From an uncultured Caryophanales bacterium (GTDB taxonomy: Bacteria; Bacillota_I; Bacilli_A; RFN20; CAG-449), in NCBI GenBank assembly GCA_945929875.1, contig CAMEOO010000010.1, forward strand, positions 1 to 34,788: DNA of 34,788 nt. The letters run 5' to 3'. Made by a program: the position numbers and the translations under genes. Positions within the stretch are counted from its first letter, which is position 1. Each line of letters begins with the position of its first letter. The notes beneath the pieces are model-generated. The model worked only from the letters and a program-made list of their open reading frames with translations, had not been told where the DNA came from and did no database searches. Positions 1 to 34,788 of this stretch are shown here, piece by piece.

Positions 1-2
1 CT

Positions 3-161
3 TATTCCAATTGTACTTACTTTTATCGATGCGATCTTTGCAAAGCAATTTACTATGTAATTTTTGGACCTATCGATGATTTAATAAGGAAAAACTCTAA
101 AAATAAATCTGATGAAATCATTGATCAAGATGACATCATCGATGAAGAATGTGACGATTAA
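3..161 (+). CDS. 3' end of an unidentified gene with an acidic tail
   Basis: An open frame enters from the left edge and stops at TAA 159-161. Its last part runs through a hydrophobic stretch (IYYVIFGP) into a charged tail rich in Asp, Glu and Lys. The first 15 or so codons in this frame read poorly, with many Cys and Tyr, whereas another frame over 1-57 gives a hydrophobic, membrane-like peptide (LIPIVLTFIDAIFAKQF). The gene may therefore be a membrane protein with a frameshift or base error around positions 40-50. Too little is present to name a family. Confidence 0.4.
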   Translation, partial: YSNCTYFYRCDLCKAIYYVIFGPIDDLIRKNSKNKSDEIIDQDDIIDEECDD

Positions 162-180
162 ATATTTTTATCTTTTTCTC

Positions 181-209
181 TTTACAATTTCCTTATTAGG
201 AATTATTAT
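181..209 (+). promoter_or_regulatory. Promoter of the QueD-like gene
   Basis: A -35 box TTTACA (181-186) and a -10 box TATTAT (204-209) are separated by exactly 17 bp. Transcription would start near 216, giving a leader of about 60 nt before the ATG at 277. No known riboswitch fold was recognised in that leader. Confidence 0.6.
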
Positions 210-276
210 TAAATAGTAATAAGTCTTAATAAGGATTTAATATATTTAGTTCTCAACTATTTAGGAGGAAAGATAA

Positions 277-840
277 ATGAGAAGCATTACTACATTAGAT
301 TTACAATACGCTCACCGTTTTTATGGTTTCCAAGGAGAGGCTCAATATCTTCATGGACATACTGGAGTTTTAACTATTGAAGTCGAAGATTCGATTAACG
401 AAGGAGTTAACATGGTCTTCCCTTGTAATGAAATTAAAAACATCGCTTGGGATGTATTAAAGAATTTTGATCACGCTTTAGTATTAAGAGAAGATGATCC
501 ATTACTTCCAGCGGTTCTACAAGTTTATGAAAAGCAAGGAATTAGAAATGGCGCACCAACAAATACGATGAAGGGAGTAGCCTTTGAAAATGAGTTGTGT
601 AAAGCTTATCCAGAATGTCGTTTAGTGGTCACAAAAGAAACTATGACCGTCGAAGGAATGATTAAAATAGTTTATTCTTTATTAAAAGATAAATTAAATA
701 TCGTTAGATTAACTTTTACAAGTGGAGTAAATGCCGCGACAGAGACATATGAACCAAAGGAAACTAAAGATCGTTGCCCACTATGTGGCGTCTTACTTGA
801 TGAAAATGGCGTTTGTCCAAAATGCGGTTATAAAAAATAA
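277..840 (+). CDS. 6-pyruvoyl-tetrahydropterin synthase / QueD-like protein with C-terminal zinc ribbon
   Basis: The 187-residue protein has the T-fold pterin synthase metal ligands: H13 in YAHRF, and H26 and H28 in LHGHTG. A later FDHALVL segment matches the family's Asp-His motif and a Glu follows in TETYEP. QueD makes 6-carboxytetrahydropterin for queuosine and PTPS makes pyruvoyl-tetrahydropterin; both use a Cys four residues before HGH, and here that position is A22. The C-terminus adds a CPLC/CPKC zinc ribbon (C167, C170, C180, C183) that ordinary QueD lacks. The start has an excellent SD (AGGAGG). It is a single transcription unit with its own promoter and terminator, and no other queuosine gene is visible. 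The family assignment is firm, but the reaction is uncertain because of the missing Cys. Confidence 0.8.
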   Translation: MRSITTLDLQYAHRFYGFQGEAQYLHGHTGVLTIEVEDSINEGVNMVFPCNEIKNIAWDVLKNFDHALVLREDDPLLPAVLQVYEKQGIRNGAPTNTMKGVAFENELCKAYPECRLVVTKETMTVEGMIKIVYSLLKDKLNIVRLTFTSGVNAATETYEPKETKDRCPLCGVLLDENGVCPKCGYKK

Positions 841-866
841 CTTAATATAGCTCTCTTTCATTTTAT

Positions 867-903
867 AATAGCAATTAGATAATAGTCTAATTGCTATTTT
901 TTT
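867..903 (+). terminator. Intrinsic terminator of the QueD-like gene
   Basis: A 13-bp perfect stem (867-879 with 886-898) with a 6-nt loop runs into a T tract ending at 903, just after the stop at 840. Confidence 0.85.
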
Positions 904-950
904 AGTCTAATGGGATTTTATTGGGATAACAAAAACCAAAAGATGTAAAA

Positions 951-1036
951 TCTAGTGGGGCCTAGAGTCAATCTAGTCGTCTTTTAAATTATATATATTT
1001 AAATAGAAACAAAACAAATGCGCTATGAGTCATGGC
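951..1036 (+). promoter_or_regulatory. Small dyads in the gap before the DUF1275 gene
   Basis: The 206 bp after the terminator hold no gene. Two short dyads stand out: TCTAG/CTAGA around TGGGGC (951-966), and a near-perfect palindrome GCTATGAGTCATGGC (1022-1036). A TAAAAT -10-like hexamer lies at 1081-1086, 24 bp before the ATG at 1110. Their role as operator or leader structure is a guess. Confidence 0.25.
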
Positions 1037-1109
1037 AAGATTTCTAGTAGGGGATTCTTGTCTTTATTTTCTTAATAATTTAAAATATAGGTGAAAAGAG
1101 AGTAAAGTT

Positions 1110-1778
1110 ATGAAAAAAAATAAATTTTTATTACTGCTAGTTATTTCATTATTAGCCATAGGTGGAGGATTTATCGATGGCTACACTTATTTAATTAGAG
1201 ATGGATCTTTTGCTACTATGCAAACAGGTAATCTAATCTTTTTGACTTTACATTTGCTTTCTAATGATATTAGTTCTATAAAAAGATTTTTATTTCCGAT
1301 AATTAGCTTTGTCATTGGAACAATATTTATCGTAATTATTAGAAATTATATGAAAAAGAAAATAGATTTATTTAGACTAGTTAGTTTAGGTTTTGTGATT
1401 ATATTTATCGTTACTTCTAGTTTTATTAGTATTGGCGAATATAACTTTATTTCTACATCCTTATTATCTTTTGCTTCTAGCATCCAACTAATATCATTTT
1501 CTAATTTAGATAGAATTCCTTTAACAACCACAATGTGCAGTGCAAACTTAAAAAATGTTTCAGAAAATGTTGGCTTATTTATTTGCGAACATAAAAAGGA
1601 GAATATCTATAACGCATTGAAATATTTATTAGTAATTTTATCTTTTGTTTTAGGCGTTATACTAAGTTATTTATTTATTGATATTTTTGCACAATACTCT
1701 ATTTTATTGATTTTGACTACTTATTTCGCTTCAGGGATTATTCTTTTATATCAACAATTAAAGCGAGCAAAAGAGTAG
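1110..1778 (+). CDS. DUF1275 (YoaK-like) membrane protein
   Basis: The 222-residue protein is very hydrophobic, with about six membrane segments. Its N-terminus carries the DUF1275 signature, GGGFIDGYTYL (18-28) followed by MQTGN (37-41). The family is widespread in bacteria, is sometimes called YoaK, and has no established transported substrate. The length is typical. The start has only a weak SD (AGAGAG). No neighbour explains its role, and it is separated by terminator-bounded gaps. Confidence 0.8.
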   Translation: MKKNKFLLLLVISLLAIGGGFIDGYTYLIRDGSFATMQTGNLIFLTLHLLSNDISSIKRFLFPIISFVIGTIFIVIIRNYMKKKIDLFRLVSLGFVIIFIVTSSFISIGEYNFISTSLLSFASSIQLISFSNLDRIPLTTTMCSANLKNVSENVGLFICEHKKENIYNALKYLLVILSFVLGVILSYLFIDIFAQYSILLILTTYFASGIILLYQQLKRAKE

Positions 1779-1821
1779 TTTTTTAAATACTTTGTTCATT
1801 ATTAGTGAGTATTTATTAACA

Positions 1822-1851
1822 CTTACATTTTTATAATTTTTACATTATAAA
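1822..1851 (+). promoter_or_regulatory. Possible promoter of the small membrane protein gene
   Basis: CTTACA (1822-1827) and TATAAA (1846-1851) are 18 bp apart. A second TATAAT at 1832-1837 lacks a good -35. The start at 1871 is preceded by GGGGGAG. Confidence 0.35.
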
Positions 1852-1870
1852 TATTGATTAAGGGGGAGCT

Positions 1871-2227
1871 ATGAAAAACGCAAAATTAGAAAAAGTATTA
1901 AAAATATTTTTGATAACAATTTTAATATTAATTGGCTTGGTATTTCTTATTTCGATGTCTTTTTGCATTGGTACAAAAATCCAAGATATAGCTTTACGAG
2001 GTAGTAATAGCGATTACAATTTTGAAGGATTTGCTATTGTTTTTGTTGTTTGTTTGATTTATTCTTCAATCTTTTATGGAGTGTTATTTATCGCTTCTAT
2101 CGTTTTATTGATAATTGCAATTAAAAAAGCTAGTAAATATAAAAAATGGTATATTATTACATCTATTTCTCCATTTATCTTAGAAATCATATTTGTACTA
2201 ATGGGGGCAATTTGCTCAACTTTGTAG
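1871..2227 (+). CDS. Small membrane protein of unknown function
   Basis: The 118-residue protein has three predicted membrane segments (about 11-33, 53-82 and 93-115), with a short Ser/Asn-containing loop after the first and a basic loop (KKASKYKKW) between the second and third. No family was recognised. A strong SD (GGGGGAG) supports the start. It is probably an independent gene, since the next gene has its own promoter starting immediately after this stop. Confidence 0.65.
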   Translation: MKNAKLEKVLKIFLITILILIGLVFLISMSFCIGTKIQDIALRGSNSDYNFEGFAIVFVVCLIYSSIFYGVLFIASIVLLIIAIKKASKYKKWYIITSISPFILEIIFVLMGAICSTL

Positions 2228-2231
2228 AGAC

Positions 2232-2262
2232 TTGACAATAAAGCTAATTATTTTGTTATAAT
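2232..2262 (+). promoter_or_regulatory. surE promoter abutting the start codon
   Basis: Consensus TTGACA (2232-2237) and TATAAT (2257-2262) are present with a long 19-bp spacer. The expected start near 2269 leaves a leader of only about 9 nt before the ATG at 2278. No strong SD is present, only GGTGG at 2269-2273. Confidence 0.6.
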
Positions 2263-2277
2263 GGTTTTGGTGGTTTT

Positions 2278-3006
2278 ATGAGAATTTTACTAGTTAATGA
2301 TGATGGCTATGAGGCAAATGGGCTACTAGCGTTAAAAGAAATACTACAAGATTATGGAGAAGTTTACGTCGTTGCTCCTTCTAATGGAAAAAGTGGCGCT
2401 GGATGTTCTTTAACTACTTTTAAACCGATAAAAATTCATAAAATAGACGATAAGAACTATCACGTAGAAGGAACTCCAGTTGATTGCGTACAATTTGCAA
2501 AAGCCCAATTTCCAAACTTTTTTGATTTAGTGGTATCTGGATGTAATCGAGGATTTAATGTTAGTAATGACGTTTTATATTCTGGAACTTGTGGAGGAGG
2601 ATTTCAAGCTTTGATGTTTAAAACTCCTTCTATTTGCTTTAGCCAAGATTATATCGATGATCCTTGGCAAGTAAGAAACTCGGGTAAGGAAATTTTAGAC
2701 TTTATTTTCTCTAATAATTTACTAAGTAAAGACTATTTTTTAAATGTAAATTTCCCATTTAAAGAATATGAAAAACCTAAAGGAATAGTAGTTACTAAAT
2801 TATATGTAAGAAATACCTCTTATTCGATTAGTGAAAAAGATGAAGAAGGATATCAAACTATTTCTCATGTTCACGATATACCAGAAGACATCAACACTTA
2901 TGATGTGAGCGCAATTAGAAATGGATATATTTCAATTACTCCAATTTCTGTTACTGCATATAAAGAAGAGCACTTTAAAGAATTACTTGTAAAAGTAAAT
3001 AAATAA
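2278..3006 (+). CDS. surE: 5'/3'-nucleotidase SurE
   Basis: SurE is a metal-dependent nucleoside monophosphate phosphatase of the cytoplasm. The 242-residue product shows the full set of SurE landmarks: NDDG at 7-10 (metal ligands D8 and D9), VAPSNGKSG with S39, the SGCNRG motif with N90, and YSGT shortly after. Length fits the family. The next gene, an RDD membrane protein, follows 29 bp later and could be co-transcribed. The start is unusual: the promoter ends 15 bp upstream and there is no strong SD, so the message is nearly leaderless. Confidence 0.93.
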   Translation: MRILLVNDDGYEANGLLALKEILQDYGEVYVVAPSNGKSGAGCSLTTFKPIKIHKIDDKNYHVEGTPVDCVQFAKAQFPNFFDLVVSGCNRGFNVSNDVLYSGTCGGGFQALMFKTPSICFSQDYIDDPWQVRNSGKEILDFIFSNNLLSKDYFLNVNFPFKEYEKPKGIVVTKLYVRNTSYSISEKDEEGYQTISHVHDIPEDINTYDVSAIRNGYISITPISVTAYKEEHFKELLVKVNK

Positions 3007-3035
3007 TTTATACTTATTACTAATGAGGAAGCAAA

Positions 3036-4067
3036 ATGAAAAGCAAAAAAGAAAAAAACTTAATTGAACAAGGAATTAAAGAACAAGACGCTTATTATCA
3101 AAAAAAGAATCAAGAAGAAAGATTAAAAAAGCAAAAGCAAGATGATCCAGCAAAACCAAATTTATTAAAACGATTTGCTTGCATCCTTCTTGACGGATTA
3201 ATGATTCTTGTGGTTTTACTTGGATTACAACTAGCTTCTTTCTTTTTGGTTTTAGATAAATTAGGTTATCGAGATGATCAAAATTATATACAGGAAAGTA
3301 TCATTAATTCTCATTTATATAAACAAAACGAAATTGGTAATTATGTGGCTATCACTTCTTTATATGATTCTTCTATTTCTCCAGAAGAGAACTTCGATGA
3401 AGCGATCATCTATTTCTACTCAACTGATTTAAGAGCTCTAGAAGATCGTAAGTTAGAAGAGTATTATTCTTCAAAAATTAATTCTGGATTATTCATTTTA
3501 GAAGGAGGAGACTACGTTAGATCGACTGATGCAAATGATGATAAAGTCAAAAGTTTTTTGGTGAAAGAATATAAATTAGCCTTAAAGTATCTTCAATCAG
3601 ATCCAGAATATGTTTATTGTAGCAATCATTCGTTATTACTTGCTATTTTATCGATGATGGCTTGTTCAGTTATATCTTCAGGAATCTTTTACTTACTAGT
3701 TCCTTTACTAACAAAAGGACACTGCACAATAGGACAAATGGCCTGCAAATTAATTCTTGTCAATATGGAAGATAAAAAAGAAGCCACGAATAAACAAGTG
3801 GTATATCGTTATTTAGTCTTGCTTCTTACAACATATATTTTACCTTTATCGATCATGTTAATGTCTACTGATTTTGCTGGACTACCTATATTTATTAATG
3901 CAGGTGTAATTTGTTTTACTAAGAACAATGAATCTTTTCATGGATTCTTCTCACAAACTAAGATCATTAATAAGTCTGGAACCAATATGATGGAATCTTA
4001 TAAGCAAATTAAAGAAATGATCGACGTAGAAAAACAAAATAACCCTGAATTATTTAACAAAGAGTAA
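3036..4067 (+). CDS. RDD-family membrane protein
   Basis: The 343-residue protein begins with a long Lys/Glu/Gln-rich cytoplasmic segment (1-40). A first membrane segment follows with the RDD pattern (LLKRFACILLDGLMI, about 44-58). A large soluble region of about 125 residues comes next, then three more membrane segments (about 198-222, 255-276 and 280-297). The TIGQMACKLILVNMEDK stretch followed by an Arg before the next segment is typical of RDD proteins. The big extracytoplasmic insertion between segments one and two is longer than usual for this family. SD GAGGA supports the start. Function is unknown. Confidence 0.75.
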   Translation: MKSKKEKNLIEQGIKEQDAYYQKKNQEERLKKQKQDDPAKPNLLKRFACILLDGLMILVVLLGLQLASFFLVLDKLGYRDDQNYIQESIINSHLYKQNEIGNYVAITSLYDSSISPEENFDEAIIYFYSTDLRALEDRKLEEYYSSKINSGLFILEGGDYVRSTDANDDKVKSFLVKEYKLALKYLQSDPEYVYCSNHSLLLAILSMMACSVISSGIFYLLVPLLTKGHCTIGQMACKLILVNMEDKKEATNKQVVYRYLVLLLTTYILPLSIMLMSTDFAGLPIFINAGVICFTKNNESFHGFFSQTKIINKSGTNMMESYKQIKEMIDVEKQNNPELFNKE

Positions 4068-4070
4068 CAA

Positions 4071-4109
4071 AAATGCACCTAGAAATTCTCTAGATGCATT
4101 TATTTTTTT
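4071..4109. terminator. Bidirectional terminator between convergent genes
   Basis: AAATGCA (4071-4077) pairs with TGCATTT (4095-4101). One mismatch follows, then CTAGA (4079-4083) pairs with TCTAG (4089-4093) around a 5-nt loop. A T run follows on the plus strand and an A-rich run precedes the hairpin, so it can serve both the RDD gene and the minus-strand aldolase. Confidence 0.75.
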
Positions 4110-4116
4110 AAATGAA

Positions 4117-5064
4117 TTATTTGTCCATTACGGCATGACCAGCGCATTCAAAGACGTTGATCATTTTATCTTTTACCATCTCTTTAACTGCTTCTCTTGC
4201 TGGAGTGGTGTATTTTCTAATTTCATATTCTTTTGGTTGTTCGAAGAACACTTTTCTAATTTCTCCAGTGAAAGCAACTCTTAAGTCAGTTCCTACATTT
4301 ATTTTACATACAGCGTGGTGACTTGCTTCAGTTAATAATTTTTCTGGAACACCAATTGATTCAGCCATATCTCCACCATACTTATTGATTAACGCTAATC
4401 GTTCTTTTGGCACTGAACTTGATCCATGAAGAACAATTGGGAAGCCTGGAAGTTTTTCTTCAATTTCTTCTAGAATGTCAAATCTTAAAGACGGAATTTG
4501 ACCTGGTTTAAATTTATATGCTCCATGAGCGGTACCAATAGCAATTGCAAGGCTATCAATTCCAGTTCTAGTGACAAATTCAACGACATCTTGTGGGTGA
4601 GTGAATCTACCATATTTGTCGCTTACATCGATATCTTCTTCTTTACCATCGATTGCTCCTAGCTCTGATTCAACTACTACTCCTCTTTCATGAGCGTATT
4701 CTACTACTTCTTTAGTCATTTCAATATTTTTTTCAAAGTCGTATGCAGATGCGTCGATCATGACGGAAGTAAATCCGTGATCTACACAATATTTACAAAT
4801 CTCTACGCTTCTACCGTGATCTAAGTGTAATGCAACTTCTACTCCGGTATCTTCTACGGCCGCTTGAACCATGTGATTTAAGTAAGTGATACCTAAGTAT
4901 TTGATTACATTTTCCGTAATTTGAATAATTACAGGTGATTTTGTTTCTTTTGCAGCTTGAATAACTGCTTGGAATGTTTCAAGATTATCGACGTTAAATG
5001 CACCAACGGAGTATTTACCCTCATATGCTCTTTTAAACATTTCCTTTGTTGTAACTAATGCCAT
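4117..5064 (-). CDS. fba: Class II fructose-bisphosphate aldolase (copy A)
   Basis: This enzyme cleaves fructose 1,6-bisphosphate to glyceraldehyde 3-phosphate and dihydroxyacetone phosphate in glycolysis. The chosen start encodes MALVTT and sits 8 nt after SD GGAGGG; an in-frame upstream ATG at 5082 lacks an SD. The 315-residue protein has the zinc and catalytic core: HLDHG at 80-84 (D82, H83), E134, the Z-loop with E142, GTAHGAYKF, and VLHGSSS. Length and motifs match the class IIB form. It is divergent from two further aldolase genes and shares the bidirectional terminator on its far side. With intact residues it is one of two copies likely to be a true glycolytic aldolase. Confidence 0.92.
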   Translation of the reverse strand: MALVTTKEMFKRAYEGKYSVGAFNVDNLETFQAVIQAAKETKSPVIIQITENVIKYLGITYLNHMVQAAVEDTGVEVALHLDHGRSVEICKYCVDHGFTSVMIDASAYDFEKNIEMTKEVVEYAHERGVVVESELGAIDGKEEDIDVSDKYGRFTHPQDVVEFVTRTGIDSLAIAIGTAHGAYKFKPGQIPSLRFDILEEIEEKLPGFPIVLHGSSSVPKERLALINKYGGDMAESIGVPEKLLTEASHHAVCKINVGTDLRVAFTGEIRKVFFEQPKEYEIRKYTTPAREAVKEMVKDKMINVFECAGHAVMDK

Positions 5065-5094
5065 TTTATTTCCCTCCAACATCTTTACACTCCA

Positions 5095-5124
5095 ATTGTA
5101 GGTTAATAAAAACTAAAATGTAAA
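5095..5124 (-). promoter_or_regulatory. Promoter of aldolase copy A
   Basis: On the minus strand, TTTACA (5124-5119) and TACAAT (5100-5095) are 18 bp apart, giving a leader of about 25 nt that includes the GGAGGG SD. Confidence 0.55.
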
Positions 5125-5208
5125 TAAATTTTTAGATTTGTAAAAAATTTGTAAAAAAAAGTCGAATGTGTTAATCTAAAATTATAAATGAAGTTTGAGG
5201 ATATTCTT

Positions 5209-6129
5209 ATGAGTTTAGTCAACACGAAAAAAATGTTTGAAGATGCTTATTTAAATCACTATGCAGTAGGAGCTTTTAATGTGGATTCAATAGCTATGGT
5301 TCAAGCCTGTCTTCAGGTTGCTCAAAAAGTTAGATCACCCATTATTATTTCTTTTTCAAAGGGTAGTAGAGAGTTTATCCATCCAGGTAATATCAAAGAT
5401 TTGATTGAAGTAGTAGCAAAAGATATCACGATTCCATATGCTATTCATCTTGACCATGGTAAAAGTGTTCAACTTTGTAAGGATTGTATCGATGAAGGTT
5501 TTACTAGCGTGATGATCGATGCTTCTAAATACGATTTTGAAGAAAACATTCGTCAAACAAAGGAAGTAGTGGAATACGCTCATCAAAGAGGGGTAAGCGT
5601 AGAAGGTGAACTTGGCCCTATGAGTAGAAGTAAAGATTCTAGATATCAAAAATATACTGACCCAGAACTTGTTGAAGAATTTGTTAAAAGAACTGGCGTA
5701 GACAGTTTAGCTATAAGTGTAGGAACCGGTCATGGAACAGTCAAATTTAAAGAAGGAGAGAAAATCGATCTTCAATTTGACATCATCGAAGAAATTCAAA
5801 GAAGGTTACCAGGCTTTCCTTTAGTTCTTCATGGATCTAGTTCGATTCCAAAAAAATATATCGATAAATTTAATAATTATGGAGGAGAAATCTATTCCAC
5901 GCAAGGTATTCCAGAAGAACTTCTAATCAAAGCTAGTTCGATGGCAGTTTGTAAAATTAACATTGGAACTGATTTTAGAGTCGCCTATGTTGGGGGACTT
6001 AGAAAATCGTTAACTGAAATAAAAGATCGTTACGAACCAAGAAACTTTTTAGTTCCAGCCAAAGAAAGTGCGATGGAACTAGTGGAAGAGAAATTAACTA
6101 AAGTTTTTAAAAGTGCATGGCGCATTTAA
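5209..6129 (+). CDS. Aldolase paralogue lacking the Z-loop glutamate (copy B)
   Basis: The 306-residue protein is clearly homologous to its two neighbours and keeps D82, H83, E134, the GHG histidine and the VLHGSSS histidine, so the zinc site looks intact. The flexible loop differs. Where copies A and C have E142 within an acidic insert, this protein has GPMSRSKD with K142, and the loop is about five residues shorter. GTAHGAY is also changed to GTGHGTV. In the class IIB family the loop glutamate acts in proton transfer. Copy B may therefore be inactive, use another substrate or have a regulatory or heteromeric role. The start at 5209 has SD GAGG; an upstream ATG at 5188 lacks one. A TATAAA at 5183-5188 could be its -10. 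Copy C follows 21 bp later in the same operon. Confidence 0.85.
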   Translation: MSLVNTKKMFEDAYLNHYAVGAFNVDSIAMVQACLQVAQKVRSPIIISFSKGSREFIHPGNIKDLIEVVAKDITIPYAIHLDHGKSVQLCKDCIDEGFTSVMIDASKYDFEENIRQTKEVVEYAHQRGVSVEGELGPMSRSKDSRYQKYTDPELVEEFVKRTGVDSLAISVGTGHGTVKFKEGEKIDLQFDIIEEIQRRLPGFPLVLHGSSSIPKKYIDKFNNYGGEIYSTQGIPEELLIKASSMAVCKINIGTDFRVAYVGGLRKSLTEIKDRYEPRNFLVPAKESAMELVEEKLTKVFKSAWRI

Positions 6130-6150
6130 TATATGGAAGGAGAAAAAAAT

Positions 6151-7092
6151 ATGCCATTAGTTAACACTAAAGAAATGTTCTTAAAAGCTTATCAAGGACA
6201 TTATGCTATTCCTGCTTTTAACGTTGACAACGTCGATGTGATGAAAGCAGTCTTAAAAGCAGCAGAAAACACTAAATCACCAGTAATCATCGCTATTTCT
6301 TCTGGTGCCTTAAAGTTTATTGGAGAAAACTATATAAGGGAAGTTATGGATTGCGCGATGAAGGAGATCACTGTCCCAGTAGCTTTACACTTAGATCATG
6401 GTAAAAGTGTAGAGTTGTGTAAAAAATGTGTAGATTTAGGCTTCACTAGCGTAATGATCGATGCTTCTTCATGCGAATTTGAAGAGAACATCCGTCAAAC
6501 AAAAGAAGTAGTAGAATACGCTCATTCTCACAATGTCAGCGTCGAATCTGAACTTGGAGCGATCGCAGGAATTGAAGACGAAGTTTGCGTCGATGATAAA
6601 TATGGTCACTTCACTCATCCTGACGATGTAATTGAATTTGTCTCAAAAACTGGAATCGACTCTTTAGCAATTGCTATTGGTACCGCTCATGGAGCTTATA
6701 AATTTAAACCTGGTCAAAAACCTCAACTAAGATTTGATATACTAGAAGAAATTGAAGCTAGACTTCCTAACTTCCCACTTGTACTTCATGGCGCAAGTTC
6801 AGTTCCTCAAGCTTCTTTAAAGATTTTAAACTCTTATGGAGGGAAAATGCCTGAAGCTATTGGGATTCCTGAAGCGATGCTTCTTGAAGCAAGTAAACAT
6901 GCAGTGTGTAAGATCAATGTAGGAACAGATATCCGTGTCGCTTACGTAGGAGGATTAAGAAAAGCTCTAGTTGAAAATCCAGAAAAATTCGATTTAAGAA
7001 CATTTATTGCTCCAGCTATGGATGCAGTCACCGCTTTATGTGAAGATAAGATAAAGAATGTCTTTAATTCAGCGGGTCACGCTAACGATTAG
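6151..7092 (+). CDS. fba: Class II fructose-bisphosphate aldolase (copy C)
   Basis: The 313-residue protein starts with MPLVNT after SD GGAAGGAG; an upstream in-frame ATG at 6133 lies before that SD and is not used. The catalytic set is complete: D82, H83, E134, E142 (IAGIED), GTAHGAYKF and VLHGASS. It is closer to copy A in the catalytic loop than to copy B, its operon partner. It ends at a strong terminator. The substrate could be fructose bisphosphate or a related ketose bisphosphate such as tagatose bisphosphate; sequence inspection cannot separate these. Confidence 0.9.
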   Translation: MPLVNTKEMFLKAYQGHYAIPAFNVDNVDVMKAVLKAAENTKSPVIIAISSGALKFIGENYIREVMDCAMKEITVPVALHLDHGKSVELCKKCVDLGFTSVMIDASSCEFEENIRQTKEVVEYAHSHNVSVESELGAIAGIEDEVCVDDKYGHFTHPDDVIEFVSKTGIDSLAIAIGTAHGAYKFKPGQKPQLRFDILEEIEARLPNFPLVLHGASSVPQASLKILNSYGGKMPEAIGIPEAMLLEASKHAVCKINVGTDIRVAYVGGLRKALVENPEKFDLRTFIAPAMDAVTALCEDKIKNVFNSAGHAND

Positions 7093-7120
7093 TCTATCAA
7101 TCCTAAATAGTTAAATTAAA

Positions 7121-7151
7121 GTCCAACGTCAATTATCACGTTGGATTTTTT
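7121..7151 (+). terminator. Terminator of the aldolase B-C operon
   Basis: TCCAACGT (7122-7129) pairs with ACGTTGGA (7138-7145) around an 8-nt loop, followed by TTTTTT (7146-7151). Confidence 0.85.
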
Positions 7152-7228
7152 CTATATATTTAAGAAAATTTTCTTTACAGAAATTTTACAAATTATGACA
7201 AATTCTTTACTTTTTTTACATTTGGGTC

Positions 7229-7257
7229 TTGTCAAGAAAGCGGTTTCATTTTATAAT
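7229..7257 (+). promoter_or_regulatory. Strong promoter of the ABC importer operon
   Basis: TTGTCA (7229-7234) and TATAAT (7252-7257) have an ideal 17-bp spacer. The leader to the ATG at 7339 is about 75 nt. An operator-like palindrome fills the spacer. Confidence 0.8.
7235..7248 (+). promoter_or_regulatory. cre-like / LacI-family operator in the promoter spacer
   Basis: AGAAAGCGGTTTCA matches the idealised catabolite-responsive element TGAAAGCGCTTTCA at 12 of 14 positions, including the central CG typical of LacI/GalR-family sites. Lying between -35 and -10, it would repress by blocking RNA polymerase. Whether CcpA or a dedicated sugar repressor binds cannot be told. Confidence 0.65.
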
Positions 7258-7338
7258 TCTTGTATAAAAGGTTGAAATTCATTCGTTTTGAGGAAGAAAC
7301 AATCTTTTAGAAATAATAATTATTTTTGGGAGGCAATT

Positions 7339-8754
7339 ATGAAAAAACAATTATTACCATTATTAGTTTTAGCAACAACCTTAGTTGGTTTAGTAGGTTG
7401 TTCTGGAAAAAATGATAATCCATCTAGTGAACCAGATAAACCATCTGATTCTACTCCAACTGAACCAGTAAAACCTGCTGCAAATGCAAAAACAGCAGAA
7501 AAAGTTGCATATGCTTCTACAAGAACATATGAAGAATTAGTTGAACTTTCTAGAGAAGAAATGACTGGTGCAACTGATACATTTAAAGTATTAGGTTTAA
7601 CATCAATGTTAAAGAAAGCTGTTGAACAATTAATCGAAAAATACGATTTCTTAACTGCAGATAATATTTACGTTAATAACGGTTACAAAGATTATACTTT
7701 ATTAACTGCATTAGAACCAGCTGCAAATACTTACGTTGCTGACTTTGCATTAACTCAAGACGAAAGATCAATTGCTGATTATCAAGAAACAGGTATTCTA
7801 CATAACTTCGTTCCAAGCGATTATGCAGAATTAGGATTATCTGAAGATGATATTTCTCCACTAAAAGGTATTCACTTCAATAAGATTTTCTGGACAAACA
7901 CTAATTTTGAAACAGTTACTGGAAAGAAATTGTATAACATTTGGCAAGTAGCTGGTACTGAAGCAGATGCTGATCACTTAGCAAAAGTATCATTCCAATC
8001 ACCAGTTACAGAACAAATCAATATGTCTTTCTTACTAAGTTGTTATGCTGATGAAAACCAAGCAAGAATTGAAACAGCATATAAGGACTATTATGGAAAA
8101 GATTGGGCAAGTGATAAATATGCTTCTGCTGGTGAACAATGGGTAACTGAATTTGTTAAGAATATTAGTAGAGTTCACCCTTCTGATGGAACTGCAATGA
8201 AAGAAACTCAATTAAAAGATGACTGGAAAGAAGGATATGTTTACTTTGGTGCTTATTCTAAGATGAAAGATGCTGCTGGAAAATACTATGCAGTACCTGG
8301 ACAAGATACAGATCCAATCTTAAAAGATTTAGTTATTGCTGAAGGAGACAACGCTAATAAAGTTAACGCAATGGCTACAGTTAAATGGGATTGGGAAATC
8401 AACGGATTTAACGGTTACTTCTATACAATGGATTCTCAAATCGTCAATAATGCAAAATTCCCATATACTGCTTGCTTATTTGCTCGTTACTTATTAGAAC
8501 CAGAATTCTATTCTAAGACTGCTTACTCTTCATCTACTCCAAATGCTGATGGAACAAAAGGTAATCAATATGGTTACTATTATCCAGGAAAAATGGATGC
8601 ATATGGAACAGAAGGAGCAAAAGTAGTTACTAACTCATTTGACTGGACAAAGACAAAATGGAAAGAAGTTTCTTTAGTTGAAGATTTCGATTATCTTGCA
8701 ACAGTTAAATTTGCAAAGATCACTTCAATCCAAGCAATGTTTGCAAACAAATAG
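7339..8754 (+). CDS. Lipoprotein, probable ABC substrate-binding protein
   Basis: The start at 7339 has SD GGGAGG; an in-frame ATG at 7288 would place a non-signal extension in front. The 471-residue product has a lipoprotein signal with lipobox VGLVGC (Cys21), then a Ser/Pro/Asp-rich linker and a mature domain of about 420 residues rich in Tyr, Trp and Asp. I did not recognise the binding-protein subfamily. The role is inferred from the promoter-proximal position before a permease and an ATPase, the lipid anchor and the size. It would capture the substrate outside the membrane. The gene has its own strong, cre-controlled promoter and is followed by a stable hairpin, which fits the usual excess of binding protein over the membrane parts. 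Confidence 0.75.
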   Translation: MKKQLLPLLVLATTLVGLVGCSGKNDNPSSEPDKPSDSTPTEPVKPAANAKTAEKVAYASTRTYEELVELSREEMTGATDTFKVLGLTSMLKKAVEQLIEKYDFLTADNIYVNNGYKDYTLLTALEPAANTYVADFALTQDERSIADYQETGILHNFVPSDYAELGLSEDDISPLKGIHFNKIFWTNTNFETVTGKKLYNIWQVAGTEADADHLAKVSFQSPVTEQINMSFLLSCYADENQARIETAYKDYYGKDWASDKYASAGEQWVTEFVKNISRVHPSDGTAMKETQLKDDWKEGYVYFGAYSKMKDAAGKYYAVPGQDTDPILKDLVIAEGDNANKVNAMATVKWDWEINGFNGYFYTMDSQIVNNAKFPYTACLFARYLLEPEFYSKTAYSSSTPNADGTKGNQYGYYYPGKMDAYGTEGAKVVTNSFDWTKTKWKEVSLVEDFDYLATVKFAKITSIQAMFANK

Positions 8755-8785
8755 TTAATTATAAAATTATTTAACGATTAATTAG

Positions 8786-8813
8786 TTGGAAGGATTACGA
8801 TTAATCCTTCCAA
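8786..8813 (+). terminator. Intercistronic hairpin after the binding-protein gene
   Basis: TTGGAAGGATTA (8786-8797) pairs perfectly with TAATCCTTCCAA (8802-8813) around a tetraloop, followed by only a weak T-rich tail. It is likely a leaky terminator or 3'-stabilising stem that lowers permease expression relative to the lipoprotein. Confidence 0.65.
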
Positions 8814-8836
8814 TTTATTTATAGGAAGGAGCTTAT

Positions 8837-11032
8837 ATGATAGAAGCAATTAAACAAAAAGAAGCATTGATCAAGTCTCTTTCTAGTCAAAAAGATATTT
8901 TTAATAAGATAAGAAAATATTCTGCTTTAGGCTTAGTAGTTAGTTTGATTTTAGCTTTTATCTTCATGTTTGTCCTTAGACCTCTTGGTACAGGATTATT
9001 CATATTGACATTAGTTATAGTCGTGGCAGTTGGTGTTTTATCATTGCTAGACTATATTTGGAAGTGTCGAATTAAAGGTGCGGAAGACTCTCATCGTAGA
9101 TTAATTTACGATTTTGAACATCCTGATCATCCTTTAGTAGATGAAAAGGTAAACATAGTTAGAAAGGCACTTAATTCTGTTAAGAATTTCTTTTCAAAAC
9201 CATCTAATATTATCGTTTTCGTCTTTGCAATTGTCTTATCGATAATGGTTTTATTTCCATTAGGTAAATTATTCTTAAATACCTTTCAAGTAGGAACTAG
9301 AGATGAAACAAGATTAATTAATGAAGAATGGGGTACTAGTTTATCAATGGGCGATTGGACCTTATTAAACTGGCCAATGCTTTTATTCCCAAAATCAAAA
9401 GATTATGCTAGCTGGTCTCTTTCATTTTTCTGGAAACCATTAGGTAATTCGGTAGCTATGTCTCTACTAGCTTGTACAATCGCAGTTGTATTTGGTGGAG
9501 CATTTGCTTGGTTAATTACAAGAAGTAATATCCCTTGCAAAAAATTTATTTCTACAGTATTTATCTTCCCTTACATCATGCCTTCTTGGTCTTTAGCGAT
9601 GTTCTGGGAAAACTTCTTTAAAAACAGTGCAAGTGCACAATCTCCAGGCGTAGGTATGCTTCAATCTATGACTAGATGGATGACCGCAAGTGGAGTAGGA
9701 ATTTGCGCACCAGAATGGTTAATATATGGCCTTATTCCTACTGCTATATGTCTTGGCATGCACTATGCACCATTTGCTTACATTTTAATCGGTGGTATCT
9801 TAAGGAACATGGACGCTAACCTTGAAGAAGCTGCGACAATCTTAAAAGCAAGCAAATTTAAGATTTTAAGAAGAATTACTCTTCCAATTGTTGCTCCAGC
9901 GATGATTTCAACAATCTTACTTGTCTTTTCAAGCTCATTGTCTACATTCACTGTTCCAGACAAATTAAGATTCTCTTCAATTTCAATTACCTTAAGATCG
10001 TTATTATCAACAGCTGGCTTTAAGAGAATGGGTTATGTTGTTGCTGTAATTTTAATGATTTTCTCAATCTTAATCTTAACATTAAATAACTGGTTTACTA
10101 AGAGTAGAAGAAACTTTACTACCGTCAGTGGCAAGTCAGGCCAAATCACTAAAACCGATCTTAAAAAGGCAAAATGGCCTATTGCTGTATTTGCAATTAT
10201 TCTAGTTATTTTTACTTCTATAGTTCCACTTCTTTCGTTCGTATTAGAATCACTTGAAGAAAATAGCGGTGACTTAAGTACTCTTACACTTAAGTATTGG
10301 ACGTCAAGTCAACAATTTGACTCTTTCATCGCTTCAAAGAATATATCTACTCAAGGTGTATTCCATAACTCAGCAATTTGGGGAGCATTTGGAAGAAGCA
10401 TTATCGTTGCAGTATTCGTCGCTTTAATTGCTGGTACATGTGGTATTCTAATTGGTTATGCAGTTAGTAAAAATAGAAGAGGGAAACTAGCAAACTTTGT
10501 TTCTAGCGTTGCTTTCCTTCCTTACTTAATTCCAGCTCTATCATTTGGAGCGGTCTATTACAGTTTAATCAAGATTCCAGCCTTCTCATTCTTAGATATT
10601 TCTACAACTACTAAACAAGCTTCAGCGGTTGGTATTTGTATAATCATCGGTATGGTTAAGTTCTTACCATTTGCTTCAAGAACTGGAACAAATGCGATGC
10701 TTCAAGTATCTGGAGAAATTGAAGAAGCGGCAGTTATTACTGGTTGCCCATGGCATAAACGTATGACAAGAATCTTATTCCCAATTCAAAAATCAAGTTT
10801 CATAAGTGGATATCTACTTCCATTTATCTCTTGTATGAGGGAATACACATTGTTTATTCTAGTCACTAGTGAAGTAACCTTAATTACTAACGTACTACAA
10901 TACTTCACAAAGAATGGATTAGGACAATTAGCTAACGCTATAAACTTATTAATCGTAGTGTTTGTTATCGGCGCGAATTTCTTAGTTAATAAACTAACAG
11001 GCGCATCAATTGATAAAGGAATTGGAGGATAG
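8837..11032 (+). CDS. Fused double-domain ABC transporter permease
   Basis: The 731-residue protein carries two binding-protein-dependent permease domains in one chain. Each has an EAA loop: LEEAATILKASKFKILRR near residue 329 and IEEAAVITGCPWHKR near 628. These loops contact the ATPase. An N-terminal region with two membrane segments (about 31-75) and another near 125-148 precedes the first domain. The architecture is that of FbpB/SfuB/AfuB proteins, annotated as iron(III) permeases; some, such as AfuB, carry hexose phosphates. SD GGAAGGAG supports the start. The stop codon region GGAGGATAG doubles as the SD of the next gene. Confidence 0.85.
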   Translation: MIEAIKQKEALIKSLSSQKDIFNKIRKYSALGLVVSLILAFIFMFVLRPLGTGLFILTLVIVVAVGVLSLLDYIWKCRIKGAEDSHRRLIYDFEHPDHPLVDEKVNIVRKALNSVKNFFSKPSNIIVFVFAIVLSIMVLFPLGKLFLNTFQVGTRDETRLINEEWGTSLSMGDWTLLNWPMLLFPKSKDYASWSLSFFWKPLGNSVAMSLLACTIAVVFGGAFAWLITRSNIPCKKFISTVFIFPYIMPSWSLAMFWENFFKNSASAQSPGVGMLQSMTRWMTASGVGICAPEWLIYGLIPTAICLGMHYAPFAYILIGGILRNMDANLEEAATILKASKFKILRRITLPIVAPAMISTILLVFSSSLSTFTVPDKLRFSSISITLRSLLSTAGFKRMGYVVAVILMIFSILILTLNNWFTKSRRNFTTVSGKSGQITKTDLKKAKWPIAVFAIILVIFTSIVPLLSFVLESLEENSGDLSTLTLKYWTSSQQFDSFIASKNISTQGVFHNSAIWGAFGRSIIVAVFVALIAGTCGILIGYAVSKNRRGKLANFVSSVAFLPYLIPALSFGAVYYSLIKIPAFSFLDISTTTKQASAVGICIIIGMVKFLPFASRTGTNAMLQVSGEIEEAAVITGCPWHKRMTRILFPIQKSSFISGYLLPFISCMREYTLFILVTSEVTLITNVLQYFTKNGLGQLANAINLLIVVFVIGANFLVNKLTGASIDKGIGG

Positions 11033-11037
11033 AAAAA

Positions 11038-12150
11038 ATGCCAAGAATTGAATTAATAAATGTTTCAAAAAGATGGGGAAGCTTCGTCGGTGTCGATCAT
11101 TTAAATCTAGTTATTGAAGATAATGAATTCATCACGCTACTTGGTCCATCAGGATGTGGAAAAACCACTACTCTTCGTATGATCGCGGGTCTTGAAACCC
11201 CTACTGAAGGTAAAATTATTATCGGTGACACCGTAGTTTTTGATTCCCAAGAAGGAATCAACTTATCTCCTGCAAAAAGAGATATTGGATTCTTATTCCA
11301 AAACTATGCTTTATGGCCACATATGACGGTTTATAAAAATATCGCTTTTGGTCTAGAAAATTTAAAATGGAAGAAAGAAGATATCGCAAATAGAGTAGAC
11401 GAAGTATGTAAAATGCTAAAAATCGAGCAATTTAAAGATCGTTACCCAGCAGAACTTTCTGGCGGTCAACAACAACGTGTAGCAATCGCTCGTACTTTAG
11501 CCCCTAATCCAAAAGTATTATTTATGGATGAACCTCTTTCTAACCTCGATGCAAAATTAAGAGGAGAAATGAGAACCGAATTAAAAAGATTACATAAAGA
11601 TACAGGTTCAACATTTGTTTACGTTACCCACGATCAATTAGAAGCTATGACTTTAGCTACTAGAATTTGTTTAATCGAAACTGGTGTACTTCAACAATAC
11701 GATCCACCTCTTACGGTTTATAATCGTCCAGCAAATCTATTCGTTGCTGACTTTGTTGGTAATCCAACTATGAACTTCATTAAGTCAAAAGCAGTTATTT
11801 TAGACCCAAGAACAGTAGATTTAGACGTCTATGGTGTCAAAGTAAGATTCCACGCTGAACAAGATGTTCAATTAAACAGTGAAGATGTCGTTTTAGGTAT
11901 TAGACCAGAATTCTTAGATATCAATAAAAAAGGTAAGATTCAAGGTAGAGCCTTCGCAGCTCTTCCAGCAGGTATGGAAACAACTGTTAAAATTGAATTA
12001 GGTGGAAATTTGTTATCCAGCGTTAAATTCGGCGCGGTTAACTATAAGACTGATGAAACAATTCACTTTGATATTGTAGGAGACGGCATCATTTTGTTTG
12101 ATGCGTTGTCTAAGAGAAATGTTTCCTTAGGCAGTGTTGAAATTTTATAA
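11038..12150 (+). CDS. ABC transporter ATP-binding protein (UgpC/MsmX or FbpC type)
   Basis: The 370-residue ATPase has Walker A GPSGCGKTT (36-44), Q-loop Q88, signature LSGGQ (140-144), Walker B with DE at 164-165 and switch H198. After residue 230 comes PANLFVADFVGNPTMNF and a C-terminal TOBE-type region, as in sugar-type (UgpC/MsmX) and Fbp-type ATPases. The motif set is complete, so it should be active. It lies 5 bp after the permease stop and ends at a strong terminator, closing a three-gene operon. The substrate is not identifiable from the ATPase. Confidence 0.92.
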   Translation: MPRIELINVSKRWGSFVGVDHLNLVIEDNEFITLLGPSGCGKTTTLRMIAGLETPTEGKIIIGDTVVFDSQEGINLSPAKRDIGFLFQNYALWPHMTVYKNIAFGLENLKWKKEDIANRVDEVCKMLKIEQFKDRYPAELSGGQQQRVAIARTLAPNPKVLFMDEPLSNLDAKLRGEMRTELKRLHKDTGSTFVYVTHDQLEAMTLATRICLIETGVLQQYDPPLTVYNRPANLFVADFVGNPTMNFIKSKAVILDPRTVDLDVYGVKVRFHAEQDVQLNSEDVVLGIRPEFLDINKKGKIQGRAFAALPAGMETTVKIELGGNLLSSVKFGAVNYKTDETIHFDIVGDGIILFDALSKRNVSLGSVEIL

Positions 12151-12168
12151 AATCAAAGTAAATAGAAG

Positions 12169-12195
12169 AGGGATGTTTATCACATCCCTTTTTTA
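12169..12195 (+). terminator. Terminator of the ABC importer operon
   Basis: AGGGATGT (12169-12176) pairs with ACATCCCT (12182-12189) around a 5-nt loop, followed by a T run. Confidence 0.88.
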
Positions 12196-12233
12196 TGTTA
12201 AATTTATAAGTGATAGAAATTAGGAGTAAAACG

Positions 12234-13022
12234 ATGAACGTATTAATTACCGGAGCTAGTTCAGGAATTGGGAAAGCACTTAGTGATATATTTTTAGAAA
12301 ATAACTATCAAGTTTATGCAATTGATATATCTGACATTGATAAAAAAGATAATCTAGTATCTTTTAAAGGAGATATAAGGGATAAAGAGTTTCTATTGAA
12401 GATAAAAGAAGAACTCATTACACAAAATGTTCAACTAGATTATATTGTTAATGTCGCTGGAGTTCATATGATGGCAAGTTTAGTGGAAAGTGACTTTGAT
12501 AAAATGAAAAGGCTCATCGATATTAATTTAACTGGTACGATGCTTGTCAATCACACTTTTCATAACCAATTAAAAGAAAAAGGAAGAATAGTAATTGTAA
12601 CTAGCGAGGTGGCTTCATTTGATCCAATGCCATTTAATGGTCTTTACAATGTTTCTAAGACGGCACTAGATACCTACGCTCAAGCTTTGAGACAAGAATT
12701 AAATTTACTTGGACAAAAAGTAATAACTTTTAGACCAGGAGCAGTTCAAACCCCTCTTTGTTCTTCATCTTTAACTGGTACTCAAAATTTAGTGGACTCT
12801 ACAGTTTTATATAAAAAGCAAGCGGGCAAGTTTTTAAAATTTGTCAAAAAATTCATGGGTAAACCTCTTCCTCCAGAAAGGATGGCAAAATTCATCTTTA
12901 AAAAGTCAGTGAAAAAACACCCTAGACTTATTTATAAAAAACATCAAAATATCGGACTAGTATTACTAAACATTCTTCCTAAAAGATGGCAGTGTGGTAT
13001 TATCAAACTTCTTTTAAAATAA
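12234..13022 (+). CDS. Short-chain dehydrogenase/reductase (SDR)
   Basis: The 262-residue protein is a classical SDR oxidoreductase with a Rossmann fold: cofactor motif TGASSGIG (6-13), an acidic residue after beta-2 (DISDID) that favours NAD over NADP, the NVAG motif, and catalytic YNVSK with an upstream TSEV serine. The substrate is unknown. The start at 12234 follows SD TAGGAG; a GTG at 12210 lies upstream of that SD and is not favoured. The C-terminus extends beyond the core with a basic tail (residues about 195-262) that may touch the membrane. It stands alone between terminators and converges with the EamA gene. Confidence 0.85.
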   Translation: MNVLITGASSGIGKALSDIFLENNYQVYAIDISDIDKKDNLVSFKGDIRDKEFLLKIKEELITQNVQLDYIVNVAGVHMMASLVESDFDKMKRLIDINLTGTMLVNHTFHNQLKEKGRIVIVTSEVASFDPMPFNGLYNVSKTALDTYAQALRQELNLLGQKVITFRPGAVQTPLCSSSLTGTQNLVDSTVLYKKQAGKFLKFVKKFMGKPLPPERMAKFIFKKSVKKHPRLIYKKHQNIGLVLLNILPKRWQCGIIKLLLK

Positions 13023-13025
13023 CAA

Positions 13026-13919
13026 TTATAGACTAAAAATAATTATTATAACGATACCTAAAGTCAATGTTGCTAAGCCAATAATTGACTTTTTATTAAA
13101 CTTTTCTTTCAACACAATAAAAGAAAATAACATAGTTAATAGAATGGAAAGTTTACCGATGGAATTGACTGCAATTGGATTTACACCAACCATATTTAAA
13201 GAGTAATATTCAAAAAGCCAAGCTCCTCCAGTGGCAAGACCTGATAAAATCAAAAACAACCAATTAGTTTTGTTAATCTTATTAACTCCTTGATAATCTT
13301 TTCTAAAAATAACAATTAAGCTAGAGAAGATAAAAACGATGATAGTTCTTATTAAAGTTCCTAGATTTGATGAAATTCCCTTTAATCCCATTTTTACAAA
13401 TAAAGAAACTAGACTTGCAAAAACCGCAGATAAAATGGCATAAATTAACCATTTTTTTGACTTTTCTTCCGTATCTTCCTTTTTACCAATCATTAGTATT
13501 GTTCCAATTAACATTAAGATATTTGATAAAATAATCATTACGATTGTTAATGGATCACCATTTTTAGTCGTGTCTTGAAAAAAGAAAATCATGAAGAGGA
13601 TGCTAGTTAAAATAAAACTAGATTTATCAATAGGAGCAATTTTATTGATATTTCCTAACGAGATAGCTTTATAATAGCATAGCCAAGAACAACCAGTAGC
13701 AAGTCCTGATAGAACTAAGAATACCCAATTGTGTATATCTAAATCTTTAAAGCTAGAGAATCCATTTGTTAAAAAGCAAACAACAATCGAACAAAATATA
13801 ACTATTAACGTTCTAAAGCAAGTTGCAAAATTAGAATTGACATTCTTGATGCCAATTTTAGCAAATATCGTTGTTAACGAAGTGCATAAAGCCGCAAAAA
13901 GGGAAAAAGCTAACCACAT
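13026..13919 (-). CDS. EamA/DMT-family transporter
   Basis: The 297-residue protein has about ten membrane segments in two homologous halves of five. Internal similarity is visible: RTLIVIFCSI against RTIIVFIFSS, and NWVFLVLSGLATGCSW against NWLFLILSGLATGGAW. This is the drug/metabolite transporter (EamA) layout, used for metabolite or amino acid export or uptake. The start has SD GAAGG. Only 3 bp separate its stop from that of the convergent SDR gene. The substrate cannot be inferred. Confidence 0.88.
   Translation of the reverse strand: MWLAFSLFAALCTSLTTIFAKIGIKNVNSNFATCFRTLIVIFCSIVVCFLTNGFSSFKDLDIHNWVFLVLSGLATGCSWLCYYKAISLGNINKIAPIDKSSFILTSILFMIFFFQDTTKNGDPLTIVMIILSNILMLIGTILMIGKKEDTEEKSKKWLIYAILSAVFASLVSLFVKMGLKGISSNLGTLIRTIIVFIFSSLIVIFRKDYQGVNKINKTNWLFLILSGLATGGAWLFEYYSLNMVGVNPIAVNSIGKLSILLTMLFSFIVLKEKFNKKSIIGLATLTLGIVIIIIFSL
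13061..13094 (+). terminator. Probable SDR terminator inside the EamA coding sequence
   Basis: AAGTCAAT (13061-13068) pairs with ATTGACTT (13084-13091) around a 15-nt loop and runs into TTTT. It lies 39 bp past the SDR stop, inside the convergent EamA gene. Confidence 0.5.
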
Positions 13920-14043
13920 AAATAATACCTTCTTTTTTAAGTTTACACTAAGACAATTTTAATGTATATATAAATATCATTTTTACATTTCTACCTTGAT
14001 AAATTTTTAAAAATAAGTTATACATATATGTAGGAGAAAAAAT

Positions 14044-14487
14044 ATGTTTTTATTAAGTTTTAAAGGCTTTTTAGAAGGCTATGAATCAATACTTGAAAAT
14101 ATTGCAAGCTTTGCGGTTATCACTCTAGAATTGATAGGTATCATTGTAATTATTATTGGAGCGTTTAAGTCAATAGCTTTTAATTTTTCTAAATTGATTA
14201 GTAAAAATCATCATAATATTAGAATTGATTTGGGTCAATCTCTTGCTCTAGGTCTTGAATTTAAGATGGGTGCAGAGATTATCAAAACGGTTCTAGTTAG
14301 AGATCTTCAAGAACTTCTAGTTTTAGCGTTTATCATCGCTCTTAGAGCTGGACTTGCCGTTTTAATCCATTGGGAGATTAAACTTGAGAAAAAAGAAGCT
14401 AGCGAAGAAAATTATTCTTTAGTTTCTCTTGGTAAAAATAAAGAGAAAAAGAAAGAAGAAAAAGTAGAAGAGAAAAAAGAAATGTAA
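14044..14487 (+). CDS. DUF1622 membrane protein
   Basis: The 147-residue protein has a first long membrane segment (about 20-42), a basic cytoplasmic loop, then the conserved DUF1622 block LGQSLALGLEFKMGAEIIKTVLVR (about 62-85). A second and a short third membrane segment end in LIHWEIKLEK. The C-terminus is a Lys/Glu-rich tail. Function of this family is unknown. SD AGGAG supports the start. A TTGATA (13996-14001) and TATACA (14019-14024) pair with 17-bp spacing could be its promoter. It ends at a strong terminator, so it is monocistronic. Confidence 0.82.
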   Translation: MFLLSFKGFLEGYESILENIASFAVITLELIGIIVIIIGAFKSIAFNFSKLISKNHHNIRIDLGQSLALGLEFKMGAEIIKTVLVRDLQELLVLAFIIALRAGLAVLIHWEIKLEKKEASEENYSLVSLGKNKEKKKEEKVEEKKEM

Positions 14488-14490
14488 AAT

Positions 14491-14523
14491 AATAATTTCC
14501 TAGTCTAGGAAATTATTTTTTTT
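14491..14523 (+). terminator. Terminator of the DUF1622 gene
   Basis: A perfect 12-bp stem, AATAATTTCCTA (14491-14502) with TAGGAAATTATT (14506-14517), has a 3-nt loop and a continuing T tract. Confidence 0.85.
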
Positions 14524-14583
14524 AAAGAATACTTAAAGGATAAGACTATTTTTTTATCAAAAAAAATGATAAGATGAAATTAA

Positions 14584-14613
14584 CTAATTCTTCAATATAA
14601 ATTGAAGGATTAG
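14584..14613 (+). promoter_or_regulatory. Hairpin directly before the VTC-domain gene
   Basis: CTAATTCTTCAAT (14584-14596) pairs with ATTGAAGGATTAG (14601-14613) with one G-U wobble and an ATAA loop. It ends 12 nt before the preferred start at 14626 and just upstream of the GGAG SD. No T tract follows, so it is unlikely to be a terminator. It could be a 5' stabiliser or a translational control element. Confidence 0.45.
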
Positions 14614-14625
14614 ATGGAGAAAGCA

Positions 14626-15336
14626 ATGAGTAAAGATGTATTTAAAAGAGTAGAGTATAAATATCTTCTTACTAATGAAGAATATAATTCATTAATAAAA
14701 ATTGTATTATTACATTTAGAAGAAGATCAATATGGCCCTACGACAATTCAAAGTTTATATTTTGATACACCTAGTAATCGCTTAATTAGAAATTCATTAG
14801 ATAAACCTCTTTACAAAGAGAAAATTAGATTGAGAAGCTATGGATTATCTAATCCTTCTTCAAATGTATTTCTAGAACTAAAAAAGAAATCTGAAGGGGT
14901 AGTTTTTAAAAGAAGAATCAAAATAAAAGAAGAAGAAGCCTTTGATTTTATTCTTCACAATAAGAAACCTAATGAGAATCAGATTACCAAAGAAATCGAA
15001 TACTTCATTTCTTTCTATCAAGATCTAAAACCATCGTTTTTAATTCTTTACGATCGAGGTGCATATCTTGAAAAACATACTACCTTAAGAATTACTTTCG
15101 ATCAAAATATCAGATATCGAAAAGAAAATTTAAATTTACATACTTCTTTAGAAGGAACTTTAATCCCCATCATAAAAGATAAAGTTCTAATGGAAGTAAA
15201 AACTGACAGCGCTTTACCTTTATGGCTAGTTAGATTCTTAAATGCAAATAAAATTTATAAGACATCATTTTCAAAATATGGAGAAGCATATAAAGAAGAA
15301 ACATTAAAAAATAAACAGGAGGTATATAATGGATAA
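14626..15336 (+). CDS. VTC-domain protein, putative polyphosphate polymerase
   Basis: The 236-residue protein has the VTC catalytic-domain pattern: FKRVEYKY at the N-terminus, YFDTP, KIRLRSYG, FLELKKKSEGVVFKRR, and MEVKTDSALPLW near the C-terminus. In yeast Vtc4 this tunnel fold makes polyphosphate from ATP; many bacterial homologues are paired with a DUF4956 membrane protein, as here. The basic residues lining the tunnel appear present. The start at 14626 follows SD GGAG; an ATG at 14614 overlaps the hairpin. Its last 8 bp overlap the next gene, indicating translational coupling. Activity as a true polyphosphate polymerase is inferred. Confidence 0.85.
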   Translation: MSKDVFKRVEYKYLLTNEEYNSLIKIVLLHLEEDQYGPTTIQSLYFDTPSNRLIRNSLDKPLYKEKIRLRSYGLSNPSSNVFLELKKKSEGVVFKRRIKIKEEEAFDFILHNKKPNENQITKEIEYFISFYQDLKPSFLILYDRGAYLEKHTTLRITFDQNIRYRKENLNLHTSLEGTLIPIIKDKVLMEVKTDSALPLWLVRFLNANKIYKTSFSKYGEAYKEETLKNKQEVYNG

Positions 15337-16006
15337 GTTATTTCAATCGATATTTAGTGGAGGAATAGATGTATTATCTTTCCTTTTATGCATGTTAGTA
15401 TCTTTACTAACCGGCTTTATTTTAGCGTTCATGAGCTATTTTAATTCTAAATCTAGCAAAAGTTTCTATGTAACTACTGCGTTAATTCCTTCTGCTGTAG
15501 CAATGGTTATCGCTCTTGTTAACGGAAATATTGGCGTGGGAGTTGCTGTTGCAGGAGCCTTTGCTTTAGTAAGATTTAGATCTTCTCAAGGAAGCGCAAG
15601 AGAGATTTGTATCATCTTTATCGCTATGGCTTCAGGGCTTGCTTTTGGAATTGGATATCTTGCTTATGGAGTATTATTTGTTTTGATTTTAGGTAGCATG
15701 TTAATGATATTTCAAAGACTTCCTATTTGGGATAAAAACTCTTCTTCTAAAGAAAAAATATTAAAGATCACCATTCCAGAAGATTTAAATTATAGTGAAG
15801 TGTTTGATGAAGTATTAAAAAAATACACAAAAAAATACGAACTTGCAAAAGTTAAATCTACAAATCTTGGCAGCATGTTTAAATTACAATATAATATCGT
15901 TTTAAAAGATGTTAAAAAAGAAAAGGAGTTTCTTGACGAAATAAGATGTCGAAATGGAAATTTAGAAGTTTCTTTAGAAATATTAGATTTTCAAAATAAT
16001 TTATAG
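15329..16006 (+). CDS. DUF4956 membrane protein
   Basis: The 225-residue protein has an N-terminal half with about four membrane segments, including the conserved glycine-rich block AGAFALVRFRSSQGSAREI (about 87-105). The soluble C-terminal half of about 85 residues has a ferredoxin-like alternation. DUF4956 proteins are regular partners of VTC-domain proteins and may form the membrane part of a polyphosphate system. SD AGGAGG lies within the end of the VTC gene, and the two reading frames overlap. The CotH-type kinase often found in such loci is absent. Confidence 0.87.
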   Translation: MDKLFQSIFSGGIDVLSFLLCMLVSLLTGFILAFMSYFNSKSSKSFYVTTALIPSAVAMVIALVNGNIGVGVAVAGAFALVRFRSSQGSAREICIIFIAMASGLAFGIGYLAYGVLFVLILGSMLMIFQRLPIWDKNSSSKEKILKITIPEDLNYSEVFDEVLKKYTKKYELAKVKSTNLGSMFKLQYNIVLKDVKKEKEFLDEIRCRNGNLEVSLEILDFQNNL

Positions 16007-16018
16007 ATAATTTGTTTA

Positions 16019-16047
16019 TTTACATAAAACTAATTGATTAATATAAT
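16019..16047 (+). promoter_or_regulatory. Promoter of the SHOCT-like membrane protein gene
   Basis: TTTACA (16019-16024) and TATAAT (16042-16047) have a 17-bp spacer. The start near 16054 leaves a leader of only about 10 nt before the ATG at 16064, so the GGGGTG SD lies at the very 5' end. Confidence 0.7.
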
Positions 16048-16063
16048 GAAATGGGGTGAAAAA

Positions 16064-16747
16064 ATGAAAGTATCTTTAGCCGATCGTCTAGGAAATGTTA
16101 AAAAAGTCCGAGTAGGATTTTCCTTTTTTCATTTTTTTACTGGCCCTATTTATTGCTTTTTGCATTTAAAAATATTTACCGGTATATTTGAATTATTATA
16201 TATTTTCTATCTTCTTCCTATCCCAGGAATGAACTATATCACTAAATTTATCAGCTCATTATCTTTTTTACCATCTAAAATTATTCATTACGTAAATAGA
16301 GCGTTAACTCTTTTTAGAATCAGCGGACACGATTACTATTTTTTCTTTGGAATGTTAACTTTCATTTTGCTTCATTTATTCTTCTCTTTTAGAGTTAGAA
16401 ACTCTTCTTGCAAGAGATACATGAAGAAGAAGCAATTGTTACCTCTTGATGAATTAGATGCAAGAATCTTAATTAAATATCACATTGCCAAAGAAAATGT
16501 CATTCTCGCCGAAGCCTTTGACATTAGGCAATCTAATACCTATAAATCCGCGGAAGAGAACTGGTATGAAAATAACCAATATCGGATTAAGAAAAGTCCA
16601 ACGTTTGAAAATCGTTCAACATTAAGTTTAACTCCAGAGGATCGATATAAAGCGCGAATTGAACAAGTTGAAAATTCTTACAAATTAGGATTAATAACTA
16701 AAAGTGAATATGAGAAAAAAATCAAAATTCTCAAAGAAAAGAAATAG
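16064..16747 (+). CDS. Membrane protein with SHOCT-like C-terminus
   Basis: The 227-residue protein is not a recognised family as a whole. It has an N-terminal basic segment, a hydrophobic hairpin (about 17-57) and a third membrane segment (about 92-110). A charged cytoplasmic region follows and ends in a short helical motif, VENSYKLGLITKSEYEKK, that resembles the SHOCT oligomerisation motif. The start at 16064 follows GGGGTG; an upstream TTG at 16034 overlaps the promoter and is not used. It follows the DUF4956 gene by 57 bp but has its own promoter. Confidence 0.6.
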   Translation: MKVSLADRLGNVKKVRVGFSFFHFFTGPIYCFLHLKIFTGIFELLYIFYLLPIPGMNYITKFISSLSFLPSKIIHYVNRALTLFRISGHDYYFFFGMLTFILLHLFFSFRVRNSSCKRYMKKKQLLPLDELDARILIKYHIAKENVILAEAFDIRQSNTYKSAEENWYENNQYRIKKSPTFENRSTLSLTPEDRYKARIEQVENSYKLGLITKSEYEKKIKILKEKK

Positions 16748-16769
16748 TTGAGATTATTCTCAACTTTTT
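16746..16769 (+). terminator. Terminator overlapping a stop codon, before ligA
   Basis: AGTTGAGA (16746-16753) pairs with TCTCAACT (16758-16765) around TTAT, followed by TTTT. The stem begins inside the TAG stop of the preceding gene. Only 13 bp remain before ligA, so ligA needs readthrough or a promoter inside the preceding gene. Confidence 0.75.
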
Positions 16770-16782
16770 AGAAGGGAAAACT

Positions 16783-18738
16783 ATGGATCAAAAAACATAC
16801 AACGAACTAGTAGATCAATTAATTCATTATTCTGAATCATATTACAAAGCCAACATTTCTTTAGTGAGCGATGAACAATTTGATATGATGCTAAAGCAAG
16901 TTGAAGAGATTGAAAGACTTCATCCAGAATGGATTAGAAAAGATTCTCCAACTCTTACTCCGGGTAGCGATCTTATCGATTTTTCTTCTTCTAATACTCA
17001 CGAACATCCAATGCTATCTTTAGAAAACACCTATAATGAAGAAGATGTTACTAAATGGTATTTAAAGATGGAAGAAGTAACTGGCCCTAGTCCTGAAGTC
17101 GTGCTTGAATATAAATTTGATGGAAATTCTGCTGGAATAAGATTTTCTCATGGAAGAGTAGTAAAAGCGTTGACTCGAGGTAATGGAATAGTAGGAGAAG
17201 ATATCACTAATAATATTTCTACCATGGAAGAATTTAATAAGATTAAATCTACTTTTAATGGAGAAGCTCGTGGTGAACTCATCATGTCTAAAGAAGAATT
17301 TAATAGATTAAATGTCGATGGAAAATACGCAAATGCTAGAAATTTAGCTTCAGGTACTATTAAATTATTAGATGTTGAAGAGTTTAAAAAAAGAAAACTC
17401 TGGTTTTTTGCTTATTGGCTAGAGGGCTCTAAAAATAAGAAGCATTCGCAAGATTTAGACTTATTAAAAGAAATGGGATTTAGAACAGGTGATTACTTTA
17501 TTTGCCATTCTTTAGAAGAATTATTACAACATATTAAAGAAATAGGAGAAAACAAAGATAAACTTCCTTTTGAAATTGATGGCGCAGTGATGAAACTCAA
17601 TGAAAAAAGATATTGGGAAGAACTTGGAAGTACTGCAAAGTTTCCTCGTTACGCGAAAGCCTATAAGTATCATCAAGAAGTGCAAGAAACTAAAGTGTTA
17701 AATATAACTTTCCAAGTAGGAAGAAGTGGAAAGATTACCCCAGTAGCTAGTCTAGAGCCTGTATTTATCGATGGGTCGACAGTTAGTAGAGCTACATTAA
17801 ATAACGTCGAATTTTTAAAGCAAATCGACGTTAGAGAAAATGACTTTGTCTATATTCAAAAAGCCGCGGCAATCATTCCTCAAATAATCGGAGTCAATCT
17901 AGAAAAAAGAAATCAGAATTCTTTAGAAGTATCTATTCCTTCTTCTTGCCCAGAATGTGGACACCATTTAGTAAAAGATGGAGATAAGGTCGACTTATTT
18001 TGCCCAAATGAAGCTTGCCCAGGAAGGATAATCGATAAGATTTCTTACTATACTCACGTTCTTGAAATCGATGGATTTGGCGACGAAATTATTGAAAGAT
18101 TACATTATTTAAAATACTTAAATTCAATTATCGACTTATATTATTTGAAAGATAAAAGAGAAGAATTAATCACCTTAGATCGCTTTGGTGAAAAAAGTAT
18201 CGATAAGCTTTTAAAAAACATCGAAGAGAGTAAAAAAGTTCCTGCGGAGAAACTTCTTGCCGCTTTAGGAATTAAAGGGATTGGCCCTAAAATTGCTAAA
18301 ATTATTATGAAAAAGCATCAATCTATCGATGAAGTTAGAAATCTTACTATCGAAGAATTATCTTCAATTGATGGAATCGGAGAAATTAAAGCTAGCGATG
18401 TCAAAAAAGAGCTTGAAAAAGAAGAAACTATTTCTTTAATTGAAAAACTAAAAGACTTAGGGGTTAATATGCTAGCAACCAAAAATGAAATATATGAGAA
18501 TAGCTTAGTTAAAGGATTTTCTTTCTGCATTACAGGAACTTTATCTTTACCAAGAAAAGAATATGAAAACTTAATAGAAAAAAACGGTGGAAAAAATGTT
18601 TCAAGCGTCACTTCTAAAACTTCTTATTTAGTCACTAACGATACTACAAGTGGAAGTTCTAAAAATAAAAAAGCCCAAGAATTGGGCGTTAAAATTATCT
18701 CTGAAGATGAACTTAGAAAAATGTTAGATATCGATTAG
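16783..18738 (+). CDS. ligA: NAD-dependent DNA ligase LigA
   Basis: LigA seals nicks in DNA during replication and repair using NAD+. The 651-residue protein shows the adenylation site EYKFDG with nucleophile K111, TRGNGIVGEDIT, and an OB-fold region. A four-Cys zinc finger (C389, C392, C407, C412) follows, then helix-hairpin-helix repeats (about 490-560) and a C-terminal BRCT domain from about residue 577. Length is normal. The common D in TRGDG is N here. SD GAAGGG supports the start. Its last 4 bp overlap the end of the convergent gene at 18735-19544, and its terminator appears to lie inside that gene. Confidence 0.95.
   Translation: MDQKTYNELVDQLIHYSESYYKANISLVSDEQFDMMLKQVEEIERLHPEWIRKDSPTLTPGSDLIDFSSSNTHEHPMLSLENTYNEEDVTKWYLKMEEVTGPSPEVVLEYKFDGNSAGIRFSHGRVVKALTRGNGIVGEDITNNISTMEEFNKIKSTFNGEARGELIMSKEEFNRLNVDGKYANARNLASGTIKLLDVEEFKKRKLWFFAYWLEGSKNKKHSQDLDLLKEMGFRTGDYFICHSLEELLQHIKEIGENKDKLPFEIDGAVMKLNEKRYWEELGSTAKFPRYAKAYKYHQEVQETKVLNITFQVGRSGKITPVASLEPVFIDGSTVSRATLNNVEFLKQIDVRENDFVYIQKAAAIIPQIIGVNLEKRNQNSLEVSIPSSCPECGHHLVKDGDKVDLFCPNEACPGRIIDKISYYTHVLEIDGFGDEIIERLHYLKYLNSIIDLYYLKDKREELITLDRFGEKSIDKLLKNIEESKKVPAEKLLAALGIKGIGPKIAKIIMKKHQSIDEVRNLTIEELSSIDGIGEIKASDVKKELEKEETISLIEKLKDLGVNMLATKNEIYENSLVKGFSFCITGTLSLPRKEYENLIEKNGGKNVSSVTSKTSYLVTNDTTSGSSKNKKAQELGVKIISEDELRKMLDID
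18661..18687 (-). terminator. Minus-strand terminator inside ligA
   Basis: Read on the minus strand, GCCCAA and TTGGGC (18687-18673) flank a 3-nt loop and are followed by TTTTTTATTTTT (18672-18661). It lies 48 bp past the stop of the minus-strand gene, within the BRCT codons of ligA. Confidence 0.7.
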
Positions 18739-19544
18739 ATTTTAATTTTAGATTTACTTTTACTATTGATGGTAGCTTCTTCTTGGCTACCATTTTCTTG
18801 ATTTTGCTCTTGTTCAATTACTTGAATCAATTTATCGATATCTTTATCTAATACTGGATCAAGGAAAGCTTGCTTTGAATAGATGTGATAAGTTTCTTGA
18901 CCAACGGTTGCAATTAAAATTAAACAAATCTTTTTGGTTAGCAAATTGATGGTAGGATTAATAACTCCTCTTTTAATCCATTGATAAGGGTTGAGAAAGT
19001 TTAATAATGACCAAAGTTTACCAGAAAAATTACCAATCTTTCTTCCTGCTTGAATAACGCTACTAGAGTCGATAGTTTTCTTCATGTTGAGAATTTGAAG
19101 CACTTTGCTCATCTTGACTTTTCTTAATACTTTTAAACCGAATTTCCCTAATAATTTATCGATTTTATCCACTAAATATTGATCGAGTAAAATTAATTCT
19201 TGAATCGTTAACTCACTTAAAGGGTGCTTACTTTCTGGATAATATAAACCAGCGATATTATTCATTAATTCTAAACAGATATCCTTCAAGGAATCAAAAC
19301 TCATTTCACCGGTATCTTTTTTTATTTGAAGAAATTTCGTTTGACTGATTTTAATTTGCTCTTCAACTTGAGATACTGAAACATCGCTATTGACATCATC
19401 TAAAACTACTTCTTGCTTCTTTAGATAAACTAAAGCCCAAAGTAAATAGATGAGAACAAATAAAATAACTCCAGAAATAATACCAGCGAAGAAAGCGATA
19501 ATTGAACCGATATTTAATGAAAACTCTACTTTAAATAAATACAT
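18735..19544 (-). CDS. Membrane-anchored protein of unknown function
   Basis: The 269-residue protein has one strong N-terminal membrane segment (about 11-40) and a soluble, mostly helical remainder, so a bitopic anchor is likely. A central stretch (SGKLWSLLNFLNPYQWIKRGVINPTINLL) is amphipathic or semi-hydrophobic and may re-enter the membrane. The C-terminus is acidic, then Ser/Lys-rich. I do not recognise the family. The start at 19544 follows AGGTGG; a GTG at 19553 is part of that SD. It converges on ligA with a 4-bp overlap and is divergent from proS. Confidence 0.65.
   Translation of the reverse strand: MYLFKVEFSLNIGSIIAFFAGIISGVILFVLIYLLWALVYLKKQEVVLDDVNSDVSVSQVEEQIKISQTKFLQIKKDTGEMSFDSLKDICLELMNNIAGLYYPESKHPLSELTIQELILLDQYLVDKIDKLLGKFGLKVLRKVKMSKVLQILNMKKTIDSSSVIQAGRKIGNFSGKLWSLLNFLNPYQWIKRGVINPTINLLTKKICLILIATVGQETYHIYSKQAFLDPVLDKDIDKLIQVIEQEQNQENGSQEEATINSKSKSKIKI
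18770..18799 (+). terminator. Probable ligA terminator inside the convergent gene
   Basis: TGGTAGC (18770-18776) pairs with GCTACCA (18786-18792) around a 9-nt loop and is followed by TTTTCTTG. It lies 32 bp past the ligA stop, inside the minus-strand gene. Confidence 0.6.
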
Positions 19545-19562
19545 ACGTTCCACCTAGTGACA

Positions 19563-19571
19563 ATTCTAGCA
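19563..19571 (-). promoter_or_regulatory. Extended -10 of the minus-strand membrane protein gene
   Basis: On the minus strand TGCTAGAAT (19571-19563) is an extended -10 element. No good -35 was seen. The leader would be about 12 nt. Confidence 0.4.
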
Positions 19572-19650
19572 TAGTTATTTTAATAAATTGATTAAAAAAA
19601 TTAAAATAATTAAATTATTTTATGATAATTCTTTTAAATTACCTAAAATA

Positions 19651-19659
19651 TGGTAAAAT
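19651..19659 (+). promoter_or_regulatory. Extended -10 of proS
   Basis: TGGTAAAAT (19651-19659) is an extended -10 with a weak -35. The predicted leader of about 23 nt contains SD AAGGAAAGG. It is too short for a T-box. Confidence 0.45.
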
Positions 19660-19688
19660 TATAGCGATTTAAGGAAAGGAAAAATATT

Positions 19689-21395
19689 ATGAAGGCAAGT
19701 AAAATGCTGATAGCTACTTTAAAAGAGACTCCTAATGAAGCAGTTATCTCAAGTCATATCCTCCTTTTACGTGCGGGGATGATCAGGAAATTAGTCGCAG
19801 GAGTATATAATTATTTGCCGCTTGGACTTAGAACTTTAAGAAAAATTGAAGATATCGTTAGAGACGAAATGGATAAAAGCGGGGCTAATGAAATTCTTTC
19901 TAGCGCCATGCAACCAAAAGAACTTTGGGAAGAATCTGGAAGATGGTATAAATATGGACCAGAATTAATTAGATTCAAAGATCGCCACGATCGAGAATTT
20001 TGCCTTGGTCCAACTCATGAAGAAATCTTTACTGATTTAGTGAGAAATGAAATTAAATCAAAAAAGAATTTACCTATTAATATCTATCAAATTCAAACTA
20101 AGTACCGCGATGAGTTTAGACCTCGTTTTGGTTTAATGAGAGGAAGAGAGTTCATCATGAAAGATGCTTATTCTTTTGATACCTCATATGAAGGATTAGA
20201 TGCCTCTTATCAAAATATGTATGATACTTATTGCAAAATATTTACTCGTTTAGGGCTCAATTATCAAATTGTTTTAGCCGATACTGGAGCAATTGGAGGA
20301 AGTGGATCTCACCAATTTATGGCTTTAAGCGATGTGGGCGAATCTGATATATGTTATTGTGAATGCGGTTATGCCGCCGATCAAGAAAAAGCGGAATCAA
20401 AGCCATCTGTAATTAATCAAGAAGAAGAAGAAAAAGAAATAGAAGAAGTTGAAACCGTCAATAAAAAAACCATTGAAGAAGTTTCTTCTTTCTTAAATGT
20501 TGATTCAAATAGAATTGTAAAATCCTTAGTCTATAAAAACTTGAGCGATAACTCCTTAGTTTTAGTCCTTGTTAGAGGAGATAAGGAAGTTAATGAAATT
20601 AAAGTAGTGAATGCTTTAAACATCGCAGAACATGAACTAGTTTTAGCTAGTTACGATGATATTTTATCTTTAAATTCAGTCGAAGGCTTTGTAGGCCCTG
20701 TTGGAATAAAAGGAGTAAAAATCTTAGTCGATGAAGAGGTAACTTTATTAAAGAACTTCGTCGTTGGCGCAAACAAGAAAAATTATCATTTAAAAAATGT
20801 CAATTATGCTCGTGATTTTGTTGGAAAAGTAGGTCAATTTAGAAAGAGTGTTGAAGGAGATATTTGCCCAGTATGTGGAAAACCTTTAAAACTTGAAAGA
20901 GGAATTGAAGTGGGCCAAATCTTTAAACTTGGAACAAAATATTCTACGCCTTTAAAATGTTCTTTCCAAGATGACGATGGGCAAGTTAAGCCAATGATAA
21001 TGGGTTGCTATGGTATTGGAATAACTAGAACGATGAGCGCGATAGTTGAACAAAATCACGACGACTTTGGAATTATCTGGCCTATCAATGTCGCTCCTTA
21101 TCACGTGGTAGTTATCCCAATCTCTTACCAAGATGAAACGATGAAAGAACTAGCTGATAAAATCCATGAAGAACTTCAAAAACAAAAAGTGGAAGTGGTC
21201 CTTGATGATCGAAATGCTAAACCTGGATTTAAATTTAAAGATTGGGAATTGATTGGACTTCCTTATCAAATAATTGTTGGAAAAAGAGCAAGTGAAGGAA
21301 TTGTTGAATTAAAGGATCGAAGAACTTTAGAAAAGAAGGAAGTTAATTATTTAGAAGCGATATCTTTCATCGTAGAGAAAGTAAGAAATATCTAA
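19689..21395 (+). CDS. proS: Prolyl-tRNA synthetase
   Basis: This class II synthetase charges tRNA-Pro. The 568-residue bacterial-type enzyme has the N-terminal catalytic core, motif 2 YRDEFRPRFGLMRGREF (about 139-155), and an insertion editing domain (about 225-395) between motifs 2 and 3. Motif 3, GCYGIGITR, lies near 439-447, and a C-terminal anticodon-binding domain ends with VGKRASEG. SD AAGGAAAGG supports the start. The length matches the bacterial form with editing domain. It is divergent from the membrane-anchored gene. No T-box leader is present, so control by tRNA charging is not evident. Confidence 0.96.
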   Translation: MKASKMLIATLKETPNEAVISSHILLLRAGMIRKLVAGVYNYLPLGLRTLRKIEDIVRDEMDKSGANEILSSAMQPKELWEESGRWYKYGPELIRFKDRHDREFCLGPTHEEIFTDLVRNEIKSKKNLPINIYQIQTKYRDEFRPRFGLMRGREFIMKDAYSFDTSYEGLDASYQNMYDTYCKIFTRLGLNYQIVLADTGAIGGSGSHQFMALSDVGESDICYCECGYAADQEKAESKPSVINQEEEEKEIEEVETVNKKTIEEVSSFLNVDSNRIVKSLVYKNLSDNSLVLVLVRGDKEVNEIKVVNALNIAEHELVLASYDDILSLNSVEGFVGPVGIKGVKILVDEEVTLLKNFVVGANKKNYHLKNVNYARDFVGKVGQFRKSVEGDICPVCGKPLKLERGIEVGQIFKLGTKYSTPLKCSFQDDDGQVKPMIMGCYGIGITRTMSAIVEQNHDDFGIIWPINVAPYHVVVIPISYQDETMKELADKIHEELQKQKVEVVLDDRNAKPGFKFKDWELIGLPYQIIVGKRASEGIVELKDRRTLEKKEVNYLEAISFIVEKVRNI

Positions 21396-21421
21396 TTTGA
21401 CAAATTATTTAAAATATTTTT

Positions 21422-21429
21422 GCTAAAAT
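21422..21429 (+). promoter_or_regulatory. Extended -10 giving a leaderless start
   Basis: TTGCTAAAAT (extended -10 with TAAAAT at 21424-21429) places the transcript start at about 21436, which is the A of the ATG. A TTGACA at 21397-21402 is 21 bp away, longer than usual. Confidence 0.5.
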
Positions 21430-21435
21430 ATAGAT

Positions 21436-21768
21436 ATGAAAAAATTAATCTTCATATCAGAAAACTATTCCTTAAGTAAAAATGAGTTAGAACTATTTAT
21501 TTATTTTTTAAAAGAAGAGAATTTATTAAATAAACACTTACCATTTTTACAAAAGAAAATAGATATAGAATTTTTAATAAAAAAACTTTTAGATAATAAA
21601 AACGTAAAACAAGAGAAAAATATTATTATTTACGATAATAGATTTACAAAAGAAAGGACAAAGTTATATCTTTCATTTAATGAGATCTATTTAGAAACAA
21701 ATGTGGATGAGACTTCTTTAAAAAGATACTTCTATTTGTTTTCTAAAAATTATCTCTTAATTGATTAA
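21436..21768 (+). CDS. Small soluble protein of unknown function
   Basis: The 110-residue protein is basic and rich in Leu, Ile, Lys and Asn, with no membrane segment and no recognised motif. A helical N-terminal half is followed by a predicted beta-rich segment (IIIYDNRF, KLYLSFNEIYLE). There is no SD; the only promoter-like element puts the transcript start on the ATG. It sits between proS and coaX, 8 bp before coaX, so it is probably the first gene of a two-gene unit with coaX. Protein-like composition and context support it as real. Confidence 0.55.
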   Translation: MKKLIFISENYSLSKNELELFIYFLKEENLLNKHLPFLQKKIDIEFLIKKLLDNKNVKQEKNIIIYDNRFTKERTKLYLSFNEIYLETNVDETSLKRYFYLFSKNYLLID

Positions 21769-21776
21769 AAAAGGTT

Positions 21777-22541
21777 ATGGTATTAGTATTAGATTTAGGA
21801 AACACGAATTTATATATAGGTATCTATCAAGATGGTACTTTAATAAAAGAGATTAGAAAGCACACTGATTTATATCGTTCTAGCGATGAATATTATGAAA
21901 TTTTTAATTCATTCTTTCGCTTAGAGAATTTTGATCCCTCTTCTTTTGAAGGAGCAATCCTTTCTAGTGTAATTCCTTCTTTAACTCTTACTATAAAATA
22001 TGCAGTGGAAAAGTTAATCAAGAAAGAATGTAAAATTGTTGGAAAAGGGATTAAATCCGGCCTTTCAATTAGAATTGATAATCCTAGTGAACTTGGTTCA
22101 GATTTAGTAGCCGATTCAGTAGGAGCTTTAGCAAAGTATAACACTCCTTTAATAATCGCTGATTTAGGAACGGCCAATAAAATTCTTGTAGTCGATAAGA
22201 ATAAAGAGTTTATCGGCTGCACCATCAGCGTGGGCTTAAAAATAGGAATGAAATCTTTAACAAGTAGCACCGCTCAATTAATGGACGTTTCCTTAATTCC
22301 TCCAAAAAGAATCATTGGGAAAAATTCGGTCGACTCTTTAAATTCTGGAGCAACTTATGGAACGATTTGCATGATTGAAGGTATGGGTGAGAAAATTGAA
22401 AAAGAACTTGGATATAAATGTACAAAGATTTTAACAGGTGGAAATAGTTACATCATTAAAGATATCATTAATAAAGATTTCATCTTTGAACCAACCTTAA
22501 TTTTAGATGGTTTATATCAAATATATTTAAAAAACAAATAA
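21777..22541 (+). CDS. coaX: Type III pantothenate kinase
   Basis: CoaX phosphorylates pantothenate, the first step of coenzyme A synthesis. The 254-residue protein has the ASKHA-fold signatures: DLGNTN (6-11), GSDLVADSVGA (107-117, with catalytic-site D109), DLGTANK (129-135, where the family usually has DFGTATT) and a C-terminal LTGGNS. Length is typical. The SD is weak (AAGG close to the ATG), fitting translation coupled to the gene 8 bp upstream. It converges on an ECF transporter S component and the two share a terminator. Confidence 0.92.
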   Translation: MVLVLDLGNTNLYIGIYQDGTLIKEIRKHTDLYRSSDEYYEIFNSFFRLENFDPSSFEGAILSSVIPSLTLTIKYAVEKLIKKECKIVGKGIKSGLSIRIDNPSELGSDLVADSVGALAKYNTPLIIADLGTANKILVVDKNKEFIGCTISVGLKIGMKSLTSSTAQLMDVSLIPPKRIIGKNSVDSLNSGATYGTICMIEGMGEKIEKELGYKCTKILTGGNSYIIKDIINKDFIFEPTLILDGLYQIYLKNK

Positions 22542-22544
22542 AAA

Positions 22545-22580
22545 CCCAATGAAGATTTTATCCTTTCATTGGGATTTTTT
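22545..22580. terminator. Bidirectional terminator between coaX and the ECF S gene
   Basis: CCCAATGAA (22545-22553) pairs with TTCATTGGG (22565-22573) and is followed by ATTTTTT. An A-rich run before the stem provides the T tract for the minus strand. Confidence 0.85.
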
Positions 22581-22602
22581 GTCATCTTATAGATTATTGT
22601 AT

Positions 22603-23199
22603 TTATTCTTTTTCGGTATTAATTTGTATTCCGAGATTGAATCTTTTGTCTAATAGTTTTACAAGGTAGACTAAAGTAGGCGACAAGATTGCACATATTA
22701 AAAATTCAATTAAAAAATTAATGGTAATTACTGTAGATATAAGTGTTTTGACTGCGTTATTGGAATCTTCTCCATATAGAGGCAAGAAGAAAATTAATAC
22801 TCCGATAACAAATGTTAAAGTATTTACTATTGGAACAATAATTGAAGAAGAGATTATTCCTAAAGATAAATTAATCTTTCTTAATAATTTAAATAGATAT
22901 CCTGACACTAAACCACTTAGAGCGGTTTTTACTATGCAAAGGATGATTGTAGCTAATGCGTTGTAGCCAAGAAATAATCCTGTAGTTGGAGCAAATAAAA
23001 CGATGACACCGACTACTCCTCCAACAAGGGCTCCGCTGAAAGGACCATAAATTATCGCGCTTATAACAATTGGAATTAAAGATAAATTGATATTTACTTG
23101 TCCGATGGTGATGTAGTTTGCAACAAATTGCAATACCACTGCTAAGGCGGTAAGTATTCCTACTCCCGCAATTTTTCTTATTCTTTGTTGTGAATTCAT
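22603..23199 (-). CDS. ECF transporter S component
   Basis: The 198-residue protein has about six membrane segments. It carries the ECF S-component pattern in its N-terminal half: GILTALAVVLQF, then NLSLIPIVISAIIYGPFSGALVGGVVGV. S components bind a vitamin and dock to a shared energising module (EcfA, EcfA', EcfT), not present in this window. The specificity is not clear from sequence; convergence with coaX makes pantothenate a reasonable but unproven guess, with folate or another vitamin as alternatives. SD AAAGGA supports the start. Confidence 0.85.
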   Translation of the reverse strand: MNSQQRIRKIAGVGILTALAVVLQFVANYITIGQVNINLSLIPIVISAIIYGPFSGALVGGVVGVIVLFAPTTGLFLGYNALATIILCIVKTALSGLVSGYLFKLLRKINLSLGIISSSIIVPIVNTLTFVIGVLIFFLPLYGEDSNNAVKTLISTVITINFLIEFLICAILSPTLVYLVKLLDKRFNLGIQINTEKE

Positions 23200-23248
23200 A
23201 TTTTTCCTTTCTTTTTAGGCCATATAGGTCCCATAAGATGACATTAAG

Positions 23249-23277
23249 ATTATAGTTAATGTTTTTTAAAAAATAAA
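23249..23277 (-). promoter_or_regulatory. Possible promoter of the ECF S gene
   Basis: On the minus strand TATAAT (23254-23249) has a TTTATT hexamer 17 bp upstream (23277-23272). The leader of about 45 nt shows no vitamin riboswitch I could recognise. Confidence 0.4.
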
Positions 23278-23389
23278 TAATTTTATAAGAATACTTATAA
23301 ATAATAATATAAAAATAGATAAAAGAAATTGTATCCAATTTTAGATTAAATAATGAAAAAATTGTCGTTATATGATAATATTTTTTCGC

Positions 23390-23404
23390 AATGAAATTTT
23401 CATT
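23390..23404. promoter_or_regulatory. 15-bp perfect palindrome upstream of pepV
   Basis: AATGAAA-T-TTTCATT lies 57 bp before the pepV start in an otherwise unstructured AT-rich gap. It may be an operator. No clear promoter for pepV was found. Confidence 0.3.
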
Positions 23405-23460
23405 ACATATATATTTAAAGAAATAGCAAACAATAAGTAATTATAGAAAGATAGGTAATT

Positions 23461-24828
23461 ATGAATATAGATTTTAAAAAGTTATTAAAACCATATAAAA
23501 ATGAATCGATTAAAGCTCTTCAAGAGTGGATTAGAATTAATTCAGTTGACGATCCCTCTTCTTCTAGCGAAGAAAAGCCTTTTGGAGAAGGAGTGACAAG
23601 AGCCTTAGACTATATTGCTACTCTTGGAGAAAAAGCAGGATTTAATGTCGATAGATGTGACAATTATTGCACTGAAATCAGTTATGGGGAAGGAGATTTA
23701 ATCTCTGTTTATGCTCATTGCGACGTAGTTCCTGCAACGGGAAACTGGAATCATGACCCTTTTGATCCAGTGATTGAAAATGATGTTATGTATGGAAGAG
23801 GAACAAGCGATGATAAAGGTCCCGCTATGGCGGCATTCTACGCTTTAAAAGCTTTAAAAGATAATAATTTAATTAAAAAATTTAAAGTAAGTTTAGTTAT
23901 TGGGGGAAATGAAGAAAAAGGCGGTAGATGTTTAGATTACTACTTTAATAAACTTAAAAAACCTTACCCAAAATATGGCTTTACACCAGATGCTGAGTTC
24001 CCATTAATTTATGGAGAAAAAGGAATTGGAGGATATCTTCATAAATATAAAGTGAGTTATCCAGGTATCGTATCTTTAAAAGGTGGTATTGCGGTAAATT
24101 CAGTAATTGACGAAGCTCATGCAATTTTATTAAAAGATTCAAGAGTTAGAGAACAAGCTGATTCATTTTTCTCATTAATTAATGTCAACTATAATATTTC
24201 AGAAAATGATTCATTCTATGAAATAGTAGTATATGGTAAATCCGCTCATGGAAGTACACCTCACCTAGGACAAAATGCAGGATTAAATCTTTTGAAGTTT
24301 TTATCATTTTTGTATAAAGATCAAAAACTTGCTTCTCTTGCCGATTTCTATTTAGAAACTACCGGAAAAAAGATGGGCGTCTATTATGAAAGCAAGTATC
24401 TACATAATACTACTTATAATGTTGGGGTGATTTCTTTTGAAGATAACACTATTTCTCTTCACGTTAATTTTAGATATCCAGAAAATGTTTCTTTAGACGA
24501 AGTAAAAGATAAAATAAATTCTCTAGGAGTTGGCTATGTAGATGAAATAAGAGGAGGAGAACCACTTTTATTTGATCCTGAAAGTAAACTAGTTAGCACT
24601 TTGTTGAAAGTCTATCAAGAAGAAACTGGTGATTTCGATACTCCTATAATGACAATAGGTGGCGGAACTTACGCTAAAGAATGTAAAAACACTATCGCCT
24701 TTGGCTCAGCCTTCCCTGGAAGATATGACAAGATTCACGAACCAAACGAAGAAATTCACCTAGAAGATTTCTTGTCTAGCCAATCAATTTATGCACGTGC
24801 AATATATGAATTAGGAAAGAAAAGATGA
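23461..24828 (+). CDS. pepV: M20-family dipeptidase PepV
   Basis: PepV is a cytoplasmic zinc dipeptidase that finishes breakdown of imported peptides. The 455-residue protein has the di-zinc site: AHCDVVPA (H86, D88), GRGTSDDKGP (D117 or D118), GGNEEKGG (E151/E152) and a late H426 in KIHEPNEE. A lid/dimerisation domain (about 185-380) carries HGSTPHLG. Length fits PepV/Sapep. It ends in TGA, the only TGA stop in the window, inside an ATGA overlap with trmB, which indicates translational coupling. Confidence 0.92.
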   Translation: MNIDFKKLLKPYKNESIKALQEWIRINSVDDPSSSSEEKPFGEGVTRALDYIATLGEKAGFNVDRCDNYCTEISYGEGDLISVYAHCDVVPATGNWNHDPFDPVIENDVMYGRGTSDDKGPAMAAFYALKALKDNNLIKKFKVSLVIGGNEEKGGRCLDYYFNKLKKPYPKYGFTPDAEFPLIYGEKGIGGYLHKYKVSYPGIVSLKGGIAVNSVIDEAHAILLKDSRVREQADSFFSLINVNYNISENDSFYEIVVYGKSAHGSTPHLGQNAGLNLLKFLSFLYKDQKLASLADFYLETTGKKMGVYYESKYLHNTTYNVGVISFEDNTISLHVNFRYPENVSLDEVKDKINSLGVGYVDEIRGGEPLLFDPESKLVSTLLKVYQEETGDFDTPIMTIGGGTYAKECKNTIAFGSAFPGRYDKIHEPNEEIHLEDFLSSQSIYARAIYELGKKR

Positions 24829-25454
24829 GATTAAAAAGAAAACCTTGGGGAGAAGAAGTTCTTCAAAATAATGAAAGATATCTAGTAAGTCAAAATGAAT
24901 TAGAAAGTCAAAAATTGTTAGATTTTCTTTCTTTTGATAATTTAGTGCTAGAAATTGGCGCAGGAAAAGGCGATTTTGCCATTCAAATGGCCAAAAAATA
25001 TCCTTCCATCCATTTTTTAGCGATTGAAATGCAATCGATGGCTCTTGCGTACGCTTTAAGAAAAGTTCAAGAAGAAAATATAGAAAACTTATTATTCGTC
25101 AATGTCGATGCTCATTTTTTATTTGAAAAGATATCTTCATATAAATTTCAAACGATATTTTTAAATTTTTCTGATCCTTGGCCAAAGAAAAGGCAAAATA
25201 AAAGAAGGCTTACTTATCCTTCAATGCTAAAAGAGTATTATAATATCCTTAAAGAAGGTGGAAGATTAATTTTTAAAACCGACAACGATGGATTATTTAA
25301 TGATTCGTTAGAGTATTTAAAAGAAACAAATTTTAAAATTGTGAAAATTGATTTTTCTTATGATGGGCAAGATCTTTACGATGCTTTAACTGAATATGAA
25401 ACTAGGTTTAGGAAACTAAATACTCCAATAAAAAGATTTATCGTGGAGAAATAA
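24825..25454 (+). CDS. trmB: tRNA (guanine-46-N7)-methyltransferase TrmB
   Basis: TrmB methylates G46 in the variable loop of tRNAs using S-adenosylmethionine. The 209-residue protein shows the SAM motif LEIGAGKGDF (42-51) and the family signature FSDPWPKKRQNKRRL, then a C-terminal ETRF. Length is normal. Its ATG overlaps the pepV stop, so there is no independent SD spacing beyond GGAAAGAAAAG in pepV. ytpR follows 15 bp later. Confidence 0.95.
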   Translation: MRLKRKPWGEEVLQNNERYLVSQNELESQKLLDFLSFDNLVLEIGAGKGDFAIQMAKKYPSIHFLAIEMQSMALAYALRKVQEENIENLLFVNVDAHFLFEKISSYKFQTIFLNFSDPWPKKRQNKRRLTYPSMLKEYYNILKEGGRLIFKTDNDGLFNDSLEYLKETNFKIVKIDFSYDGQDLYDALTEYETRFRKLNTPIKRFIVEK

Positions 25455-25469
25455 TGAAAGGGTTATTTT

Positions 25470-26084
25470 ATGAAAGCAACTTTATTTTATAATTATCAAT
25501 TAATTGGTGACGTGTTACTAGTAAATTTAGATAGTGAACTTCTTCCAACTAGAAGTGAGACTAAAGATGATGTCACCTTAGTTTATTCAAATGATAAACT
25601 AGTAGGAATTAATATTTTTAATTTTTCAGAGATAATTAAGTTTAAAACTCAAGGAAGAATAGTTTTACCTCCAGATACTTTGATTGATATTATCAATGAC
25701 AAATGTGCAAAGTTTAATATTGAAAAAATTGATTATGTGAAAGAAAGTGGATTTAAAGTTGGAAAGATTCTTTCCGTAGAAGAACATCCTGAATCTAGCC
25801 ATCTTCATTTATTAAAAGTAGACGTTGGTAGTGAAGTATTAGACATTGTCTGTGGGGCAAGAAACGTTAAAGAAAATATGAAAGTTGTCGTGGCTACAAT
25901 TGGAACCACGATGATGGATGGAACTCTAATCAAAAAAGGATCCCTCCTAGGAGAAGAAAGCTTTGGAATGTGCTGTTCACCTAAAGAACTAGGATTAAAT
26001 ATCGATTATCCTCCTCATCACTTATTAGAGCTTGATGATGATGCTAAAGTTGGACAAGACTTTTTCTCTTTGGACGGGAAATAA
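25470..26084 (+). CDS. ytpR: YtpR-type tRNA-binding domain protein
   Basis: The 204-residue protein has an N-terminal alpha/beta region of about 85 residues specific to YtpR, followed by a tRNA-binding OB-fold (about 88-195). That OB-fold has the landmarks VGKILSVEEHPESSHLHLLKVDVG, IVCGARNV and ESFGMCCSPKELGL, as in the EMAP/PheT-N domains. Its biological role is unclear. It closes the pepV-trmB-ytpR operon and is followed by a terminator. The SD is weak (AAAGGG). Confidence 0.9.
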   Translation: MKATLFYNYQLIGDVLLVNLDSELLPTRSETKDDVTLVYSNDKLVGINIFNFSEIIKFKTQGRIVLPPDTLIDIINDKCAKFNIEKIDYVKESGFKVGKILSVEEHPESSHLHLLKVDVGSEVLDIVCGARNVKENMKVVVATIGTTMMDGTLIKKGSLLGEESFGMCCSPKELGLNIDYPPHHLLELDDDAKVGQDFFSLDGK

Positions 26085-26107
26085 AAACATATGGTTAAGT
26101 AATTTAC

Positions 26108-26133
26108 AAAATGCTACTAATCTAGCATTTTTT
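26108..26133 (+). terminator. Terminator of the pepV-trmB-ytpR operon
   Basis: AAAATGCTA (26108-26116) pairs with TAGCATTTT (26123-26131) around a 6-nt loop, in a T run. Confidence 0.82.
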
Positions 26134-26227
26134 ATTTTGATGAAAATATTCACTTTTAGTAGAAATGACTATTATCTACCTCAAATAAAGAAAAATAATA
26201 TACTTTTTCAGTACCAAAAAACTATGC

Positions 26228-26250
26228 TTCCATAATTAAAATTTATGGAA
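26228..26250. promoter_or_regulatory. LysR-type operator: perfect 8-bp inverted repeat
   Basis: TTCCATAA (26228-26235) and TTATGGAA (26243-26250) form a perfect inverted repeat with a 7-bp spacer and contain a T-N11-A core (26233, 26245). The site abuts the -10 of the LysR gene, the classic place for negative autoregulation. Confidence 0.7.
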
Positions 26251-26256
26251 TATAAT
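26251..26256 (+). promoter_or_regulatory. -10 box of the LysR gene, leaderless
   Basis: TATAAT at 26251-26256 predicts a start at 26263-26264, on the ATG itself. The -35 position (TTCCAT) lies inside the operator. Confidence 0.6.
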
Positions 26257-26263
26257 AATTTAT

Positions 26264-27148
26264 ATGAAAATTATTCAACTTCAATACTTTGTGGAAGTAG
26301 TCAAATCCAACAACATTTCTAAAGCGGCAAAAAAGTTGTACGTTTCTCAACCAGCGATATCTACGGCTATAAAGGAACTAGAAAAGGAGTTTAACACAAC
26401 TTTATTTATCCGTTACAACAATCAACTTACCCTAACTGACGAAGGCCATTTTTTATATGTTCAAGCAGTAAAATTATTACAAGAATTCGATAAAGTTCAC
26501 GACGATATGATGTCGTATGTTAAAAAGACAGAAATCTTAAAAATAGGTATTCCACCAATGATTGGAACCTTCTTTGTTCCTAAGATTTTAGATGAGTTTA
26601 CTAAAGATCACCCTCATGTTGAATTTCAATTAATTGAGCTTGCTTCTAAAGCAAACCGAGAAGCGATGATTAATCAAGAAATATCTTTAGGATTGACAGT
26701 AAAAGAGAAAAAAGAGGCTTTTCCTGAGTCTTTAAACTACCATAAAGTAGTAAATACTACTTTATTATTCGTGGTAAATAAGAATCATCCTCTAGCTAAA
26801 AAGAAAGTAATCGATATTCCTGATTTAGATAATGTTCCTTTAGTTTTAATGAAAGAAGATGCTTTACAATCTTCGCTAGTTCAAAAAGCGTTTGAAAAAA
26901 ATAATACTCATTTGAATATCAAACTTAGAACTAATCAATTATATACAATTAAAGAATTATTAAATAGAAACTACTTAGGCGCTTTTATTTTTAATCAATT
27001 AATCGAAAAGGAACCTAACCTTGTAGGGATTCCTTTAAAGCATCCTATCGATCTAGAAATTGTGATCGCTTGGAGAAAAGATATTCCTTTAAAAGATGTC
27101 AGTCAGGATTTTTTAAATTACATGCTTAGCTATTCTCTAGAAGGTTAA
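26264..27148 (+). CDS. LysR-family transcriptional regulator
   Basis: The 294-residue protein has a winged helix-turn-helix at 1-60 (FVEVVKSNNISKAAKKLYVSQPAISTAIKELEKEF) and a periplasmic-binding-like effector domain from about 90 to 290. It is a full-length LTTR, similar in layout to CynR/GltC/CitR types. There is no SD; the promoter abuts the ATG. A perfect inverted repeat at the promoter suggests it represses itself. It lies upstream of malic enzyme on the same strand, and a partial copy of its operator precedes that gene's promoter, so malic enzyme is the most likely target. A carboxylate effector would fit but is inferred. Confidence 0.92.
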   Translation: MKIIQLQYFVEVVKSNNISKAAKKLYVSQPAISTAIKELEKEFNTTLFIRYNNQLTLTDEGHFLYVQAVKLLQEFDKVHDDMMSYVKKTEILKIGIPPMIGTFFVPKILDEFTKDHPHVEFQLIELASKANREAMINQEISLGLTVKEKKEAFPESLNYHKVVNTTLLFVVNKNHPLAKKKVIDIPDLDNVPLVLMKEDALQSSLVQKAFEKNNTHLNIKLRTNQLYTIKELLNRNYLGAFIFNQLIEKEPNLVGIPLKHPIDLEIVIAWRKDIPLKDVSQDFLNYMLSYSLEG

Positions 27149-27170
27149 AAAACATCTTGACTATTTTATA

Positions 27171-27238
27171 AAGCAAATTTTATTTCATTTTTTGATTATA
27201 TTCAAACTACAAAAATATGGAAGAATTTGCTTTTTTTA
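27171..27238 (+). terminator. Possible terminator of the LysR gene
   Basis: AAGCAAATT (27171-27179) pairs with AATTTGCTT (27224-27232) and is followed by a T run, but the loop is 44 nt, so efficiency is doubtful. Confidence 0.35.
27201..27222. promoter_or_regulatory. Candidate LysR activation site upstream of malic enzyme
   Basis: TATGGAA (27216-27222) repeats the right half of the LysR-gene operator, and TTC at 27201-27203 gives a degenerate left half. Its centre is about 68 bp upstream of the predicted malic enzyme transcript start, near where LTTR activators bind. Confidence 0.35.
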
Positions 27239-27243
27239 TGGTG

Positions 27244-27272
27244 TTTACAATTAATTTTTTTTATAGTATACT
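27244..27272 (+). promoter_or_regulatory. Malic enzyme operon promoter
   Basis: TTTACA (27244-27249) and TATACT (27267-27272) have a 17-bp spacer. The leader of about 67 nt contains a long-range inverted repeat. Confidence 0.7.
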
Positions 27273-27289
27273 CTCAAAGTGTGAAAGGG

Positions 27290-27330
27290 CTTACATTATT
27301 TTTAGATTTTTTCTATTTATTTTATGTAAG
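27290..27330 (+). promoter_or_regulatory. Leader stem before the malic enzyme SD
   Basis: CTTACAT (27290-27296) and ATGTAAG (27324-27330) are perfect complements with a 27-nt AT-rich loop, ending a few bases before SD GAGGA. G-U pairs could extend it. A role in translation control is possible. Confidence 0.3.
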
Positions 27331-27345
27331 TTAAGAGGATTAAAT

Positions 27346-28518
27346 ATGTCAATTTATGATGATTCATTAAAGCAACACTATATGTGGAAAGGAAAATTTG
27401 AAACTCGTTCGAGAGTAGAAGTTGACACTAATGAAAAGTTGATGCTTGCTTATACTCCAGGAGTAGCTCAAGCTTGCCTTGAAATTCAAAAGGATGTCAA
27501 CAAATCTTACGAATTAACAAGAAGGTGGAATTCAGTAGCCATCATTACCGATGGAACGGCAATTTTGGGTTTAGGTGATATCGGCCCTGAAGCCGGCATG
27601 CCAGTCATGGAAGGTAAAGCTGCATTATTTAAGACATTTGGAGATGTCGATTGCTTCCCACTTTGTTTAAGAACTAAGGATACTGATGAAATTGTTAGAA
27701 CGATTCAAATTTTATGTGGTTCCTTTGGAGGGATTAACCTAGAAGATATTTCTGCACCTAGATGTTTTGAAATTGAAAGAAGATTAAAAGAAACTTGCGA
27801 TATCCCAGTTTTCCATGACGATCAACATGGAACGGCAATTGTCGTAGGTGCCGCGACTTTAAATGCATTAAAAATTGTTAAGAAAAATATTAATGATATT
27901 ACTTGCGTAATTAATGGCGCTGGAGCGGCTGGAATCTCAATAGGTAAATTCCTTCTTAGATTGGGAGCTAAAGATGTTATCTTTTGCGACAAGCAAGGGA
28001 TCATCTATGAAGGAATGGAAAATTTAAATCCAGCCCAAGAAGAAGTATCTCACATTTCAAATAAGAGACACCTTAAAGGATTATTAAAAGACGCTTTAAT
28101 AGGCGCAGATCTATTTGTTGGAGTTTCCGCTCCAAGATTAGTAACTAAAGAGATGATTCAAACGATGGCAAAAGATCCAATCGTCTTCCCTCTTGCTAAT
28201 CCAGTTCCAGAAATTACTCCTGAAGAAGCAAAACTTGGAGGAGCAAGAATCATTGGTACAGGATCAAGCCAATATCCTAATCAAATCAATAACGTTTTAG
28301 TTTTCCCAGGAGTCTTTAGAGGCGCCTTAGATGCTAGAGCTAAAGATATCAACATGGAAATGATGATCGCTGCTTCTAAAGCAATCGCTAGTATGGTTGA
28401 TGAAAGTGAGTTAAACGAAAACTATATCATTCCTTCTGCAACAAATAAGAAAGTACATGAGAAAGTTGCTCAAGCGGTAAAAGAAATGGCAATAGAAACT
28501 CATGTAAATAGGATTTAG
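27346..28518 (+). CDS. Malic enzyme (oxaloacetate-decarboxylating malate dehydrogenase)
   Basis: It converts malate to pyruvate and CO2 with reduction of NAD(P). The 390-residue short bacterial form has catalytic Y36 in [11 protein letters not shown]91 in MEGKAA, metal-site FHDDQHGTA, a GAGAAGI nucleotide-binding loop, and PLANPVPEI. Preference for NAD or NADP was not determined. The start at 27346 has SD GAGGA; upstream in-frame ATGs such as 27217 overlap the promoter. It is preceded by a LysR gene and its stop abuts the start of a lipoprotein gene, so it heads an operon of five genes. Confidence 0.93.
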
Positions 28519-28521
28519 ATG

Positions 28522-29745
28522 ATGAAGAGAAAAACGATAAAATTATTTATAAGCTTATTTAGTTTAGTTTGCCTATGTGGATGTTCAAATAAAAGTGATG
28601 GTGTCAATAAAGGGTTTGATAATCAGACTTACGACATTTCAAAAAGTAACGACAATTCAGTCACCGTTACTATTAATAAAATAGAAGAAAAGGGCACATT
28701 TAAGTTAACTCTTACAGGAAATGGAGAAACTAAAGACTTCTCAAGTGAAGAAAAAGTTCCTTGGTTTTCAATCGCTAGAAAAGTTTCAGAAGTTGAAATA
28801 AATGAAGGAATCACTTATTTAGGAAATGAAATATTTAATAAGCTGACCTTAGATTCATTCATCACTCCTTCTAGCGTAGTTAAAATTAGTTCAACTTCAT
28901 TTAAAGACGACGTAAAAGTTTATAGCTACGCTTCTGAAGTGGAAAGCAAAGGAAAATTTTCAATTTACTACTATAAAGAAAATCGACCTTCAGATAGTGA
29001 AGCTAAAGTTAATACCTACTGGAGAATGGTTAACGATAGCCCTATCGTTTGGGTAATCGCACCAATTAAAGCTCTATTTGTTGGAAATAGCTTTACTTAC
29101 TATAACGATATCCCTTCATTGACGCAAAATATCTGTCGAGACCTAGGATATGACATAACCATCGATAGCATTACTAAAGGAGCGCATACCTTAGAAAAAT
29201 TTGCTGATAAAAATGATGAGTTTGGAAGTCAAGTATACGCAAAGTTAAATTCAACTAATAATTACGATTATTTGATCTTACAAGAGCAATCAACAAGAAG
29301 CTATGAAAATTACGATAGTTTTAAAAAAGGTGTCACGGGATTAAAGAATTTATCCGATTCTACTCAAAAGAATTGTGAAGTTAGATTATATGCTACTTGG
29401 GGATTTGATTTAGATAATTCGGAAAATAAGAAAAACGTCATTACTGCAATGGAAGCAAAAGTAAACGAATACTATACAAAGCTTTCAAACGAACTCAATT
29501 TAAAAATTCATCAAGTTGGTAAAGCCTTCACTAAAGCTTTCTTAGAACATAATGAAATCAATCTTTATCACACAGATTATCGACACCCATCATATGCAGG
29601 AAGTTATCTATCCGCTTTGGTTCATGCGGGAAGCTTAACTGGCCACGATGTTAGATTAACAAATTTTAATGGCGATGGTTCAATTAGTGAAACAGATGCA
29701 AACACTTTAAAAGAAGTCGCTTATTCAATCTTAAATAATAAATAG
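28522..29745 (+). CDS. Lipoprotein with SGNH-hydrolase (DUF4886-like) domain
   Basis: The signal peptide ends at lipobox LCGC. Counting from the preceding ATG at 28519, this Cys is residue 22. A beta-rich N-terminal region (about 35-170), including VSEVEINEGITYLGNEIF and FITPSSVVKISSTSF, resembles BspA-like leucine-rich repeats. The C-terminal domain is SGNH-type: FVGNSFTYYNDIP with putative nucleophile S191, and DYRH with D353 and H356. SGNH enzymes are often esterases or deacetylases of cell-surface or dietary glycans. The second ATG (28522) has the better SD spacing (AGGA). The gene starts directly after the malic enzyme stop and is followed by two repeat-domain lipoproteins. The substrate is unknown. 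Confidence 0.75.
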   Translation: MKRKTIKLFISLFSLVCLCGCSNKSDGVNKGFDNQTYDISKSNDNSVTVTINKIEEKGTFKLTLTGNGETKDFSSEEKVPWFSIARKVSEVEINEGITYLGNEIFNKLTLDSFITPSSVVKISSTSFKDDVKVYSYASEVESKGKFSIYYYKENRPSDSEAKVNTYWRMVNDSPIVWVIAPIKALFVGNSFTYYNDIPSLTQNICRDLGYDITIDSITKGAHTLEKFADKNDEFGSQVYAKLNSTNNYDYLILQEQSTRSYENYDSFKKGVTGLKNLSDSTQKNCEVRLYATWGFDLDNSENKKNVITAMEAKVNEYYTKLSNELNLKIHQVGKAFTKAFLEHNEINLYHTDYRHPSYAGSYLSALVHAGSLTGHDVRLTNFNGDGSISETDANTLKEVAYSILNNK

Positions 29746-29763
29746 AAAGGAGTAAAAATATTT

Positions 29764-31122
29764 ATGAAAAAGAGAAGAATTCCATTAGTTATTTGTTCAT
29801 TATTATTAGTTGGAGGATTAACTGCTTGTTCTCCAAATGAAGTTCCTTCAAGCATTCCTTCAGATGATCAAAGTTCATCGATTGTAGTTAATTCTTATTT
29901 AGTTAGCTTTTTAGTTGATGGAGAACTATATAAAACCGCTCAAGTTAAAGAAGGAGAAACAGTAACAAATATTATCGATAATCCAACAAAAGAAGGATAT
30001 GAATTTGCTGGTTGGAAACTAGAAGATAATACTGAATTTAATTTAGAAACTACTGTAGTTACTTCAAATTTAAATGTAATTGCTACATTTACCAAAAAAG
30101 TAGAAACTAATCCAGGTGGAGGAGAAACTCAAACTACTATTAGTGTTGAAGATGTAAAAGATCCAACTAAAGAATACTCAATCGTAATCGGTTGGTATGG
30201 AAAATCCGCTACATCAGGTTTAGATGTAGACGTTATGAAAGTATTCGCAGATAACCTAGTAAAATTCTTAAAAGCAAAAGGTGTCAGCGATGAAGATATT
30301 GCAAAAGTTTCAATTCGTCGTTATGGAGATGCAGACACAAACGTTGGACCAATGGGTGAATTAATTAATGCCGATGGAGATTGTGATTTATTATTAGGCG
30401 TAGGTAAAAATATTACATCCACTGGTTTAGTTGAAGTAGTGGAAAAGCAAGAAGGTATTACCATGGGAGGTGCCTCTAGATATATCGCTAGAGTAACTGA
30501 CACTAAACAAATCGTAAAAGATTTATATGATTTCATTATTTCTGTAAATGCAGATAACTCAATGTTCTTAAATACATTCGTAGTACCTGAAAGTATAAAT
30601 AACCCTGGTGCAAATCCAGGAGATAACCCAGGAACAGGAGACCAAGAAACTACTCTTAATGTCGAAGATGTTAAAGATTCTTCTAAAGAGTATTCAATCG
30701 TAATCGGTTGGTATGGAAAATCTGCTACTTCTGGACTTGATGTAGAAGTAATGAAGGTTTTTGCAGATAACCTAGTAAAATTCTTAAAAGCAAAAGGTGT
30801 TAGTAACGAAGACATTGCAAAAGTATCAATTCGTCGTTATGGAGATGCAGACACAAACGTTGGACCAATGGGTGTATTAATTAACGCTGATGGAGATTGC
30901 GACATTCTTCTTGGAGTAGGATCAAATATCGATGATCCAGCAAAAGGTAATGTAACCGTTGTTGAAAAACAAGGTGATGTCACAATGGGTGGAAAACCTA
31001 GATATATCGCTAGAGTAACCGACACAAAACAAATCGTAAAAGATCTATACGATTTCATCATTTCTTCAAACGCTGATAATTCAATGTTCTTGGATACATT
31101 TGTAGCTCCAACTAACGCATAA
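29764..31122 (+). CDS. Lipoprotein with InlB-like repeat and two tandem copies of an unrecognised domain
   Basis: The 452-residue protein has a lipobox (LTAC, Cys22) and a Ser/Pro/Asp spacer. An InlB/Flg_new-type beta-grasp repeat follows (about 45-112, with EGYEFAGWKLEDNTEF and NVIATFTKK). Then come two nearly identical domains of about 150 residues (124-275 and 296-449), joined by an Asn/Pro/Gly linker. Each domain has the core IGWYGKSATSGL, SIRRYGDADTNVGPMG, LLGVG and RYIARVTDTKQIVKDLYDF. I could not assign the domain; a single lobe of a binding-protein-like fold is one possibility. SD AAAGGAG lies before a non-coding start offset at 29764. A related single copy is in the next gene. Confidence 0.7.
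   Translation: MKKRRIPLVICSLLLVGGLTACSPNEVPSSIPSDDQSSSIVVNSYLVSFLVDGELYKTAQVKEGETVTNIIDNPTKEGYEFAGWKLEDNTEFNLETTVVTSNLNVIATFTKKVETNPGGGETQTTISVEDVKDPTKEYSIVIGWYGKSATSGLDVDVMKVFADNLVKFLKAKGVSDEDIAKVSIRRYGDADTNVGPMGELINADGDCDLLLGVGKNITSTGLVEVVEKQEGITMGGASRYIARVTDTKQIVKDLYDFIISVNADNSMFLNTFVVPESINNPGANPGDNPGTGDQETTLNVEDVKDSSKEYSIVIGWYGKSATSGLDVEVMKVFADNLVKFLKAKGVSNEDIAKVSIRRYGDADTNVGPMGVLINADGDCDILLGVGSNIDDPAKGNVTVVEKQGDVTMGGKPRYIARVTDTKQIVKDLYDFIISSNADNSMFLDTFVAPTNA
30133..30588 (+). repeat. Intragenic domain repeat, copy 1
   Basis: A 456-bp in-frame unit encodes the first copy of the IGWYGKSATSGL domain. It shares long identical runs with copy 2, including about 38 bp over the DNLVKFLKAKG codons and about 49 bp over the SIRRYGDADTNVGPMG codons. 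This points to a recent duplication or gene conversion. Confidence 0.9.
30649..31110 (+). repeat. Intragenic domain repeat, copy 2
   Basis: A 462-bp in-frame unit is the second copy. It differs from copy 1 mainly at synonymous sites and in the segment after LLGVG (NIDDPAKGN against NITSTG). Confidence 0.9.
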
Positions 31123-31132
31123 GGAGGATATC

Positions 31133-31894
31133 ATGAAAATAAAGAAACTATTAGTTATTCCTTTGATGCTATTCAGCTTATCAGGCTGTTCACTAGCTAA
31201 GGGTCTAGAAAAAAATGTAAATGTGGTATTTGAATATAAAGGAGAAATCCTTTCAAGTGGCACAGTCAACCAATTTAAAAATATCTTGGCCCCTTCATTA
31301 ACTGACGCTCAAATTCCAGTAAATTGCGAATTCTTTGGTTGGACTTGGTACAATCCAAATGCAGTGGATATTACCGCTGAAAATTTTGATGAAAAGTATA
31401 TTGAACCAGATGGCCTAGTTCGCTATGACATATTAAAAGATTATGTTGAAGGAGAAACCATTACTTTAAGACCGCTATTCTTCAATGAAGCGGATATTCC
31501 AGTTCCTGAATACTACATTGCTATTGGATGGTATGCTAAAACCTCTACTTCAGGACTAAGCGAAGAAAAGATTAACGCTTGGGTTGAAGATTTAAAAGCC
31601 TTCTTATTAACTCAAGGTGCTACTCAAGAAGACTTGAATAATATTAAGATTACCCCTTATGTTGGCGATGTTGCTACTTCTGGAAGCCAAGTTAGCAAAG
31701 ATCGTTACAACGACATCTTACTTGGATGGGGTGGAAACTTAACTTCTACAGGTGGAGTTACTACTTTAGATCATATCGGCGGTATTGATATGAGTGGTAA
31801 ATCTAGATATATTTCAAGATTAACCGATAAAGAAATTGCTATAAAAGTATTTAAATGGTTACAAACTGATGAAGGAAATCAGGCATTCCGCTAG
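31133..31894 (+). CDS. Lipoprotein with one diverged copy of the same domain
   Basis: The 253-residue protein has a lipobox (LSGC, Cys19) and an InlB-like region (about 25-120, with VNCEFFGWTWYN and ITLRPLFFNE). One domain follows (about 124-253) related to the repeats of the preceding gene: IGWYAKTSTSGL, ITPYVGDVATSG, ILLGWGGNLTSTGG and MSGKSRYISRLTD are aligned. Sequence divergence is much larger than between the tandem copies, so this is an older split. SD GGAGG supports the start, 10 bp after the preceding stop. It is probably exported and lipid-anchored, working with its neighbours at the surface. Function is unknown. Confidence 0.7.
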   Translation: MKIKKLLVIPLMLFSLSGCSLAKGLEKNVNVVFEYKGEILSSGTVNQFKNILAPSLTDAQIPVNCEFFGWTWYNPNAVDITAENFDEKYIEPDGLVRYDILKDYVEGETITLRPLFFNEADIPVPEYYIAIGWYAKTSTSGLSEEKINAWVEDLKAFLLTQGATQEDLNNIKITPYVGDVATSGSQVSKDRYNDILLGWGGNLTSTGGVTTLDHIGGIDMSGKSRYISRLTDKEIAIKVFKWLQTDEGNQAFR

Positions 31895-31903
31895 GAGGTA
31901 AAA

Positions 31904-34300
31904 ATGAGAACAAGAAAAAATTTAATTAAGGCAAGTGCGATAGTTGGATATGTATCAAGTTTCATGTACATTCTTTTAACAGCATGCTATTTCGCTTTAT
32001 CAAACTCTATATACTGGCTATTCTTAGTATTAGCAGCTATCACTTTATATAACTCACTATATTCTTCTTGCATTAGAAGAAATCTAGATGATGAAAAACT
32101 AGAAGGAAAATTAAAAACAAAATTTTTAGTTAACACGATTATTTCTATCGTTTCACCTATTTCTTTAATCTTAAATTTAACTGCTTACTTATGGAAAAAG
32201 GAAGATAGATTTATCGAAGTAGCTAATCCAGAATTTAAAATTGAAGTAAAAGAGAAAAAAGAAAAGAAATTCTTTAAAAAAGCAAACTTCGTATTAACTG
32301 TAGCAGGGTTAGTAGCAATTATTGCTGGATCATTTAGTGCAAATATTGCCGAAACTAGCTCTTATTCAGTAAAAGTAAGAGATTTCACTTTAACTAAAGA
32401 AATGACTGAACAATATAACGCGGGGGAAGCTAATAAATTAAATGGCAAGAACTACGTCATTGAAAATGATTGCTTAACTTATGGAGTTACTGAATTTAAA
32501 CCAAAGAATGCAACTCAATCAAATCCTCTTCCAGTTATCTTTGTAATGCCTGGCTTTACAAGAACTAAAGCAACTATGGCTCAATATGCAATTGAATTAT
32601 CAAGAAGAGGCGCGGTAGTATTTGTTATTGACCCAGGATGTCAAGGATCTACTACTTATGCTGGTTACACAGAAACTGAAACTGGAGAAAAAGAACAAGT
32701 TTCCGCAACAGTTGGAGCTAATGGACTTGATTATCTAGTTCAATACGTCTTCAATAATACCGACGAATTTACTTATATCGACCGCGAAAACTTTGGCGCT
32801 GTCGGCCACTCTGCGGGTGGAGGAAACGTCGGTCAACTTGCTCAAGATTTCGCTGGCAATTCTTATGAAGAATCTATCATTAAAGCTGTATATCTATCTG
32901 GATATATTAAGAACTCTTTAGCTAATCGCTTTAAGAGTTTAAGATGTAACGCTGCTATGAGCTATGCTTACTATGATGAAGGTGCATTCCGTTATCAAAG
33001 CGATGTTAGTTCATTTGAATTAGTCGCAAAACGTTTCGTCAATGAAATCAATGGAAAAGATCTTGGTATTGGTGAAGCGATCATCGATTACGAATATGGC
33101 AGTATGAGTGATGGAACTTACAGAGTAGTTCACCGCGAACAAACCAATCACTGCTTTGAAATGTATGACACTTTATCAATTTCAAATACGATCAATTTCT
33201 TTAGAAGAACTTTAAATTTAAACACTAATTTAAGCGATTCAAACCACACATGGATGTTTAAAGAAGGATCAAATGGCATCGCTTTAGTTGGCGCATTCGT
33301 ATTCATCATCTCACTAATGAGCTTACTTATCGATACAGTTCCTCTATTCAAGAGCTTCAAAGTAGCTAGAGAAGTTTCAGCAAATTATGAATTTGAACAA
33401 AAAGTTAAATATGGAACACTTCCAACAAACGATCCTTCAAAACTAGCAAAGAAGAGATTCATCGACAAGGTAGTCTTCTGGAGCGTAACTGCTTTATCAG
33501 CGATAATCGCTTGTTTAGATTACATTCCTCTTGCTAGATTATCGATGGAATTATTTCCAGATGCTGCAGGCAATACCTACACCTTCTTCTTCCCAGCAAG
33601 AATGATGAATGCAGTTATGTTATGGGCGGTAGTAAATGGAACAATCGGCTTTATCCTAGTCTTTGGAGTTAAAGCTATTGAAAACTTAGTCTATAAATTA
33701 ACAAATCACCCAGAATACATTTCTTGGTATAGATTTAAACAAATGAAGATCAACTGGAAAGACTTATTATTAACATTAGGCTTAGTAATTGGTTTATTCT
33801 TAGTATTCTATGGCTTAGATCATTTGATGTATGCAATCTTCCATCAAGATTTCAGATTTATGTTAATTAGCGCTGCACCACTTCAACCTAGATATATCGT
33901 CACCTGGTTAATTTATTTAATTCCTTTCTTTATTTTCTATTTATCAAATTCAGTCAGAGTCAATTTATCTGTTGCAACTGAAGGATGGAGCGAAACTAAA
34001 ACATATATCGCTTCAGCGATATTTAATTCGATAGGACTAGCATTTATCATCGTCATCAATTACGTTTGCTACTTTAAAACTGGCACGGTATTCTATGGAT
34101 ACTATTCACCAAAAGACACTAGTGAAATGTGGTTATACATCAATATGGTATTTGGTATTATCCCAATGATGTTTGTTCTACCTATCATCAATCGCTTCGC
34201 TTATAAGAAGAGTGGAAATGTATACTTAGGAGCTCTTCTAACTGTTATGATCTTTATCATGATGAGTTTATCTGCTTCAGTATCTTATATTCCAATGTAA
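31904..34300 (+). CDS. Polytopic membrane protein with embedded alpha/beta hydrolase domain
   Basis: The 798-residue protein has three parts. An N-terminal membrane region (segments about 11-30, 36-52, 80-98 and 128-147) leads into a soluble alpha/beta-hydrolase domain (about 150-440). That domain has VIFVMPGFTRTKATMAQYA and the nucleophile elbow GHSAGGG (S303), with a late HCFEMYD that could hold the catalytic His. The C-terminal half has about eight further membrane segments (from about 450). With four N-terminal segments the hydrolase domain should face one side of the membrane, likely outside, but this was not computed. No known family covers the whole architecture. SD AGGAGG supports the start, 9 bp after the previous stop. 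It ends the operon. Confidence 0.75.
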   Translation: MRTRKNLIKASAIVGYVSSFMYILLTACYFALSNSIYWLFLVLAAITLYNSLYSSCIRRNLDDEKLEGKLKTKFLVNTIISIVSPISLILNLTAYLWKKEDRFIEVANPEFKIEVKEKKEKKFFKKANFVLTVAGLVAIIAGSFSANIAETSSYSVKVRDFTLTKEMTEQYNAGEANKLNGKNYVIENDCLTYGVTEFKPKNATQSNPLPVIFVMPGFTRTKATMAQYAIELSRRGAVVFVIDPGCQGSTTYAGYTETETGEKEQVSATVGANGLDYLVQYVFNNTDEFTYIDRENFGAVGHSAGGGNVGQLAQDFAGNSYEESIIKAVYLSGYIKNSLANRFKSLRCNAAMSYAYYDEGAFRYQSDVSSFELVAKRFVNEINGKDLGIGEAIIDYEYGSMSDGTYRVVHREQTNHCFEMYDTLSISNTINFFRRTLNLNTNLSDSNHTWMFKEGSNGIALVGAFVFIISLMSLLIDTVPLFKSFKVAREVSANYEFEQKVKYGTLPTNDPSKLAKKRFIDKVVFWSVTALSAIIACLDYIPLARLSMELFPDAAGNTYTFFFPARMMNAVMLWAVVNGTIGFILVFGVKAIENLVYKLTNHPEYISWYRFKQMKINWKDLLLTLGLVIGLFLVFYGLDHLMYAIFHQDFRFMLISAAPLQPRYIVTWLIYLIPFFIFYLSNSVRVNLSVATEGWSETKTYIASAIFNSIGLAFIIVINYVCYFKTGTVFYGYYSPKDTSEMWLYINMVFGIIPMMFVLPIINRFAYKKSGNVYLGALLTVMIFIMMSLSASVSYIPM

Positions 34301-34324
34301 AAGAAGATATAGATAAATATAATT

Positions 34325-34358
34325 AAAAAGCAACTTAGAGCAATCTAGTTGCTTTTTT
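34325..34358 (+). terminator. Terminator of the malic enzyme / envelope operon
   Basis: AAAAAGCAAC with an internal TAGA pairs with TCTA and GTTGCTTTTT (one bulged T), followed by a T run, 25 bp after the last stop. Confidence 0.85.
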
Positions 34359-34413
34359 AGAATGTTCATTAAATTTTTTTGGAAACTGAATTTAACTTTT
34401 CACTTCAGGATTT

Positions 34414-34561
34414 TATAATATTAAAATTTAAAACTCTAAAATTTTATTCGAAAGATTTATAGTGTTATTGTCGAAAAACGGGAAAGTATGCAAATAGATG
34501 AAGCTGATGATATGGAATAATTTAATACTATTATAAATTTGCCACTTTTTGTGGCATTTTT
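34414..34561 (+). ncRNA. Candidate short untranslated transcript in a 328-bp gap
   Basis: The gap 34301-34628 holds no convincing gene. A TATAAT at 34414-34419 with TTAACT 16 bp upstream predicts an RNA from about 34426 that would end at the terminator at 34540-34561, about 135 nt. A 10-codon frame at 34488-34520 (after a GGGA) lies inside it. No known riboswitch or sRNA was recognised. Confidence 0.25.
34540..34561 (+). terminator. Terminator within the last intergenic gap
   Basis: TGCCAC (34540-34545) and GTGGCA (34551-34556) around five Ts are followed by TTTTT. It lies upstream of the next gene's promoter, so it must end a separate transcript. Confidence 0.75.
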
Positions 34562-34581
34562 GTATTTTTAAGCCCAATGTA

Positions 34582-34590
34582 TGGTATAAT
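34582..34590 (+). promoter_or_regulatory. Extended -10 of the collagen-like lipoprotein gene
   Basis: TGGTATAAT (34582-34590) is a consensus extended -10 without a clear -35. The leader is about 32 nt and contains SD GGAGG. Confidence 0.6.
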
Positions 34591-34628
34591 CAATTAACAA
34601 GATTACTCATTATTGGAGGTAAATAATA

Positions 34629-34788
34629 TGAAAGGTAAGTTTTTAAATATATTTATATTTATATTTTTAGTGTTTTCATTAGTAGGATGTGCTGGTAAAC
34701 AAGGTCCAGTAGGTCCTCAAGGAGAACAAGGTATTCAAGGTGAAAAAGGAGATACTGGCGAACCTGGAAATGATGGTGTAGGTGTTGA
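34629..34788 (+). CDS. Collagen-like lipoprotein, 5' part only
   Basis: The gene is cut by the window edge after 53 codons. It begins with a short signal peptide ending in lipobox SLVGC (Cys21) and moves straight into Gly-X-Y triplets (GPV, GPQ, GEQ, GIQ, GEK, GDT, GEP, GND), the collagen triple-helix repeat. Such bacterial collagen-like proteins form surface stalks or adhesins. SD TTGGAGG lies 10 nt before the ATG. It is separate from the envelope operon because of two terminators and its own promoter. Confidence 0.85.

Follow-up and report, generated by a model that had tools for sequence, protein, structure and literature searches.

Closest described systems

The described system closest to the locus studied here is the mle locus (MleR, MleS, MleP), in which the LysR-type regulator MleR, with L-malate as co-inducer, controls the genes for malolactic enzyme and a malate permease (PMC2834670). 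As in mle, a LysR gene adjoins here an L-malate-consuming gene of the malic-enzyme family and a gene encoding a membrane protein. In contrast to mle, the enzyme is a malic enzyme and not a malolactic enzyme, no MleP-type permease is present, and hydrolases and lipoproteins carrying a shared domain, called D below, are added.

The individual proteins also resemble known families. Characterised SGNH hydrolase families have carbohydrates as their main substrates, and DUF4886 (PF16227) had no member of known function as of a 2022 review (PMC9487903). The SGNH lipoprotein of our locus has its catalytic blocks in common with DUF4886, but it scores under the Pfam cut-off (26.7) and carries an additional LRR_5-like N-terminal part. 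The membrane hydrolase, hereafter HYD, shares its fold, a Ser-Asp-His triad and a GHSAGG nucleophile elbow with the clan of cutinases, PETase, MHETase and ferulic acid esterases; it differs in having an identity of 12-18% to its top fold matches and in being fused to a membrane segment at the N-terminus and, at the C-terminus, to about nine helices that carry conserved polar residues. Type 2 periplasmic binding proteins (ModA, FbpA, PtxB), which are weak fold matches of a D lipoprotein, are two-lobed, whereas domain D, with about 130 residues, has the size of one lobe.

Layout of the operon

The window, i.e., the whole stretch of 34,788 nucleotides analysed here, comes from an uncultured Caryophanales bacterium and contains the following features:

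26264..27148, + strand, LysR-type transcriptional regulator (Pfam HTH_1 and LysR_substrate, well above cut-off)
27346..28518, + strand, malic enzyme (MAE), NAD(P)-dependent (Pfam malic and Malic_M)
28519-29745, + strand, gene 1, SGNH lipoprotein, 408 aa
29764-31122, + strand, gene 2, two-D lipoprotein, 452 aa
31133-31894, + strand, gene 3, single-D lipoprotein, 253 aa
31904-34300, + strand, gene 4, HYD, 798 aa
34325-34358, + strand, intrinsic terminator-like hairpin with T-run (-14 kcal/mol, z -4.1 against shuffles)

Genes 1 to 4 are separated by gaps of 18, 10 and 9 bp, and gene 1 starts 0 bp from the stop of the malic enzyme gene at 28518. The latter gene probably starts at 27346 and not at 27217, since homologues of 382-395 amino acids begin at that methionine, which leaves a gap of 197 bp to the co-directional LysR gene, the probable regulator of the operon. 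The hairpin located 3' of HYD closes the operon; a promoter scan found fewer sites than in shuffles. The description of genes 1 to 4 as close-packed and encoding exported or membrane proteins, given in an earlier sequence-only reading, is thus accurate: genes 1, 2 and 3 encode lipoprotein signal peptides, with lipoboxes LCGC, LTAC and LSGC, respectively, and HYD has many hydrophobic helices. Neither Pfam nor NCBIfam recognised a permease in the four genes.

The MAE-SGNH-D-HYD unit is conserved

We collected 66 loci, the window plus 65 related loci of uncultured Bacilli, Clostridia and Spirochaetales, the latter 65 having been retrieved from named genomes by scanning with a malate-type HYD alignment. 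Many of these 65 loci belong to rumen or other herbivore-gut genomes. A D protein is encoded directly upstream of HYD in all 61 loci in which upstream DNA is present, mostly with a spacing of 3-19 bp or with overlapping genes. The malic enzyme gene is present in 49 of the 65 named loci, usually at one end of the unit, first or last (cut contigs account for some of the remaining loci), the SGNH gene in 45 and the LysR gene, usually divergent, in 40. Some loci lack SGNH, whose place can be taken by a CE2-type esterase, and in others SGNH and D are fused into a single protein. The order varies: Bacilli have LysR / SGNH-D-D-HYD-MAE, many Clostridia LysR / MAE-SGNH-D-HYD, and Spirochaetales SGNH-D-HYD without MAE. 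This presence of the same members in shuffled orders argues for a functional linkage rather than inherited adjacency. In addition, within a set of 58 relatives, gene 1, gene 4 and the malic enzyme gene adjoin the gene 3 homologue in each of the five genomes that have one (the window's among them).

The four genes had been proposed to form one module; since the unit recurs across genomes, this proposal stands, and no description of the set, of which the sequence-only reading likewise knew none, was found in Pfam, NCBIfam, PADLOC or the literature searched. The unit is real, conserved and undescribed in these sources. Its boundaries have to be redrawn: the malic enzyme, previously viewed as lying merely in front of a separate envelope module, is itself a conserved member of the unit, usually together with LysR.

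Two types of loci depart from this composition. Neither malic enzyme nor LysR genes are found near the spirochaetal SGNH-D-HYD clusters L201, L213, L217 and L219. In L206 (3750-12328) and L209 (3564-12337), D-HYD has in its vicinity genes for a LysR regulator, a PHB-depolymerase-like esterase and a DcuC C4-dicarboxylate carrier, in a locus without malic enzyme.

Predicted surface esterase and D lipoproteins

The gene 1 protein is composed of an N-terminal BspA-type (LRR_5-like) stretch followed by a DUF4886-like SGNH hydrolase, and its N- and C-terminal parts match the PDB entries 4h09 and 4s1p, respectively. Both the catalytic serine block (GNS) and the D-x-x-H block are present. The catalytic residues S191, D353 and H356 had been correctly placed: D353 and H356 are identical in 70 of 70 homologues and S191 in 69 of 70. 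Two orthologues pass the PF16227 cut-off (L058, 39.3; L211, 27.3), whereas that of L213 fails.

Gene 2 encodes a single InlB/Listeria-Bacteroides repeat (PF09479, E 3e-10) and two copies of domain D (residues 134-268 and 307-442), and gene 3 one C-terminal copy (residues 123-252). The copies are 40-41% identical, in agreement with the suggestion that the two proteins share a domain. Pfam matches of domain D to Pex14_N, BUD31 and RecX, as well as PDB sequence matches to designed proteins, were judged to be due to chance. The AlphaFold2 model of the gene 3 lipoprotein (pLDDT 93.8) has as best fold matches nearly exclusively type 2 periplasmic binding proteins and LysR effector domains. In this model, the resemblance of domain D to one lobe of a periplasmic anion-binding protein is weak; since no match is better than E 0.044, a putative one-lobe binding domain is a lead and not a result.

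HYD is a polytopic membrane protein with an alpha/beta hydrolase domain

HYD consists of N-terminal helices, a hydrolase domain (residues ~155-440) and about nine C-terminal helices. Foldseek analysis of its AlphaFold model (pLDDT 87.8, pTM 0.86) points to an alpha/beta hydrolase fold (best match E 2.5e-7, probability 1.00), with PETase, cutinase and ferulic acid esterase at E 2.5e-7 to 1e-6; lipases, including the monoacylglycerol lipase TTL, are also among the matches. A profile search, with MHETase at E 5e-16, is consistent with these fold matches; against the curated PETase profile PF12740, HYD reaches 20.9 bits, under the cut-off of 28. The previously highlighted S303 indeed lies in the GHSAGG elbow and is invariant, together with D358 and H416, in 47 family members. 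From its invariance and its place in the order of these residues, D358 is probably the triad acid. A lysine-rich segment (97-126) preceding the helix 127-150, and the single N-terminal anchor of shorter members, suggest that the hydrolase faces the outside of the cell.

The HYD family is divided according to catabolic partners

HYD belongs to a family without a name, present in 67 of the 279 genomes of our order search, whose clades split family-wide by catabolic partner. In a tree of 53 HYDs, the clades correspond to malic enzyme (31 rows), glycerol (7) and glycerate kinase (7), and the partner label changes 6 times, against 20.6 in shuffles (none of 200 shuffles was as low). Partners were identified by Pfam as malic enzyme, FGGY kinase, FAD oxidoreductases and glycerate kinase. 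HYDs of the glycerol clade neighbour genes for glycerol kinase and glycerol-3-phosphate oxidase (GlpO), the adjoining kinase also passing the glycerol kinase model TIGR01311. Outside the searched order, the same three partners occur in 10 of 15 loci (7 glycerol, 2 malic enzyme, 1 glycerate kinase); in the other 5, no partner was recognised. A fourth partner exists within the order, where a HYD-family gene directly follows araB-araD-araA of an L-arabinose operon (L137, 7990-14000). The immediate neighbour is a partner enzyme for 42 of 67 HYDs and for 8 of 73 other large genes in the fetched regions, figures that are a description and not a test, as these regions were picked for containing HYD or its kin. 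The association follows the clades, which implies few independent partner switches. Two tandem HYD-family genes, next to which no catabolic partner was recognised, are present in L065 (5804-10236).

The unit as a candidate malate-acquisition operon

The presence of HYD relatives beside catabolic genes and the conservation of the malic enzyme point to substrate acquisition for catabolism, more than to a surface system that remodels or senses a glycan or lipid polymer. We propose, as a reading that stands about evenly between right and wrong, that the window contains a malate-acquisition operon, in which exported esterases free malate from an ester and malic enzyme consumes it. At the cell surface, the D lipoproteins would bind either a compound that carries malate in ester linkage or the anion once freed; HYD would release malate, and the SGNH esterase would cut the same or an accompanying ester; malate would then enter the cell and be converted by malic enzyme into pyruvate, CO2 and NAD(P)H. 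We infer both the ester chemistry and malate as the freed product, the useful product of HYD being presumably whatever its partner enzyme consumes.

Several observations favour malate acquisition: the combination of MAE, SGNH, D and HYD recurs with changing gene order, HYD clades follow their partners, the relatives of HYD belong to an esterase clan, a CE2 esterase can stand in for SGNH, and the mle locus offers a parallel. PF00756 esterases are encoded beside or near some HYD-less malic enzyme genes. Red clover leaves contain 5-15 mmol/kg of caffeic acid derivatives including caffeoyl-malate (PMC7838361), a further support given the many loci from herbivore-gut genomes. Hydroxycinnamoyl-malates of forage plants are accordingly one plausible, though speculative, candidate for the natural ester in ruminants; present evidence does not set other malyl esters or a polyester below them, and a literature search on polymalate gave nothing specific. 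The proposal is weakened by the spirochaetal SGNH-D-HYD loci without adjoining malic enzyme, by the two loci in which a DcuC transporter and another esterase take its place, and by the curated Pfam cut-offs that the window HYD and SGNH proteins do not reach, as well as by the weak fold matches of D.

More speculatively, malate could be imported by the C-terminal membrane domain of HYD itself. In an extended form of this idea, which we consider doubtful, HYDs would be a family of hydrolase-permeases cutting an ester outside and importing the product through their own membrane domain, with branches for malate, glycerate, glycerol and L-arabinose according to partner and with one-lobe lipoproteins delivering the ester in the malate branch. 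HYD is not required for import in the window organism, whose genome encodes another possible malate permease (PF03547, contig C6). PF03547 is found in 36 of 279 genomes, including this one and some others with the module, and is uninformative on displacement.

Alternatively, transport could come first, the membrane domain carrying free malate, glycerate, glycerol or arabinose and the fused hydrolase broadening the diet or having a regulatory role. The membrane part does contain the near-invariant residues D649, R651, Y671 and Y720 (D649 and R651 differ only in a single arabinose-linked copy), and position 685 is K/R in 53 of 53 malate-clade and 8 of 8 glycerate-clade proteins, against 0 of 16 in the glycerol clade and 0 of 1 for arabinose, matching the charge of the substrates; this pattern, however, tracks the clades and thus represents very few independent changes. 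Similarly, the glycerol facilitator PF00230 is absent from 10 of 10 genomes with glycerol-type loci, with 96 of 279 genomes overall having it (Fisher p 0.017, uncorrected for relatedness and suggestive only), but many glycerol-kinase genomes lack both HYD and facilitator. A Foldseek search with the whole HYD model matched the hydrolase part alone and gave no transporter homologue, and the fully conserved catalytic triad indicates that hydrolysis is central. We regard a transport-first role as unlikely.

The sequence-only reading had tentatively suggested a surface system deacylating, trans-acylating or sensing a glycan or lipid polymer. The idea of deacylation survives; for a glycan target, the only support here is that the SGNH and CE2 families consist mainly of carbohydrate esterases. 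Envelope remodelling, in which both hydrolases would deacylate or trans-acylate a surface glycan bound by the D lipoproteins, would fit the lipoprotein location, the preference of characterised SGNH families for carbohydrates (PMC9487903) and the replacement of SGNH by CE2 esterases. It leaves unexplained the steady linkage to catabolic enzymes for malate, glycerol, glycerate and arabinose, and the conserved unit contains no recognisable gene for a glycosyltransferase or for polysaccharide export, making this explanation quite improbable; the unit makes better sense as an operon for malate-ester acquisition, with malic enzyme as a member, than as an envelope module.

We judge it very improbable that HYD is a lipase acting in or at the membrane on lipids or similar esters, from which it would free the head compound (glycerol, glycerate or malate). 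Its hydrolase is tethered near the membrane, TTL is among its fold matches and glycerol-clade members adjoin glycerol kinase and GlpO, but malate- or arabinose-bearing lipids are not known to be a common food source, and the presence of an additional soluble-type SGNH lipoprotein and of D proteins speaks for capture from outside. A role in anti-phage defence was rejected, as PADLOC models gave nothing convincing for the four-gene unit (only a 13-bit SIR2 match in gene 1).

If true, malate acquisition would provide a role for a so far unnamed family of membrane hydrolases found in uncultured Bacilli, Clostridia and Spirochaetales of the gut, a testable role for the malate-linked members of the function-unknown DUF4886 family, and a route for gut microbes to obtain C3/C4 acids and polyols from esters. 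As the partner enzymes name a candidate product for each HYD branch, the idea is testable by ordinary enzyme assays.

Other arrangements

In malic enzyme loci without HYD, further malate genes (fumarase, Ldh_2) are sometimes present, and a PF00756 esterase gene in a few. In L150 (2717-6623) and L151 (4375-8444), the malic enzyme gene is followed by one that encodes a homologue of lactate racemase (LarA), by one more gene and by a PF00756 esterase gene (Pfam-checked in L150), possibly a second arrangement for malate esters or for D-malate. At the end of the window (34630-34788), a lipoprotein gene begins whose product has collagen-like G-x-y repeats (GPVGPQGEQG) and which is cut by the window end.
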